From positions 620,001-684,000 of the forward strand of contig JAQYWK010000003.1 of assembly GCA_030145055.1 (NCBI GenBank): a DNA stretch of 64,000 nt. Direction: 5' to 3'. This DNA is from Desulfovibrio sp. GTDB lineage: Bacteria; Desulfobacterota; Desulfovibrionia; Desulfovibrionales; Desulfovibrionaceae. The translations under genes and the position numbers were made by a program. A model generated the notes under the pieces. The model saw only the letters and a program-made list of their open reading frames with translations, was not told the DNA's origin and did no database searches. Positions 1 through 64,000 of this stretch are shown in pieces. Within the stretch, counting starts at the first letter, position 1. The number at the start of each line of letters is the position of its first letter.

Positions 1-5
1 AAATT

Positions 6-1166
6 ATGAAAAAGATCATAATTTCAATGGCAGCAATAGCGGCAATGCTTTTCGCTTCCACAGCTTTCGCGACAGTTAAAGTCGGTGTACTTTCCGACCT
101 TACAGGACCAACCTCCAGCGTAGGAGTTCCTTACGCCCAGGGCATTAAAGATTGTGTTGCATACGTTAACGCCAATGGCGGAATCGATGGCGACAAAATA
201 GAACTGATTCAGGTCGATTACGCTTACAACGTTCAGCAGGCACTTTCTGCATATAAACGTTTCAAATCCGCTGGCATAGTTGCTCTTCAGGGTTGGGGAA
301 CAGGCGACACCGAAGCTCTGGTACGTTTTGTCAAACGTGACAAAATTCCCGTATTTTCTGCTTCCTACTCAGCTCATCTCATGGACCCATCCAAAGCTCC
401 TTACAACTTCACAGTAGCACCTGATTACTCCACACAGGGACGTGCAGGTTTGAAGTACATTAAAGATACATGGAAAGAAGCACGCGCTCCGCGCATCGCT
501 TTTGTTTACCCAGATAAACCATACGGCCACACTCCTCTTCCAGCTATGAAAGAATATGCTGTAGAGCTTGGTTTTGAAGTAACAGGCGACGAAACTCTTG
601 ACCTTAAAGCGATGGACGCAACTCCTCAGATTCTCGGCCTGAAAAAGCAAAAAGCTGACTTCGTATGGGTTGGCGGAACGACTCCTTCCACAGCGGTACT
701 GATGAAAGACGCTAAAAAGCTCGGTTTCGCGGGTAAGTTCCTCGTAAATATCTGGGGAAATGACGAAAACCTTGCCAAAATGGCCGGACCTGCCTGTGAA
801 GGAAATCTCGGAATTCAGGCTGCGTCTGTTTACGGACAGGACGTTCCCGGCATGAAGATGATTGAAGACGAAACCAAAGGTAAGCCTCAGATGACTCATT
901 ACATGCGCGGATTTGTATCCGGCATGGTTATGGTCGAAGGCATGAAAAAGGCAAAAGCTAATGGAAACCTAACGGGTGAAGGCATTAAAGACGCACTTGA
1001 AACAATGCGTAATTACGATCCAATGGGACTTGCTCCGGCAATCAGCTACTACCCAGAAGATCACAGGCCAAGCATGGCTGTTAACGTCTGTACTGTTAAA
1101 GACGGTAAACTTGAGTACTTGGAAACGGTTTCTTTGCCTCGCGACAACAAGTGGCTCGGCAAATAA
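6..1166 (+). CDS. ABC transporter substrate-binding protein, branched-chain amino acid (LivJ) type
   Basis: Periplasmic binding protein of the Peripla_BP_6 (LivJ-like) family, about 386 residues, which is the usual length. Residues 1-22 are a clear Sec signal peptide (basic MKK start, alanine-rich core, cleavage after AFA). The mature protein opens with the typical VKVGVLSDLTGPTSSVG strand and loop. The next gene encodes a LivF-type ATPase, so this is the tail of a high-affinity amphipathic-compound uptake operon whose permeases and second ATPase should lie left of the window. A phenylacetate-CoA-ligase-like gene follows, so the ligand could be an aromatic acid or an amino acid; the sequence does not settle this. 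The start is ATG at 6; the upstream ribosome site is cut by the window edge. Confidence 0.9.
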   Translation: MKKIIISMAAIAAMLFASTAFATVKVGVLSDLTGPTSSVGVPYAQGIKDCVAYVNANGGIDGDKIELIQVDYAYNVQQALSAYKRFKSAGIVALQGWGTGDTEALVRFVKRDKIPVFSASYSAHLMDPSKAPYNFTVAPDYSTQGRAGLKYIKDTWKEARAPRIAFVYPDKPYGHTPLPAMKEYAVELGFEVTGDETLDLKAMDATPQILGLKKQKADFVWVGGTTPSTAVLMKDAKKLGFAGKFLVNIWGNDENLAKMAGPACEGNLGIQAASVYGQDVPGMKMIEDETKGKPQMTHYMRGFVSGMVMVEGMKKAKANGNLTGEGIKDALETMRNYDPMGLAPAISYYPEDHRPSMAVNVCTVKDGKLEYLETVSLPRDNKWLGK

Positions 1167-1197
1167 TATAGAATTGATACTGACATAGATATGAACA

Positions 1198-1223
1198 ATC
1201 GGGAGGGTTATTGCCCTCCTGAT
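1198..1223 (+). other. intercistronic stem-loop between binding protein and ATPase genes
   Basis: A 10-bp stem (arms 1198-1207 and 1214-1223, one G-U pair) closes a 6-nt loop between the two genes. No T-run follows, so it is more likely an mRNA 3'-end stabiliser or processing site than a terminator. Such hairpins commonly keep binding-protein mRNA more abundant than that of the downstream ATPase. Confidence 0.55.
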
Positions 1224-1244
1224 TATCCAAGGTAAGGAAAATAT

Positions 1245-2042
1245 ATGAGTCTGCTAAACGTTCAAAATCTCGAAGTCGTATACAACGATGTTGTTTTGGT
1301 TTTGAAAGGTCTTTCGTTAAATGTCGAAAAGGGCAGTATTACAACTCTGCTTGGCGCAAACGGCGCGGGTAAATCCACCACACTGAAAGCTATCTCCGGC
1401 CTATTAGAGGGCGAAGACGGCAAGGCTACATCCGGTACAATTCTCTATAAGGGAAAACCGATGAGCAGCAAAAGCCCCGAAAAAACAGTGCGCCAAGGAA
1501 TTTTTCAGGTAATGGAAGGACGCCGCATTTTTGAAGATCTCACAGTTGAGGAAAATCTTCGTTGCGGAGCCTACACCCAGCCTGCCAAAAACTTTTCAAC
1601 TAACCTTGAAAAAGTTTACACATATTTCCCGAGACTGCGCGAACGCAGAACACAGCTTGCAGGATACATGTCCGGCGGAGAACAGCAGATGCTGGCTATC
1701 GGCAGATCTGTAATGGCATGTCCTGAGCTACTGTTACTCGATGAGCCATCGCTCGGACTAGCCCCGCTTCTGGTAGAAGAAATTTTTGATATCGTTAAAA
1801 AAATTAATAAAGAAGAAGGCGTAACCGTCCTTCTGGTCGAACAGAATGCCCGCATGGCCCTGTCCCTAGCCGATTACGGTTACATAATGGAAAATGGCCG
1901 AATTGTTATGGACGGCAAGGGTTCAGAACTATTACATAACCCAGATGTTCAAGAATTCTACCTAGGCCTATCCCACGGCGGAGAAAAACGTAGCTACCGC
2001 GACGTAAAACACTATCGCCGTCGAAAACGCTGGCTTGGTTAA
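1245..2042 (+). CDS. livF: ABC transporter ATP-binding protein, LivF type
   Basis: Cytoplasmic ATPase of the branched-chain amino acid ABC importer family, 265 residues. It has Walker A GANGAGKST near residue 37, signature MSGGEQQML near residue 143, Walker B LLLLDEPS near residue 163 and an H-loop-region VEQNA. LivF-specific features such as VMEGRRIFEDLTVEENL are present. The C-terminus carries a basic tail (YRDVKHYRRRKRW) longer than in most LivF proteins. It lies 78 nt after the binding-protein gene and is preceded by a good ribosome site (AAGGAA). It probably works with LivHMG-like subunits encoded upstream of the window. Confidence 0.93.
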   Translation: MSLLNVQNLEVVYNDVVLVLKGLSLNVEKGSITTLLGANGAGKSTTLKAISGLLEGEDGKATSGTILYKGKPMSSKSPEKTVRQGIFQVMEGRRIFEDLTVEENLRCGAYTQPAKNFSTNLEKVYTYFPRLRERRTQLAGYMSGGEQQMLAIGRSVMACPELLLLDEPSLGLAPLLVEEIFDIVKKINKEEGVTVLLVEQNARMALSLADYGYIMENGRIVMDGKGSELLHNPDVQEFYLGLSHGGEKRSYRDVKHYRRRKRWLG

Positions 2043-2108
2043 TATAGCCGAAGGCGAAATCACCTATTCTTAATATTAGCAAATAGACCCAAAGACGAGG
2101 ATTAACTA

Positions 2109-3365
2109 ATGGATAGATCAAACGGAATTTATGATCAGGTCGAGCAGGATACACCAGAAGCTCGTGCGGCTAGACAGCTTGATAAAGTACAGACTGTAAT
2201 CGCTACGGCGATGAAATCCTCCGGTGAATTTAAAGCTCGTATGAAAGCGGCCGGACTTTGTGCCAAAGACATAAAAGACCTTGATAGTTTTTCCAGAATC
2301 CCTGTTCTTCGCAAAAAAGAACTGCTCGGACTGCAACAGGATAAAGGGCTCGACTGGCTTCTTACTGCCGCTCCTGGTGAGCTTAGTAGGATATATCAGT
2401 CACCGGGTCCTTTGTTTGATCCTGAGGGACGCGAAAAGGACTATTGGGGTTGGACAGAAGGTTTCTATGCGGCAGGTTTCCGTCCGGGCGATCTGGTTCA
2501 GATGACATTTAGTTATCACCTTACTCCTGCGGGATTGATGCTTGAAGAGCCTTTGCGCGAAATTGGCTGTGCTGTTATTCCTGCTGGCCCCGGTAATACT
2601 ACTGTTCAGTCACAGCTAATGACCTCGCTTCCTGTTACTGGATTTGTGGGCATGACTAGTTTCCTTAAAGTCATTGCGGATAAAGCTAGTGCGGCGGGAA
2701 TGGACCTTAAAAAAGATTTCAATCTGGACGTTGCATTTGTTGCGGCAGAAAGACTCCCTGAATCCTTACGTACAGAAGTTGAAGAGGCTTTCGGTATGAA
2801 GGTTAGACAGGGTTACGGCACAGCTGATGTTGGGTGCCTTGCTTACGAATGTTTGGAACTTGGCGGGATGCATGTATCCAGCCGTTGCTATGTAGAAATT
2901 TGTGATCCGCAAACGGGAAGCCCACTACCCATGGGCGAAATGGGCGAGGTTGTAGTTACCCCATATACTCTTTCATACCCGCTAATCCGTTTCGGTACAG
3001 GCGACCTATCACGCATGGTTGATACGCCATGTGCGTGTGGCAGAACCGCTCCAAAGCTTGCCGGAATTCTCGGCCGCGTGGACGATACAGCCAAGGTCAA
3101 AGGGCAGTTCATATACCCCGCACAGGTTGCGCAGGTAGTTGCAAAGTTCCCACAGATTGAAAAGCATCAGATAGTAATTACCAACGAAGACGACCGCGAT
3201 CTCCTGACTTTGAAACTACAGTTAAGTGCGCCTCTAGATGAAAGCGTATTTGTTCCAGCATTTCAAGAAATGGTAAAACTTAGACCTGCTCTAGATCTGC
3301 TTAAAAACAGTGATCAAATTGAAGACGGAGCCGCCCCGCTCGTTGACCTTAGAACATACGAGTAA
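2109..3365 (+). CDS. phenylacetate-CoA ligase-like adenylate-forming enzyme
   Basis: A 418-residue acyl-adenylating enzyme of the phenylacetate-CoA ligase (PaaK) group, which activates an aromatic or related carboxylic acid with ATP and CoA. PaaK-type landmarks are the N-terminal region with FSRIPVLRKKEL, a YGTADVGCLAYEC segment in the core, and the C-terminal GRVDDTAKVKGQFIYP segment, where the catalytic hinge of the family lies. The YQSPG segment replaces the usual SSGTTG-type phosphate loop (seen here as RIYQSPGPLFDP), an unusual variation, so the substrate may differ from phenylacetate. It follows the LivJ/LivF genes, an arrangement that suggests uptake and activation of the same compound. 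About 66 nt separate it from livF. Confidence 0.75.
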   Translation: MDRSNGIYDQVEQDTPEARAARQLDKVQTVIATAMKSSGEFKARMKAAGLCAKDIKDLDSFSRIPVLRKKELLGLQQDKGLDWLLTAAPGELSRIYQSPGPLFDPEGREKDYWGWTEGFYAAGFRPGDLVQMTFSYHLTPAGLMLEEPLREIGCAVIPAGPGNTTVQSQLMTSLPVTGFVGMTSFLKVIADKASAAGMDLKKDFNLDVAFVAAERLPESLRTEVEEAFGMKVRQGYGTADVGCLAYECLELGGMHVSSRCYVEICDPQTGSPLPMGEMGEVVVTPYTLSYPLIRFGTGDLSRMVDTPCACGRTAPKLAGILGRVDDTAKVKGQFIYPAQVAQVVAKFPQIEKHQIVITNEDDRDLLTLKLQLSAPLDESVFVPAFQEMVKLRPALDLLKNSDQIEDGAAPLVDLRTYE

Positions 3366-3470
3366 ACCTAGAACTTCGCAGTTGCAACTTTAGTTGCAGC
3401 GATATACTATTAGTTTGGTTTGGCTCAGCTTGAAAGAGATATAAGTTTGCTAATCCCACGTAAGGACAGG

Positions 3471-4889
3471 ATGAAGAAGAGTACTTTCCCAAAGAATCCC
3501 GTACTACTCGTTGATGACGAGGAAACATGGTTGCGCTCATTTTCACTGGCCTTAAAGTCAGCGGGAATTGATAATATTCTGTGTTGCAACGATAGCCGCG
3601 AAGTGGCCGCCATTTTGGAAACCACTGACGTGGAGGTCATTGCCGCGGATCTCTCCATGCCTAACGTCAGCGGGGAAGATCTTATTCAACTTGTATCCGC
3701 CAGCCATCCTGAGATACCTATCCTTGTTATCACTGGAATGAGTCAGGTGGAAACGGCTGTTCAGTGCTTAAAGCTCGGCGCGTTCGATTTCTTTGTGAAG
3801 ACGTACGACAAGAGCAGCCTTGTTTCCGGTATTCGCCACGCTATTCAGATTCGCGAACTTAAGCGCGAAAATACCAGCCTGCGCTCACGCTTTCTTGATG
3901 ACAAGCTTGAACACCCCGAAGCATTCGATCATATCATCACTGACAGCATGAATATGCGGTCCATCTTCAAATATATTGAAGCCATTGCAGATTCATCTAA
4001 GCCAGTGCTTATTACTGGCGAAAGCGGAGTAGGCAAGGAGCTTATTTCCGGCGCGATCCATAAAGTAAGCGGCAAAAGCGGAGATTTCGTCCCCGTAAAC
4101 GTAGCCGGACTTGATGATAATATTTTTGCGGACACCCTCTTCGGGCACAAAAAAGGTGCTTTTACCGGGGCGGATAAAGCTCGCTCGGGGCTGGTTGTTA
4201 ACGCCGCTGGTGGAACGCTGTTTCTAGATGAAATTGGTGATCTAGCCCACGCGTCGCAGCTCAAACTCCTACGCTTAGTTCAGGAACGCGAATACATGCC
4301 CATCGGCTCGGATCTCACCCGAAAAACCGATGCACGCATTATTGCCGCCACCAACATTGCGCCCGATACCCTGAACGAAGGACAAAAATTCCGTAGCGAC
4401 CTTTATTACAGGCTTAAAGCTCATCACGTTCACATTCCTCCGCTTCGTGAGCGCAAGGAAGATATACCCATTCTGGTGGACTATTTTCTGAGTACAGCAT
4501 GCAAGGATGAAACGCGCAGAAAGCCCGAAATTCCAGCAAATCTTATCGAGCTACTGACAGCTTACGACTTCCCCGGAAATATTCGAGAACTCCATTTTTT
4601 GATTCTTGATGCGCTCAGTTGCACAGATGACCTTAAACTTAACATCGAAAGAATTCAGCAACACATCGGCTCCACATCAGCTCAGCAGCAAACTGAAAAA
4701 AATGAAGTTCTTGAAAAAGTAGCCTTCGGAAAGACTCTGCCTACGCTAAAAGAAGTATGTGAGGAATTAGTTAAAGAGACCATGCGCCGTACCGACAACA
4801 ATCAAACAACGTCGGCTTCAATACTCGGAGTTTCAAGACAGGCGCTGAATAAACGTTTAAATAAAATGAAAATGAAAGAAGAAGAATAA
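3471..4889 (+). CDS. sigma-54-dependent response regulator (NtrC family)
   Basis: About 472 residues: an N-terminal receiver domain (VLLVDDEE acidic pocket; phosphoacceptor Asp in IAADLSMP; conserved Lys in FFVKTYD), a central AAA+ sigma-54 activator domain (Walker A TGESGVGKE, GAFTGAD loop that contacts sigma-54, GGTLFLDEIGDL Walker B), and a C-terminal Fis-type helix-turn-helix (ASILGVSRQALNKRL). I chose ATG 3471 because AAGGACAGG lies just upstream; an in-frame TTG at 3420 would add 17 residues without homology to receiver domains. It is followed 24 nt later by its probable partner kinase. Regulated genes are unknown; the upstream transporter/ligase operon is the simplest candidate. Confidence 0.92.
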   Translation: MKKSTFPKNPVLLVDDEETWLRSFSLALKSAGIDNILCCNDSREVAAILETTDVEVIAADLSMPNVSGEDLIQLVSASHPEIPILVITGMSQVETAVQCLKLGAFDFFVKTYDKSSLVSGIRHAIQIRELKRENTSLRSRFLDDKLEHPEAFDHIITDSMNMRSIFKYIEAIADSSKPVLITGESGVGKELISGAIHKVSGKSGDFVPVNVAGLDDNIFADTLFGHKKGAFTGADKARSGLVVNAAGGTLFLDEIGDLAHASQLKLLRLVQEREYMPIGSDLTRKTDARIIAATNIAPDTLNEGQKFRSDLYYRLKAHHVHIPPLRERKEDIPILVDYFLSTACKDETRRKPEIPANLIELLTAYDFPGNIRELHFLILDALSCTDDLKLNIERIQQHIGSTSAQQQTEKNEVLEKVAFGKTLPTLKEVCEELVKETMRRTDNNQTTSASILGVSRQALNKRLNKMKMKEEE

Positions 4890-4913
4890 GAATAAAAGAT
4901 ACACAAGGTGAAT

Positions 4914-6524
4914 ATGGGACTTGATAAAGACCATCCTGACAACCGCATCCAGACTCTGGAAAAGAAAAATTCTAAGCTCCAAAAGGAACTGAAAGAACTA
5001 CGCGCGCTAATTGATGCCCCGCGCAACGTAATGCAATTTTCCTTTGATCATTCCTACCGCTACATCACATTCAATCAAGCTCACTACGAATTCGTAAAAC
5101 ACAACTGGCACGTCGAAATATACGCAGGCATGAACGTGCTGGCCATATTCACCGACACCAAAGAAATCGAGTCTGCGCGAAACCATTTCAATAGAGTGTT
5201 GCAAGGTGAATCATATATCCTTAAGCGTACATACAAGCGGCGCAAAGGCGAGACGAAATATTACGAAAACACATATGTTCCTATAATTGAAAACGGCAAA
5301 ATTGTAGCTGGAACAGTCTCGGCACATGACATTACAGAATGGAACGAAAAGGAAGAACAAGGCCGTAAATATAGAGCTATTTTTGATAAAGCTCTTGAGG
5401 GAATCTACCGTTCCACAGTTCAAGGTAGGTTTATAGAAGCTAATAATGAGATGGCACGAATTCTTGGCTATGAATCTCCTGACGAATTAATGTCATCCAT
5501 TACCAACATCAGCTCTCAGCTCTACTGTGACCCTGTTGACCGTGACGATGTTTTTTCCATTCTGCGTAGCGAAGACGTCGTGAAAGATTTCGAGACCCGC
5601 ATGTTCCGCAAAGACGGCTCTCCTATATGGGTGGAGTTCAACGCCCGCTGCGAGAAAAATAAAGACGGACATACTCTCTATGTAGAAGGAAAGCTGACCG
5701 ACATAACAGCCAGAAAAGAAATAGAACAGCGGCGGCAACAAATGATGCAGGCAGAAAAAATGGCCTCGCTCGGAGTTCTAGTCGCCGGAGTGGCTCACGA
5801 AATCAACAACCCGAACAGCTATCTGACGTTAAATTTACCTCTACTTAAAGATGTCTGGAACGATGCGCAGGGAATACTTGACGAGTTCAGTGAAGAGAAC
5901 GGAGATTTCGTTCTTGGCGGACTGGAATATTCAGAACTCCGCAACCATCTGCCTTACCTTCTCAAAGAAATGATAGAGGGCGCGTCCCGTATTAAGGACA
6001 TTGTTTCACGGCTTAAAGACTACTCCCGCCAAAACCCTGAAGACGGGCGCGAATATATTAATCTTAATGACGTGGTAAAAGGAGCACTTACCTTTGTTCG
6101 CCACAAAATTAAAAATTCTGCCAGGAATTTCGAACTTATCCTGCCGGAAGAAAGTCCAACAGTTGAAGCCAATCCCCAGTTGCTCATTCAGGTTCTTATT
6201 AACATTATTGTAAATAGTTGTGAAGCACTGCCCAAAACTGACGGACATCTCACCGTTACGGTGAAGACCTGTCATGATGAAAATTTAGATAAAAAATTCG
6301 CGTGTATTATTGTGCAGGATAACGGAAGCGGAATACTTGCTCAAAACATTAAATATATTGAAGACCCCTTCTTCACCACAAAAAGAGATTCAGGTGGAAC
6401 AGGCCTCGGACTATCTATATCGTCAAGCATAATGAAAGAACATGACGGACTTCTAAGGTTTTCTTCAAGCCCGGACAAGGGAACAAGCGTTACCATGGAG
6501 TTACCAGCGGTAGCGGTTCTGTAA
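4914..6524 (+). CDS. soluble PAS-domain sensor histidine kinase
   Basis: About 536 residues without membrane segments, so a cytoplasmic kinase. A short coiled coil (residues about 8-30) precedes two PAS domains (about 35-140 and 150-270, the second ending LTDITARKEIEQ). Then come the HisKA phosphoacceptor (VAGVAHEINNPNSYL) and a HATPase_c domain with N-box (LINIIVNSCEAL), G1 (VQDNGSGI) and G2 (GGTGLGLSIS). The start at ATG 4914 is preferred over GTG 4908 because of spacing from AAGG. It sits directly behind the sigma-54 response regulator and most likely phosphorylates it. Intracellular redox or metabolite sensing through PAS is inferred. Confidence 0.92.
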   Translation: MGLDKDHPDNRIQTLEKKNSKLQKELKELRALIDAPRNVMQFSFDHSYRYITFNQAHYEFVKHNWHVEIYAGMNVLAIFTDTKEIESARNHFNRVLQGESYILKRTYKRRKGETKYYENTYVPIIENGKIVAGTVSAHDITEWNEKEEQGRKYRAIFDKALEGIYRSTVQGRFIEANNEMARILGYESPDELMSSITNISSQLYCDPVDRDDVFSILRSEDVVKDFETRMFRKDGSPIWVEFNARCEKNKDGHTLYVEGKLTDITARKEIEQRRQQMMQAEKMASLGVLVAGVAHEINNPNSYLTLNLPLLKDVWNDAQGILDEFSEENGDFVLGGLEYSELRNHLPYLLKEMIEGASRIKDIVSRLKDYSRQNPEDGREYINLNDVVKGALTFVRHKIKNSARNFELILPEESPTVEANPQLLIQVLINIIVNSCEALPKTDGHLTVTVKTCHDENLDKKFACIIVQDNGSGILAQNIKYIEDPFFTTKRDSGGTGLGLSISSSIMKEHDGLLRFSSSPDKGTSVTMELPAVAVL

Positions 6525-6676
6525 CAACCACAGAGGGGAAATCCGACCTTTACGGTGTAGAATTATTTTAATTTTCACAGATTATCCACATAGACACCTA
6601 CTGACCGCGATGGTATGTCTTAATAACTAGATTTCCGCCCTTACGTAAAATATTTTCCTATTGGAGCTGCCCACGT

Positions 6677-8239
6677 ATGGATATTAATATAGGTGCAATT
6701 CTCATCAACAACGGATTGATCTGCTTTACGCTAGGTCTTGTTATGATGCTCTTTGCGGTTTTCCATAAACGATACAACGGGTTTGTCCTAATCAGCTCAG
6801 CCTACTTTTGTCTAAGCATAGCCTTTGCCCTTTCCGCAACCAGACCATTTCTACCTGAACTATCAATTATAGCAGCCTACACTCTTAGCTCAGCTACTCT
6901 GCTCTTAATATACATCGGCATAGAACGCTTTAGAGAACATGAACCTAAACTTCTCAAATATTCACTATTCCCCCTTTGCGCGTCCTTTTTATCCTCCTCT
7001 GTTTTTACATTTATTTTTCCGAATATAAAAGCATGTGACACTATATTCTCTTTGTTAGTATTGGCACAGTTAGCAACTTGCATATGGGCAACATTACGCA
7101 ATGCCAAAGCATTTAAGAGCTACCAATTCATGCTTACTGCAGCTTTTGCTCTAGTAATGTTATCCTTTACCTACAAAACTTATACTACATTCACCTCTCC
7201 TATAGACATTCATAATTTTCAATCAGCATGGCCTTACGGGTCTCATATGCAAGCTTATCCTGTCACATTTATACTCTCAGCTTTTGCCTTCATTTGGGGC
7301 AGTGTAGAACGGGCTGAGATTGAAAAAGATAAACATGCCAAAGAGCTAGAAAAAAATTACCACTTCATGGACGTGCTGTTAGATGCTATTCCACTACCAG
7401 TCTTTCACAAAGACACTGACTTGCGCTACCGAACAATTAATAAGTCTTTTTGCGAAGTACTAGGCCTTCCAAAAGAGAAAATTATCGGGAAAACGACCAT
7501 GGAAGTTATTCCAAACAAAGTCGTGGACCTTAGCAAGGCTTTTGATCTTCGTGTACTGAAAACAGGCGAAGAGCAAGAATATGAAACAGCATTTCCATTT
7601 CCGGACAGCCTGCAACATGAAATTCAAGTTAAAAAGAGTGCTTTTTTTGACTCATCTGGCAATATTTCTGGAATAGTAGGAGCGTTCACAGACATAACTG
7701 AGCGCAAAATATATGAATCCAAAATCAAATATCTTGCTTTACATGACCAGGTAACAGGTCTTCCTAACCGCAACATGTTTTACGCACAGCTAAAAAGGTC
7801 TATAGCGATGGCCAAGCGAAACAACTACACACTGGCCCTTTTGTACATTGACCTAGATGGATTCAAAACGGTCAACGACACATGCGGTCATGATGCTGGA
7901 GACACCTTGCTGAGAAGTATAGGGAAAAGACTTATGACCACCATACGCGAGTCCGATACAGCCTGCCGCATCGGGGGTGATGAATTCACAGTCCTGACAG
8001 AGATGTATAATAACCCTGCAGATATTGAAATTGTAGCCGAAAAGCTCAGAAAGGCACTGGCTGAACCTGTAAATTGTGAAGGCAATCTCTGCCAAACAAG
8101 CGCAAGTATCGGTGTAGCCTTGTATCCTCAGGATGCTGAAACTTCACGAGATCTGGTGAAAGCTGCAGATAAAGCTATGTATTTAGCTAAAAAGAAAGGT
8201 AAAAATCAGGTTTGTTTCTTCAACAACCTGGAAGCATAA
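6677..8239 (+). CDS. membrane PAS-GGDEF diguanylate cyclase
   Basis: A 520-residue protein with about seven hydrophobic helices in residues 8-215 (a seven-helix membrane sensor), a PAS domain at about 230-345 ending AFTDITERK, and a GGDEF domain at about 350-515. The active-site motif is intact (IGGDEF) and the domain starts with the usual HDQVTGLPNR. It should make cyclic di-GMP in response to a membrane or periplasmic cue. An RxxD inhibitory site is not evident. The following gene encodes an EAL-HDOD protein and starts 8 nt after this stop, so the two form a signalling pair. Confidence 0.92.
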   Translation: MDINIGAILINNGLICFTLGLVMMLFAVFHKRYNGFVLISSAYFCLSIAFALSATRPFLPELSIIAAYTLSSATLLLIYIGIERFREHEPKLLKYSLFPLCASFLSSSVFTFIFPNIKACDTIFSLLVLAQLATCIWATLRNAKAFKSYQFMLTAAFALVMLSFTYKTYTTFTSPIDIHNFQSAWPYGSHMQAYPVTFILSAFAFIWGSVERAEIEKDKHAKELEKNYHFMDVLLDAIPLPVFHKDTDLRYRTINKSFCEVLGLPKEKIIGKTTMEVIPNKVVDLSKAFDLRVLKTGEEQEYETAFPFPDSLQHEIQVKKSAFFDSSGNISGIVGAFTDITERKIYESKIKYLALHDQVTGLPNRNMFYAQLKRSIAMAKRNNYTLALLYIDLDGFKTVNDTCGHDAGDTLLRSIGKRLMTTIRESDTACRIGGDEFTVLTEMYNNPADIEIVAEKLRKALAEPVNCEGNLCQTSASIGVALYPQDAETSRDLVKAADKAMYLAKKKGKNQVCFFNNLEA

Positions 8240-8247
8240 GTCGAATT

Positions 8248-9507
8248 ATGAGCAATGAAATGACCACAAATAGCAATGAGCATGCGTACAGCAACGCATT
8301 CTATGCACGCCAACCCATTTTCAATCGCATGATGAAAGTATGGGGTTACGAGCTATTCTACCGTCAAAACGAAGAAGTAGATTCAGCCACCTACCTTGAT
8401 GGATTCAAGGCCACCATGGAGGTTATGGCTAGCTTAGCTCTCAGTCCAGATGACAAATTCAAATCCGCTAAAATTGTTATAAATTTCCCAGAACAAGCTA
8501 TTTTGGAAGAGATGCCATTCTCGATGCATCCCCAAAATACAGTAGTGCAATTCACAGACCCGGATGAAGTTTCTTCGGACTTTTTAGAAATGATTCGAAT
8601 CATAAAAGATAGAGGCTACACCGTCTCAATCGACGACTTCTCTGCGCAATATACAAACACAGAATTGTATATGCTTGCGGACATAATGACTCTTAATATC
8701 TCAAAATTAGATACCTCCCACATTTCTCAATACATACAGGCTATTGGAGGTCTTAAGGGGAAATTCCTAGCTAAGAATATTGAATCTGAAGAACAGCTTG
8801 CAAGTCTTAAAAATCTTAATTTTTCCTATTATCAAGGCTACTTTTTCAAACGCCCTAAAACTGAAGTTGTACGTAAAATTTCTTCAAATGAAATGCTACG
8901 TTTCAACCTCATGGAAATGATCAACAACAACGACATTGATTTGAGAGAATTGAGTAGAACCATACAAAAAGACGCATCACTCAGTGCGCGCCTTCTAAGC
9001 TTACTAAACTCTCCAGCATATGGACTGTCGGCTAAGATGTCTTCAATCCAGCAAGCAGTGGTCTATTTGGGTGGAAATCAACTTAGACATTGGCTTCGGG
9101 TCATCCTGCTCACAGATATGAAACAGCCAGGAAAGTCGGCAGAGCTGACAATACTTAGCCTCCAGCGCGCCAGAGTAATGGAATCTCTCAGTAAACTTTC
9201 AGGCGAAGCAGAACCGGACGAGCGGCTATTTTTAGTGGGATTATTCTCACTACTTGACGCAATGCTCGAACTCCCCATGAGCAGAGTCGTACAGTTACTT
9301 TCTGCATTGGATGACACTATTCGCGATACGTTAGACGGCCGCGAAACAAAATTTTGGCCTTGGCTAACCCTTATTGAAGCGATGGAAAACTCTGACTGGA
9401 ACACGGTTGGAGCCATGGCCGCAACCCTGGATTTAGAAGCGTCAGACATAATGAAGTGCTACAAAGAGGCCATGGATTGGTCAAATAAAGTTTTGACTAA
9501 TATGTAA
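8248..9507 (+). CDS. EAL-HDOD signalling protein (YuxH family)
   Basis: About 419 residues: an EAL-like domain (about 10-195) followed by an HDOD domain (about 200-400). The family entry motif ARQPIFNRMMKVWGYELFYR carries YELFYR in place of the catalytic E-A-L signature. Together with the poor conservation of the other metal ligands, this suggests a non-catalytic or c-di-GMP-binding EAL fold, as is usual for YuxH proteins. The HDOD part shows DASLSARLLSLLNSP and QAVVYLGGNQLRHW. Start chosen at ATG 8248; an upstream TTG at 8212 lies within the diguanylate cyclase gene. Adjacent to and probably co-transcribed with that cyclase. Confidence 0.88.
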   Translation: MSNEMTTNSNEHAYSNAFYARQPIFNRMMKVWGYELFYRQNEEVDSATYLDGFKATMEVMASLALSPDDKFKSAKIVINFPEQAILEEMPFSMHPQNTVVQFTDPDEVSSDFLEMIRIIKDRGYTVSIDDFSAQYTNTELYMLADIMTLNISKLDTSHISQYIQAIGGLKGKFLAKNIESEEQLASLKNLNFSYYQGYFFKRPKTEVVRKISSNEMLRFNLMEMINNNDIDLRELSRTIQKDASLSARLLSLLNSPAYGLSAKMSSIQQAVVYLGGNQLRHWLRVILLTDMKQPGKSAELTILSLQRARVMESLSKLSGEAEPDERLFLVGLFSLLDAMLELPMSRVVQLLSALDDTIRDTLDGRETKFWPWLTLIEAMENSDWNTVGAMAATLDLEASDIMKCYKEAMDWSNKVLTNM

Positions 9508-9528
9508 GCTCGGATTTTACCTAAAAAA

Positions 9529-9747
9529 ATGATTCATTACCTAATTTCAATAAAAACATGTTTGCTTCTATTCTGCGCAAGCATTGCCTGCGCAGTAGCC
9601 TTTCGCATAATTGGCTCAACAATCGACCAAGAAGGATTCCTGCATGAACCGTTCGCTCTGATTCCACTAGGGTGGCTATTTTTTATACTGGGACTAATTG
9701 TTGGTGTATTGTGTGTTATTAGGAAGATCTTCCGAAAAAAAGAATAG
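9529..9747 (+). CDS. small two-helix membrane protein, unknown
   Basis: A 72-residue protein with two strong hydrophobic segments (about 4-28 and 41-65) and a basic tail ending RKIFRKKE, the pattern of a small inner-membrane hairpin with a cytosolic C-terminus. I do not recognise a family. It starts 21 nt after the EAL-HDOD gene, on the same strand, but with no strong ribosome site, so expression is uncertain. It may act with the c-di-GMP pair or be unrelated. Confidence 0.5.
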   Translation: MIHYLISIKTCLLLFCASIACAVAFRIIGSTIDQEGFLHEPFALIPLGWLFFILGLIVGVLCVIRKIFRKKE

Positions 9748-9780
9748 CCACAGTCTCGCTATGTGGGCACACAGCAAATC

Positions 9781-10362
9781 CTACTTTATTTCAATATCTA
9801 GATTCCCAAGCAGCGAAACAGCTTCGGGCAATGAGAATATAGTCTTGTGAAGCTTGTTGGAATTTGCGTCCATATAATAATTTCTTGAAGTGCTAAAGTC
9901 GGCGAAACTTAGGTCAACACCGGAAAACAAGCATCTTGCCAGATCACAATCATCAAATTTCACACGAGCAAGTTTCGTATTGGTAAAAGCTGCATCAACC
10001 ATAGAGCATGAAACAAACTTCATTTTCGCTAAATTCATATCACTGAAAGCCGAGCTATCGAGCAAACAGTTCACAAAAGACGCAACAATAACCACCCTCA
10101 CGCTACTCCAGTTAATTCCTAACAATTTAGAATCAACAAATTCCGCATCAATAAAATTTGTGTTTTTCAGTTTTGCAAGAGCAAGATTGCAATTTAAAAA
10201 CGTACAATTTTCAAAAACACAGCTTATTAAATTTGCAAACTGGAATGAAGACCTAACAAACTGGCAGTTATAAAAAGAAATATCCTTCAGCGACTCATCA
10301 CTCATATCCAAATCTTTAAAAGTCACATTTTCGTAGCTATCATGGTCTCTTAATGGTGACAC
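9781..10362 (-). CDS. pentapeptide-repeat protein
   Basis: A 193-residue protein dominated by pentapeptide repeats of the A(D/N)LXX type (for example FADFSTS, CDLARCLFSG, MNLAKMKFVSC). They should fold into a right-handed quadrilateral beta-helix. There is no signal peptide or membrane segment. Many repeat centres are Phe or Leu, as is standard. The GTG at 10362 gives the longest reading; ATG at 10305 is an alternative and would keep most of the repeats. It lies 68 nt downstream of the FmdE-MoeA gene on the same strand. Function is not predictable; some relatives protect gyrase, but nothing here points to that. Confidence 0.75.
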   Translation of the reverse strand: MSPLRDHDSYENVTFKDLDMSDESLKDISFYNCQFVRSSFQFANLISCVFENCTFLNCNLALAKLKNTNFIDAEFVDSKLLGINWSSVRVVIVASFVNCLLDSSAFSDMNLAKMKFVSCSMVDAAFTNTKLARVKFDDCDLARCLFSGVDLSFADFSTSRNYYMDANSNKLHKTIFSLPEAVSLLGNLDIEIK

Positions 10363-10430
10363 GTCTGTTTACAACCTATCGTTAAAAAATATTTTAAAAA
10401 TGGTAACAGCCTGCCCACCAAAGATGGACA

Positions 10431-12053
10431 CTATTTACCAAACGGACATTTAGGAAAAGTGCAAGAACGGCAATTCAGACACAGTCCACCCTCTGCCATA
10501 CGCGCCAGATCCTTTCTGGTTATGGTCTGCCCTGCGAGGATTCTGGGAAGTAATAAATCGAAACTTGTAGTTTTGTAAAATAGAGCGCATGCAGGCACAC
10601 CCATAACATCCGCATTCCCGATCTTTCCAAGTAGCAACATAGTGCCGGGCAAAACAGGCGCGCCGTAAAGAATATCTGTAAGCCCCGCATCAACAAGTGC
10701 GGGCCGCGTTACATCATCGGGGTCAACGGATAGTCCAGCAGTGGTCACGATAAGATCAACCCCCTGCGCGAGAAGATCCGCCACACCATCAGATATGGCT
10801 TTGCGATCATCCGGCACAACGGTAGTTGCAACCACTTCGGACCCAAGCCTCTCCACTTTACCAGATATGATCGGGATAAATTTATCCTCAATTAACCCTT
10901 GAAAAACTTCAGTTCCCGTAACCAGTATACCTACCTTGGCCGTTCTGAGCGGCAGGACTTTAAAGAGCGGACCAGCATCAAGCACGGTTAAAGCGTTTTC
11001 AAAAACATTTTTCGTTACATGCAATGGAATAGCCCTGGTTCCCGCCACGGGCTTACCAGCGTCTACCAATATATCGCCTTGACGAGCGGCGCACATAACA
11101 TCCGGTAGCAAGTTGAATTGCTCAAGAATTTCACGATCTATGGTAAACAGCCCGCTATGTCCGGCGCAAAAACTTATTTTACCTTCCTCGGGCGGAGTCT
11201 TGAATACAATCCCATCGCCAGCCATGCGCTCTGCAAAAGCCTGCGCGGCCTCATTCTCATGCACCATATCAGTTAGAGCATCGTCGCTTCCGGAAACATA
11301 AACGCGGTTGCGCCCCATTTGTTGAAGCCGGCAAACATCACCTGCAGTGATTTCCTGACCGGCCTTGAACTCTGCACTTTTGGAAGTGCCGGGATCAACG
11401 CGGGTCATATCATGCAAAGCTGTTTTACCAACTGCATCCTGTACGTCCACAGCAACAATACAATCTTCGCGCACCATGTCGCGTGATCCACCAACGTAAG
11501 GAACTTCGCCCTGACAGCCACGACATATTGCGCCATCGCTAACGGGGTAAGCCTCTTTACATGACGGGCATATACCGATGGATCGCATACCTTTGTGGAC
11601 CATGAAATCCTCTGTTATCTGAATAGGCGTGACCGTACAAAAACTGTGTCCGGCCTTTTCTATTTCACTAAACAGCAGATCCGTATCCTGATCTTTCTTA
11701 GGCTTTAATTTCAAGAACCAACTTTCGATCTCTGGCCATTTTTTAAGCTTGGCCATATCTATATGAATGCGAACACCTTCACCCGTAAATTTATCATACA
11801 AGGATAAAGCGTAACGCCCAAGTTTAATAACCCGCATCCAGCCGTTGCCGTATGAGCACAGGGTCAAAATCTGCACGGCATCGGGAAGACATTTTCCGGT
11901 CTCTACTACGGCATCAAACAACGTCCCCTCGGGCAAATGAGACTTAGCCTCTTCCACCATATAGCCGCCGATAAGTAGGCCGGGCGCAGGGTATCCGTGA
12001 AAATTGCGGGCAACTTCTTTAAACTCTTCAAAAGTATATGGTCCAATATTCAT
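10431..12053 (-). CDS. FmdE-MoeA-like molybdopterin-binding fusion protein
   Basis: A 540-residue fusion. Residues 1-150 resemble FmdE (formylmethanofuran dehydrogenase subunit E family: FHGYPAPGLLIGGYMVE, then CLPDAVQILTLCSYGNGW). A zinc-ribbon (CPSCKEAYPVSDGAICRGC) follows. Residues about 190-510 resemble MoeA/MoCF molybdopterin-binding proteins (GILVTGTEVF; TTAGLSVDPDD, the usual molybdopterin-binding TGG-type turn; PGTMLLLG). The end carries CLNCRSCTFPKCPFGK, which could bind a metal or Fe-S centre. Such fusions occur next to molybdenum/tungsten enzymes. Here a molybdopterin oxidoreductase operon lies nearby, so a role in cofactor loading or modification is inferred. RBS AAGGTGAGG precedes the ATG, 21 nt after the EF-hand gene. 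Confidence 0.85.
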   Translation of the reverse strand: MNIGPYTFEEFKEVARNFHGYPAPGLLIGGYMVEEAKSHLPEGTLFDAVVETGKCLPDAVQILTLCSYGNGWMRVIKLGRYALSLYDKFTGEGVRIHIDMAKLKKWPEIESWFLKLKPKKDQDTDLLFSEIEKAGHSFCTVTPIQITEDFMVHKGMRSIGICPSCKEAYPVSDGAICRGCQGEVPYVGGSRDMVREDCIVAVDVQDAVGKTALHDMTRVDPGTSKSAEFKAGQEITAGDVCRLQQMGRNRVYVSGSDDALTDMVHENEAAQAFAERMAGDGIVFKTPPEEGKISFCAGHSGLFTIDREILEQFNLLPDVMCAARQGDILVDAGKPVAGTRAIPLHVTKNVFENALTVLDAGPLFKVLPLRTAKVGILVTGTEVFQGLIEDKFIPIISGKVERLGSEVVATTVVPDDRKAISDGVADLLAQGVDLIVTTAGLSVDPDDVTRPALVDAGLTDILYGAPVLPGTMLLLGKIGNADVMGVPACALFYKTTSFDLLLPRILAGQTITRKDLARMAEGGLCLNCRSCTFPKCPFGK

Positions 12054-12074
12054 AAGATCCTCACCTTGCGAAGG

Positions 12075-12332
12075 TTAACCGTGATTCTCTTCAATTCCGA
12101 TAGTCTTCTTGTAAGATTCCCACTCATCATGGTTCAGATCACCGCTTTTATCAACATCTGCGGCAATAAAAGCCTTATCTGAATTAGGGAGCGCAACTTT
12201 AAATTCTTCATTACTTAGAACACTGTCTCCGTTATTATCCATGCTGTAGTAGCAACGGTCTAAGTTATCTGCCGCCATGGCTGTGGACGCAAGCAGCATA
12301 ATAGCAAAAGCAGCTATAATTATCTTTTTCAT
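12075..12332 (-). CDS. small exported EF-hand protein
   Basis: An 85-residue protein with a Sec signal peptide (about 1-20, ending AMA) and two EF-hand calcium-binding loops: DNNGDSVLSNEEF (about 32-44) and DVDKSGDLNHDEW (about 60-72). Both have the canonical acidic or hydroxyl ligands and the twelfth-position Glu (the second ends in DE). It should be periplasmic. It lies 63 nt after the CsoR/CstR-family gene and 21 nt before the FmdE-MoeA gene on the same strand, so it may belong to their operon. A calcium-related role in the sulfur-reductase locus is only inferred from position. Confidence 0.85.
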   Translation of the reverse strand: MKKIIIAAFAIMLLASTAMAADNLDRCYYSMDNNGDSVLSNEEFKVALPNSDKAFIAADVDKSGDLNHDEWESYKKTIGIEENHG

Positions 12333-12394
12333 GTTAATTTCTCCTATTTATCGCTTATGCAACTTCAATATTTTGAGACCAATCCACTAATTTA

Positions 12395-12682
12395 TTAATC
12401 CATGAAATTAGTCAGAACCTTTACAAAGCGGTCCATAGCTTCCACAGGATCTTCACCCTTTTCGAGTGAATCAGCGTAACATTTAAGCATATACCGTTTC
12501 ATTATAAGTGAAGTCGCAGATTTAAGAGCTGAGCGAGCGGCCTTAACTTGGACCAGAATGTCATTACATTCTTTCCCGCCCTCGATCATGCCCTGAATAC
12601 CGCGTACCTGTCCTTCGATACGCTTCATGCGTTTCAGGACTTCCTGTTTTATTTGTTCCTGCTCAGAATTATTTTCAGTCAT
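12395..12682 (-). CDS. CsoR/FrmR-family repressor, CstR-like (persulfide sensor candidate)
   Basis: A 95-residue all-helical DUF156 protein (family members bind DNA as tetramers). Family hallmarks are RMKRIEGQVRGIQGMIE and a Cys in KECNDILVQ. Numbering from ATG 12682, Cys39 and Cys68 are 29 residues apart, the same spacing as the Cys pair of CsoR and of CstR. The Cu(I)-ligand His expected four residues before the second Cys is Tyr64. A C-x-C signature lacking His is what separates the persulfide sensor CstR from copper CsoR. The locus encodes rhodaneses and a sulfur-reductase-type enzyme, which fits. ATG 12682 is preferred to 12688 because TAGGAG is then spaced 8 nt. It is divergent from the TorD gene, with about 60 nt between starts. 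Confidence 0.85.
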   Translation of the reverse strand: MTENNSEQEQIKQEVLKRMKRIEGQVRGIQGMIEGGKECNDILVQVKAARSALKSATSLIMKRYMLKCYADSLEKGEDPVEAMDRFVKVLTNFMD

Positions 12683-12742
12683 AACCATTTCTCCTACACC
12701 AAGTGGTTGTATGTGCCCTTAACTTTAAGTAGGCTTGCATAC

Positions 12743-13435
12743 ATGAGTAATCAAAAAAATCTTATTTCAGAATCGAATGCAACTGGTAGCCAAAGTGCCA
12801 CCCCAAATCAAATTTATCTTCTAAACTGTCTTGAAATCTGCACCATCATCTTTCGCGGATTTCGTTCCAGTGAGAATGAAAATGAATGCAGAGCTGTTCT
12901 GGAAGACGGCCTTCCCGCGCTGACTTCCCCTTCCGAAAATTCTATACAGTCCCTAGCCAATATCGCTGCTACAATTCTAGATTCTCTAGATAATTCCTGT
13001 TCTCAGGAAGAAATATGTTTCCGCCTCGAAACTGATTACGTCAACTTATTTGTCAATAATATAAAAGGTATAACCGCTCCCCTATACGAATCCTGCTACA
13101 CCCCAGGTACAGCGCGAACAATGGGTGAACCCGCTCTTGCCATGCGAGATAGACTTGAACAATACGGACTAAAGCCTAGCGGAGACCTTGCCACAGAACC
13201 ACCGGATCACCTTTGCATCGAGTTGGAATATCTATTCGTCCTACTTATTCAGGCATGGGGATCAAATGATTCATCTGCCGAAAAGAAGGCGCTTAGGTTT
13301 GGACAAGAAATGCTCGCGTGGACCAAGCTGTTCAGAGAAAAACTCAGTTCGTCTAATTCAACCAATTCAGGAAAATTTTATTTACTATCAGCAGATTTTT
13401 TAGTTGCGACTCTAACCGAAATCATTAGCGAATAG
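12743..13435 (+). CDS. TorD/DmsD-family molybdoenzyme maturation chaperone
   Basis: About 230 residues, all-helical, of the TorD/DmsD/NarJ group of cytoplasmic chaperones that bind a Tat signal and help insert molybdenum cofactor. Visible family features are an N-terminal helix block (IYLLNCLEICTIIFRGF), the DYVNLFVN segment, ESCYTPGTARTMGEP in the middle, and PPDHLCIELEYLFVLL, matching the family's EPxDHLxxELxFM motif. The natural client is the Tat-signal molybdoenzyme encoded at 17167-19377. ATG 12743 is chosen because the open frame upstream runs antisense over the CstR-like gene. Its 3' end overlaps the convergent rhodanese gene by 11 nt. Confidence 0.88.
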   Translation: MSNQKNLISESNATGSQSATPNQIYLLNCLEICTIIFRGFRSSENENECRAVLEDGLPALTSPSENSIQSLANIAATILDSLDNSCSQEEICFRLETDYVNLFVNNIKGITAPLYESCYTPGTARTMGEPALAMRDRLEQYGLKPSGDLATEPPDHLCIELEYLFVLLIQAWGSNDSSAEKKALRFGQEMLAWTKLFREKLSSSNSTNSGKFYLLSADFLVATLTEIISE

Positions 13436-14426
13436 TACACTTCTGCCCGTGTCGCCCGCTCAAAGAGCTATTGATTTGTTTTAAGAGCGGAACAGGGTCA
13501 GATTTAATATCGCTAAAGCTAAATACGGAGATAAGACCTGATTCTGTCTTCTTAAACATTACTACTGTCGGCAAGGGGTATCTGCCGAAGTCGTCAGCTA
13601 TCTCTTCCAGCGGATCGGCAAAAAAAGGATAGCTTGCAACAGTTTCACTGGCAGAACGCTTCACCGCCCGTTTATTCATACCCAGTCCAATTGCGACGAA
13701 AAGCACATCCGGCGTGCAGCATTCCAATTCTTTGCGAACTTTTTCAAAAGTACGGGCCGCCTGTTCACTTTCCAAACGGTTGTCATTAACAAGCAGAACT
13801 AGGTAATAATTGAACCGCAAATCTTGAAGCCTGACTTTTCGCGCAGACTCCTCCACTCCAAGGCGTTCCTTATCTTTGGCGCCACCTAATATGCTAAGTT
13901 CTGTATCTGGAAAAAATGTTTCGAAAGTCAGTGCTACTGTCTCTAGTTTTTTACTATGATCCGCAACCCACCCGTACCAGCCGTCAGGGTATCTAATCAC
14001 ATTTGTATATCCAAGACGCACTGCCCAGCGCGCTGCAATTGCACTACGCAGTCACCTGAAACTTCGGCAATATATGAGTATGAGCCGATTTAAATCATTC
14101 CCCGCCAATTGCCGGAACTCATCTTTTTTTGATTCCCCAATCCGAATCTGTTCACTTAGATCGAACTCAATATTCACCGCTTCGGGAATATGTCCGTCCT
14201 CAAATTCATACCCTGTCCGCACATCCAAAACCAGAAGACCCTGCGTCCCATTCAGCACGTTTTCAAGCTGAGATCCAGACACCAGTTCATACCCGTTCTG
14301 CTTTGCTTCGCTAGCCGCATCCGCCCACCATGAAGGGTCTTCTCCCGCACTCCATCCCGCTAGCGGCGCGACAAAAAGAAGCCCTAGCATTGCAAAAGCA
14401 GATAGTACAAACCGATTAATAAACAT
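13425..14426 (-). CDS. exported rhodanese-thioredoxin-fold protein with in-frame UGA (candidate selenoprotein)
   Basis: One reading frame of 333 codons interrupted by a single TGA at 14052-14054 (codon 125). Residues 1-27 are a signal peptide; about 45-145 form a rhodanese domain (VLDVRTGYEFEDGHIPEAVN; Cys120 in YCRSFR; after the TGA, LRSAIAARWAVRLGY). Residues about 170-325 look like a thioredoxin fold with a cis-Pro-type LPT but no CxxC. The stretch from Tyr119 to the GY motif aligns without gaps to the two N-terminal domains of the neighbouring triple rhodanese. There the UGA position is the second Cys of a Cys-X4-Cys motif (YCQGLKC). Selenocysteine insertion is therefore likelier than a random nonsense mutation, but a decayed gene is possible. 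It lies 60 nt after the triple rhodanese gene, behind a terminator. Confidence 0.72.
14021..14051 (-). promoter_or_regulatory. SECIS-like stem-loop immediately after the in-frame UGA
   Basis: Reading 5'->3' on the minus strand, nt 1-31 after the TGA fold as 4 bp, a G-G mismatch, then 6 bp (two G-U pairs), with a 9-nt loop AATTGCAGC containing G. Bacterial SECIS elements are stem-loops just 3' of UGA with a loop G. This loop begins at +12, somewhat closer to the UGA than in E. coli fdhF. GC-rich coding DNA can fold like this by chance. Confidence 0.45.
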
Positions 14427-14446
14427 GATCTGCCTCGCAGATTAAA

Positions 14447-14474
14447 AGACCGGAAGCATCTCTGCTTCCGGTCT
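14447..14474 (-). terminator. rho-independent terminator after the triple-rhodanese gene
   Basis: A perfect 12-bp inverted repeat (arms 14447-14458 and 14463-14474) with a 4-nt loop. On the minus strand it is followed by TTTTAAT. It separates the triple-rhodanese gene from the UGA-containing rhodanese gene, so the latter would be expressed by read-through or from its own promoter. Confidence 0.8.
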
Positions 14475-14485
14475 GATATTATGCA

Positions 14486-15595
14486 TTATTTCTTTGGAGT
14501 GTGGATCTTGAATGTGCCGTCTTTGTTAAAATCAACTTCGGCTTCAAGGTAGTAAACGTCCTTGATATCAGGGCGCATATCTTTAACCATGTAGTAAGAT
14601 TCACCGCTACGTGCTCCTGTAGAACAAACAAACACGATAGGTTTATCAGTAGGAAGCTTCTTCATATCCTTTTCAAGCTTATCAACAGTCATATTCACAG
14701 CACTTGGAATATGGCCCATGGCGAATTCGTCAGCGTCGCGAACATCAATAAGCATGATGGACTTAGGGTTTTCAGCCATTATTTTTTCGAACTGCTTAAT
14801 GGCGATACTACCTTCTTCTCCGCCGGCCTCAACTTTCACAGCTGCGGCAGAACCGTACATCTTAACCCAGCCCGGATAGCCAGCTTCAGCAACGGAAACG
14901 TTGGTGTAACCAAGCTTCTTAGCCTTTATGGCAGACTTATGACTGAGCTTACATTTGTAACCCTGACAGAAGTAAATGAGAGGTGCATTCTTGTCAGTAG
15001 GTAGAAGTCCTTTACGCTTGTCAAACTGGGAATCAGGAATAGAAATAGATGATGGGATTGAACCCGCAAGGAACTTTTTAGTCGGACGAGCATCAATCAA
15101 CAGATACTCATCACCTTTCGCCATTTTAGCGGCAACAACTTCAAGCCCGATGGAACCGTAACGTCCAGACTGAATCCAACCGGGGTAACCATACGGAAAA
15201 ACTTTAACGTTTTTATAGCCAAGCTTAACTGCTTTCTTGGCACTCTTGTGACTGAGCTTACATTTCAAACCCTGACAATAAAAAATGAGCAAAGTGTTTT
15301 TGTCTTTAGGCAGCTTAGCAGTCATTTTATCGAACTGGGAATCAGGAATTGAGACCGCAGTTGGAATGTAGCCAAGCATGTATTTGCCTTTGTAAGGACG
15401 TGAATCAATAACCATAACGCCTTCAGGCTTAGGCATCTTCGCGTACTTTGCAACAAAGTCAACATCGACCATATCTGTGTACATCCAGTCCTGCATTTTA
15501 TCAGCCGGAACAAGATCTTTCGCCATTGCCGGACCTGCGATAAATGCAAGACACAGCGCCATTACCAAAGCTGTAACGAACTGTTTTCTTCTCAT
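14486..15595 (-). CDS. exported triple-rhodanese-domain sulfurtransferase
   Basis: A 369-residue periplasmic protein with a signal peptide (1-25, ending AMA) and three rhodanese-like domains (about 35-145, 150-248, 262-362). Domains 1 and 2 share the active-site pattern YCQGLKCKLSHKSA / FCQGYKCKLSHKSA, with Cys107/Cys112 and Cys210/Cys215 in a Cys-X4-Cys arrangement. Domain 3 has a classical loop, VCSTGARSGES, with Cys324. It probably carries persulfide sulfur between donors and the co-encoded reductase. It is the last gene of the operon that starts with the cytochrome c gene. The RBS GAGGAA lies upstream of the ATG. It is the key comparison for the neighbouring UGA-containing gene. Confidence 0.9.
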   Translation of the reverse strand: MRRKQFVTALVMALCLAFIAGPAMAKDLVPADKMQDWMYTDMVDVDFVAKYAKMPKPEGVMVIDSRPYKGKYMLGYIPTAVSIPDSQFDKMTAKLPKDKNTLLIFYCQGLKCKLSHKSAKKAVKLGYKNVKVFPYGYPGWIQSGRYGSIGLEVVAAKMAKGDEYLLIDARPTKKFLAGSIPSSISIPDSQFDKRKGLLPTDKNAPLIYFCQGYKCKLSHKSAIKAKKLGYTNVSVAEAGYPGWVKMYGSAAAVKVEAGGEEGSIAIKQFEKIMAENPKSIMLIDVRDADEFAMGHIPSAVNMTVDKLEKDMKKLPTDKPIVFVCSTGARSGESYYMVKDMRPDIKDVYYLEAEVDFNKDGTFKIHTPKK

Positions 15596-15668
15596 GTGTT
15601 CCTCTCTTCCCTCAAAGGTTTATCGTGCAAGAAGCCAAGGGAAATCCTCACTTGGCCGATTTTCTAAC

Positions 15669-16388
15669 TTAACTTTCAGACCCAGAATCGCTCTTAACCT
15701 TGTCGTACCAAATTTTATGGTGATGCTTCGCGTAGCCTTCCGGTACATGCCCTGTGAACATAGACAGGAATCCGGGCCGTTCTTCAGGAGAAATCGCCGC
15801 CATATAAATATGAACCAAAAGACCTGCGAACACTAAGCCTACAGCCAGATAGTGCAGTGTCACAGACCAACTGACCAGAGCTGTAGCCTCAGCGCCGAGA
15901 GTTCTATCAGACAGGAACATGATAATCCCCGTCACAACAATTACGATACACCCGACGACCGAAGCTTGAGCAAAAGCCTTCTGTCCCATGTTGTAATAAC
16001 CCTGATCCGGCAACTTGGCATTATCACCAAGCGGCTTAGGTCCAACGGTCATGATAACCATTTTTTTAATTATCCACGGAATGTCGCGGGCCGGGCTGAC
16101 CACGAACACTTCCTTAAGGAAGAACAAAGCGCCCTTCAAATTTATCATTATATAGAGCAGCAATCCGCCAGCCCAGATGAATCCTAAAGTTACGTGAATA
16201 AGGAGCAAATTCCCTCCGCCGCCCACAAGCGAGCGAACAAAGGCAGGATAACCAGATCCAACAGGATCAATTTCAGGATTACTGAACAACGCCAATCCGG
16301 TGATGAGCAGTAACAACCAACAAACCGCATTAAACCAGTGGATGAAAATGTCTGAGCGGTCGTGCCGCTTTAATTGTTTCTGACTCAT
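15669..16388 (-). CDS. cytochrome b subunit of molybdoenzyme complex (FdnI/PhsC type)
   Basis: A 239-residue integral membrane protein with four predicted helices (about 15-35, 58-80, 128-150, 165-190) and histidines suited to two b hemes (HDRSDIFIHWFNAV; LLLIHVTLGF; LHYLAVGLVFAGLLVHIY). It matches the formate-dehydrogenase-gamma/thiosulfate-reductase cytochrome b family. It should pass electrons from the menaquinol pool to the Fe-S subunit. Its start codon overlaps the stop of the Fe-S subunit gene (TAATG), which indicates translational coupling. Confidence 0.9.
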   Translation of the reverse strand: MSQKQLKRHDRSDIFIHWFNAVCWLLLLITGLALFSNPEIDPVGSGYPAFVRSLVGGGGNLLLIHVTLGFIWAGGLLLYIMINLKGALFFLKEVFVVSPARDIPWIIKKMVIMTVGPKPLGDNAKLPDQGYYNMGQKAFAQASVVGCIVIVVTGIIMFLSDRTLGAEATALVSWSVTLHYLAVGLVFAGLLVHIYMAAISPEERPGFLSMFTGHVPEGYAKHHHKIWYDKVKSDSGSES

Positions 16389-17170
16389 TATGCATCCCCC
16401 CCTTTATTTTGGGAGTCGGTTCCAGACTCATCATGAACATCGTCCTCAGAACCAGATCCGGCTATAAGCTGTCTGACAAGCATCACTGCAACACCGATTC
16501 CCGACAAACCAACCACAGTTCTAACTAGCGGATTCACTACGCTGGTTAGCGCAACCATAGCTGTCGGCATTTTAGCTTCGACAGGCCAGTTCAGCGGCGC
16601 AGTTTCACCGAGGTAGATCATATTAGGTTTGGTATCAGTCTTGGCGTTAACAACTCGAACAAGCCTATCCGCGTTTTTCGCAAGTAGACGCGATGCTTCG
16701 GACTCAGGATCATTGATATCACCGAAAACACGAGCCTTGGTCGGGCAAGTATCAACACAAGCGGGCATAAGTCCCTGCTCTCTACGTTCGGCACAGAAAT
16801 TACACTTGTCGGCTTTCTTGGTCAGAATATTTCGGAAACGGGCATCGTACGGACAGGCTGGAATACAGTTTCCGCACCCTATACACAATGAAGAATCAAT
16901 GTGCACCGTGCCGTCTTTTTTGTCTTTGTAGGTAGCGCCAGTGGGACAAGCCTGAACACAAGTAGGATTGTCGCAATGCATGCAGCCACCGGGCTGAAAG
17001 TGAATTTTAGGAAATCTGGCAGTAAAATCAGGAACTGAATGCTTAACCCAGTTTCGCCACTGCCCCTCGGGTGAATCATTTGCAATTTTGCACGATGCCA
17101 TGCACCCCTTGCAATCTATGCACATGGACGAATCAATTACCATGGCCAGTTGAGCTTGTTTAGTACTCAT
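16388..17170 (-). CDS. 4Fe-4S electron-transfer subunit with C-terminal membrane anchor (PhsB/FdnH type)
   Basis: A 260-residue ferredoxin-like beta subunit with four cysteine clusters for four [4Fe-4S] centres: CIDCKGCMASC, CMHCDNPTCVQACP, CIGCGNCIPACP and CNFC...ACVDTCP. A single hydrophobic helix near residues 215-240 (LSGIGVAVMLV region) anchors it, as in FdnH. It links the cytochrome b to the catalytic subunit. Its ATG overlaps the stop of the catalytic-subunit gene (ATGA). The subunit set is therefore FdnGHI-like in architecture although the catalytic subunit is PhsA/PsrA-like. Confidence 0.92.
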   Translation of the reverse strand: MSTKQAQLAMVIDSSMCIDCKGCMASCKIANDSPEGQWRNWVKHSVPDFTARFPKIHFQPGGCMHCDNPTCVQACPTGATYKDKKDGTVHIDSSLCIGCGNCIPACPYDARFRNILTKKADKCNFCAERREQGLMPACVDTCPTKARVFGDINDPESEASRLLAKNADRLVRVVNAKTDTKPNMIYLGETAPLNWPVEAKMPTAMVALTSVVNPLVRTVVGLSGIGVAVMLVRQLIAGSGSEDDVHDESGTDSQNKGGDA

Positions 17171-19377
17171 GAGGCCACCTTCCTTGTTACGGAAACGATT
17201 GTTTCATGCAAAGCCGCGTTACCACAGATCTCGTCATAACCTTCTTGAAGCACCGCTGACATGCTGGCGCCCTCACCGAAGATAAGACTGAGCTGAGGCG
17301 ACAAGGCTCCAAATCCTGAGAGCATATAGACTGTGTCCTCGCGGATTCCGTCAGTAATCTCTACTTTAAGTTCTCCCCTGCCGACCGAGCTGGCAACTTC
17401 CACAGTATCACCGGGCTGAATGCCGAGATTCTTGGCAGACGCTGTATTCAGCCACAGAGTATTAGGACCAGTCAGTTGATGGAGGACCGCATTGTTTTGC
17501 GATGAAGTCTGCGTAACCATAGCGCTTCGTCCAACGACCATGCGGAACCGGTTTTTAGGAACCTTGGAAGGAGGTGAATAAACAGGCATCGGGTCTACGC
17601 CCATGCCTTCGTACCGACTATTATACAGCTCTATTTTTTTACTTAAAGTCTTGTAAACCCGATCCTCATAGATGCCGTAGACCTTGCTTGGGTTATAATA
17701 AACTCCATCCTCAGCCAGCGCATTGGCTGCATTCGGAAGGCCACGAAGTTGCTTTTCACGATATTCCTCTATGGTAAAATCGAAGTATTCGCCCAGCTCC
17801 AACTTACCGGCAACAGACTTGAGTATATCAAAGACGGGCCGCGACTCGTACATAGCCGGAACCACTGCGTCACGCTGAACAACACAGGCGCAGGCTACCG
17901 AGCCTTGAAGGCCGGAAGCAGGGTCCTGACGTTCAAGAGAGCTTGGCGCAGGCAGAACCAAATCAGCCATCCATGCAGTATCACTCATGGCAACATCCAC
18001 CACAGTCATAAACTCCATCGCGTTTGCCATTTCTATGGTTTTGGCGCGATTAGGGGCAGTGCCGAGCGGATTAGTTTTGTAAACAAACCATCCCTTAATA
18101 GGATATGGCTTGCCAGAAAGAACTGCATCGCGGGTGAGAACAAAAGAACCGTCATGCTCAAACATCATGGGCACTTTATGAGCATCTACGCGATCATCAG
18201 GGTTATCATCATACCAAGGTGCGTCATAAGGCACACCCTTAAGCCCTACTTCACGTGCGGCAAGAAGTCCGCCCGGCTGATCCCAGTTACTAAGAAGAGC
18301 ATTCACTATGGCGAAGCTACGTCTGATCTGGGTAGAATTTTTGTAATCCGAAGTTCTGCGGCCCGGATAAATCATTGCCGCAGGAGCCGCCGCAGCAAGC
18401 TCTCTAGCTATGCGAGCTATATCCTCAGCCGGAATTCCGCACTCTTCAGCAGCAAATCGCGGATCATACTTTTGAACGTGCTCACGGAGCTGATCAATCC
18501 CGTAAGTTTTATCCTGAATCCAAGTTTCATTATATAATTTTTCGTTGATAATGACGTGCGCAAGAGCCAGCATGAACGCCATATCTGTACCGGGACGAAT
18601 CGGATACCACTCATTAGCGAGGGCCGCAGTCTTGGTATAGCGGGGATCAAGAACCACCAGCTTTGTTCCTTTTTGCATGGCGGTCATAAGATCTATGGAA
18701 TCCGGCGTAACCAATGCTTCAAAGCGATTAGCACCTGCCATAATTATATATTTGCTATTCAACACGTCCGCAAAAGGAACTTCACCGAAGGTATCTAGAA
18801 AGGCTCTGCTACCACTAAGAAGACACAAAGATTCATGCGATGTAACATTATAAGAACCATAAACCTCAGCAAAACGGCCTACGAATTGCGATTGCAGATC
18901 GGCGCCCGCACTAAAAAGATGCCCACAAGAGGTATACTTTTTACGGATGTCCTGCATCTTTTCGGCCATCAGATCCAAGGCTTCGTCCCAAGGAATACGC
19001 TGCCATTTACCTTCGCCACGCGCCCCTTTTCTAAGAAGGGGGTATTTGAGGCGGTCAGGATCGTATAGCTGAGCAACACCTGCATTACCGCGGGCGCAGA
19101 GCATTCCTCTAGACTTAATAAATTTGGGGTTAGGATCGAGCTTTTTAACTACACCGTCTTGTACTCTAGCGATGCAACCGCACTTATTAAAGCACATGTC
19201 ACACACAGAATAAGCGGAACTCCACTCACCGGAGGACTGAGCAGCATGAGCCAAGCTGGGCTCAAGTCCGCCAAGTACAGGAACACTTCCGGCAGCCGCA
19301 GCCGCAATAAGCCCTGAGGCCTTAAAGAAATCACGGCGAGATAGTTTCATATTGTCTTTGGCCACTTCCACCTCCAT
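17167..19377 (-). CDS. Tat-exported molybdopterin oxidoreductase, thiosulfate/polysulfide reductase type
   Basis: A 736-residue catalytic subunit of the DMSO-reductase superfamily. The N-terminus has a Tat signal (SRRDFFKASGLIAAAAAG). An Fe-S motif follows (CDMCFNKCGC... and a fourth Cys in MLCARGNAG). The Mo-ligand region reads SHESLCLLSGSRAF, so a Cys ligand as in PhsA/PsrA. The molybdopterin-dinucleotide domain is at the C-terminus. Size and motifs fit thiosulfate, polysulfide or a related sulfur or arsenic substrate; adjacent rhodaneses favour a sulfur substrate. ATG 19377 lacks a good ribosome site; GTG 19365 has GGAGG five bases upstream and may be the true start. TorD chaperone nearby. 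Confidence 0.9.
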   Translation of the reverse strand: MEVEVAKDNMKLSRRDFFKASGLIAAAAAGSVPVLGGLEPSLAHAAQSSGEWSSAYSVCDMCFNKCGCIARVQDGVVKKLDPNPKFIKSRGMLCARGNAGVAQLYDPDRLKYPLLRKGARGEGKWQRIPWDEALDLMAEKMQDIRKKYTSCGHLFSAGADLQSQFVGRFAEVYGSYNVTSHESLCLLSGSRAFLDTFGEVPFADVLNSKYIIMAGANRFEALVTPDSIDLMTAMQKGTKLVVLDPRYTKTAALANEWYPIRPGTDMAFMLALAHVIINEKLYNETWIQDKTYGIDQLREHVQKYDPRFAAEECGIPAEDIARIARELAAAAPAAMIYPGRRTSDYKNSTQIRRSFAIVNALLSNWDQPGGLLAAREVGLKGVPYDAPWYDDNPDDRVDAHKVPMMFEHDGSFVLTRDAVLSGKPYPIKGWFVYKTNPLGTAPNRAKTIEMANAMEFMTVVDVAMSDTAWMADLVLPAPSSLERQDPASGLQGSVACACVVQRDAVVPAMYESRPVFDILKSVAGKLELGEYFDFTIEEYREKQLRGLPNAANALAEDGVYYNPSKVYGIYEDRVYKTLSKKIELYNSRYEGMGVDPMPVYSPPSKVPKNRFRMVVGRSAMVTQTSSQNNAVLHQLTGPNTLWLNTASAKNLGIQPGDTVEVASSVGRGELKVEITDGIREDTVYMLSGFGALSPQLSLIFGEGASMSAVLQEGYDEICGNAALHETIVSVTRKVAS

Positions 19378-19413
19378 GTTCGAATCAGTGGAAAGTAATC
19401 GAGGTTTAGATCA

Positions 19414-19439
19414 TGCGGCGGAGGAAATCCCCCGCCGCA
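19414..19439 (-). other. intercistronic GC-rich stem-loop
   Basis: Perfect 8-bp arms (19414-19421 and 19432-19439) lie between the cytochrome c and molybdoenzyme genes. No T-run follows on the minus strand, so it is probably an mRNA stability or processing hairpin rather than a terminator. Confidence 0.55.
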
Positions 19440-19454
19440 GAATTTTAAATAAAA

Positions 19455-19778
19455 CTAGCTACACTTAGCCGGGGTCGGGGAATCCTTGGCGAAATCATGC
19501 AGGTAAGTGAATATGTCGTTCAAGTCTTTTTCGCTGACGCCATTCCAATCAGGAGAACACTGAATCTTGGATGTGTCAGAGAATGTTGCAGTCCACCCAG
19601 CTTGAGTCTTACTGTTAGGACTAAGATCGGAAGCACTATCGCCGTGACAGGTACGGCAGTGCTTTCTGTAAAGGAATTTACCTTTGCGAGCGTTACCGTC
19701 ACCCATTGCAGTAGCCATGCTCGCAATTGAAAGGACCAGCAAAACACCGAGAAGAAGACTAATCATTTTACGATTCAT
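19455..19778 (-). CDS. periplasmic monoheme cytochrome c
   Basis: A 107-residue exported c-type cytochrome with a signal peptide of about 24 residues (ending TAMG region) and one heme site, HCRTCHGD. The C-terminus has a cytochrome-c-like helix (SEKDLNDIFTYLHDFA). No methionine follows the heme motif, so the usual distal Met ligand is missing; two extra cysteines (IQCSPDW and the C-terminal AKCS) are present. Start at ATG 19778 because GGAGG lies 6 nt upstream. It is the first gene of the operon and probably an electron or sulfur carrier for the reductase. Confidence 0.88.
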   Translation of the reverse strand: MNRKMISLLLGVLLVLSIASMATAMGDGNARKGKFLYRKHCRTCHGDSASDLSPNSKTQAGWTATFSDTSKIQCSPDWNGVSEKDLNDIFTYLHDFAKDSPTPAKCS

Positions 19779-19866
19779 TACAATCCTCCAAAATTTTCTT
19801 TTTACATACCACCCTCTACATCTTTTTAATAGAGGGTCGACGAATTTCATCAAATATTACGATCTT

Positions 19867-19895
19867 ACTATACCCCCACGGGGTAGGGGTGTCAA
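19867..19895 (-). promoter_or_regulatory. sigma-70 promoter with CsoR/CstR-type operator in its spacer
   Basis: On the minus strand TTGACA (19890-19895), a 17-nt spacer and TATAGT (19867-19872) form a near-consensus promoter for the cytochrome c-molybdoenzyme operon, about 90 nt before its first start codon. The spacer holds an inverted repeat TACCCC-3 nt-GGGGTA (19871-19885). This is the G-tract palindrome typical of CsoR/CstR-family operators, placed to block RNA polymerase. The likely binder is the CstR-like protein encoded at 12395-12682. Confidence 0.82.
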
Positions 19896-20230
19896 CGAAG
19901 TTTCAAAAAAACAACGTGTGTAAAATCAATATATTGTACAAAAAAGTAACATTTATTTATTATGAGGAGTATCTTTAATAAGATCAGAAGGGCGAATTGC
20001 GCTTTGATATTAGACATAAAAAACACGAGTATTTTCGAAAAAATATCTGAGACAATTGCTATCGCAACAGATATGGAAAGACTGAACGCAAAAGAACAGG
20101 CGGCTTTATAACAAACAGCCCTTCCGATTTTACGCCAAGTTGTGTATGATTTCATATCTATAGCAATACTAAATGATTTTACCTGCGTACTATCATTTCT
20201 TCGTGAACCTCATATTTTGGGAGACTAATC
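19896..20230. other. intergenic region, no gene seen
   Basis: AT-rich spacer between the divergent cytochrome c and lipoprotein genes. I see no convincing gene. The promoter of the sulfur operon lies at its left edge, and the lipoprotein promoter presumably lies at its right. Confidence 0.4.
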
Positions 20231-20710
20231 ATGAAAAAAACATCCTACTCAGCACTGCTCATTATCATTCTAGCACTATTTATTTCCGGCTGCGCAAAAA
20301 ACACCTCAAATTATAACGATTCATATAATCCAAGCTCGCAGCAATCAGACTATGGAAATTCATTTACCGAAGTGTCAGACAAGACAGAAGCGTTTTACAG
20401 CGGATATTTTCAAGTTGTCGGAAGTGGCTCGGGAGGATCGAAATCAACAGCTCTAAACGCAGCACGCTCCGATGCGAAGGCAAGGCTAGCGGATATAATT
20501 GAGGGACTTGAATATGAAAGAAATTCGCTTATCACAAGTGGCCAAATTGCAAACAATAAAATCCATTTAGAAGCAAGAAATCTGGCCAATTCGGCTTCAA
20601 CATGTGGCGAACATTACAATTCAAATACACAAAATGCGGAAGTTTGCCTGAAGCTCAGCCTTAGAACAGGAAGACTTCAGGATTTGGTTGAGGATTTAGT
20701 TATCAGGTAA
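20231..20710 (+). CDS. small lipoprotein, unknown
   Basis: A 159-residue exported lipoprotein with signal peptide and lipobox ISGC (Cys about 21). The mature part is Ser/Asn-rich, then has a segment GYFQVVGSGSGGSKSTALNAARSDAKARLADII. That segment resembles the LPP20/DUF4384-like pattern in which a GxG turn is followed by an Ala-rich helix with many AxxxA spacings. Function unknown; outer-membrane location is likely. It stands alone, 335 nt from the divergent sulfur operon. RBS GGGAG lies before the ATG. Confidence 0.75.
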   Translation: MKKTSYSALLIIILALFISGCAKNTSNYNDSYNPSSQQSDYGNSFTEVSDKTEAFYSGYFQVVGSGSGGSKSTALNAARSDAKARLADIIEGLEYERNSLITSGQIANNKIHLEARNLANSASTCGEHYNSNTQNAEVCLKLSLRTGRLQDLVEDLVIR

Positions 20711-21180
20711 CGGGGAGAAACTCCCCCATGCACGTAAACTATCGAAAATATCTTTTTACGTTCTGTGAACTACTCATCCATTTACCGACTCGACCAAATA
20801 GCTCTAAGGGGCCTTTGCTTTGCCGCATAATTACTTTTTGGACTAAACAAAGACTATACAATTGTCATGAGAAAAAATGAACGATTCGAACTTAAAGGGA
20901 TCACGCTTTAGTCGACAATCTCAACGATATATTAATATAAATCGTGACCAATATCAGCTGCCAAAGACTATATACACTCACTTTTAAGCCATAAAGACGT
21001 ACAAAGCGGCTACGTAATTACTCAAATTTCACAGCTCGAACTCACCTCCCGCCACTTCAATTAAAATAAATCACTATTTCAGACACTTGATTATTCTATA
21101 ACACATTCCCATGTGAAAATTAACTCAACCCAGTTGACAAGCTCCTTCCCCACATGTAGAAGCGAATCATCGGCCACAAA
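20711..21180. other. 470-nt intergenic region, nothing recognised
   Basis: AT-rich sequence without a credible reading frame, tRNA or strong terminator on either strand. The part closest to 21181 merges into the promoter of the ridA operon. Confidence 0.4.
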
Positions 21181-21209
21181 TGTCGACATTAGACAAAATA
21201 CGATATAAT
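21181..21209 (+). promoter_or_regulatory. candidate sigma-70 promoter of the ridA operon
   Basis: A perfect -10 box TATAAT at 21204-21209 lies 17 nt after a weak -35 (TGTCGA, 21181-21186) and 27 nt before the ridA start codon. The -35 is poor, so an activator may help. Confidence 0.5.
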
Positions 21210-21235
21210 CACATTTTACACTGGAGAGAAACCAG

Positions 21236-21619
21236 ATGACCAAGCAAATCATTGAGACTTCTAACGCACCAGCTGCCATCGGACCTTATTCGCAAGCAGT
21301 TATCGCGGGCGACCTGCTTTTCACATCCGGGGCACTACCTATTGATCCTGCCACTGGCAAGATTATTGAAGGCGACATCGCAGGTCGTGCACATCAGGTT
21401 TTCAAAAACTTGACTGCCATTGCTAAAGAAGCTGGAACATCTCTCGACAATGCAGTGAAAGTCACTGTCTACCTTGCAGACATCGCCGACTTTCAGGCTG
21501 TCAATGCCGTTTATGGCGAATACTTCAACAAGCCTTTCCCTGCACGCAGCGCCTTTCAAGTCGCAGCTCTCCCTCTAGGTGCAGACATCGAAGTTGAAGC
21601 CATCATTACTCTTAAATAA
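21236..21619 (+). CDS. ridA: RidA family enamine/imine deaminase
   Basis: A 127-residue RidA (YjgF/YER057c) protein, full length for the family. Signature segments are APAAIGPYSQAV near the start, LFTSGALPIDP, and the C-terminal PARSAFQVAALPLGADIEVEAI with the catalytic Arg. RidA hydrolyses reactive 2-aminoacrylate made by PLP-dependent beta-elimination enzymes. The next gene, 24 nt downstream, encodes exactly such an enzyme, so this copy probably clears its aminoacrylate product. RBS GGAGA precedes the ATG by 8 nt. Confidence 0.95.
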   Translation: MTKQIIETSNAPAAIGPYSQAVIAGDLLFTSGALPIDPATGKIIEGDIAGRAHQVFKNLTAIAKEAGTSLDNAVKVTVYLADIADFQAVNAVYGEYFNKPFPARSAFQVAALPLGADIEVEAIITLK

Positions 21620-21643
21620 TTTTAACTCACTAAGGAGACTTCC

Positions 21644-22645
21644 ATGAATCTCGCTAAATTTTCCCGTCGTGGCTATGTCCAGACTCCAACACCTATCGAA
21701 GCTGCTCCAGCATTCTCTAAAGCACTCGGTGGTAAAGTAAATATTTTCATCAAACGTGATGACCTACTTCCTGGTTGCTCAGGTGGTAACAAAACCCGTA
21801 AGCTCGACTTCTGTATCGCAGATGCACTCGACAACGGTGCAGACACAATCATCACATGTGGTGCTGTTCAGTCCAACCATGCTCGTTTGACACTATCTTG
21901 GGCCGTCAAAGAAGGTATGGATTGTCACTTGATCCTTGAAGAACGTGTAAAAGGAAGCTACAAAACTGACGCTTCCGGTAACAACTTCCTCTTCCACATC
22001 ATGGGCGTAAAGAGCATCACTGTAGTTCCTGGCGGTTCTGACATGATGGCCGAAATGGAAAAACTATCTACCAAGCTTGCTGGTGAAGGCAAGAAACCTT
22101 ACATTATCCCTGGTGGAGCATCCAACACTATCGGTGCTACAGGTTACGTATCTTGCGCAGAAGAAACTCTTCAGCAGCTCTTCGAAACAGGCCTTAAGAT
22201 CGACCACATGATTGTTCCTAGTGGTAGCGCAGGCACACACGCTGGCGTAGTTGTTGGTATGGTTGGTTGTAACGCAAACATTCCAGTTAGCGGAATCAAC
22301 GTCAGCCGTACTAAAGATGTTCAGGAAAAGATCGTCCACAAGCTTGCAGTAGCAACTGCTGAGCGCGTTGGCGTAAAGGGCGGCATCGACGCTTCTGAAA
22401 TCACATGTTTCGACGGATACGTTGGACCTGGCTACTCACTACCTACCGATTCCATGATCGAAGCTGTCAAATTACTAGCATCCACTGAAAGCATTCTGCT
22501 TGACCCTGTATATTCAGGTAAGGCAATGGCTGGACTAGTTGACCTCGTTCGCAACGGCCACTTCCCTGAAGGTTCAAATGTCCTGTTCCTGCATACCGGC
22601 GGATCACCGGCACTGTATGCTTACCTTGACACTTTCTTAGACTAG
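21644..22645 (+). CDS. D-cysteine desulfhydrase / cysteate sulfo-lyase family PLP enzyme
   Basis: A 333-residue fold-type II PLP enzyme of the ACC deaminase/D-cysteine desulfhydrase group. The PLP lysine lies in SGGNKTRKL (about residue 50). QSNHARLT supplies the cofactor/substrate loop, SGSAGTHAG the phosphate cradle, and FLHTGGSPALYAY the C-terminal motif. NKTRKL resembles L-cysteate sulfo-lyase (CuyA) more than NKLRKL of E. coli DcyD, as I remember those sequences. Either reaction gives pyruvate and ammonia plus sulfide or sulfite, via aminoacrylate. With RidA upstream and a TRAP importer downstream, a scavenging pathway for D-cysteine, cysteate or a similar compound is inferred. Confidence 0.85.
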   Translation: MNLAKFSRRGYVQTPTPIEAAPAFSKALGGKVNIFIKRDDLLPGCSGGNKTRKLDFCIADALDNGADTIITCGAVQSNHARLTLSWAVKEGMDCHLILEERVKGSYKTDASGNNFLFHIMGVKSITVVPGGSDMMAEMEKLSTKLAGEGKKPYIIPGGASNTIGATGYVSCAEETLQQLFETGLKIDHMIVPSGSAGTHAGVVVGMVGCNANIPVSGINVSRTKDVQEKIVHKLAVATAERVGVKGGIDASEITCFDGYVGPGYSLPTDSMIEAVKLLASTESILLDPVYSGKAMAGLVDLVRNGHFPEGSNVLFLHTGGSPALYAYLDTFLD

Positions 22646-22656
22646 TCGATTTATGG

Positions 22657-22683
22657 CCCGTGCTTTTTAAAAGCGCGGGTCTT
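22657..22683 (+). terminator. attenuating terminator between lyase and TRAP genes
   Basis: A strong stem (22657-22679, arms CCCGTGCTTTT / AAAGCGCGGG with one G-U) followed by TCTTT. It lies between the lyase gene and dctP on the same strand and probably lowers or separates their expression. Confidence 0.7.
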
Positions 22684-22767
22684 TCAATAATGGGCAAAGG
22701 CTGCAAAATTCTATAATGTGAAACAGACTACTCTAAGAACTGTTTCCACAACTAAGGAGAAAACATC

Positions 22768-23763
22768 ATGTCTCGCATGAAAATTATGCTGATCGCTCTG
22801 GTAGCCTTCGTGGCAATGTCCACCGCTGCCATTGCTGGGCCTACTGTTATCAAATTGGCTCACCCCAACGTCCCTCAGCACCCAATGGGTCAGGGTTTTG
22901 AAAAATTTAAAGAACTAGTTGAAACTCGTACCAACGGCGAATTCCGTGTTGACATTTACGACAGTTCTAAATTCGGTAACTTCGACTCCGTTGTTCAGGG
23001 CCTCCAGTTCAACATGTTGCAGATGGGTTCCGCTGCCACTCCAAATCTGGCGCCCTTCTCTGACGACTTCCTGCTCTTCGACCTTCCTTTTCTGTTCCCT
23101 ACATACGAGTCCTCTGACTTGATCACCGATGGTCCTATCGGCATTAACGCAGCTAAAGCTCTTGAAAGAACCGGCATCATTGGTCTTGGTTACATCGAAA
23201 TCGGTTTCCGTAACATCTGGAACAACAAACGCACCGTCAAGACCATGGCTGATGCCAAGGGACTGAAGATTCGTTCTACTCCTTCTAAAGCTCACATCGC
23301 CACATTAAAAGACCTTGGCATGAACCCTACCCCTATTTCTTGGGGCGAAGTTTACACAGCTCTTCAGCAGAAAACAGTTGATGGTATTGACATCGACCTC
23401 AACCTCGCATGGCACAATAACTTCCCTGAAGTTACTAACAATCTCACTATTGTTAACAGCCTCTACAGTCCACACTTGGTCATGATGTCCAAAAAATTCT
23501 TGGACTCCCTGTCCGACACAAATAAAGTTATCATCCTTGAAGCATTCGAAGAATCCAAACTCTACGAACGCAAACTCATCCGTGATGGTGAGAAAGAAAT
23601 CTTGACTAAGCTCGCCGGCAAAGGCGTGACTGTCTACACTCTTACTCCTGAAGAACGTGCACGCTGGGCTGAAGCCACCAAAGGTGTCTACAATCAGTTT
23701 GAAAAACGTATCGGTAAGGATCTGATTAATCGTGCCAAGGCGACGATCGCTGCTGGCAAGTAA
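22768..23763 (+). CDS. dctP: TRAP transporter substrate-binding protein (DctP family)
   Basis: A 331-residue periplasmic receptor with a Sec signal peptide (1-23, ending AIAG). DctP-family features include the N-terminal VIKLAHPNVPQHPMGQG, YIEIGFRNIWNNKR, the KGLKIRSTPSKAHI segment with the Arg that binds substrate carboxylate, and PTPISWGEVYTALQQKTVDG. It hands a carboxylate or sulfonate to the DctQM membrane proteins encoded next, using the ion gradient rather than ATP. Its partner genes suggest an amino-acid-like sulfur compound as ligand. Confidence 0.93.
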   Translation: MSRMKIMLIALVAFVAMSTAAIAGPTVIKLAHPNVPQHPMGQGFEKFKELVETRTNGEFRVDIYDSSKFGNFDSVVQGLQFNMLQMGSAATPNLAPFSDDFLLFDLPFLFPTYESSDLITDGPIGINAAKALERTGIIGLGYIEIGFRNIWNNKRTVKTMADAKGLKIRSTPSKAHIATLKDLGMNPTPISWGEVYTALQQKTVDGIDIDLNLAWHNNFPEVTNNLTIVNSLYSPHLVMMSKKFLDSLSDTNKVIILEAFEESKLYERKLIRDGEKEILTKLAGKGVTVYTLTPEERARWAEATKGVYNQFEKRIGKDLINRAKATIAAGK

Positions 23764-23838
23764 CATCCTTTGTTGACCGCCGGACTCCCTCTCAAAGAGT
23801 TCGGCGGCCAACACTTTAGGAACAACCACGAGAGTATC

Positions 23839-24330
23839 ATGAGTAAGAATTATTTAGATAAAGTCGAAGGGATTGTCTCTTCTGCTTGCTTGGGTGGGAT
23901 GGCATTGCTCATCGCAATCCAAGTCTTCCAGAGGTACGTCTTGCAAAGCTCACTTGACTGGTCCGAAGAGTTAGCACGCTATCTCTTCATCTGGTCAGTC
24001 TACGTGGGGTGCAGCTACGCTACGCAGAAAGACAGGCACCTGGAGGTCACAATCCTCCGCAATTTCTTCGGCGTTACGGTCGCCAAATACGTTACTTTGG
24101 CCGCCTATGTTGCCACCATTGGATTTTGCATCTGCGTCTCAGTATGGGGCTTTCAGATGGTACAATTCCTGGCTGGCACCGGACAAAAAACACCAGCTCT
24201 AGAAGTCCCAGTGTACTGGGTTTTCCTAAGTGTTCCGGTTGGCATGGGCCTCATGGCTATCAGAACTGCTCAGCGCGTTCTGTCTATTCTCCGGGGTGAA
24301 GTCGATTTCTCATCCCCGTCTTGCAAATAG
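23839..24330 (+). CDS. dctQ: TRAP transporter small membrane subunit (DctQ family)
   Basis: About 163 residues, four membrane helices. It has the DctQ signature SLDWSEELARYLFIWSVYVG, then KDRHLEV, and VYWVFLSVPVGMGLMAI near the end. ATG 23839 is chosen, since upstream codons have no homology. It is 75 nt after dctP and 12 nt before dctM. Confidence 0.92.
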   Translation: MSKNYLDKVEGIVSSACLGGMALLIAIQVFQRYVLQSSLDWSEELARYLFIWSVYVGCSYATQKDRHLEVTILRNFFGVTVAKYVTLAAYVATIGFCICVSVWGFQMVQFLAGTGQKTPALEVPVYWVFLSVPVGMGLMAIRTAQRVLSILRGEVDFSSPSCK

Positions 24331-24342
24331 AAGGTTTGTTCA

Positions 24343-25623
24343 ATGGATACATCAATCGTACTAACATTTTTGGCTCTTGCCGCGTTCCTATTTTTGAGCG
24401 TTCCAATCGGCATTGCCATTGGCTTGAGTGTCATCGTAGGCATCGCGGTCGGCGATATTCTACCTTTTGAATTCCTTATTCAAAAAATGATCACGTCTCT
24501 GGACGTATTCCCTCTCATGGCTGTCCCGTTCTTTATTATGGCGGGAGAAATCATGCAAAAAGGGAGTATGGCCCACCGACTATTAACCGTATCAAAGAGC
24601 CTCGTCGGACACATAACCGGTGGTATGGCTCATATTTCAATCCTGACCAGCATGTTCTACGGCGCTCTATCCGGCTCTGCTCCAGCAACTGTTGCTGCAG
24701 TCGGTGGCATCATGATTCCATCCATGAAGAAAGAAGGCTACAGCACTTCTTTCTCCACAGCGGTCAACACAGCTGCAGGTTGCCTCGGCGTCATGATTCC
24801 TCCCAGTGTTCCGCTGATTATCTACGGAACAACTGCTGGAGTCTCTGTAGGTGACCTATTCATTGCAGGCGTCATTCCCGGCATATTCGTCGGTATCTGT
24901 CTGATGGTATGTAGCTACATACTTTCCAAAAAGTACGGGTACACTGGTTCCAGTGATCGTGCTTCTTTTAAAGAAATTATGAAAGCTCTCAGAGAATCCA
25001 TCGTGGCCCTAATGGTCCCGCTAATCGTTCTCGGAGGAATCTACGGCGGCCTTACAACTCCTACGGAAGCTGGTGTCATCGCGGTTCTGTACGCCTTCGT
25101 AGCTGAAGGCCTAGTCCTTCGCACCCTATCTTGGGAAAAAGTATGCCTGATCTTTAAGGGAACGGCACTAACTACAGCTTCGATCTTCCTCGTTGTTGCT
25201 ACCGCAACTGCGCTAGGACAGATATTACTATTCTACAATGTTCCCGATATGCTTGTAGAGATCCTCGTAGGCATCTCTGATAACAAGTACGTCCTGATCC
25301 CCATTATTCTGGTCTTCTTGCTCATTATGGGAACCTTCATGGACGCACTAGCGAACATCCTGATCTTGACTCCTCTGCTCCTGCCTGTTGTCAAGGTACT
25401 GGGCATGAATCCGATCCACTTCGGTATCGTCATGATCGTCTGCGCATCCATGGGCTTCCTGACCCCACCTGTTGGAGTCAATCTGTTCGTCGGATGTGGT
25501 ATTGGCGGCATTAGCATCGAAAAGCTCAGCGTGGCGGTACTACCGTTCTTGTTCACTATGGTGCTTGCATTGTTAGTAATTGTCTTCTTTCCACCCTTGA
25601 CCCTTTGGTTACCTGGTTTATAA
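24343..25623 (+). CDS. dctM: TRAP transporter large membrane subunit (DctM family)
   Basis: A 426-residue transport subunit with about 12 hydrophobic segments, the normal DctM size. Typical motifs are PLMAVPFFIMAGEIM, MFYGALSGSAPATVAAVG, PPSVPLIIYGTTAGVSVGDL and GFLTPPVGVNLFVG. It works with DctP and DctQ as a Na+-coupled importer. It ends 60 nt before the unknown 414-residue gene. Confidence 0.95.
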   Translation: MDTSIVLTFLALAAFLFLSVPIGIAIGLSVIVGIAVGDILPFEFLIQKMITSLDVFPLMAVPFFIMAGEIMQKGSMAHRLLTVSKSLVGHITGGMAHISILTSMFYGALSGSAPATVAAVGGIMIPSMKKEGYSTSFSTAVNTAAGCLGVMIPPSVPLIIYGTTAGVSVGDLFIAGVIPGIFVGICLMVCSYILSKKYGYTGSSDRASFKEIMKALRESIVALMVPLIVLGGIYGGLTTPTEAGVIAVLYAFVAEGLVLRTLSWEKVCLIFKGTALTTASIFLVVATATALGQILLFYNVPDMLVEILVGISDNKYVLIPIILVFLLIMGTFMDALANILILTPLLLPVVKVLGMNPIHFGIVMIVCASMGFLTPPVGVNLFVGCGIGGISIEKLSVAVLPFLFTMVLALLVIVFFPPLTLWLPGL

Positions 25624-25683
25624 ACGATCCTCGCTGTCCGTCGTCTCCTGCCGGCGGCGGGCAGCCCTTTTTTGGAGCACATT

Positions 25684-26928
25684 ATGAACGTTAATCCCAG
25701 CCCTAACATGATGAGTATCATCGGTATTTCCGGCCACGCCGGAGTCGGCCACGTCCACAGCCATTGCGGCTTTGTACAGGACGATTCTGCCGGATTCGCA
25801 GTTACAATCGAAATTTTAAAAGAAGCCTACCCTGTCAACACAACCATCAGCGCAGCTTCAGTGGATGTAATGACAGGTGAAATCACCGTGACTACCAAAG
25901 ACGGTGGTACAGGAACAGCTACCCCCCGACGCGGAATTACCCCTCACGAAGCAACCCTGATGACTAGCGCAATCGGCCTCGATGCCACTTACAGCCAGTC
26001 CACAGCATTTCGTGTCTTTGGTCGAATCTATGGTCAAGGGGTAATGGAAGCTCCGGTAGCCCTTCAGGCTGCATGCTGCCTCGCCGTTATGGACACATTT
26101 GAAAAACGCTATCCCGGACAATTAGTTCGCGGTAATGAAGATATGCCCGGTAAGATCGGCGGATGCATCGGTGCGCGCATCGAAATAGACGGGATTCCAA
26201 TCTCCGTGATGGCTCTCGTTAACGCAAGCGAAGGTGGAATTGGCCCGGATGAAGACCTAGAAGGCAACGTTGCTCTTGGTGATAAAGGGCGCGCCATGAA
26301 GGAACTTGGACTAGACCGTCTGCCCACCATCGTCATCGAAAGCAAAGCTTACGTTCCTTCCCTGTGCAAAGAATTAGAACATAATTGCATGTGGGTCCGC
26401 TGCAATGCTAAATCAGACAATCAATACGTTTATGAAGCACTGCTCGCAGCAGCTAAAGACACAGATTTACCATATTTACATTCCGACACCGCGTATCCAC
26501 GTGGAACCGGAGAATTAAATGATGCAGTCCGGAATCTAGGAGCACGCATCACCGAAATAGGTATAGCCTTTACCAATGCACAAACATCTGCAGAAAAGGT
26601 ACAACTTATCGGAGATCTGGCAATTCTCACCAGTCAGGATGCAGGTGGAGTCACCTTCATGAGTGGGCACATGCACGACCAGGTTGGTGGTGGAGGGATT
26701 ATGCCCGGAACCAGCGCAGTGTTATCCATGGCGGTTCATGAAAAATATATCCTTGAATGGAAAATACCAGCATTTCTACCGGAAGACACAGCTAATTACA
26801 TCGACATAATTGCCAAAGCTCTTCCTATACTCGCAGCCAAGGCCGACAAGGCGCAGGCACAACTCGAAGAACGTTTTTCATTTGATGAATCGGATCACAC
26901 TTTTCTGTTCAACAGAATGGCTAAATAA
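25684..26928 (+). CDS. unrecognised conserved-looking protein in TRAP/lyase operon
   Basis: A 414-residue soluble protein that I cannot assign. The N-terminus is rich in Gly and His (GISGHAGVGHVHSHCGF), which could bind a metal. The centre has GGIGPDEDLEGN, the C-terminal half GTGELNDAVRNLGARI and GHMHDQVGGGGIMPGTSAV. These Gly/Asp/His-rich blocks look like active-site loops of an enzyme. No signal peptide or membrane helix. Start is ATG 25684 with GGAG seven bases upstream. It follows dctM by 60 nt on the same strand, so it probably processes the imported compound or its product. Confidence 0.7.
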   Translation: MNVNPSPNMMSIIGISGHAGVGHVHSHCGFVQDDSAGFAVTIEILKEAYPVNTTISAASVDVMTGEITVTTKDGGTGTATPRRGITPHEATLMTSAIGLDATYSQSTAFRVFGRIYGQGVMEAPVALQAACCLAVMDTFEKRYPGQLVRGNEDMPGKIGGCIGARIEIDGIPISVMALVNASEGGIGPDEDLEGNVALGDKGRAMKELGLDRLPTIVIESKAYVPSLCKELEHNCMWVRCNAKSDNQYVYEALLAAAKDTDLPYLHSDTAYPRGTGELNDAVRNLGARITEIGIAFTNAQTSAEKVQLIGDLAILTSQDAGGVTFMSGHMHDQVGGGGIMPGTSAVLSMAVHEKYILEWKIPAFLPEDTANYIDIIAKALPILAAKADKAQAQLEERFSFDESDHTFLFNRMAK

Positions 26929-27090
26929 TGTACGAATATGCTGCAGACAAGGGCGGTTGAATTCCATTCTATGCCACAGAAACATTGCAGCAACTTGCCC
27001 GCGCAAGTGAATTTTTCCTAGATAATTTAATTCCTATTGGCTCGCTTAAGCGGGTAAACATCGACAACGTATAAACTTCCCTGTACTTAT

Positions 27091-27834
27091 ATGAATCCAC
27101 TCAATAAAAAACTAATTTCTGTCACCCAAGACCCTTTCAAATCGGGAGAACCCATAGTGGGCATCCAGAAAAGAACATATAGCGAGCAGGTTGCAGACTA
27201 CATCAAGCAATCCATTCTCGAAGGCGAGCTTTCACCCGGTGATCAGGTAAAAGAAGTGATGCTGTCGGAAAAACTCGGCATCAGCCGTGCTCCAATTCGC
27301 GAAGCCATGCAGATCCTAGCCCGTGATGGACTCATTCAGTCCGAGCCACAAAAGGGAAAACATATCTCTGCCCTGACGGCTAAACAAATCGAAGATAGCT
27401 ACTTCACCGGAGGCGTGTTAGAGGCTGCCGCTGTAACCGTTGCCCTCCCACAATATACAAATGAAGACTTCTCCAAGCTTGAAAAAATCGTCGAAGACAT
27501 GCGCCAAGTCGCTGAATCTGGTAAAAACCAGGAAGATCTAGCCGAATTAGACAATACATTTCACAACGTTCTGTTTTCTCGTATAGATAATGAACTCCTC
27601 ATCGATCTCTGCCGTCGATCCTGTCAAGGCATCTCAAAATTCCTACTCTACAGATATTGGATCAATCTATTCACTCCCCAACAAGTATATGAACGCCACT
27701 TCGAAATACTTAAAGCCATGAAATCTAAAAGACCCACCAAGGTTGAAAAGGTTGTCCGCAAACACTACACGGAATCCGGAAAACGCATGTCAAAGTATGG
27801 TGTGGATGTGCTCAAAAAAAATAAGACAGAATAA
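27091..27834 (+). CDS. GntR-family regulator, FadR/FCD subgroup
   Basis: A 247-residue transcription factor. An N-terminal winged helix-turn-helix (about 28-92: SEQVADYIKQSILEGELSPG, LSEKLGISRAPIREAMQIL, DGLIQ) is followed by an all-helical FCD ligand-binding domain (about 105-230) with the expected Asp and His metal/ligand positions (LDNTFHNVLF; YERHFEIL). It probably controls the preceding lyase-TRAP operon and the GAPDH gene after it, with the effector being a small organic acid. It is 162 nt after the unknown gene. Confidence 0.92.
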   Translation: MNPLNKKLISVTQDPFKSGEPIVGIQKRTYSEQVADYIKQSILEGELSPGDQVKEVMLSEKLGISRAPIREAMQILARDGLIQSEPQKGKHISALTAKQIEDSYFTGGVLEAAAVTVALPQYTNEDFSKLEKIVEDMRQVAESGKNQEDLAELDNTFHNVLFSRIDNELLIDLCRRSCQGISKFLLYRYWINLFTPQQVYERHFEILKAMKSKRPTKVEKVVRKHYTESGKRMSKYGVDVLKKNKTE

Positions 27835-27880
27835 AACCGCGTCCCGCATCTTCCCTGCAAACGCACTACTGGACTAATGA

Positions 27881-28864
27881 ATGACAACGCGCATAGCAAT
27901 CAATGGCTTTGGAAGAATCGGCCGTTATCTGACCCGCCTCATATCTCAAGACAACTCTATTGAATTAGTGGCAGTCAACGACATAATGCCCCTCCATGAT
28001 GCAATTCACCTACTGAAATATGACTCAATTCACGGGCGCTTTCCTGAAGTGGAGTCTCACGACTCCGATAGCTTTGTGGTTGCAAATTCAACAATCCACT
28101 ATTCGCAGAACTCCCCTGAAGAGTGGAACTGGCGATCCCAAGAAGTAGATATTTTGGTCGAAGCGACCGGACTTTTCACAGAAAGGCACTTTTCCGAACG
28201 CCACCTTCAAAGCGGCGCGAAGCGAGTTGTTATCGCGGCCCCTGCCGATGATGCAGACATAACAGTAGTCATGGGTGTCAATGATGGTAGCCTCAAAGAA
28301 GAGCACCGCATTATCTCCAATGCCTCCTGCACCACCAACTGCCTAGCCCTTCCTGTTCAGCACATTGAGAGAGAATTTGGTATCGTTCATGGAAACATGA
28401 CAACGGTTCACCCCTACACCATGCGGCAACGAGTTCTGGATGGCAGCCATCAAGACATCCGCAGAGGACGTGCCTGCGCCATAAACATCGTCCCAACGCC
28501 CGTCGGTGCGCATAAAACCGTTGAAAAAATTATTCCAGCATTGCGCGGCAAACTCTTCGGAACGGCTCTTCGAGTCCCGGTTGCATCCGTAGCACTCATC
28601 GACCTTGTGTGTGAACTGAAGACCCCGACAAATACGGAAGAAGTACGCTCTGTACTCCGCAAAGCTGCCGATCAACACATGGCCTACTGCACAGAACCTC
28701 TAGTGTCGTCAGACTTTACTGGCTCTCAGTTTGGCTCCGTGGTCGATGAAGATATGACTGTTGTCAACGACGGAACACTGCTTCGCTTATTGGCATGGTA
28801 CGACAACGAGGCAAGCTTCTCCCATCAACTTCTCCGCCTCCTGCACGCTCTAATAAAATATTAA
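27881..28864 (+). CDS. divergent glyceraldehyde-3-phosphate dehydrogenase family protein
   Basis: A 327-residue GAPDH-fold dehydrogenase. It has the NAD-binding start INGFGRIGR, the catalytic Cys in SNASCTTN, the catalytic His in TTVHPYT, RVP of the phosphate region, and WYDNEASFSHQ at the end. It departs from housekeeping GAPDH at the inorganic-phosphate loop: TPVGAHK replaces TSTGAAK, so the second Thr is Val. The end is WYDNEASF instead of WYDNEWGY. It may use a different substrate or be a secondary GAPDH. It lies 46 nt behind the GntR gene and may belong to that regulon. Confidence 0.85.
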   Translation: MTTRIAINGFGRIGRYLTRLISQDNSIELVAVNDIMPLHDAIHLLKYDSIHGRFPEVESHDSDSFVVANSTIHYSQNSPEEWNWRSQEVDILVEATGLFTERHFSERHLQSGAKRVVIAAPADDADITVVMGVNDGSLKEEHRIISNASCTTNCLALPVQHIEREFGIVHGNMTTVHPYTMRQRVLDGSHQDIRRGRACAINIVPTPVGAHKTVEKIIPALRGKLFGTALRVPVASVALIDLVCELKTPTNTEEVRSVLRKAADQHMAYCTEPLVSSDFTGSQFGSVVDEDMTVVNDGTLLRLLAWYDNEASFSHQLLRLLHALIKY

Positions 28865-28910
28865 ACAAATTCCTACGCGATACATTAGTTTCAATATCAC
28901 TGTTTAGTAA

Positions 28911-30953
28911 TTATTCGCATTTATCGCAGAGAGGAAGAGTAATGGTGAAACGAGTCCAATGGTCAATTAACGACGACACCTCCATGGTCCCGTGGTGCTG
29001 CTCGTTGATTATAAAATAAGACACAGACAAACCTAATCCTGTGCCCTTTCCGAGCTGTTTAGTTGTGTAAAAAGGTTCAAAAAGTCTCTTTAAGCCAATT
29101 TCATCGACACCAGGTCCGTTGTCTTCAATTTCAATAACAACTGTATCACCTTTTCGTTTAACTCGAAGTGAAAAAGTTGGAGAAGAGTCGCTATATTTTT
29201 TTTCAAACATAGCTTCCGCACCATTCTTAAACAAATTTAAAAAAACCTGCTGAAGCTCATTGGCGACGCAAAATACGGCAGGCACATCCAAATCATAATC
29301 TTTTATGATTTTGATCCTCTTAAAGTCATACTCTTTCGCTAAATCGTAATCATTTGAAACTAACTCTAAAGTCTTGTTCAAAATTTCTATAATGTTATTG
29401 CATTCTAAAACTTTACCGCTTTTACGGCTAAAACTAAGCATATTACTAATAATTTGTGCTGCCCGGTTGCCTGAATCATAGATACTATTCAACATCTTTG
29501 GAATTTGCTGTTTTATCAAATATTTTTGGATACTTACAAGCGAAATACCACATTCTTTAGCAATCTTCGCATTTTGTAAACTGTCAGAAAAAAGTCGCCT
29601 ATTAATATTTTGTATAGATCCAAGAACCACAGCAAGTGGATTATTAATCTCATGGGCCATACCACCCGCAAGACCTCCCAACGACATCATTTTCTCAGAT
29701 TGCATCAACATCTGATCCATATGAGTACTAGCTGTAACATTATCAATACGGATAACAGCCCCCTCAACCCCGCTTGTAACTAATGGGAAAATAGTCACAT
29801 ATTGATAAAAAATTTCACCATCTTTGCTCCAACTACGTTTACGTCCCACCTGTTTGAGTCGGTCTTTCTTATTGTTTTTAATTAAATTCATCTCTTCTGA
29901 AAGAAACGGAACAGCAATATCTAAAGGTTGCCCTACTGCTTCTTTCATGGAAAGTTTTATGACCCTCTCTGCCTCCTTATTCCATTGTGTGATAAAACCG
30001 TTCTGATCGATTCCAATCAGTATAGAGGGCATTGAATCAATTATATTAGTAAGATAACTTTGTACCTTTATAAGTTCTGCAGTTTTTTTCTTAACCTTAT
30101 GCTTCAATAACCACGCCCAAAAAATAAAAAATATAAGAAACGCGAGAACAGGAGTCATAATCCAGCTAATATATCGAACGACCTCAAGATATATGGATCT
30201 GCGCTCATAAACACCAAACCATTTGTTGTAAATATCATCGTATTTACCCGAATTTTTAATAAGGCTCAGCCCTTCGTTGAGTTGACTCAACAGTTTTTTA
30301 TCACCTTTCCGAACGGCAAAACAATATTCAGTGGGTTCAAGAGAGGGGCCAACCGTCATAACATTTGTGATACCCTCTTTCGTTGCCCAGAAAAGGTTTT
30401 GTAGCTTGCCAAGCAACGCGGCATCATATTTGCCAGAAGATAATAACTTGAGAGCCTGTATTTGAGATTCCACAGGGATGATAGTGGCTTTGGGAAAATG
30501 TTTCACAGCATAGTCATGCATGATGTCACCCCGTTGAACGAGGATCTGCTTATTCGAAAGATCATCAAGAGAACGTATGGCTGATTCAAGGCGGACAAAA
30601 ATGGAGTGAGAAACAATATTATGTGGCGTTGAAAAATCGACCAGTTGAGCGCGCTCTGGAGAAAAATACATACCTGTTAATACATTAATACGCCCTGCTT
30701 CTACTGAACTACGAACATCATCCCATGCTCCAAGGTCAATTTTTATTTTTAACCCCATAATCCCAGCTACTTCGCGCATAATGTCAATATTAAACCCTGA
30801 TGGAATTCCATTATCGAGAAACTCGTACGGAGGATAGTTAGAATCGCCTTGAACTAGAATGCGTTCGGCATGGGCTTTGGCAGGTAAAACAAAAATAAAT
30901 ATAGTAAGTGCACAAATCACAAACAAGTCTCTGACAGAATAATGCGAAGCCAT
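28911..30953 (-). CDS. sensor histidine kinase with periplasmic solute-binding domain
   Basis: A 680-residue hybrid. A signal peptide or first helix (about 8-29) leads to an SBP_bac_3 domain (about 31-255; YPPYEFLDNGIPSGFNIDIM). A membrane helix (about 262-288), a PAS domain (about 305-420), HisKA (GLAGGMAHEINNPLAVV) and HATPase_c (FLNLFKNGAEAM; IEDNGPGVDE; GKGTGLGLS) follow. It resembles BvgS/EvgS-like sensors that read amino acids or small molecules in the periplasm, but lacks receiver and Hpt domains. No response regulator gene adjoins it. RBS GGAG is 6 nt before the ATG. It converges with the GAPDH gene, 46 nt apart. Confidence 0.92.
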   Translation of the reverse strand: MASHYSVRDLFVICALTIFIFVLPAKAHAERILVQGDSNYPPYEFLDNGIPSGFNIDIMREVAGIMGLKIKIDLGAWDDVRSSVEAGRINVLTGMYFSPERAQLVDFSTPHNIVSHSIFVRLESAIRSLDDLSNKQILVQRGDIMHDYAVKHFPKATIIPVESQIQALKLLSSGKYDAALLGKLQNLFWATKEGITNVMTVGPSLEPTEYCFAVRKGDKKLLSQLNEGLSLIKNSGKYDDIYNKWFGVYERRSIYLEVVRYISWIMTPVLAFLIFFIFWAWLLKHKVKKKTAELIKVQSYLTNIIDSMPSILIGIDQNGFITQWNKEAERVIKLSMKEAVGQPLDIAVPFLSEEMNLIKNNKKDRLKQVGRKRSWSKDGEIFYQYVTIFPLVTSGVEGAVIRIDNVTASTHMDQMLMQSEKMMSLGGLAGGMAHEINNPLAVVLGSIQNINRRLFSDSLQNAKIAKECGISLVSIQKYLIKQQIPKMLNSIYDSGNRAAQIISNMLSFSRKSGKVLECNNIIEILNKTLELVSNDYDLAKEYDFKRIKIIKDYDLDVPAVFCVANELQQVFLNLFKNGAEAMFEKKYSDSSPTFSLRVKRKGDTVVIEIEDNGPGVDEIGLKRLFEPFYTTKQLGKGTGLGLSVSYFIINEQHHGTMEVSSLIDHWTRFTITLPLCDKCE

Positions 30954-31207
30954 TTAATTCTCCGAATATTAACTACAAGTCTTCAAATCAATGCAATATT
31001 ATCAAAAAATAAACACTAACATTTATGTGTAATGATTTATTATCTTACATCTTAATATGACAAAATTACAATATGAAATATTAAAAAAATGTAAGACACC
31101 GAATAATGGATTCAGCCCTTTTATTCTGCGTTTTTTATCAGGGTGACCCGGAAAAGCCCCTTTCCAAGGTATCAATACTTGCCCCTTGTGCAACAACAGG
31201 ATACGCA

Positions 31208-32296
31208 ATGCTTCATCCCATGACACCCACAACCCATCTTGCAGCTCCTATGATAAAATCTATTCCTCCCCATTTCTCCAAGCTCGCAGCCCAACTCAAC
31301 ACCCCCATTGCTATTGGCGAAAAAACCATACCCAATCGCCTGTGGCTAGCCCCAATGGCCGGATTGACCCACAGCGCCTTTCGTCAGGTTCTCGCCCACT
31401 ATGGTTCATGCGGTTTGGTCTTTACGGAAATGTGCAACGCCAAGGCCGTTCCAACAGAAAATCCTAGGATATCCCCAGTATTTCGGTGGCAGGAGTGGGA
31501 ACTCCCCAGCTTGGTCTGTCAATTGGCGGGTAGCACGCCAGAGGAAGTGGTAATTGCAGCAAAGCGCGTGGAGCGCGAAGGCTTCTTTGGCGTGGACATC
31601 AACATGGGATGCTCGGCACGGGGATTGGTCAAACGCGAGGCGGGAGCTGCTCTGCTCAAGACACCAGACAAAGCTGTGGCCTTGGTGGAAGCTGTACGAA
31701 AGGCAGTATCCATTCCTGTTTTTGTCAAATTTCGCACTGGCTGGTCCAAGGATATCGGACCAGCAGTGGCCCTGGCCAAAAAACTTGAGGCAGCAGGAGC
31801 CGATTGCCTAGTCTTCCACCCGCGTGTGGCCCCGGATAAACGCACCCGCCCCCCCATCATTGACCACATCCGTCTCATCAAAGAAGCGGTCTCCATTCCC
31901 GTCTTTGGTAATGGCAATGTAACAACCCCACAGCACTGTCAGGATATGCTGGACTCGACAGGCTGCGATGGCGTGTCGGTTGGCCGTATGGCTGTAGCTC
32001 GCCCCTGGCTCTTTGCCCAATGGACAGCTGGCTACACGCCCGACAACACTATTTTTCAAGATTACGTCCTGCGTCTGGCCACAGCCTTGGAACAAGAGTT
32101 TGATCCTATCCGAGGAATCAAACGATTTCAGATGTTCATGGCCTACTTTGCAGCCAATTTCAGATTTGGCCACAACCTACAGGCCACCTTTTCCACAGCA
32201 AAGACCATGGATGATGTCCGCCGATTGGCCAAAGAGCACATTAGGCCCGACATGCCCTTAAACCAGTCTCCCAACATGAATTTACACAATTTCTGA
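31208..32296 (+). CDS. tRNA-dihydrouridine synthase
   Basis: About 362 residues of the Dus flavoenzyme family, which reduces uridine in tRNA D-loops with NADPH. Motifs are the FMN-site LAPMAGLT, TEMCNAKA, INMGCSARG with the catalytic Cys, KFRTGW, FHPRVAPDKRTRP, GNGNV and GVSVGRMAVARPW. The first codons before ATG 31208 are not conserved-looking and the AGGA at 31197-31203 fits this start; ATG 31106 is the alternative. It stands alone between a divergent kinase gene and a convergent ABC operon. Confidence 0.92.
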   Translation: MLHPMTPTTHLAAPMIKSIPPHFSKLAAQLNTPIAIGEKTIPNRLWLAPMAGLTHSAFRQVLAHYGSCGLVFTEMCNAKAVPTENPRISPVFRWQEWELPSLVCQLAGSTPEEVVIAAKRVEREGFFGVDINMGCSARGLVKREAGAALLKTPDKAVALVEAVRKAVSIPVFVKFRTGWSKDIGPAVALAKKLEAAGADCLVFHPRVAPDKRTRPPIIDHIRLIKEAVSIPVFGNGNVTTPQHCQDMLDSTGCDGVSVGRMAVARPWLFAQWTAGYTPDNTIFQDYVLRLATALEQEFDPIRGIKRFQMFMAYFAANFRFGHNLQATFSTAKTMDDVRRLAKEHIRPDMPLNQSPNMNLHNF

Positions 32297-32443
32297 ACCA
32301 GTATATCTCAAAAAATGAGCATATATTATTCTGCATCGTGACTACTTTAGGCATATCTGAAAAAGCTGCAATTCATCCACTTCGCGATAAAGACATTGTG
32401 GATCTCGGTTGCAGAATTCAAGTAGCGCCCTATGAGGCTATAA

Positions 32444-33175
32444 TTATAATATTTGTGAAAGAAATTCCTGTGTTCGCTGCTCTGACGGAGCAGAAAACAG
32501 GCGAGACGGGCTATCCTGTTCAAGGATCACGCCCTGATCCATAAAGGCCACGGAATCCGCCACTTCATTTGCAAATTTCATTTCATGAGTCACGACCATC
32601 ATGGTCATACCGTCGTTGGCAAGGTCACGCATAACGGTGAGCACCTCGCCGACCAGTTCCGGGTCAAGGGCCGAAGTAGGTTCATCAAAAAGCATTACCT
32701 CCGGTTCCATTGCTAGAGCACGGGCAATTGCCACCCTCTGCTTCTGTCCCCCGGAAAGTGTTTCGGGATAGGCGTCAGCTTTATCGGACATGCCCACCTT
32801 ATCAAGAAAAGACATACCTAGTTCAACAGCTTCCTTTTTGGGCAACTTCCTGACTTGGCTAGGCCCCTCGGTGACATTGCCCAAAGCGGTCATATGAGGA
32901 AACAAATTAAAATGCTGAAAAACCATTCCCACTCGGCTGCGCATGGAATTAATATCCTTTTCACTACTAGGAACCTTGTCCCCGTTGATGCAGATTTCAC
33001 CCTTGGTGTAAGTCTCCAGACGGTTTACGCATCTAAGCAGAGTAGATTTACCCGAACCGCTTGCCCCAATGACGACTACAACTTCAGAATTTCCAACATT
33101 TAGGTCTACACCTTTCAAAACATGATTGACATCAAACCATTTATGAACGCCTTCTATACTAATTGTATCCTGCAT
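32444..33175 (-). CDS. polar amino acid ABC transporter ATP-binding protein
   Basis: A 243-residue GlnQ/HisP-type ATPase: Walker [14 protein letters not shown]-loop [15 protein letters not shown], signature [16 protein letters not shown], Walker [13 protein letters not shown] and H-loop VVTHEM. Nine bases downstream of the permease gene and co-transcribed with it. Confidence 0.95.
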
Positions 33176-33184
33176 AACTACTCC

Positions 33185-33841
33185 TTACCCCCTGCTGGTA
33201 TCAAGACTCTTTTCGATTCTGTGAAATAGGAAAGTGAATGCCCCAGTATATATGAGATAAAAAACTCCGGCGATGCTCAACATTTCCATCATCATAAAAT
33301 TGGAAGAAGCCAGTTGCTGTGACTTGAGCAGCAGTTCATTGATGGTAATGGCACTGGCAAGAGATGAATCCTTCAGTGCGATGACAAACTGATTGCCAAG
33401 AGCTGGAATGGCTCTCTTGAAAGCCTGCGGCAAAATAATCCTGATCATTGCCCGCGGATAACTCATCCCGATACTGCGCGCCGCTTCCATCTGCCCAGAG
33501 GAGATGGAAATAATCGCCCCCCTGAAAACCTCGGCTATATAGGCGCCGTTATGAACACCAAGGGCCAGAACTGCGGCAGGGAGAGCCGACAGTCCGATCA
33601 AGCTGCGCATACCAAAATAGATGAACAACAGTTGTAAAAGAAGCGGAGTACCGCGAATTATATAAATATATGCATGAGCCGGAATATTGAATATCCGCTT
33701 GTCCGAAATACGCATGAATACGGCAATAAGACCAAGGGCAAGCCCGAGAAGAATTCCTAGAACGGTAATCTCAAGGGTCATCCAAGCTGCCGGGAGAAAA
33801 TACGGAATGTATTCCACCAGACTTGCTAAATCAAAATTCAT
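33185..33841 (-). CDS. polar amino acid ABC transporter permease
   Basis: A 218-residue HisMQ-type inner-membrane permease with about five helices and the EAA loop (EAARSIGMSYPRAMIRIILPQA) contacting the ATPase. The VFRGAIISISSGQMEAARS stretch is diagnostic. Works as a dimer with the ATPase and the lipoprotein receptor encoded on either side. Confidence 0.94.
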   Translation of the reverse strand: MNFDLASLVEYIPYFLPAAWMTLEITVLGILLGLALGLIAVFMRISDKRIFNIPAHAYIYIIRGTPLLLQLLFIYFGMRSLIGLSALPAAVLALGVHNGAYIAEVFRGAIISISSGQMEAARSIGMSYPRAMIRIILPQAFKRAIPALGNQFVIALKDSSLASAITINELLLKSQQLASSNFMMMEMLSIAGVFYLIYTGAFTFLFHRIEKSLDTSRG

Positions 33842-33857
33842 CTATTTTCCTTTACTC

Positions 33858-33884
33858 AAAAAAATAAGGGGGCCTTAGGCCCCC
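33858..33884 (-). terminator. terminator/attenuator between receptor and permease genes
   Basis: Perfect 7-bp GC stem (33868-33884, loop TTA) followed on the minus strand by TTATTTTTTT. It lies between the receptor gene and the permease gene, so it should give excess receptor mRNA over permease mRNA. Confidence 0.85.
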
Positions 33885-33895
33885 TTTATTTAGAT

Positions 33896-34681
33896 TTATT
33901 TTTTTGTGATATCTACTTTAAGCCACTTCTTACTCAGCTTAGTAAGAGTGCCATCTTCATGCATCTGATTGAGTATCTTATTCACTTCATCCGTAAGGGT
34001 TTTGTCATCCTTACGGAAAGCGACTGCGATATCTTCCTTACGCAGCGGAGACCTAAGTGTCTTAATCTTGAACTTACCACTATTCATAGCGTTCACACCT
34101 ACAACACGATCGGTGATAACGCCGTCGATGACGCCATTAGAAAGTTCAGTAAGGGTATGGGTATCATCCTTGTAAAGACGGATGTCAGTAATTCCGATAT
34201 CTTTGGCGTCCTGCTCAAAAGTAGTTCCAGTAACCAGTCCGACAGCTTTACCCTTAAGCTCTTCTACAGAATTGAAAGGAGCCTGAGCTCCAACAAACAT
34301 CTGTGCTCCGGAGTAATAATAAGGAGTTGAAAAATCGACTACTTTTTTACGCTCATCGGTAGCAGCCATGCTGCCTAAAATACCATCATAAACGCCGGAC
34401 CTAAGTCCTTCGATAATACCGCTCCACTCAGTAGTCACGGGCTTAAGCGTCACGCCTAATCTTTTGGCAACTTCATTTGCAACATCTACGTCAAAACCAA
34501 CCAACTCATTTTTTTTATTAAAAAAGTTGAAAGGAGGATAGCCGCCACTCATGGCAAAGCTAACTTCTCCGGATTCTTTGACCTTCTCGAGGCCTACTTT
34601 TCCCTGCTGAGCACAACCAGAAAAGGCCATAGCGACAAACAGTGTTAACACTGAAAGGTATAAGGCAGTAAAACGTCTCAT
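33896..34681 (-). CDS. polar amino acid ABC transporter receptor lipoprotein
   Basis: About 261 residues, SBP_bac_3 family. The signal peptide ends in a lipobox FSGC, so the protein is membrane-tethered. Family motifs are GGYPPFNFFNKKNELVGFDV, DGILGSMAATDERKK, VDFSTPYYYSG and the C-terminal MHEDGTLTKLSKKW. Start ATG 34681 is chosen over a longer reading because AGGAG is placed 5 nt upstream. First gene of the three-gene import operon; ligand unknown. Confidence 0.93.
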   Translation of the reverse strand: MRRFTALYLSVLTLFVAMAFSGCAQQGKVGLEKVKESGEVSFAMSGGYPPFNFFNKKNELVGFDVDVANEVAKRLGVTLKPVTTEWSGIIEGLRSGVYDGILGSMAATDERKKVVDFSTPYYYSGAQMFVGAQAPFNSVEELKGKAVGLVTGTTFEQDAKDIGITDIRLYKDDTHTLTELSNGVIDGVITDRVVGVNAMNSGKFKIKTLRSPLRKEDIAVAFRKDDKTLTDEVNKILNQMHEDGTLTKLSKKWLKVDITKK

Positions 34682-34974
34682 GTTTTCTCCTGTAATATGT
34701 AATTTATTTTTTGAGAGATACACTTTTGCATACCCTCATATGAGAAGTGGAGGTGGAATTTTTAATTTCACTACAATTTTCGGATGGAATTGATTAAAAC
34801 AGAATTATTTTTTACCAACAAGGGGATCTATTGGGTACACATTAGGTATATCAACTACCCAACAACTAAAGCTTTCGAAAAACTAGGAACATACTTGATA
34901 ATGACTACAGGAATTATCATGCTTACAAACAACACAAATATCTTTAACAGATTATCTTCAAAACTCTTCCCTTG

Positions 34975-35080
34975 AAAAGGGGCCGAAAGAGAAGAAAATC
35001 TCCACCGTATCTGGATATCCCCTGCCATAGGCACAGTTCCTTTTGCCGAAGGTATGCTTCTAATACGAGACTCGAAGAAC
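34975..35080 (+). pseudogene. fragment of a tyrosine integrase gene (internally deleted)
   Basis: Bases about 34991-35047 match the intact integrase gene at about 50491-50547 almost identically, and 35048-35080 match about 50888-50920. The 335-bp interval between them is missing, with a short TTTGC repeat at the junction. This is therefore a decayed paralogous integrase, marking an older insertion next to the same tRNA-type site. No complete catalytic motif remains. Confidence 0.85.
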
Positions 35081-35211
35081 CGGCTCAACAGCCAGAGTAC
35101 AGACCAAGCATTCCAAGCGGCTCAGAATCCAGCTTTCGGTCATTGAGGCGGCTGACCTTTGAATTCCGAGACGGGAATGGTTACATTTTAAACTACGAGG
35201 ATTATCACTAA
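35081..35211 (+). pseudogene. remnant of a HigB/RelE-type toxin gene
   Basis: Only the C-terminal part is readable: RLTFEFRDGNGYILNYEDYH, which resembles the last strand and conserved DYH end of HigB toxins. The upstream part is joined to the integrase fragment and carries stops. The stop codon overlaps the start of the HigA-like remnant, as in intact higBA operons. Confidence 0.6.
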
Positions 35212-35423
35212 TGACTATGCACAATCCCCCACACCCCGGCGAGCTTATCAGCTCAATGTATGGAAGAGCACACTCTCAGCGGCCGCAAGCTTGCAAAGAT
35301 GCTCGAGGTTGCACACCTGAAAGCTGGCTGGCTATGCAGGCCAACTATGATCTTGGCAAGGTTCGCAGCAAGGTTGATTTGTCCAGAGTTACTCCTGTGG
35401 AGATGGATTGTCCGGTGGTGTAA
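35211..35423 (+). pseudogene. remnant of a HigA-type antitoxin gene
   Basis: It opens with MHNPPHPGELI, the hallmark start of HigA, and ends with PESWLAMQANYDLGKVRSK, the hallmark end. The helix-turn-helix middle has been lost or put out of frame (a LSGRKLAKML-like piece is readable in another frame), so a functional antitoxin is unlikely. Confidence 0.75.
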
Positions 35424-35426
35424 CGG

Positions 35427-35479
35427 CCAGCCAATTCGTAATCAGTAGGTCGTCAGTTCGATCCCGATCGTTGGCTCTA
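35427..35479 (+). tRNA. tRNA-Thr(CGU)-like 3' half, attachment-site copy A (partial)
   Basis: From the anticodon loop TTCGTAA through a variable loop, T-arm (GTCAG TTCGATC CCGAT, one mismatch) and acceptor end CGTTGGCTCTA. No 5' acceptor arm or matching D-arm exists upstream, so this is not a working tRNA but an att-type fragment left by integration. Its first 25 bases (35427-35451) are repeated exactly at 43679-43703. Confidence 0.7.
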
Positions 35480-35489
35480 CAAAAAGATT

Positions 35490-35526
35490 AAGCCCCACAG
35501 CGATATAACTCACTGTGGGGCTTTTC
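35490..35526 (+). terminator. terminator following tRNA fragment A
   Basis: Stem AGCCCCACAG / CTGTGGGGCT (35491-35500, 35513-35522) followed by TTTT. A closely similar terminator follows tRNA-like copy C at 51439-51474, so the tail was probably copied along with the att site. Confidence 0.88.
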
Positions 35527-35652
35527 TATTTATGAACACATGAGTCAAAACAAGAACAAAAGTGCGTACAAGTTGCGTGCACTTTAGTTCTACCAGTCAT
35601 AATTTCAACCACTTAGGACCCTTCTCCTACTGATTCCAAATCGCCTCTTTCC

Positions 35653-37275
35653 CTAGAGAAGATAGTAGGTTGCAGCGAGCCCTGCGATGGACATAGTGAT
35701 CGTGTATGGCAAGGCCAGCACGACCATTCGGCCATAGGAAAGGCGGATGACCGGGGCTAGAGCCGAGGTGAGCAGGAACAGAAATGCTGCTTGCCCGTTT
35801 GGTGTGGCTATTGATGGGATGTTGGTACCTGTGTTGATGGATACAGCCAGTTTTTCGAATTGTACCATCAACGTCTCGGCATGCTCCGCGGCAGCTTGAG
35901 GCAGTGATGCTAGAACCTCGGAACGAGGTACATCCGGGAGAGTCAGCTTTTCCATGAGGGCTTCGCCGGTCATGCCTATGTTGGGGATGGCATGTAGCAA
36001 TTTTTCGAAGTGCATTTTTGTCTCGGAGATGTATACCGTGGCAACGAAGACATTGTCCGAGATCATCGAAAGGACACCATTGGCGATGTAATATGCGGCA
36101 AGTTGATCTCGTCCTTCAAAGGCCAGAACATAGTCCATAACTGGCTTAAAGAGATGTTGGTCATGAATAACAGCGACAATGGCAAAGAAAACCACGAGCA
36201 ATGCGGTGAAAGGAAGCGCCTCTTCAAAAGCAGGGCCTATTTGATGTTCATCGATCAGGCCGTTCACTGCCGTGAGGATAACGATGACAGAGAGTCCGAT
36301 GAGACCAACTGCGGCCAGGTGAAAACCCAGGGCAACGATGAGCCAAAGACCCACGAGTGCCTGAGTAATCAGCTTAGCTTTACCTCTGACTCCCTGCTTT
36401 TTTTCCATTTCAATGGATGTCTCGAGCAAGTGAGAACGTATATGCCCCGGCATTTCAACGCCATAGCCACATATTTTAAACTTCTCAACTAACACACAGG
36501 TCACGAGGCCTACGACCAGAACTGGCATCGAAACCGGGACTACTTTGAGGAAAAACGGGACAAAGTGCCACCCCATCTCTGAACCAATCAAGAGGTTTTG
36601 CGGTTCACCGACGATGGTGCATACTCCACCCAAGGCGGTACCAACTGCGCCATGCATCATGAGGTTTCGTAAGAACCCTCGAAACTGTTGAAGTTCCTCT
36701 CGTTTCTTGTCTTTAAGGATTATATCGCAACATAGATCATGTTCACAAGATGTGGTTTTTCCTGAAGCAAATCGATGGTAAACATTATAAAATCCGTAAG
36801 CCACAGCGATAATTACTGCCGTCACAGTCAGAGCATCCAAGAAAGCAGATAAAAATGCCCCTGCAAAGCAGAACAGCAGCGAGATTATTACTTTAGAATG
36901 AACCTTTGTCAGAATGCGGGTGAAGGTAAATTGCAAGAAATCCTTCATAAAATATATGCCCGCAACCATGAACATCAAGAGCAAGATAACTTCAAAGTTA
37001 GCCGCAGTTTCATTGTAAACTGTTTCCGGGTGCGTCAAGCCGAGGGCTACAGCCTCGATAGCGAGCAGTCCACCAGCAGGGAGTGGATAGCATTTAAGAG
37101 CCATGGCCAAAGTGAATATGAACTCTCCTATCAACACCCAACCGGCGATGAACGGACCAGCTGTGTAAATAATTATGGGGTTGATCACTAGAAAGGCGAT
37201 AATCGCCATTTTGTACCATCCCGGTGCATTACCGAGAAAGTTCCTGCCTATACTTTGTACTAATGTCTGAGCCAT
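35653..37275 (-). CDS. nhaB: Na+/H+ antiporter NhaB
   Basis: About 540 residues, the normal NhaB length, with around twelve membrane helices. It is close to enterobacterial and Vibrio Nha[20 protein letters not shown] at the start, then [21 protein letters not shown] and [17 protein letters not shown]. It exports Na+ in exchange for protons. The start at ATG 37275 (GGGAG upstream) matches the family start; ATG 37338 would add 21 residues. It is divergent from the DUF1538 genes, forming a cation-homeostasis island with them. Its base composition is slightly higher in GC than the surrounding genes. Confidence 0.93.
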
Positions 37276-37489
37276 TGAGACTTGCTCCCAGTTATTAAAA
37301 TGATTGAATAATTTCGGGTTGATGCTGACGTCTTTCATGAGATCAATCCACCACAGAAAGCAAGGGGCATGCCATTTAAATGTCCTTATCAACACAAACA
37401 AACAATTAAATTAGCAAATAATTTCAGGGTATTGTCATTTGGCAAGGCGACACAGAGCCTTTTTAGATATGTGGAAAGAACAGAAGAAA

Positions 37490-37648
37490 GGGGCGTTTTG
37501 CCCCGCCGAGAGAAAACGCCCCACTAGGGAGGCAGGTGACTATAATAAATACACATATCATCATCAACAACGTCCTTGGGTTTTGCTGGAGGGGCATATT
37601 GCCCCTATTTGTTTATGAGTAAGAGTCCGTGTCTCGGACACACTCTTC
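37490..37648 (+). ncRNA. structured leader candidate in the nhaB/DUF1538 divergent region
   Basis: Three consecutive stable hairpins lie upstream of the first DUF1538 gene: a perfect 10-bp stem 37490-37499/37513-37522 with a 13-nt loop; a short GC stem 37591-37605 followed by a T-rich stretch; and a 10-bp stem with a 2-nt bulge at 37622-37646. Between the first two is TATAAT (37541-37546). Next to ion antiporter genes such structure could be a riboswitch or attenuator, but I match it to no known family. Confidence 0.4.
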
Positions 37649-37778
37649 ATGCAGAAAATGTATAGTGATAATTTTTACATGATAACTAGTTATAATAATG
37701 AAGTATAACAGGTGGTTATGATAATTTCCCAAAAAGGTGATTCAAAAATATACCAACTTCTGTCTCATCACCACATAT

Positions 37779-37794
37779 TGGCATGGTCATTGTA
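37779..37794 (+). promoter_or_regulatory. candidate sigma-54 promoter of the DUF1538 operon
   Basis: TGGCATGGTCATTGTA has GG and GT separated by ten bases. It is close to the TGGCAC-N5-TTGCW consensus except for GT in place of GC. It lies 77 nt before the first start codon. The same island encodes its own sigma-54 activator at 42054-43397, which makes this site credible. Confidence 0.45.
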
Positions 37795-37870
37795 GTACCT
37801 GTTCATAGTTTGCAGGTGAATCTTTTTGGGATGACTCTGTTATTTTGGTTAAACCGAAGAGAAATATACT

Positions 37871-38638
37871 GTGAGTGAGAAAATTAGATCATACCCCATA
37901 TCCACCATCATAAAAGCTGTACTAACAAAGTTGTTTAGTTCTTTTACTGACTTGCTACCAATAGTCCTGGTGATTGGATTCTTCCAAATCCTTGTTCTCC
38001 AGCAGCCATTGCCAAACATAGGTGAAGTTGTTTTCGGGGGCATCCTTGTGGTGTTTGGCCTGACACTCTTTATTCAGGGATTGGAAATGGGTCTCTTCCC
38101 CATCGGCGAATCAATGGCCCATGCATTGGCTCGCAAGGGAAGCTTGTTCTGGTTGCTGACCTTTGCCTTTGCTTTGGGCTTTTCAACCACGGTAGCGGAA
38201 CCAGCACTGATCGCGGTATCTGCTGAAGCAGCTAGTATCGCGGCTCAGGGCAATTTGATCGGACCTGGTGAAGACTCTTTGAACCGTTATGCTCTTGGAC
38301 TGCGGCTGTCCGTAGCCTTTTCCGTAGGTGTAGCCATTTTGGTTGGCGTGCTTCGAATCTTACGCGGATGGCCGGTTCACCACCTTATTATTGGTGGTTA
38401 TGTGGTGGTCATGCTCATGACCTTGATTGCGCCCAAAGAAATTGTGGGCATCGCGTACGATGCGGGCGGCGTCACCACGTCGACCGTGACCGTGCCGCTC
38501 GTTGCTGCACTCGGGGTCGGCCTTGCCTCCATTATCAAAGGACGAAGTCCTTTGTTGGACGGATTTGGTCTTATTGCCTTTGCGTCTCTTTTACCCATGA
38601 TTTTCGTCATGGGATATGGCATCATCGTTTTCGGATAA
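37871..38638 (+). CDS. DUF1538 membrane protein (UmpA-like)
   Basis: A 255-residue integral membrane protein of the DUF1538 family, about six to seven helices. Conserved features are [17 protein letters not shown] and the [21 protein letters not shown] segment, which is nearly identical in the next gene. Pairs of DUF1538 proteins have been reported to act as Na+(Li+,K+)/H+ antiporters, which fits the neighbouring nhaB. GTG start at 37871. The stop precedes the second DUF1538 start by 16 nt. Confidence 0.88.
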
Positions 38639-38654
38639 TATTGGGAAGCATGGG

Positions 38655-39428
38655 ATGACACAATTCATAATAGAGTTTGGAACAACACTGATCGCAACGT
38701 TTCGAGATATTTTACCGATTCTTATTCTGATCACGTGCTTCCAACTGTTTGTTCTTCGTCAGCCTATCCCCCATTTACGACGTTTAATAGTTGGTGGCGT
38801 ATATGTAGTGCTCGGACTGGCCTTGTTTCTTATCGGACTGGAAAAAGCCCTTTTTCCAGTTGGAAAAATAATGGCGGCTCAACTTTCTGATCCATTCTTT
38901 CTTACAGGGATAGCTGGGGCTCCTGCTCCGACTGACTGGACCGCTTATGGGTGGATTTATCTTTTTGCAGCCATGATAGGCTTTTCCACAACCATTGCAG
39001 AGCCATCCTTGCTAGCCGTTGCCATCAAGGCTAATGAGGTTTCAGGCGGTGTTATCAGTCAATGGGGGCTTCGCATCACCGTGGCTGTCGGCGTGTCTGT
39101 GGGAATTTCTCTCGGAGCATTTCGCATTGTTACCGGAACGCCACTCTATATTTTTATAATGACCGGATACGCCATCGTCATTTTGCAAACGTTTATCGCA
39201 CCAAAGAAAATTATCGCACTTGCCTATGATTCGGGAGGGGTGACAACATCAACAGTCACCGTCCCTCTCGTGGCCGCCCTTGGCTTGGGGTTGTCTGAAG
39301 CCGTGCCTGGACGTAACCCCGCTTTGGACGGATTCGGGCTTATCGCTTTTGCAAGCCTATTCCCAATCATTGCTGTGATGGGATATGCTCAGTTCACTCA
39401 TTGGGCAGCAAGCCGCAGAAAGCCATAA
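38655..39428 (+). CDS. DUF1538 membrane protein (UmpB-like)
   Basis: About 257 residues, paralogous to the preceding gene: FSTTIAEPSLLAVAIKA, then [22 protein letters not shown] and [17 protein letters not shown]. The two proteins probably form a heteromeric cation/proton antiporter. ATG 38655 has a GGGAAG ribosome site; the longer reading would start inside the previous gene. Followed 19 nt later by a PII-like gene, implying regulation of transport by a signalling protein. Confidence 0.88.
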   Translation: MTQFIIEFGTTLIATFRDILPILILITCFQLFVLRQPIPHLRRLIVGGVYVVLGLALFLIGLEKALFPVGKIMAAQLSDPFFLTGIAGAPAPTDWTAYGWIYLFAAMIGFSTTIAEPSLLAVAIKANEVSGGVISQWGLRITVAVGVSVGISLGAFRIVTGTPLYIFIMTGYAIVILQTFIAPKKIIALAYDSGGVTTSTVTVPLVAALGLGLSEAVPGRNPALDGFGLIAFASLFPIIAVMGYAQFTHWAASRRKP

Positions 39429-39447
39429 AAACACAGGGAGAAGAGTT

Positions 39448-39795
39448 ATGAAATTTAAGTTAATCCTTGCCACGGTAAAGCCTCACAAAACTGACACCGT
39501 GGTCGATGGAGCAAAGGAGGCTGGCGCGACTGGCGCTACGATTATTACTGCGCGAGGCACGGGCATGCACGAAGCTCTTTCGTTTTTCGGCCTGACGCTG
39601 GAAGATCAAACTGACATAATCATGTTCATTCTGGAAGAACACCTCGTTAAAACAGTCTTGAAGGCTATAGAAGTTGCTGGCGAATTTAACAAGCCAGGTA
39701 CGGGAATCGCGTTCGTCCTACCCATAGAGCATGTCGTCGGTATGGAAAGCCAGATAGAGCGATTCAAAGAAGAGATCCGTGATAAGTATCTATAA
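39448..39795 (+). CDS. PII-like signal-transduction protein
   Basis: A 115-residue protein of the P-II superfamily: FKLILATVKPHKTDTVVDGAKEAGATGATI forms the first beta-alpha unit, followed by ARGTG near the T-loop base and the C-terminal FNKPGTGIAFVLPIEHVVGM matching the GxGxxFV nucleotide site. The T-loop is short and lacks the uridylylated Tyr motif of GlnB. It likely binds adenine nucleotides and controls the DUF1538 transporter, as PII-like proteins do for neighbouring transporters. RBS GGGAG lies upstream. Confidence 0.88.
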   Translation: MKFKLILATVKPHKTDTVVDGAKEAGATGATIITARGTGMHEALSFFGLTLEDQTDIIMFILEEHLVKTVLKAIEVAGEFNKPGTGIAFVLPIEHVVGMESQIERFKEEIRDKYL

Positions 39796-39810
39796 AATAA
39801 AGGAGCAGAG

Positions 39811-40206
39811 ATGACTCAAGAAATCATCATGGTTGAAGATGTTATGCAAAAGGAAGTTCCGACCATCGACGGTATGGCCTCCGCCAAGGAAGCTGCCTCC
39901 ATAATGCGTACCTCCGGTGTATCCGAACTCCTTGTGGACAAGCGGAATGAACATGACGCGTGGGGTATAGTTACAATCATGGATATGATCAAGGGCGTGA
40001 TTTTACCCGACCGAGAAGGGGACGATGTTTGCGTTTACGAAATAATGACCAAACCGATCATAACCGTTCCGGCAAAAATGGATGTGCGATATGCAATTCG
40101 TTTGATCTATCGAACAGGTGTCCACCGTGCGCCCGTCGAACACATGGGCGAAATCGTCGGCATGGTGACAATGGAATCGCTTATCCTTGATAATGAGTTG
40201 ATTTAG
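39811..40206 (+). CDS. CBS-domain pair protein
   Basis: A 131-residue stand-alone tandem CBS protein: VEDVMQKEVPTIDGMASAKEAASIM for the first CBS and EIMTKPIITVPAKMDVRYAI for the second. Such proteins bind adenine nucleotides. With the PII-like gene 15 nt upstream it would add energy-status control to the cation-transport island. Confidence 0.9.
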   Translation: MTQEIIMVEDVMQKEVPTIDGMASAKEAASIMRTSGVSELLVDKRNEHDAWGIVTIMDMIKGVILPDREGDDVCVYEIMTKPIITVPAKMDVRYAIRLIYRTGVHRAPVEHMGEIVGMVTMESLILDNELI

Positions 40207-40266
40207 TCAATGTGACATCCCTGAACGCACCCCTCTTTATAATTAGGGTTACTGAGAGATAGTACT

Positions 40267-40425
40267 ATGTGGATTTTTTACTCAGCCATACAGTCCGGCC
40301 TGAACCAGAAGCGAGTTTGCAAAAAATGCGGGCGAGGCCAGGTGGTCAAAACTGCTTCCAAATGGAAGTCTGTGAAGTGCCAGAAGTGCGGAGAGGACGT
40401 CCCCGCACCCAAACACCGCACATGA
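40267..40425 (+). CDS. small zinc-ribbon protein, 52 residues
   Basis: A short reading frame that codes for two CxxC knuckles: VCKKCGRG and VKCQKCGED, 19 residues apart, the pattern of a minimal zinc ribbon. It is basic overall. The ATG at 40267 is preceded by GAGAG. It lies in the intergenic space after the CBS gene on the same strand. Role unknown; perhaps a regulator or a contact partner for RNA or nucleic acid. Confidence 0.6.
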   Translation: MWIFYSAIQSGLNQKRVCKKCGRGQVVKTASKWKSVKCQKCGEDVPAPKHRT

Positions 40426-40554
40426 TACTCTGGCAGGAATAACGCTAATCTTGGCGCTCCATCTTAGCCAAGACAGCCCCCGTCTATTTTCCACGTGAAA
40501 AGTGTTTACTTGTATCAGTTTTATCTCTATTTTTTTGATACAGAGGATTGCACT

Positions 40555-42051
40555 ATGAACCTTCAAAATTATTATGAAACCATCATGGAGTTGAGCCACG
40601 GCATTGTGGTGACACTCGATCTTGATGGCAGTATTATTCACGGAAATTCCGAATTAGAATCCCTCTCCGGCTATACTATGAAAGAATTAGCTGGAAAGGA
40701 TTGGTTCGACACGTTCATGCCGCCTAAAAAACGTGCAGATGCACGCAATATCATTGCGGGGAAAGCCCACGAGAAAAACATATCCACTCTGACAGGAGTC
40801 ATTGTTACCCGTACCAAAGAAACGCTCTATATAGATTGGAATCTCAAGCCACTTATCGATTCTAACGGGACCGTCATAAGCATATTGTGCGTCGGGCAAG
40901 ACGTTACAAATCACATGGAGAAACAAAAAGGTTTGCTCCGTGAACGATACTCACTTATTGGTCAAAACAAGGAGTTGAGATGCCTGTACGAAATCAGCCT
41001 ACTCATGAGCAATATGGACCAAAAGCTGGACCACATCTTCAAGCAGATAGTAAACCATTTGGCTGTTGCTTTTCAAGGTCCACACAAGACTCATATTCGT
41101 CTATCAGTCGACAATAAACGATGGGGAACTCCCGGTTATGTGGAGACAGAAAACACGCTTGTCGAATCGATCATAGTCAACAATGACAATCGTGGGATAA
41201 TGGCAGTCTCAGTTGAAAAGGGGGTTGAAAAGAAAGCTCGTGGAGCAACTTTTTTTTTAGAAGATGAGAAAGAACTATTTGCTACAGTCGCGCAGCAGGT
41301 AGGGATGATCATCTCAAAAAAAGAAACCCAATGGGCCAAGCACGGCCTAGAACAACAACTCAGGCAGTCAGATAGACTGGCAAAGATTGGTCAATTTTCG
41401 GCCGGAGTAGCCCATGAAATCAACGAACCACTAGCAAATATTCTCGGCTTTGCCGAGTTGGCTCTTCAAGTGCCAGATGTTCCGGAACAGGTTTCTTCTG
41501 ACCTAAGACACATTGTTGATTCCTCTCTCCATGCGCGTGAAGTCATCAAAAAACTCATGTTTTTCAGCCGACAAATGCCTCCCTTGTTGGTATCCACAGA
41601 TCTCAATGAAATCATCAACCAGGCGTTGAGAATCACCGAAACTGCGGCCAAGCATACTGGCATTGAAATTCAGTGTGAATTAAGCATAAATCTGCCTCGC
41701 ATCATGGCTGACCCCCAACACATCAAGCAAGTTGTGGTAAATTTGGTGGCCAATGCTATCCAGGCCATGGAAGATGGCGGAGCCCTCAGTATCAAGACTC
41801 TCAGCAGCGAAGACGATATATATATAATTGTAGAAGACACGGGAACAGGCATGGCTCCTGATGTACTCAAGCAAATATTTACCCCGTTCTTCACCACCAA
41901 GGATGTGGATAAGGGAACTGGCTTGGGCCTGTCCGTTGTCCTCGGGATTGTTGAAGCGCACAAAGGATTCATTCAAGTGCAAAGTACACTTGGTAAAGGA
42001 ACACGATTTGAACTGGCCTTCTCCTGTTCTCCAAACGACAAAGAGATCTAA
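40555..42051 (+). CDS. soluble PAS-GAF sensor histidine kinase
   Basis: About 498 residues without membrane helices. A PAS domain (about 8-130), a GAF-like region (about 140-270), HisKA with VAHEINEPLANIL and HATPase_c with VVNLVANAIQAM, VEDTGTGMAP and GTGLGLSVV. ATG 40555 has AGAGGA upstream; a 20-codon longer reading is less likely. It is 2 nt before the response-regulator gene, so they are a two-component pair that probably controls this island. Confidence 0.92.
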   Translation: MNLQNYYETIMELSHGIVVTLDLDGSIIHGNSELESLSGYTMKELAGKDWFDTFMPPKKRADARNIIAGKAHEKNISTLTGVIVTRTKETLYIDWNLKPLIDSNGTVISILCVGQDVTNHMEKQKGLLRERYSLIGQNKELRCLYEISLLMSNMDQKLDHIFKQIVNHLAVAFQGPHKTHIRLSVDNKRWGTPGYVETENTLVESIIVNNDNRGIMAVSVEKGVEKKARGATFFLEDEKELFATVAQQVGMIISKKETQWAKHGLEQQLRQSDRLAKIGQFSAGVAHEINEPLANILGFAELALQVPDVPEQVSSDLRHIVDSSLHAREVIKKLMFFSRQMPPLLVSTDLNEIINQALRITETAAKHTGIEIQCELSINLPRIMADPQHIKQVVVNLVANAIQAMEDGGALSIKTLSSEDDIYIIVEDTGTGMAPDVLKQIFTPFFTTKDVDKGTGLGLSVVLGIVEAHKGFIQVQSTLGKGTRFELAFSCSPNDKEI

Positions 42052-42053
42052 CA

Positions 42054-43397
42054 ATGCCCAATAACATTAAGATTCTCGCGGTCGATGACAGCATAAGCAC
42101 CCTTGAAATACTCAAACGAAATCTCCAATCAGGAGGATATGAAGTCTATTCCTGTACCCGGGTAGCGGAAGCCCTACCACTTTTGGATGAATTAAGTATT
42201 GATCTGATCATTACCGACTACCGTATGCCTGAGGCCACAGGACTGGACCTCATCAAACATGTACGAGCCAATCACCCTGACACTGAAATCATGATGATCA
42301 CCGGTTACCCCACCATCACCGGTGCGGTCGAAGCCATCAAGGACGGTGCAGGCGAGTATCTTCCGAAACCCTTCACCACTGAAGAATTGCTCTCAACTGT
42401 CAAGCGCATAGTGGATCGCCTTCTCCAAAAACGGATGCTCGGATCATCCGATACACCTCCAGATAATTTTGGCATTATTGGCAGTTCCGAGGAGATGCAA
42501 CTCGTTTTTCAACGCATCAGTAAGGCTGCCGCGACCAACGCCAATGTCCTTATTTCGGGAGGCTCGGGAACAGGAAAGGAACTCGTCGCACGCGCTGTTC
42601 ACTATAACAGTGATCGCAGGGCAGCTCCTTTTGTCCCCGTCAATTGCTCTGCCATCCCGGACAGCCTGGTTGAGAGCGAGTTATTTGGTCACGTGAAGGG
42701 GGCATTTACTGGAGCCAAAGACGCCCGTGCAGGTTTTTTTGAGATAGCTCATAGCGGCTCAATCTTTCTGGACGAAATTGGCGATGCCAGTCCGAACATG
42801 CAAGCCAAGTTGCTACGAGTCATACAGTCCAAGGAATTCTGCAAGGTTGGTTCCAGTCAAGTTCATACCGTGGACACTCGTATCCTTGCCGCTAGCCATA
42901 AAGACCTCAAGCAACTGGTGAAGGACGGTGGATTTCGAGAGGATTTGTACTACCGTGTCGACGTTGTCGACATCCCCGTACCACCTTTGGCCGAGCGTGG
43001 TGATGACATTCTGGTTCTCATCAATCATTTTCTCTACAAATTTTCAAAAATCATGGGCCGTACGCGCCCGACACTCAGTGACTCCGCACTTCGCTCTCTT
43101 CGGCATCATCAGTGGCCAGGAAACGTTCGTGAGTTGGAGAATCTTATCCAACGGCTGGTGGTTATCGTGGACCATGACCCCATCGAGGTAACAGATCTTC
43201 CCGAAGCCATGCGCTTTACCCTCCCCAGGGAGGGACGAGTGGACCGAAGCCTTGCCGAAGTAGAGAATGAGCACATATCCAATGTACTGGCTATGACCAA
43301 CAACAACAAAACCAGAGCTGCAGAGATATTGGGCATCAACCGGAAAACATTACGGGAAAAGCTCAAACGACATGAACGTCTCCAGCAGAGAAAATAA
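42054..43397 (+). CDS. sigma-54-dependent response regulator (NtrC family)
   Basis: A 447-residue regulator: receiver domain (ILAVDDSISTL; phosphoacceptor in LIITDYRMPEA; Lys in EYLPKPFT), AAA+ activator domain (SGGSGTGKELV, KGAFTGAKD, GSIFLDEIGD) and a Fis-type helix-turn-helix (AAEILGINRKTLREKL). The Walker A begins SGGSG instead of TGESG. It is coupled to the upstream kinase and a sigma-54-type promoter is visible before the DUF1538 operon. Confidence 0.93.
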   Translation: MPNNIKILAVDDSISTLEILKRNLQSGGYEVYSCTRVAEALPLLDELSIDLIITDYRMPEATGLDLIKHVRANHPDTEIMMITGYPTITGAVEAIKDGAGEYLPKPFTTEELLSTVKRIVDRLLQKRMLGSSDTPPDNFGIIGSSEEMQLVFQRISKAAATNANVLISGGSGTGKELVARAVHYNSDRRAAPFVPVNCSAIPDSLVESELFGHVKGAFTGAKDARAGFFEIAHSGSIFLDEIGDASPNMQAKLLRVIQSKEFCKVGSSQVHTVDTRILAASHKDLKQLVKDGGFREDLYYRVDVVDIPVPPLAERGDDILVLINHFLYKFSKIMGRTRPTLSDSALRSLRHHQWPGNVRELENLIQRLVVIVDHDPIEVTDLPEAMRFTLPREGRVDRSLAEVENEHISNVLAMTNNNKTRAAEILGINRKTLREKLKRHERLQQRK

Positions 43398-43678
43398 GGA
43401 CATAAAATGGCTATGGCGAAAGCCATTTTTCTAGCCAAGTAGGCTGGGCTTTGCCCGGTTACATTTCTCATGGACGTAAATTGTAATCTCAAACTGGACA
43501 TTTTTAGATGAAGGGTGAGATAATAAGGCAAATGGTATACGTAAAGTGTTCGCAAATCTGCGTACAAAACTCGGTATTTTTAGCTAGTTCTCGGTAGTTT
43601 TGAAATTGTCCTGAATTCCACTTACCCCAAATGAATCAAGCAAAGACAAGCGTTAACGCCCCTAAACTCAATCTCCAA

Positions 43679-43733
43679 CCAGCCAATTCGTAATCAGTAG
43701 GTCTCCAGCTCAATTCCGGTTCCTAGCTCCATC
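43679..43733 (+). tRNA. tRNA-Thr(CGU)-like 3' half, attachment-site copy B (degenerate)
   Basis: The first 25 bases (43679-43703) are identical to 35427-35451, with anticodon loop TTCGTAA. The T-arm and acceptor end (TCCTAGCTCCA) are degenerate compared with copy A. No 5' half is present. It is best read as the right-hand att repeat of the 8.25-kb island between copies A and B. Confidence 0.65.
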
Positions 43734-43734
43734 G

Positions 43735-43768
43735 AAAAATCACTTATGATCACTCATAAGTGATTTTT
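43735..43768 (+). terminator. terminator following tRNA fragment B
   Basis: A perfect 15-bp stem (43735-43749 and 43754-43768) with a 4-nt loop, ending in a T-run. The sequence is symmetric enough to work in both directions. Confidence 0.85.
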
Positions 43769-44055
43769 TATGCTTTGGTATACACAATGAAATGCAGGAG
43801 GATGCCCGTTGGTGGCGTAGCCTCTAATACACATTATTCTTGAAGAAGAAGAAGAAGGAATCCCTAACCTTTTTGAAAACAAAAGAGCACTACTTGAAAT
43901 TTTTAATGAATATTCGCGTTGGCAAACATTTTACTACAATTGTTATATCTAGCAAAATAAATAATTACTTTCTGTTTTGCATGACCCAAATTTAATTCCA
44001 ACATCCGCATTTACAACAACAATAAGATATTTTTGAACTCCAAGGTAAACCCCTA

Positions 44056-44388
44056 CTACGCCTTTTCCTTATTCACCCATTGAATTTCTTCATCATCATA
44101 GTTGTCATGCCAAGCATCAACCATAGGAGTAACGTAATATTCCAAAACTTCAGCCTCCTGAATAAAACACTGTTCGACTGCGTCCCTCTGTTGATCGGAA
44201 GCAGACGTTTTAGCTTTATCCGTGCTCTGTTGCAGAGTGTCATAATATTCTTCTTGGTGTTCATAGATCAGACTTTCGACCGGAATGACGATAAACACCA
44301 GCTCATATATCAAGCCGGACATAAGCACGCTATGTGCCTCAAGAAAATCAACTTCCCGCTCAACAGACCAACGCAAGCGTCCAGACAC
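44056..44388 (-). CDS. hypothetical protein, 110 residues
   Basis: An acidic protein (IYEHQEEYYDTLQQS; DAWHDNYDDEEIQWV) with a possible amphipathic or hydrophobic helix near residues 20-40 (SVLMSGLIYELVFIVIPVE). It starts at GTG, has no clear ribosome site and no family I know. Because it sits in decayed mobile DNA between an att copy and an IS66 remnant, it could be a gene fragment. Confidence 0.4.
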   Translation of the reverse strand: MSGRLRWSVEREVDFLEAHSVLMSGLIYELVFIVIPVESLIYEHQEEYYDTLQQSTDKAKTSASDQQRDAVEQCFIQEAEVLEYYVTPMVDAWHDNYDDEEIQWVNKEKA

Positions 44389-44447
44389 CTGTATCTTCCA
44401 TTAATTCTCTCACATGACATACTTCCGCCCACTCAAGGAAGATGAAT

Positions 44448-44730
44448 ATGACAAACAAACAATGTCTCTGGAAAAAGTATATTGCAGCATGGTAAAACAG
44501 TGGCCTTTCTCAAGCCGAATACTGCCGTGAGCATGGAATTTCATACAAAACTTACGAGCATAACAAGCGCAAAATCCAGTGCAACAATATAAAGCCTGAT
44601 CGAAACAGCAAAAAAAAACGGTCTCAATCCTAACGAATACCTGATTTATATATTTGAAAAACTTCCGTTCATAGATTCTGCGCATGACCTTGAAGCTTTG
44701 CTTCCATTGGAAATAGTAAAGAACGACTAA
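44448..44730 (+). pseudogene. IS66-family transposon remnant
   Basis: The first half reads like an IS66 accessory protein (WKKYIAAW, an in-frame TAA, then NSGLSQAEYCREHGISYKTY). The second half reads like the C-terminus of an IS66 transposase (NGLNPNEYLIYIFEKLP, then LEALLPLEIVKND). The halves meet at a run of nine A (44610-44618) where the frame shifts by one. Almost the whole transposase is deleted, so the element is dead. Confidence 0.75.
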
Positions 44731-44886
44731 ATATAGCAGATTCAATTTCCTTTGTAAGGTGCAGGTGTTTCGACGCTTACTAAAGAAACAGAAATGACAC
44801 ATAACTATTGAAATAATCTAATTTATTTAAACCACGGAAACATGTTTTGAATATCTTCCGTTACCCATTCATGATCCCCTGAATTT

Positions 44887-47800
44887 TTATTGTCGCATTT
44901 TTCTTTTTATGTCGGTATTAGATTTGGAAAACCGTCGTAACGCCAATGATATCATTGCTATCAATAAGAAGAGAATCGGGCCGTACTCATCATTCATTCC
45001 CACAGTGCATCCTGTTCCACCGGTTACAGCCCCATTCATACCGAGAACCTGCGGGTCATCAATTACCCCTGATTTTGGATTGTCATCATAGTCGCCGTTG
45101 TCTTTAAGAGACGAAACAGCATAATACACAGTTGTGGAATTCAATGTCATGACAGGGTCGATAAATTTTCCAGACACATCTGTAAGCCACCAGTTGCCAT
45201 CTTTATAGTCCTCAAAATTAGCATAATTGAATTGTTTATGAGTGCCGTTAGTGAACAGCTTGTTCAGAGTTAATTCATTTGCTTCCACCGAAGGTAGCCC
45301 GGTTACAGCGTACTGTACACTGACAACACTATCCGCCGCAGTTTGTAAGGAGAATGAGGACTTATCGCTATAAACATTTTCCAGACCAGTTCCATATACA
45401 ATGTTTATGTTTGCAGCAGAACTGGACAAATGTGTTTTACTTAAAAATGTACAGATAGGCGCATTAGGCTGATTCGAGTTGAGTTCAATCTCTCCTTGAG
45501 TAGGACTATCTCCTGTCATGCCGCTAATTATCAACGCATAAGGCTGCGGACCGACAGGAATGTTATTGGCTGTAATCTCCGTTTTGTATGTGCCGGCCTG
45601 TGGCTTATCAATAGTTACAGAAACGGTATTATTCAAACGGTCAAATTCGGTTGTGGTTATATTCGTCCTGAAAAATACGGCAAGAGCCGGTGTCAAAGTA
45701 GTTACTTCCCAAACTCCCCCGGATTTTTTCAGTCCACGGAGCGTGGGACTTTGATCCTCATAGTAAATACCTAATAAAGTGTTATCCTTTTCCACAGCAA
45801 CCACAACGCTGCCACTAGTAATAGTCAACCCGACCGGAAGTGCTTGTTGCCCATCGGGAATATATCCAAATGATTTTCTAAAAATTTCATCCCCGACTGC
45901 CCCATCATAAGTATATACAACAATAGAAACTTCATCATGTATTTTGTTTGCGTTGGAGAACTGAAAACCTACAGACTCAAGAGTGCTGGGATATGATGAA
46001 GGAGTAACCGGCAAGCCCACCACATCATCCTTATAGTAATCATCAACTTCTTCAACATAGAGATACTTTGTCAACGGACTCAAACTGAGTGCGTTATCCG
46101 GATAAATCCATGTTCCATCCGGCTGTTGAACTCTAAGATCCAGATCATTGACCAACCCGCCAGTTGCGGCAACCGATCCCGGATAGTCGGTCCACCCAAG
46201 AACCGTTCTAAAAGGTTTTTCGTCATTCTCCACTTCAAAAGAAAAAATCCGGGAATAAGCAATATCGGCGGGGGCAGAATCTATTACATCGTGATATTCA
46301 ATTTTATAACTGCTATCTGAATTAATGGATGACTCAAGGTTTACTCTTCCCCACCCCTGAACATTATCCGGTGATCCGAGAACCTCCTGTGTCGATCCCG
46401 CTCCATACTGTCCGGGAACCAGTGACGTGGCCCCGTGGATAAGACTTGTTTTAATCAGCGCGGCACTGGGCTCGGTAAATCCCTCCTCCTTCATCAGGTA
46501 TTCGCGCAAAACAGCGGCAGTTCCGGATACCAGCGGGGTAGCCATGCTGGTCCCTCCTGACCAATAATAAGAAAAATCAAAAGTCCCCCACCCACTTCCT
46601 AGCTGCTCCAAGGACCGAGTAGAAAGAATATTTGTTCCCGGGGCAACAACTTCCGGCTTATAGCGGCCGTCTATAGTCGGTCCCCGACTAGAAAAGGCAG
46701 CGATACCATAAGGTTTATCAGAAAGGAGATCAGATCTTATAGGTTCAGTATTGTAATCAAAGACATCCCAGTGTTCCGTAGAATGCCCCTGATTAATGTC
46801 GGTTCTATAGGACTCAGAAGCTCCGACAGTCAGGCAGTTTTTAGCGGTTCCAGGAGTGTCAATACAATAGGGATCTATAACCCCGTTCTGATCATTATCC
46901 TTCCCTGAGTTGCCCGCAGCAAAAACAATTAAAAAATCCTTTTTCTCCCACATAAACTGGTCAACCGTTACACACAGGCTGTCATAATACCCCGCCCCGG
47001 AAGTTCCCCAGCTATTGCTGTGAACACGTGCCCCGGAATTATATGCGGGTAGAAAAATATTGGTCAAGTCCGAAGGTAATCCAGGTAATTCCGAACCTCC
47101 ATCAAAAGGTCCCACGGTTTGAAAATACAATTGGGCCTTTGGTGCTGCCCCCGCATAACATGTATCCGGGAAAAAATTCGCCGAAGGTGATGCCCCTGAC
47201 TTTATACCATTACCGAGAATAGTACCTGCAACATGAGTTCCGTGCCCGCTGAAGTCCTTAATACTTGATGCTGGAAACACAGTATTGCTGATAAGCCTGC
47301 TTCCGCCCTGACCATCGGTGAAATCCTCATGAATGCTATCGCTCTCCCCGGTATCAATTCCTGTATCGCAAACGGCTACAATCTGACCTTCACCAAAGAG
47401 CTGACTTCTGGAAACAGGCCATGTTTTTTGCTGCTCTGAGCGGGCTTCGATTATACCAAGGGCAATATTATTATTCGTGCGAGGCTTAGGCGCCTTTTCA
47501 ACCCACTTCACGCCTTTTATATCTTTAAGGCCCCCGACACTTTTTATGGGTATTTCAACATCAAGCACAATACTCCACTTTGACGAAGAACTTGAAACTA
47601 CACTCCCACCGGCCGAACGGACTTTGCTTTCAAGCGAAGTTATATCTTCCCCGGGAAATGCAACTACCCGTACTTTCAGGATATCACCTTGCTCCTGCAG
47701 TTTTTCAGGAGTAATATCATACACATCTCTGGACAGCTTCAAATCGGCAGAATATTTACCAATCCAGCGCACACAGCTCAATTGTTCGACATCATTAACC

Positions 47801-48216
47801 TTTGCAGTATCAAGCTTAATTATAAATGCATATTGAGGGATATAATCGAAAAAGACAGCTCCAAGATCCGAAAGATATTTTTTCCATGAAGATTGAATAG
47901 GACCGGTATATTGAACAACGTAGTAATCATACTCATCAACTACGCTCAGTGCGGAAAATGAAAAAAGCCTTGTTAGGGTTCTTACAAAAATTGTTACAGA
48001 ATCAGAATCGTCTGAACACTTTGAGGATGAAGAAGTATCACCGGAGGGCAAAAGATTTGAACCTAAAGTGCCCTTCAAAGGGTCAACCTGCTGGTTCTGG
48101 AAATAAAGTTTTGGACCGGAGGATTCGCCGCCATAAACAGAACAAGGATACAGCAGAAAAACAACCGTCATAAATACAAATAATTGCTTGACGGCAACCG
48201 AGGGAATTAAATTCAT
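44887..48216 (-). CDS. large secreted subtilisin-like serine protease (S8) with C-terminal anchor-type tail
   Basis: An 1109-residue exported protease. A signal peptide is at 1-28. The S8 triad motifs are visible: Asp in AVCDTGIDTG, His in GHGTHVAGTI, Ser in GGTSMATPLVSG; the oxyanion Asn is in VFAAGNSGKDND. A long C-terminal region with beta-sandwich-like segments follows. The end carries GCTVGMNDEYGP, then a hydrophobic stretch (ILFLLIAMISLAL) and a basic tail (RRFSKS). This three-part tail resembles the CTERM sorting signals used by rhombosortase/exosortase-like systems. Likely secreted for protein scavenging. It lies in the second accessory segment. Confidence 0.92.
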   Translation of the reverse strand: MNLIPSVAVKQLFVFMTVVFLLYPCSVYGGESSGPKLYFQNQQVDPLKGTLGSNLLPSGDTSSSSKCSDDSDSVTIFVRTLTRLFSFSALSVVDEYDYYVVQYTGPIQSSWKKYLSDLGAVFFDYIPQYAFIIKLDTAKVNDVEQLSCVRWIGKYSADLKLSRDVYDITPEKLQEQGDILKVRVVAFPGEDITSLESKVRSAGGSVVSSSSSKWSIVLDVEIPIKSVGGLKDIKGVKWVEKAPKPRTNNNIALGIIEARSEQQKTWPVSRSQLFGEGQIVAVCDTGIDTGESDSIHEDFTDGQGGSRLISNTVFPASSIKDFSGHGTHVAGTILGNGIKSGASPSANFFPDTCYAGAAPKAQLYFQTVGPFDGGSELPGLPSDLTNIFLPAYNSGARVHSNSWGTSGAGYYDSLCVTVDQFMWEKKDFLIVFAAGNSGKDNDQNGVIDPYCIDTPGTAKNCLTVGASESYRTDINQGHSTEHWDVFDYNTEPIRSDLLSDKPYGIAAFSSRGPTIDGRYKPEVVAPGTNILSTRSLEQLGSGWGTFDFSYYWSGGTSMATPLVSGTAAVLREYLMKEEGFTEPSAALIKTSLIHGATSLVPGQYGAGSTQEVLGSPDNVQGWGRVNLESSINSDSSYKIEYHDVIDSAPADIAYSRIFSFEVENDEKPFRTVLGWTDYPGSVAATGGLVNDLDLRVQQPDGTWIYPDNALSLSPLTKYLYVEEVDDYYKDDVVGLPVTPSSYPSTLESVGFQFSNANKIHDEVSIVVYTYDGAVGDEIFRKSFGYIPDGQQALPVGLTITSGSVVVAVEKDNTLLGIYYEDQSPTLRGLKKSGGVWEVTTLTPALAVFFRTNITTTEFDRLNNTVSVTIDKPQAGTYKTEITANNIPVGPQPYALIISGMTGDSPTQGEIELNSNQPNAPICTFLSKTHLSSSAANINIVYGTGLENVYSDKSSFSLQTAADSVVSVQYAVTGLPSVEANELTLNKLFTNGTHKQFNYANFEDYKDGNWWLTDVSGKFIDPVMTLNSTTVYYAVSSLKDNGDYDDNPKSGVIDDPQVLGMNGAVTGGTGCTVGMNDEYGPILFLLIAMISLALRRFSKSNTDIKRKMRQ

Positions 48217-48265
48217 TATATATTTCCTAATTATAATTATTAAGAAAATACCATGCTCAATAGCA

Positions 48266-49157
48266 TCATAATATGCAAGAGATATAAAAAACCACCGAAG
48301 GTCTTCTTTTTAGGGAATCTTCCACGGATGGCACGGTGACCTTCCCGAAAAGGGCGGCCTGAGCACACGAAGTCACAGCATCACACCCAATGTCATGAAA
48401 AGCATATAGAGCGTGAGAAAAAAGCTTTTTTTCGAGTTCGATAGCGCCCAACATTACAGATTGTTAAATTCGTGATTCAATTTTTCCAGATGAAACCAAG
48501 TGTAACAACCCAGCAAGACGAGCAACCTGACCGGGACTTTACCCGCTCAACCTGCAATGAAACTTTCGGAGGTTCCGCAATTCGAAAACCAAGCCTGCTT
48601 TGACCAAAGAAGTATAAAAATCGAGCAAGAAAACCGCGCCCTCTAAACTCTGGATTCATAGCCATACACTCGCCTTGCTACTCCATGAGCACAGCTAAAC
48701 ATTCAGGGGTAATGTCATCAGCAAGTAATCTTGGAATAGAAAGTAACTCCGGCAATTCATCCTCAAGGCCACAAATCTCTTGCAATAAACTATCTCGATT
48801 CTGGGAATTCTTTGCCTTAGCAGCCCAGTTACGATGATGATCAATAGCCCGTTCTAACGTCAGTCGCTTAGAACGTACTTCCTGAGTTAGTGGACCTATT
48901 ACTTTCTCTTGATCATTTTCCCACGGTGTTAACGGCCTGCGTGCAGCCTGAGTAACAGCACTTTTCCTTTCACCGGGTGAAAGCGGCGACAACAGGTAAA
49001 GATTCAAGGATTCATGGTAGCCTTCCTTAACCTGTAAGCAGAAACGCCGCTGCGCGACGGTTGATAGAACTCCAAATAGATTACAGAGAACCATCTCATA
49101 CGAAACTTGCAGAGATTCACTGAGTTCATAACTGTAATCGGCCAAAACGGAAGGCAA
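48266..49157 (-). pseudogene. decayed DUF3987 (YfjI-type) gene
   Basis: Three readable pieces of one DUF3987 protein in the expected order. N-terminal: YELSESLQVSYEMVLCNLFGVL... and LSPGERKSAVTQAA (48681-49157). Middle: NPEFRGRGFLARFLYFFG and SRLGFR (48477-48665), joined in frame across a TAG after a deletion. C-terminal: AIELEKKLFSHALYAFHDIG (48266-48454). About 100 residues are missing between the first two pieces. Family members are phage/plasmid-associated, so this is a mobile-element relic. Confidence 0.7.
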
Positions 49158-49629
49158 CGAGATTGACGCCAGTGAAGGGGGAAACTTCGGACCTAAAATA
49201 AACTTTGAGCCTTGTCTCGAAAACGACGTTCAGAAAATCATGGCTAACTTCTCTACCCCAACGCTTACGCAGTTCAGCAGCAGAAATTTTATTCTCCACA
49301 CCTTTTTTAAAAATAACGGTATCTCCTTTGATCCATAAAACAACCGCAGTCTTCAGGATTGAAATAGATAAAACTGAGAATAAGGTAATTACAAAGACCC
49401 TAAAATAAATATCCATTTCAGATTTGAATGGAACTAAAGTAAAAAGCATACACCCAAGATATATTGCGACTGAAATAAGTGTCCAACTGACTACATTCTC
49501 TTGCAGATTTCTTTTCAACTCCAAACCGGAAGTAACAAAAGACCTATGAAGCCGACCTTTCCCATCTAAAGTACTGCTCTCGTCTAAATTTCCATTCAAT
49601 GCCGATTCACTATTATGTGCTTTACTCAT
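49126..49629 (-). CDS. two-helix membrane protein, unknown
   Basis: About 167 residues with two hydrophobic helices (about 45-62 and 70-90) flanked by polar termini. The C-terminal end overlaps the DUF3987 remnant and may be a frameshifted tail. ATG 49629 has AGGGAGATTGAGC upstream, a good ribosome site, so the gene may be expressed. No recognised family. Confidence 0.55.
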   Translation of the reverse strand: MSKAHNSESALNGNLDESSTLDGKGRLHRSFVTSGLELKRNLQENVVSWTLISVAIYLGCMLFTLVPFKSEMDIYFRVFVITLFSVLSISILKTAVVLWIKGDTVIFKKGVENKISAAELRKRWGREVSHDFLNVVFETRLKVYFRSEVSPFTGVNLVAFRFGRLQL

Positions 49630-49831
49630 GCTCAATCTCCCTATGCTTTTATACAGCTTATCCCCCTTTAACTGAGCTATATATTTTTTACAAATAGGAT
49701 GATGTTTAAGCGAACTTCCCCAATTAGTAGATATGGGGAACAAAAAAGTGAAAAAACTTGAACTTAAGCAAACTTTTTTCACTTTTATTCATTTTATGGG
49801 GAAGAGTGTGGGGAGAGCTATTTTGGGCATG

Positions 49832-49865
49832 AAAAAAGGGTTTACAGCTGTAAAGCTATAAACCC
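49832..49865 (-). terminator. terminator of the tRNA-Leu fragment
   Basis: On the minus strand a 12-bp stem (one mismatch, 49838-49865) is followed by TTTTTT. It lies directly after the tRNA-Leu 3' end and is the natural end of that transcript. Confidence 0.85.
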
Positions 49866-49875
49866 TTGATTTATC

Positions 49876-49934
49876 TGGTACCGGGAGAGAGAATTGAACT
49901 CTCATGGCATCACTACCGGCGGATTTTGAGTCCG
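49876..49934 (-). tRNA. tRNA-Leu(CAA) 3' fragment (attachment-site remnant)
   Basis: On the minus strand it reads from the anticodon arm (CGGA CTCAAAA TCCG, anticodon CAA) through a long variable arm typical of tRNA-Leu, the T-arm GAGAG TTCAATT CTCTC and the encoded end TCCCGGTACCA. The D-arm and 5' acceptor strand are missing; the neighbouring sequence is unrelated and leads into the integrase gene. This is the usual result of integration into a tRNA gene. Confidence 0.8.
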
Positions 49935-50098
49935 TTTTTTGAAGTTTCACAAGAAATCACACTCCTTCACATAAGTTAGCTTAACTAATGTTTTAACTTA
50001 CTTTTTAATCGATCATATTCAACACATCATCACTTGTGATCATTGCCCATCCTCTAAAAAAGTTGTACAGGAGTTGTACAAAACATGAAGGAGGGAGA

Positions 50099-51286
50099 AT
50101 GGCTTCAAATATCAAATGGCACAAAACCAAATTCCCCGGAGTGCGTTATCGGGAACATGAGACCCGCAAACACGGTATCCAGCCGGACAAATATTTCGCC
50201 ATCACCTACAAGTATGAAGGCAAGACCAAAACCGAAGCAATAGGATGGTCCAGCAACGGTATCAAACCACAAATTGCAGCCAATATTCTAAGTGAACTTA
50301 AGGTCAATCAAACTCAAGGCAAATTTCCGCAAACCTTGAAGCAAAAAAAAGAGATGGCTACCAACCATCTCAAAGAGAAAGAAACTCGCGAACTAGCTGA
50401 AAAAGAAAAAGGTATAACCTTTGATGAAATATGGTCACAATTTTACAGACCACAAGCAAAGTCAAATAAAGCGGTCACCTCATGGAAAAGGGAAGAAAGT
50501 CTCCACCGTATTTGGATATCCCCTGCCATAGGCACAGTTCCTTTTGCAGAAGTCTCAGCTATTGACCTTGAGCGCATTAAAACGAACATGGCTAAAAAAG
50601 AACGTAGCCCGCGCTCAATTCAATATGCACTGGCAACCGTGCGCCAAGTGTATAATGTCGCCAAGAAGATGGACCTCTTCAACGGCGATAATCCGGTCAA
50701 GAAAATCAAAATGCCCAAAATGGACAACCGGCGAACACGCTTTCTGTCAGAAGATGAAGCCGAGCAGCTTCTTGAAATATTAAAAGACAAACATCATCAG
50801 CTTTATATTATTGCACTCGTTTCCATTTATGGAGGTCTGAGGGCAGGAGAAATTGTTAATTTAGAATGGAAAGACCTCAACTTTGCCGAAGGTATGGTTC
50901 TAATACGAGACTCGAAGAACACTCTTTCCCGCCATGCATTCATGACAAAGCGGGTAAAAAAGGAACTTAGAGAATTCAGAAAGCAAACAGATCCAACTCA
51001 AAAGCCAGTATTCAGTGCTCAAAAAGGCAAAAAAATAAATGAAGTGTCTCGCTCCTTTAATGAAGCGGTTGATGAATTAGGCTTAAATGTCGGCATTGAT
51101 GACCGCAGGCAAAAGGTAGTTTTCCACACTCTACGTCATACATTTGCAAGCTGGCTGGTTCAACGAGGAACACCTTTGTACACGGTGGCAAAGCTAATGG
51201 GACACTCCACTCTAGCAATGACAGAGCGGTATGCCCACCTTGCACCGGACAATCTGAGAGCAGCTATTTCTGTTTTAGAAGGCTAA
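50099..51286 (+). CDS. tyrosine recombinase/integrase
   Basis: About 395 residues, P4-type site-specific integrase. The N-terminal arm-binding part includes WHKTKFPGVRYREHE; a SAM-like core-binding domain (about 140-220) follows. Catalytic residues are the Arg in YGGLRAGEI, the HxxR of HTLRHTFASWLV, and the Tyr of TERYAHL, next to LMGHSTLAM. The start at ATG 50099 has GGAGGGAGA. It lies 165 nt from the tRNA-Leu fragment and 76 nt before a tRNA-Thr-like repeat; either could be its att site. Part of its sequence is duplicated at 34991-35080. Confidence 0.95.
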   Translation: MASNIKWHKTKFPGVRYREHETRKHGIQPDKYFAITYKYEGKTKTEAIGWSSNGIKPQIAANILSELKVNQTQGKFPQTLKQKKEMATNHLKEKETRELAEKEKGITFDEIWSQFYRPQAKSNKAVTSWKREESLHRIWISPAIGTVPFAEVSAIDLERIKTNMAKKERSPRSIQYALATVRQVYNVAKKMDLFNGDNPVKKIKMPKMDNRRTRFLSEDEAEQLLEILKDKHHQLYIIALVSIYGGLRAGEIVNLEWKDLNFAEGMVLIRDSKNTLSRHAFMTKRVKKELREFRKQTDPTQKPVFSAQKGKKINEVSRSFNEAVDELGLNVGIDDRRQKVVFHTLRHTFASWLVQRGTPLYTVAKLMGHSTLAMTERYAHLAPDNLRAAISVLEG

Positions 51287-51361
51287 GCTAATACAGATTA
51301 TTATTAGAACTCTTCGCCGAACAAGCTCTGACGATTTTAAAGAGAATTGCTTTTAGTCGTA

Positions 51362-51427
51362 GAGGCAAACCACACACACCTGATTCGTAATCAGTAGACA
51401 ATCGGTTTGATCCAGATCGTTGCCTCC
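51362..51427 (+). tRNA. D-armless tRNA-Thr(CGU)-like element, attachment-site copy C
   Basis: A 7-bp acceptor-like stem GAGGCAA (51362-51368) pairs with TTGCCTC (51420-51426). Between them is a short AC repeat in place of the D-arm, then the anticodon arm CTGA TTCGTAA TCAG and a weak T-arm. A 15-base core, ATTCGTAATCAGTAG, is shared with copies A and B. It is probably an att relic, not a functional tRNA. Confidence 0.55.
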
Positions 51428-51438
51428 AGAAATAGCTT

Positions 51439-51474
51439 AGCCTCACAGAGTATTATCGCATTGTGGGGCTTTTT
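51439..51474 (+). terminator. terminator following tRNA-like copy C
   Basis: Stem AGCCTCACA / TGTGGGGCT followed by TTTTT. Similar in loop size and sequence to the terminator after copy A. Confidence 0.85.
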
Positions 51475-51746
51475 ATAAAAAAGGTGGAATCAGTTTCTCC
51501 TTATCATAATGGGAGAATTTGATGGTCTTTTTAGTTAATTATGCCGTATTTGTTCGCTTGAGAGCAAGCAGGCTCCATCAGGACTTTTTTAATATGATAT
51601 GTGGATTGCCCAATATTGAATTAATGATTGGCGCAACATTAGCAAATATGTAGACTTAGCTTTATTGTTTTACATTATTGTAATTCTCATCTTTTACGCA
51701 TCCTTCTTAAGTCTTTGTTATAAAAGAATAAAATATTTGCTAAAAT

Positions 51747-53372
51747 ATGGCACCACCCTTGCTTAGCAAGAGTATGTATCCAAATTTACATGGACTAAAA
51801 CTTTCGGCATTGCTTGCCATCTGCCAAGCCATCGATCAGGCTTTGAATCTTGAATCTGCTCTGGACGGAGTGCTCTGCATTATGTCCAAAAAGCTGAGCA
51901 TGCAAAGGGCAACTGTTACTTTGCATGACCCTGAGACTGGTCAGCTCTCTATTAATGCGTCCTATGGGCTCAGTCCTGAGGAAAGGCAGCGTGGTGTTTA
52001 TCGGCTTAATGAAGGGGTTACCGGGCGCATTTTTCAGACTGGTGAGCCTTTTTATGTGCCGGATATTACCAAGGAACCTTTGTTTTTGGATAAGACTGGT
52101 TCGCGTAAAATTCAACGCGGTCTAATATCATTTCTTGGAGTTCCTATCCTTCTGCACGGTGATTCAATTGGCGTGCTGAATGTTGACCGCTTGTTCGATG
52201 ATGAAGTTGCATTTGAAGAAGATATTGATTTCCTCAAAATTGTCGCCACGCTTATCGGGCAGTTCATCAGTCTTAATGAGAAGGTTAAGAAGCGTGAGGC
52301 TGTTCTCAAGCGAGAAAACACCTCGCTAAAATATCAGATATCAAAGAACAACAAAGGACCGTATATTGTCGGGCATAGCTCATCAATGGTCGAGGTTCAG
52401 CGGCAGATAGAAAAGGTTTCTCCAACACGGGCAACAGTACTGCTGCTTGGCGAGTCCGGTGTAGGTAAAACTTTAATTGCGCGCATTATCCATGAAATAT
52501 CTGACCGTAAGGGACACCCTTTCATTAAAGTGAACTGCGCTTCCATCCCTGAAAATTTATTGGAATCAGAATTGTTCGGTTACGAGAAAGGCGCTTTTAC
52601 TGGCGCTACTGGAACCAGACAGGGCCGCTTTGAAGAAGCTGATGGCGGGACAATTTTTCTAGATGAGATCGGCGAGTTTCCCATGAACTTACAGTCCAAG
52701 TTATTGCGGGTATTGCAGGAAAAAGAATTTGAACGGCTAGGCTCCAACCGCACCCGTGTTAGCGATGTGCGTATTTTAGCTGCAACTAACCGCGACCTAG
52801 GTGAATTGGTCGAGCGCAATGAATTCAGGCTCGATCTATTTTATAGGCTTAACATCTTTCCGATTCTGGTTCCGCCACTTAAGGAACGTAAGGAAGATAT
52901 TACGGGGCTACTGAATCACTTTCTACAGAAAATGTCCGATGATTACGGCAGGCAGATGCTATTCACCCCCGCGGCATTGGATGCCCTAATTACATACGAT
53001 TGGCCCGGTAATGTTCGCGAGATGCAGAATCTCATCGAGCGGCTGGTGATCATGTCTGACAGCGAGTATATTACGCTTGAATTTTTGAAGTCATACCTAG
53101 CGCCCGGACAGAGCTTTGTGCAGAATTCCATAGGTAGCGAGTCTACCAGTACTTGCGATGAACCACCGCATTGTACTTCTCTTAAGGAAGTAGAGCGTAA
53201 CGAAGTAGTCGCTGCGTTAGAGCGAAACGGCTGGATTCAGTACAAGGCCGCCGATACCCTAGGATTGTCCGCCCGCCAGATGGGGTACCGTGTTAAGAGG
53301 TACGGGCTAGAGTCTATGATTGCCGAAGGGCGTGCGCGTCTTCGGCGGATGAAGGATGGGGTTGAGGGGTAG
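51747..53372 (+). CDS. nifA: NifA-type sigma-54 activator
   Basis: A 541-residue activator: GAF domain (about 20-175), AAA+ domain with LLGESGVGKTLIA, KGAFTGATG and GTIFLDEIGEF, and a C-terminal Fis-type helix-turn-helix (AADTLGLSARQMGYRVKRYGL). The QMGYRVKRYGL recognition helix is characteristic of NifA. The interdomain linker contains TCDEPPHC, a Cys-X5-Cys pair that may relate to the cysteines of oxygen-sensitive NifA. The nif genes lie 5 kb downstream. The ribosome site before ATG 51747 is weak; ATG 51774 is an alternative. Confidence 0.85.
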   Translation: MAPPLLSKSMYPNLHGLKLSALLAICQAIDQALNLESALDGVLCIMSKKLSMQRATVTLHDPETGQLSINASYGLSPEERQRGVYRLNEGVTGRIFQTGEPFYVPDITKEPLFLDKTGSRKIQRGLISFLGVPILLHGDSIGVLNVDRLFDDEVAFEEDIDFLKIVATLIGQFISLNEKVKKREAVLKRENTSLKYQISKNNKGPYIVGHSSSMVEVQRQIEKVSPTRATVLLLGESGVGKTLIARIIHEISDRKGHPFIKVNCASIPENLLESELFGYEKGAFTGATGTRQGRFEEADGGTIFLDEIGEFPMNLQSKLLRVLQEKEFERLGSNRTRVSDVRILAATNRDLGELVERNEFRLDLFYRLNIFPILVPPLKERKEDITGLLNHFLQKMSDDYGRQMLFTPAALDALITYDWPGNVREMQNLIERLVIMSDSEYITLEFLKSYLAPGQSFVQNSIGSESTSTCDEPPHCTSLKEVERNEVVAALERNGWIQYKAADTLGLSARQMGYRVKRYGLESMIAEGRARLRRMKDGVEG

Positions 53373-53426
53373 ATTGTTTGGTGTTTGTTGAAGTTTGGTG
53401 ATTTTTTTTGAATGTGTTCATTTAGA

Positions 53427-53467
53427 AATGCCCGACCGAAGATGATTCTTTGGTCGGGCATTATTTT
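53427..53467 (+). terminator. nifA terminator
   Basis: Stem AATGCCCGACC / GGTCGGGCATT with a 14-nt loop, followed by ATTTTG. It lies 55 nt after the nifA stop. Confidence 0.85.
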
Positions 53468-53485
53468 GTCGTAATAATCGTCCAA

Positions 53486-53619
53486 CAAAATTGTTGCCAG
53501 CAAAATTGTTGGCTGTTGACAGTTTTAATATTATTTGTGTACAACAGACTTGTTGGCAGCAATTCTGTTGGCATCTAGATTGTTGGTAGTAAAAGTGTTG
53601 ATTCTAATTTATTGGCGGA
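53486..53619 (+). repeat. seven copies of a 15-bp degenerate tandem repeat
   Basis: Units of consensus CAAAATTGTTGGCAG occur at 53486, 53501, 53545, 53560, 53575, 53590 and 53605, each exactly 15 bp. A 29-bp gap lies between the second and third units. The core TTGTTGG is the best conserved part. They fill the space before the first ATPase gene and look like binding sites for a repeat-recognising protein rather than coding sequence. Confidence 0.75.
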
Positions 53620-53644
53620 ATGTAATGATTCTACAGGGGGCATC

Positions 53645-54871
53645 ATGACTAAAACACTCGTTGGAAGCGTTGGAAATGTTGTTAGCGGGGATAGGTTCTG
53701 GGGGCGCGAAGCAGAACTTCAACGTCTACTGGAATATATTGACGAAGGGGCGCACCTTTCAATCATCGCTCAGCGACGTATTGGTAAGACAAGTCTTATG
53801 CGCGAGGCTGCTAGTCGCCTGTCTGAAGATTTCATCCCGCTTTATATAGATTTGCAAGCCTCGGAATCATCGGCAGGATTGGTAACAGAGCTCACGATAG
53901 CCACCGCTCCGCATGACGGTTTGTGGGGTAAGGCTAAATCTGTTTTTTCTAATCTCTTTAGTACTGCAACAGGTTGTGTGGACACCATATCCGTAGCTGA
54001 CTTTGAAATTAAAATTAAGGACGGGTTCAGCGGAGATAACTGGCAGGATAAAGGATCGCAGATTCTAAATATTCTTGCTTCGCAGGAAAAGCGGGTTGTG
54101 CTTTTTATAGATGAATTACCTATTTTGATTTCACGTATGCTGAATGATTACGACAGCGAAGGCATAAAGTCAGTACACACTCTTTTAACTTGGTTGCGCC
54201 TGCAAGCTCTTAAGCACAAAGATAAAATTTCGATGGTATTTGCTGGATCTATCGGGCTTGAACCCGTGCTGAGCCGAGCCAAACTTTCCGCTGATATCAA
54301 TCATTTAACGCCTTTTGAGCTTAAGCCTTGGACTGATCCCGTAGCTTTGGGGTGCCTAGAGGCTTTAGCTGCTCATCGTAAGATAGAGTTGCCAAAGAGT
54401 GCTGCACAACAGATGCTCGATCTACTTGGGTGTAATATTCCGTACCATGTGCAATTATTCTTCTCCAAAATAAGTGAACATTGCCAAGAAGCGAGAGCAC
54501 TTAGTTGTTCGCCCGAATCTATTCATGAAATTTTTAATGCTCGGATGCTTAACTCTAAGGGGCATTCTGACTTGGCTCACATGGAAGAGCGACTTGATAA
54601 AGTCTTCCATAAGGATGAACTTAAGCTGGCTATGGATATATTAACTCAGGTCGCAGTTATTGGTTTTATAGAACAGGCTCAGGTACAAACCTTGTGTGAT
54701 CGGCTTCAAGTGACGAAAGTTCAGCGAAGCAAACTATTACCTGAACTATTCACTACCCTTAAGCACGATGGGTATTTGAAAAAGAACACAGCTGGGAAAT
54801 ATGTATTTATATCAAACTTGTCACGCGAGTGGTGGCGGGGCAAATTCGGGGACTTTTTTGAAACCGTATAG
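53645..54871 (+). CDS. P-loop ATPase (archaeal ATPase / STAND-like)
   Basis: A 408-residue AAA-type ATPase: Walker A AQRRIGKTSLM near residue 42, Walker B VVLFIDELPIL near 160, a sensor region FAGSIGLEPVL near 200, and a winged-helix-like C-terminal part with LPELFTTLKHDGYLKK. No transmembrane part. GGGGG stands upstream of ATG 53645. It ends 12 nt before the start of the second, larger ATPase gene, so both form an operon. Such pairs are not part of known nif functions; the role is unknown. Confidence 0.8.
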   Translation: MTKTLVGSVGNVVSGDRFWGREAELQRLLEYIDEGAHLSIIAQRRIGKTSLMREAASRLSEDFIPLYIDLQASESSAGLVTELTIATAPHDGLWGKAKSVFSNLFSTATGCVDTISVADFEIKIKDGFSGDNWQDKGSQILNILASQEKRVVLFIDELPILISRMLNDYDSEGIKSVHTLLTWLRLQALKHKDKISMVFAGSIGLEPVLSRAKLSADINHLTPFELKPWTDPVALGCLEALAAHRKIELPKSAAQQMLDLLGCNIPYHVQLFFSKISEHCQEARALSCSPESIHEIFNARMLNSKGHSDLAHMEERLDKVFHKDELKLAMDILTQVAVIGFIEQAQVQTLCDRLQVTKVQRSKLLPELFTTLKHDGYLKKNTAGKYVFISNLSREWWRGKFGDFFETV

Positions 54872-54883
54872 GGAGCAATGATT

Positions 54884-57844
54884 ATGGACACTAAAATAGT
54901 CAAATACAATCCATCTTTTTTGAACGATCAGGAATTAATAGAATCTTTTGTTGTGCGCCAATCTTCGCTTGAACTTCTCATGGACGTGGTGCGCGAGAAT
55001 ACGCATGAAAATAATCAGCATTTATTAGTGATCGGGCCGCGTGGGAGCGGCAAGACCACTTTGTTACGCCGTGTGATTGCGGAGATACGTCAGACGCCGG
55101 AACTTGATGCCGTATTGTTTCCCCTGCCTTTTGGGGAAGAGAGTTACGAGGTAGCTTCTGCCGGAGAATTTTGGTTGGAGGCCATTCATCATATGAGTGA
55201 GCTTACCGGAGATTCTAGCTGGATCAAAGCACATGCCGAGCTACTGCAAGAACCTGACGATAAAAGACTTCAACAACGTTGTTTAGCCCGTTTGATGGAT
55301 TTTGCTGACAAATGTGGCAAGCGGTTACTTCTCGTTGTGGAAAATCTTAATCTCATGCTCGGGGAACAACTGGAAGATCATGATGCTTGGTCCTTGCGCA
55401 ATACGCTTATGCATGAATCTCGGTTGATGTTGCTCGGTTCCGCTACCAACCATTTTGATGCCATCAACGATCAGAATCAGGCTATGTTTGAATTGTTTCG
55501 CGTAATTGAAATTTCGAGGCTTACGGTTCAGGAATGCCAAAAGGTCTGGAATCGGGTTGCGGGGCATCCCATTACTGAGGAACAGGCGCGGGCCATACAG
55601 ATTCTCACAGGCGGTAATCCTCGACTTTTGACCATTCTTTCCGTGTTCGGGGCCAATCGCTCGTTCTGTTCACTTATGGATGATTTGTCTCTGCTAGTGG
55701 ATGAACATACTGACTATTTTAAATCAAATATTGAAAGTTTGCCCACTATGGAACGCAAGGTATTCGCTTGTCTGGCCTCGCTTTGGGAGGATAGTTTGTC
55801 CTGTGATGTTGCCAAGGCTTCACGGATGACGACAAATAAAGTCAGTGCGCAGCTCAATCGATTGGTGAAGCGTGGTGCTGTTAAGGTTGTGAGCGAGAAA
55901 AGTGGTAAGAAAAGATACCAACTGGCTGAACGATTATACAATATTTATTATTTGATGCGTAGAGGTCAGAATAGCGGACGAGTGCAGGCTGTAGTTCATT
56001 TTATGCGTCAGTTTTACGGGCAGGAACGGCTTCATGAGGCTGTTGAGATGATTGCCCGTGAGGCGTGTGGCATGAAGGAGGGAGAGAGACACGAACTCTT
56101 TCAGGCTATTCGGATGGTGTATGACTGTCCAGAAGCTAGAGGTATGCAGGATCGCTTGCGCGAATCATTGCCACAGGCCTTTTTAGAGCTTTCGGATATC
56201 CCTGATAATGTGAAGCTGATCTTCGCACCTGGTATGGACGATTTTGAGGATGAGGTTTTATCGCTGTCTCGGGAAATTGAAAAAATGATCTCCGATGAGC
56301 GGTGGAAAGAAGCTGAAAAGGCTATGCGCAAGGTAATGGAGCTTATCCCTGAGTTTGCAAAAGGATGGGCATCCCTTGGAGTTCTTTTGACTGATGAACT
56401 TGATCAGCCTGAGGAAGGTGTAATTTGCTTCCGCAAGGTTGTTGAATTAGATTCGGATAATGCTCGGGGCTGGGGTGTGCTTGGAGAGACTTTGGTTAAC
56501 AAACTTGATCAATCGAAAGAGGGAGAAAGTTGCTTACGCAGGGCGGTTGAATTAGATTCTGATGATGCTAGGGTTTGGGGCGCTCTTGGAGATATTTTGG
56601 CGAACAAACTTGATCAACCGAAAGAGGGAGAGAGTTGTTTACGCAGGGCGTCTAAGTTAGATCCGAACGAGGTTCAGGTTTGGAGCACCCTTGGTCATGT
56701 TTTGGTTAGTAAGCTTGATCAACCTGAGGAAGGAGCTACTTGCTTACGTAGGGCGTCTGAATTAGATCCGAATAATGTTCAGGTCTGGGGCAGACTTGGT
56801 AGTGTTTTGGCTAACAAGCTTGGTCAACTTGAAGAAGGTGTGAAATGCTTACGAAAGGTTGTGGAGCTAGAACCAGATAATATTCTGGGGTGGCGTGTTC
56901 TTGGGAGTTTTTTAGCATACAAGCTTGATCAACCTGAGGAGGGCGTTAATTGCTTCCGCAAGGTTATTGAATTAGATCCGAATGATACTATAAGTTGGAT
57001 TGCTCTTGGTAATGTCTTGGCTGACAACCTTGGCCAACCTGAGGAGGGTGCAAGTTGCTTATACAAGGCTGTGGAGTTAGACCCAGATAATGCTTTAAGT
57101 TGGAGACTTCTTGGGGAGGCTTTCGTATACAATCTCGATAAATCTGAGGAAGGTGTTGCTTGCCTCCGCAAGGTTGTTGAATTAGATTCGGACAATGCTA
57201 ATGCTTGGTCTTTACTCGGTTACATTCTTATATTTAATTTAGGAGAATGCGAGGAAGGTTACGAGTGTCTACGCAGAACTGCAGCTATCGATCCAGATCT
57301 CTTGGATAAGTCATATTTGTTAGACAAAATACGAACTGGAACTGTCTCGATTGCAACCATTGAGGATATTCTAAACTGCACCGGACGTCCGGGGGGATTG
57401 TTGAATGCCGTTGCTTGCAGTTTAATGGATGCAGAATCCTATGAAGACTTAGAAACCATCGAAAAGTGGGCACGAGAGTCAGTGGAAAAGATTGGAGATA
57501 AAGGTCACTGTCATGGCACTCTAGCAAAGATTTTGGCATTACGTGGCAAAGTTTCCGAATCTCTTAGTCATGCTTCCATTGTTCTTGAACATCCCGAAAT
57601 TGTTAATATAGATATTCAAGAAGCCACGGACATACTCACCACTGCCGCCGCCCTAGGCCACGCCCAAGAATCCCTAGATATTTTACTAGCTTCCCCAAGC
57701 TTATCCGTACTGGAGCCCGTAGCCGCAGGTCTTAAACAATATCTCGGACTTGACGTGCAAGCTCCTCAGGAAGTCAGAGAGATCGGCGAAGATATCGTAA
57801 AACGTATCGAACACTGGAAAGAATGGCACGCGGATCGAAATTAA
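54884..57844 (+). CDS. P-loop ATPase with C-terminal TPR-like repeats
   Basis: About 986 residues. An ATPase module (about 1-270; Walker A IGPRGSGKTTLLRRV, then LLLVVENLNLML as Walker B) is followed by a winged-helix stretch (about 285-350), a helical linker, about nine tandem 35-residue repeats (about 490-800; each with Trp at the start, then GxxL..KLDQPEEG and CLRRAVELDPDN), and a helical end. The layout (NTPase, winged helix, repeat array) is that of STAND sensors and scaffolds. It may sense a partner with the repeats. It pairs with the preceding ATPase. ATG 54884 gives better spacing from GGGAG than ATG 54878. Confidence 0.82.
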   Translation: MDTKIVKYNPSFLNDQELIESFVVRQSSLELLMDVVRENTHENNQHLLVIGPRGSGKTTLLRRVIAEIRQTPELDAVLFPLPFGEESYEVASAGEFWLEAIHHMSELTGDSSWIKAHAELLQEPDDKRLQQRCLARLMDFADKCGKRLLLVVENLNLMLGEQLEDHDAWSLRNTLMHESRLMLLGSATNHFDAINDQNQAMFELFRVIEISRLTVQECQKVWNRVAGHPITEEQARAIQILTGGNPRLLTILSVFGANRSFCSLMDDLSLLVDEHTDYFKSNIESLPTMERKVFACLASLWEDSLSCDVAKASRMTTNKVSAQLNRLVKRGAVKVVSEKSGKKRYQLAERLYNIYYLMRRGQNSGRVQAVVHFMRQFYGQERLHEAVEMIAREACGMKEGERHELFQAIRMVYDCPEARGMQDRLRESLPQAFLELSDIPDNVKLIFAPGMDDFEDEVLSLSREIEKMISDERWKEAEKAMRKVMELIPEFAKGWASLGVLLTDELDQPEEGVICFRKVVELDSDNARGWGVLGETLVNKLDQSKEGESCLRRAVELDSDDARVWGALGDILANKLDQPKEGESCLRRASKLDPNEVQVWSTLGHVLVSKLDQPEEGATCLRRASELDPNNVQVWGRLGSVLANKLGQLEEGVKCLRKVVELEPDNILGWRVLGSFLAYKLDQPEEGVNCFRKVIELDPNDTISWIALGNVLADNLGQPEEGASCLYKAVELDPDNALSWRLLGEAFVYNLDKSEEGVACLRKVVELDSDNANAWSLLGYILIFNLGECEEGYECLRRTAAIDPDLLDKSYLLDKIRTGTVSIATIEDILNCTGRPGGLLNAVACSLMDAESYEDLETIEKWARESVEKIGDKGHCHGTLAKILALRGKVSESLSHASIVLEHPEIVNIDIQEATDILTTAAALGHAQESLDILLASPSLSVLEPVAAGLKQYLGLDVQAPQEVREIGEDIVKRIEHWKEWHADRN
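56366..57290 (+). repeat. 105-bp tandem repeat region inside the TPR-type gene
   Basis: About nine units of 105 bp (35 codons) whose protein copies differ by several residues; DNA identity is highest between the first units. Repeat number could vary between strains by recombination. Confidence 0.75.
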
Positions 57845-57872
57845 TAGCTTTTATATAGTATTATAATTGATG

Positions 57873-57912
57873 AAAGTCCGACTAAAGTTGATTCCTTGGT
57901 CGGACTTTTTTA
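57873..57912 (+). terminator. terminator of the ATPase operon
   Basis: Ten-bp stem AAAGTCCGAC / GTCGGACTTT with a 16-nt loop, followed by TTTTTTA. It has the same loop style as the nifA terminator. Confidence 0.88.
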
Positions 57913-57956
57913 TGCTATGATTCCGAAATCTTAAATTAAATATTCTCCAAAAACCA

Positions 57957-57988
57957 AAGCCCCGCTAGACCTATGTCCAACGGGGCTT
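57957..57988 (-). terminator. terminator at the end of the nif cluster
   Basis: Stem AAGCCCCG / CGGGGCTT, followed on the minus strand by TGGTTTTTGG. It lies just after the nifB stop; it also has CTCTTTT on the plus strand side, so it may act both ways. Confidence 0.75.
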
Positions 57989-58023
57989 CTCTTTTCCAAT
58001 ATTCTTTCTTTTAAATAACCACC

Positions 58024-59292
58024 CTACCCGCAACTAGTCCCCGTCCCAGTGCAACAAGCCCCTGCTATTCCGCCTTTTCGGCTACTAAGCTTGCCGATGT
58101 CGCCTGTCGTATATACTGCGCTTAGTGCATCTGTGATGAACCCACTTACTACGTGGCATTCCATGCCGCTTTCTTCTAGTAGGAGCTGTGGCGTCTGACC
58201 TACGGCGGCGCTTAATACCGCTCTACAATCTTTGAAAGAAGCAGCTAGATCTGCCCAGCGTTTCGGTCCGCAGCCCGATTTTGGGGCCTGACGTTCTTCA
58301 ATTAAACGGAAATCACCAGAATCTGATTCTCCCCATATGTAGAAGGATTTGGCTTCCCCGAGGTGCTGGTTAACGAGCATCCCTTCGCGGCTGGCAACTG
58401 CCACGTACGGGCGTGATGCCAGTGGATCGATAGGTTTTAGCTTTGAACAAGCCTGTAATGTTCCGCAAAGTGACGCTGACTGATCATCGCCGAGCAGTCC
58501 TACTGCGTCAGCGCGGCAACGCTTGCAGTGAGTCATCTGCTCGATCACTTCGCCTGCTTCTTTGCGCAAAGGGCCGATTACATCGTGCTTCGGTTCAACT
58601 ACATTTGCAAAAGGTGTGTCCGCAGTTGGCTTGATGGGAATCATGTTCTGAATGTCCGCGCCAAGCTCCGCCACAACTTTTGCGACTTCTACGATGTGAT
58701 CTTCATTCACGCCTGGGATAACGATGGAATTTACCTTAACGACAATTCCACGTTCTTTAAGTCCTTTGATAGCTTCAAGCTGACGTTCTAGGAGAATTTT
58801 AGCTCCTTTTTCACCGCGATAAACAACGTTACCGTCTTTTACCCATGAGTAAATTTTTGCGCCGATTTTAGGATCTACTGCGCTGATAGTAATGGTGACG
58901 TGCGAGACTCCAAGCTCCGCGATATCATCTAAGTAAGGCAGGATTCCCATGCCGTTTGATGACAGGCAGAACAATAGATGCGGGTGCTTTTCGTTCAGCA
59001 AACGCATGGTCTCGAGTGTTTCCACAGGGTTGGCGAATGGATCACCAGGTCCGGCAATGCCTGCGACCGTTATTCGTGGCTCTTTTGCGAGAACTTTATC
59101 CATATATTCTGCGGCCTGAAATGGTTTCAGAACTCCGCTGGTTACGCCTGGGCGCGATTCATTTACACAATCATATTTTCTATTACAGTAGTTGCACTGA
59201 ATATTACATTTGGGTGCGATAGGTAGGTGAACTCTGCCGCATGATCCGGCGGTTTCCTTATTGAAACAGGGGTGCTTGCTTGTATCTTTCAT
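58024..59292 (-). CDS. nifB: nitrogenase cofactor biosynthesis protein NifB
   Basis: About 422 residues. The radical SAM domain carries CNIQCNYC, the CX3CX2C motif for the SAM-binding cluster, in the NifB-specific context RVHLPIAPK...NRKYDC...ESRPGVTS. GIAGPGDPFANP is the SAM-binding loop. Residues about 315-410 are a NifX/NafY-type domain (VASREGMLVNQHLGEAKSF). The end is Cys-rich (ACCTGTGTSC). It makes the NifB cofactor for nitrogenase. ATG 59292 is chosen (GGAG upstream); a longer reading would overlap nifN. It is the last gene of the minus-strand nif cluster. Confidence 0.95.
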   Translation of the reverse strand: MKDTSKHPCFNKETAGSCGRVHLPIAPKCNIQCNYCNRKYDCVNESRPGVTSGVLKPFQAAEYMDKVLAKEPRITVAGIAGPGDPFANPVETLETMRLLNEKHPHLLFCLSSNGMGILPYLDDIAELGVSHVTITISAVDPKIGAKIYSWVKDGNVVYRGEKGAKILLERQLEAIKGLKERGIVVKVNSIVIPGVNEDHIVEVAKVVAELGADIQNMIPIKPTADTPFANVVEPKHDVIGPLRKEAGEVIEQMTHCKRCRADAVGLLGDDQSASLCGTLQACSKLKPIDPLASRPYVAVASREGMLVNQHLGEAKSFYIWGESDSGDFRLIEERQAPKSGCGPKRWADLAASFKDCRAVLSAAVGQTPQLLLEESGMECHVVSGFITDALSAVYTTGDIGKLSSRKGGIAGACCTGTGTSCG

Positions 59293-59338
59293 TGGTTTGG
59301 CTCCTACAGTTTGGTCAAATTCGCTTTGGATTTTATGT

Positions 59339-60712
59339 TTACAAGTATCCGTAGCCGATATCACTGTCGCTCTGCTTCTTTTCAAGCACTGCGTTTACAA
59401 TCTTGTCGAACATCGAGAGTGCGCCGCCGTATCCAAGGTGAAGGATACGCTGACCACCGAAACGGTCATGAATCGGGAAGCCGACACGGATAAGTGGGAT
59501 GTTCCACGCTTTGGCGTATTTGTACCCCTTGGAATGACCGATCATAAGATCCGGTTTAAGTTCGCCTGCTTCTTCCGCGATATCGTGGAAATCAACACCT
59601 TCGCGAACAATCGGCATTTTACTTGTGACGCCGTCAGTTACCGCTGCGATGGATTCAGCTAACCCTTTGCCGCGTGCTCCGGTTCCTGCGAGGATGACAT
59701 CAACTCCAATCTCGCTAAGGAATGCACATAGGCCGGTGACTAAATCTTCTTCGCCGTAAATAACTGCGCGTTTACCGAACACGTATTTGTGTCCGTCAAC
59801 ATATGCGTCGATCAAACGTCCGCGCTCAAGTTCGTAGCGGCGCGGTGTGGGATTTCCGGTGATGGTTTCGAGGGAGTCGAAAAGCACATCCGTTTCACGT
59901 AGTCCCATTGGGATTCCCATGCGGTGGTTTTTCACTCCGAAATTCTTTTCGAGAGCAACTCCGCCTGTCTTGGTCCCAAGACAACGACCGAATTCGATTG
60001 TTGCATTTGCGCCGGACATCTTTTTAATGTCTGCGATGGGTGTGCCGCCGGAAGGAATTTTTACGTAATCCTCAAGTGCGGGACCATCGAGCGTTTCAGA
60101 AATATCTGGTAGAATTGTGGATTTGACTCCGAAATGATCACAAATATCTTTCAACTCACGAACATCTTCACAGGAGATCATGTTCGGAAGGATGTTTACT
60201 GAGCCGTCATCTTCTGCTTTTTCAGTACAAAGCTGTTCGACCATGGAGCAGACTGCCCCGTGCCAGCCATCGGTGTGTGTGCCGCTGTAACTTGCAGTTG
60301 AAACGCTTACGATTTCAGGAAGTGCTAGGTCGCCAAATTCTTTGTAGAACTCGGCTAGAATCATAGGAACGTCATCGCCGATGGTTTCGGTCAAACAGGT
60401 TGTCGCCACGCCGATCATTTCCGGCTCATACTTTTTCATGACGTTCAAGATGCCCTTTTTCAGATTCGGACCGCCGCCGTAGACTGCGGCCTTTTCGCCG
60501 AGTGCAGAGGATGCAACGTCTACAGGTTCGCGAAAATGGCTGATGACGTAACGTCTCATGTATGTCGCGCAACCCTGTGATCCATGTAGGAACGGGATTG
60601 AACCTTCTACACCGCGGAAAGCCATTGCCGCCCCGAGTGGTGTGCAGAGTTTGCAGGCGTTTGTGGTGGAAACGAAATTAGGTCTTTCCACTTTATTTTT
60701 AACTTTACTCAT
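59339..60712 (-). CDS. nifN: nitrogenase FeMo-cofactor scaffold NifN
   Basis: About 457 residues, nitrogenase component 1-like. Visible cluster-region Cys motifs are NACKLCTPLGAA and HGSQGCATYMRRY near the start, with TTCLTETIGDD in the middle. It pairs with NifE to form the scaffold on which FeMo-cofactor is completed. ATG 60712 overlaps the last bases of nifE (ATGAGTAA), showing translational coupling; 47 nt precede nifB. Confidence 0.93.
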   Translation of the reverse strand: MSKVKNKVERPNFVSTTNACKLCTPLGAAMAFRGVEGSIPFLHGSQGCATYMRRYVISHFREPVDVASSALGEKAAVYGGGPNLKKGILNVMKKYEPEMIGVATTCLTETIGDDVPMILAEFYKEFGDLALPEIVSVSTASYSGTHTDGWHGAVCSMVEQLCTEKAEDDGSVNILPNMISCEDVRELKDICDHFGVKSTILPDISETLDGPALEDYVKIPSGGTPIADIKKMSGANATIEFGRCLGTKTGGVALEKNFGVKNHRMGIPMGLRETDVLFDSLETITGNPTPRRYELERGRLIDAYVDGHKYVFGKRAVIYGEEDLVTGLCAFLSEIGVDVILAGTGARGKGLAESIAAVTDGVTSKMPIVREGVDFHDIAEEAGELKPDLMIGHSKGYKYAKAWNIPLIRVGFPIHDRFGGQRILHLGYGGALSMFDKIVNAVLEKKQSDSDIGYGYL

Positions 60713-62090
60713 TGCCTGCCCCCTTTTCGATTGTATTGATTTTGTTTGCGCGTCTTGGAACAAATGACCAAACGGGACTCATTACTGATGAATGAACTTC
60801 ACGGGCGAAGTTGAGCATCCCTTCGAATCCTTCCAGAGCTTCTTTGCGTTCGTGGTTATGATCGCAAAATCCTACGCCCAGCTTGTATGCGATGGGCCGC
60901 TCTTTTACACCGCCAACGAATAGATCAACGTCCTTTTCTTTGATGAAAGCTGAAAGCTCGAGCGGATTGGCATCATCAACTAGGATGGTTCCTGGATCAG
61001 AAATCCTTTCCAGCTCGGCGTAATCTTCTTTTGTTCCAGTCTGTGAACCGACCATGACTACCTTCATGCCGAGATGTCTGAATGCTTTTAGTAAGGAGAA
61101 AGCTTTAAATGATCCGCCAACGTACATGGCGACTTTTTTGCCTTCTAAATCCTTACGGTAGCGGGCTACTTCCGGCATGAGTTTTGAAAGTTCTTCTTTA
61201 ACGAGATCTTCAGTGCGCTTTACAATGTCAGGATCGATATCCTTAAAGAAATCAGCCACCTGATAGAGGGAATCTGCCATGTCTTCTATGCCGAGGTAGG
61301 AGACTCTAATATAAGATTTGCCGTACTTTTCTTCCATCATCTTTGCCAAATCAAGAGTTGCCCCCGAACACTGTACGAGATTTAGAGCCGCACCATGACT
61401 GCGACCAACGTCTCTAACGCGCCCGTCACCAGTGATATTGGCAACCACTTCAACGCCCATACGTCTGAAATATTCTCTAATGATCCAAATTTCTCCGGCG
61501 AGGTTGAAGTCGCCTAGAATGTTAACGGAGATTGGAGATACATCTGAAATATCTTCGGTTCCAACAAGCTTGAACATGGCTTTACAAGCCGCCATATATC
61601 CTTCGCGCTTGCTCCCTTTAAATCCTTCAGACATGACTGGAAGAACAGGGATTCCTTTCTTCGCGCTCATCTGTCTGCATACAGCTTCAAGGTCATCGCC
61701 GATGATGCCGACTATGCATGTGGAATAGACGAAAGCCGCTTTCGGGCTGTGACGATCAATAAGTTCATCAAGAGCCGCTTCAAGCTTTTTCTCGCCTCCG
61801 AAAATGACGTCCACTTCCTGTAGATCTGTGGAAAAGGACATTCTATGGAGCTCAGGTCCGCTGGAAAGAGCGCCGCGGATATCCCATGTGTAGACGGCGC
61901 AACCAATGGGGCCGTGAACCAGATGTAGTGCATCTGCGATGGGGTAGAGAACAACTCGTGATCCGCAGAAAACACATGCGCGCTGGCTGACTGCTCCTGC
62001 GAGGGATTCACGGTTGCAAGCGATGTCTATGTCGCCCTGTCCTGTTCTGTGGATCTGATCCTTTCTTTCTTCTAATATGGCAGTAGTCAT
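60705..62090 (-). CDS. nifE: nitrogenase FeMo-cofactor scaffold NifE
   Basis: A 461-residue nitrogenase-fold protein: QRACVFCGSRVVL, then HGPIGCAVYTWDIRG near the start, VYSTCIVGIIGDD, and IKEKDVDLFVGGVKERPIAYKLGVGFCDHNHE at the C-terminal end. It is the alpha-like partner of NifN. Eleven bases before it lies the GNAT gene; both are on the minus strand. Confidence 0.93.
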   Translation of the reverse strand: MTTAILEERKDQIHRTGQGDIDIACNRESLAGAVSQRACVFCGSRVVLYPIADALHLVHGPIGCAVYTWDIRGALSSGPELHRMSFSTDLQEVDVIFGGEKKLEAALDELIDRHSPKAAFVYSTCIVGIIGDDLEAVCRQMSAKKGIPVLPVMSEGFKGSKREGYMAACKAMFKLVGTEDISDVSPISVNILGDFNLAGEIWIIREYFRRMGVEVVANITGDGRVRDVGRSHGAALNLVQCSGATLDLAKMMEEKYGKSYIRVSYLGIEDMADSLYQVADFFKDIDPDIVKRTEDLVKEELSKLMPEVARYRKDLEGKKVAMYVGGSFKAFSLLKAFRHLGMKVVMVGSQTGTKEDYAELERISDPGTILVDDANPLELSAFIKEKDVDLFVGGVKERPIAYKLGVGFCDHNHERKEALEGFEGMLNFAREVHSSVMSPVWSFVPRRANKINTIEKGAGNE

Positions 62091-62100
62091 GGCTTTACCT

Positions 62101-62562
62101 TTATGAGTGACGCTTTCTCAGACAAATGAGACGGGTGGATTCCCACCCATGATTTTTATAGAAATTAAGTGCCGGAAAATTTTCGCTATCTGCGAGCAGT
62201 TGCAACCGTGATGCGTTGTGCTCTTTTGCGTATAATCCGACAGAGTTCATCAGCATTGCTCCAATTCCGCGTCCTTGCCATTCATTATGAACAACCACAT
62301 CTTCGACTACGAGTGACAGCCCGCCTTCCGCTGTGGAAATAAGAAACTGTCCGGAACACATGCCAACCACCATTCCACGGTTTTCCGCGACAATAATGCA
62401 CCCCTGATTGCTTTCAAAAAGCATCTCAAGTCCTCGAAGCTGAGTCTCTCTGTCTGCTGTGAAGTCTGCTTCTATGGAAAAAAGCATCTCCAGCAGCATT
62501 ACGAGGCTATTCAAATCTTCGCGGATTGCGGGCCTTATTATAGTTGTGCTTGGCATGTTCAT
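62101..62562 (-). CDS. GNAT-family N-acetyltransferase
   Basis: A 153-residue acetyltransferase: VVEDVVVHNEWQGRGIGAMLM is the acetyl-CoA-binding motif A (Q/RxxGxG/A, here QGRGIG). It ends LNFYKNHGWESTRLICLRKR. The substrate is unknown. It is placed within the nif gene cluster, 11 nt before nifE and 9 nt after the ferredoxin gene, so it is probably co-expressed with nitrogen fixation genes. Confidence 0.9.
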   Translation of the reverse strand: MNMPSTTIIRPAIREDLNSLVMLLEMLFSIEADFTADRETQLRGLEMLFESNQGCIIVAENRGMVVGMCSGQFLISTAEGGLSLVVEDVVVHNEWQGRGIGAMLMNSVGLYAKEHNASRLQLLADSENFPALNFYKNHGWESTRLICLRKRHS

Positions 62563-62571
62563 TTTCGCTTC

Positions 62572-62874
62572 TTAGGAGATTAAGTACTTGGCGCAAGGTT
62601 CGCCGTCTTCGAGGCCATCAAGGATCTCATCGATAGCCCCTTCGGAATCAACACCTTTGAACCACCAATTTTCAGGCTGAATAACGAGAATTGGACCAGC
62701 TTCACACTGTTTGAGGCAGGTGGTTGCGACAACAAGAACATCAAGCCCGCGATCAATTGTTTCTTCTTCGATGTACTGCAAAAATCCTTCAGTCTGTTTG
62801 TGGCAAATGCCTTTAGGATCTCCAGCCGCTCTAAAACTCTGACAACAAAGGATCATTCTTTCTGGTGTAGCCAT
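62572..62874 (-). CDS. thioredoxin-like 2Fe-2S ferredoxin
   Basis: A 100-residue ferredoxin of the thioredoxin-fold type. Cysteines are in MILCCQSFRAAGDPKGICHKQ, then ATTCLKQCEAGPILVI, the arrangement of the Clostridium-type/FeSII 2Fe-2S proteins. Such proteins are commonly placed near nifE/nifN in anaerobes and may donate electrons or protect nitrogenase. The RBS TAGGAG precedes the ATG. The end of the NifB-like gene is 40 nt upstream. Confidence 0.88.
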   Translation of the reverse strand: MATPERMILCCQSFRAAGDPKGICHKQTEGFLQYIEEETIDRGLDVLVVATTCLKQCEAGPILVIQPENWWFKGVDSEGAIDEILDGLEDGEPCAKYLIS

Positions 62875-62914
62875 TTTCTAATCTCCTATTAAAATCTTCA
62901 ATTTTTACTAAATG

Positions 62915-64000
62915 TTACTTCTTACACTTTTTCTTCTTACCGCCACCGTAAATGGCATCAACCATGCCTTCGACATTTTCATCGGTGACTTCGACACGTA
63001 AGCCGCTTTGGCTCAAAATTTTCTTAGGACTATCTCCGGCACTTGCGGTGAGAATGATGAAACAATCGCTTAGCAATTCGCCAAGCTCCTCCCATCTTGA
63101 AGATCCACTGCCAGCTTTGGGAGCCATGCGAGTTTCAAGCAGACAGGGCAAGCCATCTTCGCGCGGCCCGTAAATCAAAATTTTTACAGCGTGACCGAGA
63201 TGCATATCGACATCCATGCCGTTAGAACTAACTGCCGCGACATTCGGTCTTTCCTTCGTAGGCTTAGGCAAAGAGCTAGTTTCCTCAGTTTTCACCAAAG
63301 AACCACATTCATCCCACTCGGGCATAAGCTCCATGTATTCCGATGCCATCTCGCGGGTAGTAGCCATCATTTCGCTACTAGTTGTCTCAAGCGGATCAGA
63401 TAGGTCATCATCGTTAGCAATGAATGGGGTAACAGCCATAATATCTGCGCCAAGCTCTTTCATGGACTGAGCAATTTTCCCAATGTGATCGAGATTGTCG
63501 GGATAAACAGTAGTGTTAATTTTCACAGTAAGCCCAGCCGCTTTGAACGCTTTCACTGCGTTAGCCTGCTCACTTGTAAGGAGGACCGCGGCTTCCTTTA
63601 TAGGAAGATTCTTCTTGGAAGGACGAATCCATGCATAAAGTTTTTCGGCAACGCTCGAGCTGACCGCGTCCACCAAAAGGGTCACGTGAGATATGCCGAG
63701 CTTCGCAAGCGTTTCAGCATGAACATCAGCACCAATCCCAAGTGTGGTCATGCAAAGACTCATTTCTGGATATTTCGCTCTGACCAATTCCAAAGTACGA
63801 AAAGTCAATTCAGGAATAACGAGCGGATCTCCAGGCCCAGTAATCCCAACCACGCCAATTTCACGCCCACCTGCAATGACATCATCAAGCCAGCAAAGCG
63901 CCGCGTCTGGCTGAATAGCTTCCTGAATCTTTTCAACAGAGCTGTAGCGAATGCGAGAATTAGCACGAGGAGCAACAGGCAAATGAATCCTATCAACAGA
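62915..64000 (-). CDS. NifB-like protein lacking the radical-SAM cysteines (5' end outside window)
   Basis: The visible 361 residues run from the window edge to the stop at 62915. The beginning DRIHLPVAPRANSRIRYSS matches NifB RVHLPIAPKCNIQCNYC, but the three cluster cysteines are Ala (63962-63964), Ile (63950-63952) and Ser (63941-63943). GITGPGDPLVIP is retained, and the C-terminal part contains the NifX-like VSSNGMDVDMHLGHAVKILIYGP. The end is KKKKCKK. It is a NifB paralogue that cannot bind the SAM cluster, so it is probably a carrier or scaffold. No stop or frameshift is seen. First visible gene of the minus-strand nif operon; its start is beyond base 64000. Confidence 0.88.
   Translation of the reverse strand, partial: SVDRIHLPVAPRANSRIRYSSVEKIQEAIQPDAALCWLDDVIAGGREIGVVGITGPGDPLVIPELTFRTLELVRAKYPEMSLCMTTLGIGADVHAETLAKLGISHVTLLVDAVSSSVAEKLYAWIRPSKKNLPIKEAAVLLTSEQANAVKAFKAAGLTVKINTTVYPDNLDHIGKIAQSMKELGADIMAVTPFIANDDDLSDPLETTSSEMMATTREMASEYMELMPEWDECGSLVKTEETSSLPKPTKERPNVAAVSSNGMDVDMHLGHAVKILIYGPREDGLPCLLETRMAPKAGSGSSRWEELGELLSDCFIILTASAGDSPKKILSQSGLRVEVTDENVEGMVDAIYGGGKKKKCKK

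Follow-up and report, generated by a model that had tools for sequence, protein, structure and literature searches.

A Probable Selenocysteine-Containing Rhodanese Encoded in a Polysulfide/Thiosulfate Reductase-Like Gene Cluster of Desulfovibrio

Results

The Locus and Its Genes

The window, that is, the whole 64,000-nucleotide stretch of Desulfovibrio DNA analyzed here, contains genes for a cytochrome c, a molybdopterin (Mo) subunit, an Fe-S subunit, a cytochrome b, a triple rhodanese, and the rhodanese that is our subject (P0001, hereafter the Sec-rhodanese), in this order on the minus strand, followed by genes for a TorD-like chaperone and a CsoR-family repressor. The cytochrome c-like protein (19455..19853; PF13442) has an uncertain start. 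The Mo subunit (17167..19377) is PhsA-like, with PhsA as its best NCBIfam match at 526.6 bits, under the cut-off of 694, and its best PDB chain is 2vpw, labeled "thiosulfate reductase" (E 1.7e-105). The 4Fe-4S subunit (16388..17170) is TtrB/NrfC-like (best NCBIfam match TtrB, 179.9 bits, under the cut-off of 416), and the membrane subunit (15669..16388; PF01292) is cytochrome b561-like. The triple rhodanese (14486..15595) carries C-x4-C in its domains 1 and 2, and between it and the Sec-rhodanese lies a terminator-like hairpin of 12 pairs (14447..14474, minus strand; fold z -7.0) that is also present in the nearest relative, L127. The TorD-like chaperone is convergent on the plus strand (12548..13435; PF02613; TorD 60.3 bits, under the cut-off of 132), and its ORF start is probably too early. 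The repressor (12395..12688, minus strand; PF02583) contains the pattern C-x24-Y-x3-C, which may point to CstR-type persulfide sensing. Judged from these matches, the cluster appears to be one resembling a polysulfide/thiosulfate reductase (Psr/Phs-like): genes for a Mo, an Fe-S, and a membrane subunit lie together, as in Psr/Phs, and the Mo subunit falls short of the PhsA cut-off. PsrC is NrfD-like; the membrane subunit of the window is of the cytochrome b561 kind.

The Sec-rhodanese gene itself spans 13425..14426. A preceding sequence-only reading had described a frame of 333 codons interrupted solely by TGA at 14052-14054, and this is what we find, the strand, which that reading left unnamed, being minus: 333 codons are followed by a final stop, and the TGA at 14054-14052 is the sole internal one. 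This cluster member is easily missed because a plain ORF search splits the gene into two fragments. The product begins with a hydrophobic signal-like segment (residues 1-27, 14346..14426; helix 3-19 in a structural model), on account of which we regard the protein as probably exported. A rhodanese domain follows at residues 60-155 (13962..14249; PF00581, E 5.7e-16, 59.3 bits vs a gathering threshold of 22.2), and then a C-terminal thioredoxin-like (ResA-like) domain with approximate borders at 13461..13910, which in the window copy has no CxxC. The rhodanese active-site cysteine, Cys120 (codon at 14067..14069), lies in the loop YCRSFRU and is invariant in a 53-row alignment; the UGA at codon 125 (14052..14054), the predicted selenocysteine (Sec), is at +5 from it. 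An AlphaFold2 model built on the same 53-row alignment has a mean pLDDT of 88.6 and a pTM of 0.59, figures that give confidence in the individual domains but not in how they are placed relative to each other. Residue 125 falls in the loop that joins strand 115-119 and helix 127-137 of this model, the secondary structure of which fits a thioredoxin-like domain at the C terminus.

The active-site stretch of the window gene, YCRSFR-UGA-LRSAIAARWAVRLGY, comprises 22 residues. Domain 1 of the triple rhodanese, YCQGLKCKLSHKSAKKAVKLGY, is of equal length and aligns to it without gaps from Tyr-Cys to Gly-Tyr, as does domain 2, FCQGYKCKLSHKSAIKAKKLGY, in which Phe replaces Tyr. The UGA aligns with a Cys in both domains, so that the gapless 22-position alignment from which a selenoprotein had originally been proposed is borne out.

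Selenocysteine Machinery

The genome to which the window belongs (3.9 Mb in 7 contigs, 99.99% complete) was checked for the four components of Sec insertion, and all are found above curated cut-offs: selA (607.6 bits), selB (374.7 bits), tRNA-Sec (selC; score 80.1), and selD (329.6 bits), the last itself with an in-frame TGA. A second TGA-containing rhodanese of this genome, L008, is of the CxU type (NF041203, 141.5 bits vs a cut-off of 115). Across the family, selA is present in 67 of the 68 genomes with a Sec-rhodanese family member, the sole miss being a genome that is 77% complete. The machinery does not force the use of Sec, because it is also present where Cys is used: 10 genomes with Cys instead of Sec at +5 possess selA too, and the presence of selA is thus ruled out as an explanation of which residue is found. 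The genome also encodes dsrB (515 bits vs a cut-off of 341.5), from which it follows that the organism respires sulfur oxyanions.

The UGA/Cys Position across Relatives

Relatives were sought in 348 genomes of the order, taken to be Desulfovibrionales, and 127 of these genomes gave matches at E up to 1e-10. We aligned 70 loci, namely the 63 strongest matches (E up to 1.8e-21) and 7 weaker ones chosen for holding TGA (L091 and the six TsoB-like loci L092-L097); about 80 weaker listed matches, plus unlisted ones, lie outside this alignment. At the column of codon 125 these 70 loci have U in 63 cases and Cys in 7 (L052 and L053 are identical over the aligned stretch). Other residues could have been revealed by this alignment and none appeared. 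The homologs aligned thus hold only Cys or UGA at this place, and the contention that a random nonsense mutation would hardly land on this codon is upheld by the same counts.

A wider set of 97 loci includes finds from 395 genomes searched across the phylum, L053 and L103 being dropped as copies. The motif is found in 96 of the 97, as C-x4-U in 58, C-x4-C in 29, and U-x4-U in 9, a count that cannot reveal other residues because its pattern accepts Cys or U only; the pattern also missed L123, which is C-x4-C. Among the 29 C-x4-C loci, 10 have the orthologue-type YCR or FCR loop, the other 19 being more distantly related rhodaneses with YCGF. A contig search with P0001 gave three weak, distant loci, which were left out. 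Cys at +5 marks a subclass of rhodaneses, since only 5 of the 13 rhodanese matches in the window genome have Cys or UGA there and in the other 8 it is absent or unclear.

Further stops among the search matches are a TAA in G211 and a TAG in G065, and further TGAs occur in G337, G035, G033, G007, and G013. In L061, L076, L082, L083, and L086 the additional TGAs fall outside the rhodanese domain, upstream or downstream of it. Exchange between Cys and Sec at +5 has been repeated: parsimony gives 8 changes, at least 3 of them forced by starred branches, on a tree of 73 rows that was made by a quick method with the site residues masked and that has several long branches.

Selection over the UGA

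The part of the gene after the UGA evolves as protein, under purifying selection. When the window gene is compared with its nearest relative, whose protein is 89% identical, dN is 0.063 and dS 0.481 after the UGA (dN/dS ~0.13), and 0.036 and 0.353 before it; in six other pairs dN is likewise well under dS after the UGA. Synonymous sites are constrained as well in a 7-column segment beginning at +1, which ranks 1/172 in a set of 23 sequences (permutation p ~0.002) and 1/100 in a set of 31 that includes the 23 (permutation p ~0.0005); this segment was picked after the alignment was seen, and in the 23-sequence set a segment at +124 is nearly as constrained (0.17 vs 0.18 at +1).

These results bear on two explanations that dispense with Sec. 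One is that the gene is a pseudogene, an ordinary Cys rhodanese with a nonsense mutation or a sequencing error. A single base change indeed turns a Cys codon into TGA, but the recurrence of the same UGA in 63 of the 70 loci, the purifying selection after it, and the presence of the machinery lead us to reject this. The other is that translation terminates at the UGA to give a 124-residue product with its own function. Sec UGA codons compete with termination, and the terminator-like hairpin ahead of the gene hints at regulated expression, both of which count in favor of such a product; its end would, however, fall within the active-site loop of the AlphaFold2 model, and selection acts on the part that it would lack, so that we consider it very improbable.

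On computational grounds we conclude that the window gene almost certainly encodes a selenoprotein with Sec at codon 125, as had been proposed. It is the conserved UGA/Cys column and the coding constraint that carry this claim rather than the RNA evidence; the machinery in the genome and the relatives with UGA or Cys at codon 125 agree with it.

A Candidate SECIS Element

As a rule, a bacterial SECIS element is a hairpin whose apical loop contains G some 16-37 nt after the UGA. A candidate, GCGCGC-UGGGCA-GUGCGU (14016..14033, minus strand), has its G run ~25 nt after the UGA and shows covariation among loci of the ULR type (34 loci, 30 of them distinct, with the window among them); the constraint on synonymous sites beside the UGA also counts in its favor. 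In this group the hairpin, whose arms occupy columns 22-27 and 34-39 and enclose the loop UGGGCA, pairs in 90.6% of cells over the 34 loci (as high in 1/500 shuffles), two of its pairs have changes on both sides (48/500 shuffles), and its covariation score is reached by 7/500, low shuffle counts that can result from relatedness alone. For the window's group there is also a competing longer stem, with 95.2% of cells paired and no covariation. In the nine U-x4-U loci a hairpin lies three columns closer to the UGA, with 100% pairing and compensatory third-position changes at one pair (1/500 shuffles).

In the 24 C-x4-U loci outside the ULR type, both hairpins are unsupported: the one seen in the window pairs in no more than 59.7% of cells, and the one seen in the U-x4-U loci in 76.4%, with no covariation. 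RNAalifold found no consensus SECIS common to all 58 C-x4-U loci, and Rfam gave no match. Compared with synonymous reshuffles, folding energies give at most a weak signal (mean z -0.45 for the ULR loci; 0.10, -0.47, and -0.10 for the remaining groups); the energy of the window hairpin stretch alone is no better than that of shuffles, and longer window stretches adopt folds other than the candidate hairpin. The RNA element is thus computed more weakly than the other features, and we regard the evidence for a SECIS element as moderate and as pertaining to the window's subgroup only.

Discussion

Relation to Known Rhodanese Selenoproteins

Rhodanese selenoproteins are an already known kind. The profile of the present family matches PDB 1qxn, listed as sulfide dehydrogenase (E 4.5e-6), which we take to be Sud, a periplasmic polysulfide carrier that is not known to have Sec or a ResA-like domain. 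According to PMC2628731, Sud of Wolinella succinogenes presents polysulfide to the molybdopterin reductase PsrABC, and in Nautilia a Sud homologue is encoded apart from psrABC.

Table 1 of a May 2026 inventory (PMC13188914) lists five rhodanese selenoproteins, with the motifs UxxS, UxxG, CxU, UxxG, and UxxxxU; CxxxxU is not given as a motif in that table, and in the literature searched we found no paper with the string CXXXXU together with selenoprotein. Form 1 of that table (PF00581, UxxS, WP_010941598.1) likewise has one Sec in a rhodanese, and U-L-R-S of the window (U-G-K-S or U-V-L-S at other loci) fits UxxS, a comparison by motif notation only. Form 1 may therefore be the C-x4-U motif written from Sec onward. 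The UxxxxU form of the same table is TsoB, a rhodanese/DsbD fusion-like selenoprotein (NF045694), which belongs to the same rhodanese subclass with Cys/Sec at 0 and +5. The rhodanese part of TsoB is matched by P0001 over residues 29-156 with 91.9 bits, well short of the cut-off of 805; in TsoB the catalytic Cys is also Sec, whereas the window protein has Cys at 0 and carries a ResA-like domain. We take L092-L097 to be TsoB by motif and length (573-584 residues in complete loci), and they share the UGA column. The CxU rhodanese selenoprotein (NF041203) resembles the window protein in having Sec near the catalytic Cys and differs in having it at +2 rather than +5; P0001 scores 27.1 bits vs the cut-off of 115. 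These NCBIfam comparisons rest on the window protein P0001.

The sequence-only reading had called the C-x4-U motif unusual, an assessment that has to be softened: the phylum has further C-x4-U rhodaneses that are built differently, the U-x4-U protein TsoB is catalogued, and UxxS may be the same motif. Among the 30 loci that best match a query with TGA, C-x4-U accounts for 12 of 50 motif sites, 3 of these 12 (L164-L166) belonging to the window gene and its orthologues, and L147 and L148 are two further C-x4-U rhodaneses. As to the fusion of the rhodanese to ResA and the cluster in which it lies, no description was found in the literature searched, a scope outside which the Tso and Olavius-symbiont papers fall.

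Proposed Function

We propose that the Sec-rhodanese carries sulfane sulfur in the periplasm and that Sec125 assists the release of this sulfur from Cys120, a reading to which, arguing from sequence, we assign a probability of about 0.55. The UGA at codon 125 would be read as Sec by SelA, SelB, SelC, and SelD, guided by RNA structure just downstream, and the protein would be exported, belonging to a cluster for a periplasmic Mo enzyme of the thiosulfate/polysulfide-reductase kind. Cys120 would accept sulfane sulfur as a persulfide, the source being polysulfide, thiosulfate, or the adjoining triple rhodanese, and Sec125 would then attack this persulfide, freeing sulfide or handing the sulfur to the Mo enzyme and leaving behind a selenenylsulfide between Cys120 and Sec125. 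Because the +5 residue is only Cys or Sec among the 70 aligned loci, a Cys-Se or Cys-Cys bond would form on release. By analogy with Sud, the two rhodaneses of the cluster may supply the Mo enzyme with sulfane sulfur or free this sulfur as sulfide.

The C-terminal domain bears on how the selenenylsulfide would be reset. The family profile matches the ResA structure 3c73 (E 1.4e-13), AhpC-TSA is found in 39 of 53 family members, and CxxC is present in the C-terminal region of 40 of the 45 long members. The family domain is thus like the ResA thiol-disulfide oxidoreductases and differs from them in being fused behind a rhodanese. CxxC has been lost in the window gene and in L026-L029, four loci of its genus, and in short orthologues the whole ResA-like domain is absent. 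The fusion to a thioredoxin fold that had been read from the window therefore stands for the family, as ResA-like by profile, and less well for the window copy, whose C-terminal region has no match in Pfam and no CxxC. In most long orthologues the ResA-like CxxC domain would reduce the selenenylsulfide; in copies without CxxC or without the domain, the window's included, another reductant would do so. Reduction in cis is not general, since the window copy lacks CxxC and the short orthologues lack the domain.

The same domain invites the view that the protein is a selenoprotein with a redox or repair role, reducing extracytoplasmic disulfides or oxidized sulfur species or protecting the Mo enzyme, with the ResA-like domain as the main enzyme. 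The prevalence of CxxC among the long members speaks for it, as does a review according to which most uncharacterized bacterial selenoproteins are likely redox proteins (PMC13188914). Yet it is Cys120 that is invariant, whereas CxxC has disappeared from the window's clade and the short forms do without the domain altogether, and the steady association with a multi-rhodanese and a Phs-like enzyme also argues against such a role, which we consider rather unlikely.

That association is apparent from the 54 loci fetched with their flanks, in which the same strand as the gene carries a multi-rhodanese in 51, the cytochrome b in 50, the Fe-S subunit in 49, and the Mo subunit in 48; several of the loci in which a gene was missed lie on short contigs. 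The cytochrome c was seen in 21 loci, these being L081 and the 20 for which longer flanks were fetched. TorD is present in 40 loci (opposite strand in 32, same strand in 8), and the CsoR-family repressor in 31, with C-x24-Y-x3-C in 29 of these. No cluster gene was found beside the Sec-rhodanese of L091. The same-strand TorD belongs to one family (L076-L078, L081, L082, L084, L085, and L088), and the Sec-rhodanese is not last in the cluster everywhere because in L081 and L082 the multi-rhodanese comes after TorD. In this family the multi-rhodanese also has a UGA, as C-x4-U in L077, L078, L081, L082, L085, and L088 and as U-x4-U in L084.

The neighborhood likewise allows a judgment on whether the protein handles selenium or tellurium, for instance by carrying selenium or by taking part in the reduction of selenite. 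A putative rhodanese, ExtH, belongs to a gene cluster of Geobacter in which the porin ExtI has been implicated in selenite/tellurite reduction (PMC5877670), and the Mo subunit has selenate reductases among its weaker family matches. The best matches of that subunit, though, are PhsA and 2vpw, no selenium-metabolism gene was seen among the cluster genes of the window, and the loci with the Cys version (L060, L062, L069, L075, L133, and L142) have unchanged neighbors. We regard a role of this kind as improbable.

A fuller form of the proposed sulfane-sulfur carrier may be sketched tentatively, and we would not yet put it at even odds. The protein would be a selenium-dependent sulfane-sulfur reductase in which Cys120 loads sulfur, Sec125 expels sulfide by way of a Cys-Se bond, and the fused thioredoxin domain resets the site. 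As such it would form a fixed part of a widespread, uncharacterized cluster for a sulfur-respiring Mo enzyme, with the partner rhodanese also turning to Sec in some lineages.

Taken as a sulfane-sulfur carrier, the Sec-rhodanese suggests that selenium helps these bacteria to move or release sulfur. If this reading is right, selenium enters a sulfur-transfer step beside a Phs/Psr-like enzyme, and the family offers a natural series, C-x4-C, C-x4-U, and U-x4-U, with or without a CxxC domain, in which to test the part that Sec plays in persulfide chemistry.

Several of the clusters would hold two selenoproteins, because the multi-rhodanese neighbor of the Sec-rhodanese gene is itself a TGA gene at loci L077, L078, L081, L082, L084, L085, and L088. 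The loop of this predicted second selenoprotein is C-x4-U at each of these loci other than L084 (L084:1185-2126), where it is U-x4-U. In the C-x4-U forms at L083 (G013:C7) and L086, more in-frame TGAs lie shortly 3' of the domain, and the match at L083 counts four TGAs. These additional codons probably represent a true stop followed by read-on rather than extra selenocysteines.

A second rhodanese selenoprotein gene is predicted in the same genome as the window (L008:1471-1905; C4:122767-123048), and its product, with the loop YCAUPNEY, scores above the cut-off of NF041203, the CxU rhodanese-related selenoprotein family. A multi-rhodanese in genome G651 (L176:1501-2007) has two C-x4-U loops, CGGPTUKLSH and CGGYTUKLSH. 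The TsoB-like genes, which resemble the UxxxxU rhodanese/DsbD fusion-like selenoprotein, have two UGA codons in their rhodanese loop, at positions 0 and +5 (L092-L097, L121, L122, and L124), and the hairpin 3' of the second UGA is 100% paired in 9/9 loci, with compensatory third-position changes.

The CsoR-family repressor adjoining the cluster (12395-12688, minus strand) is a candidate persulfide sensor. It carries a tyrosine in the position of the copper-site histidine, and of the 31 related repressors located next to this cluster, 29 share the replacement. A strong terminator-like hairpin of 12 pairs (14447-14474, minus strand) sits in the interval separating the triple rhodanese gene from the Sec-rhodanese gene, which is also present, with a compensated base pair in its stem, in the nearest relative (L127:5995-6070); this hairpin may regulate expression of the selenoprotein.
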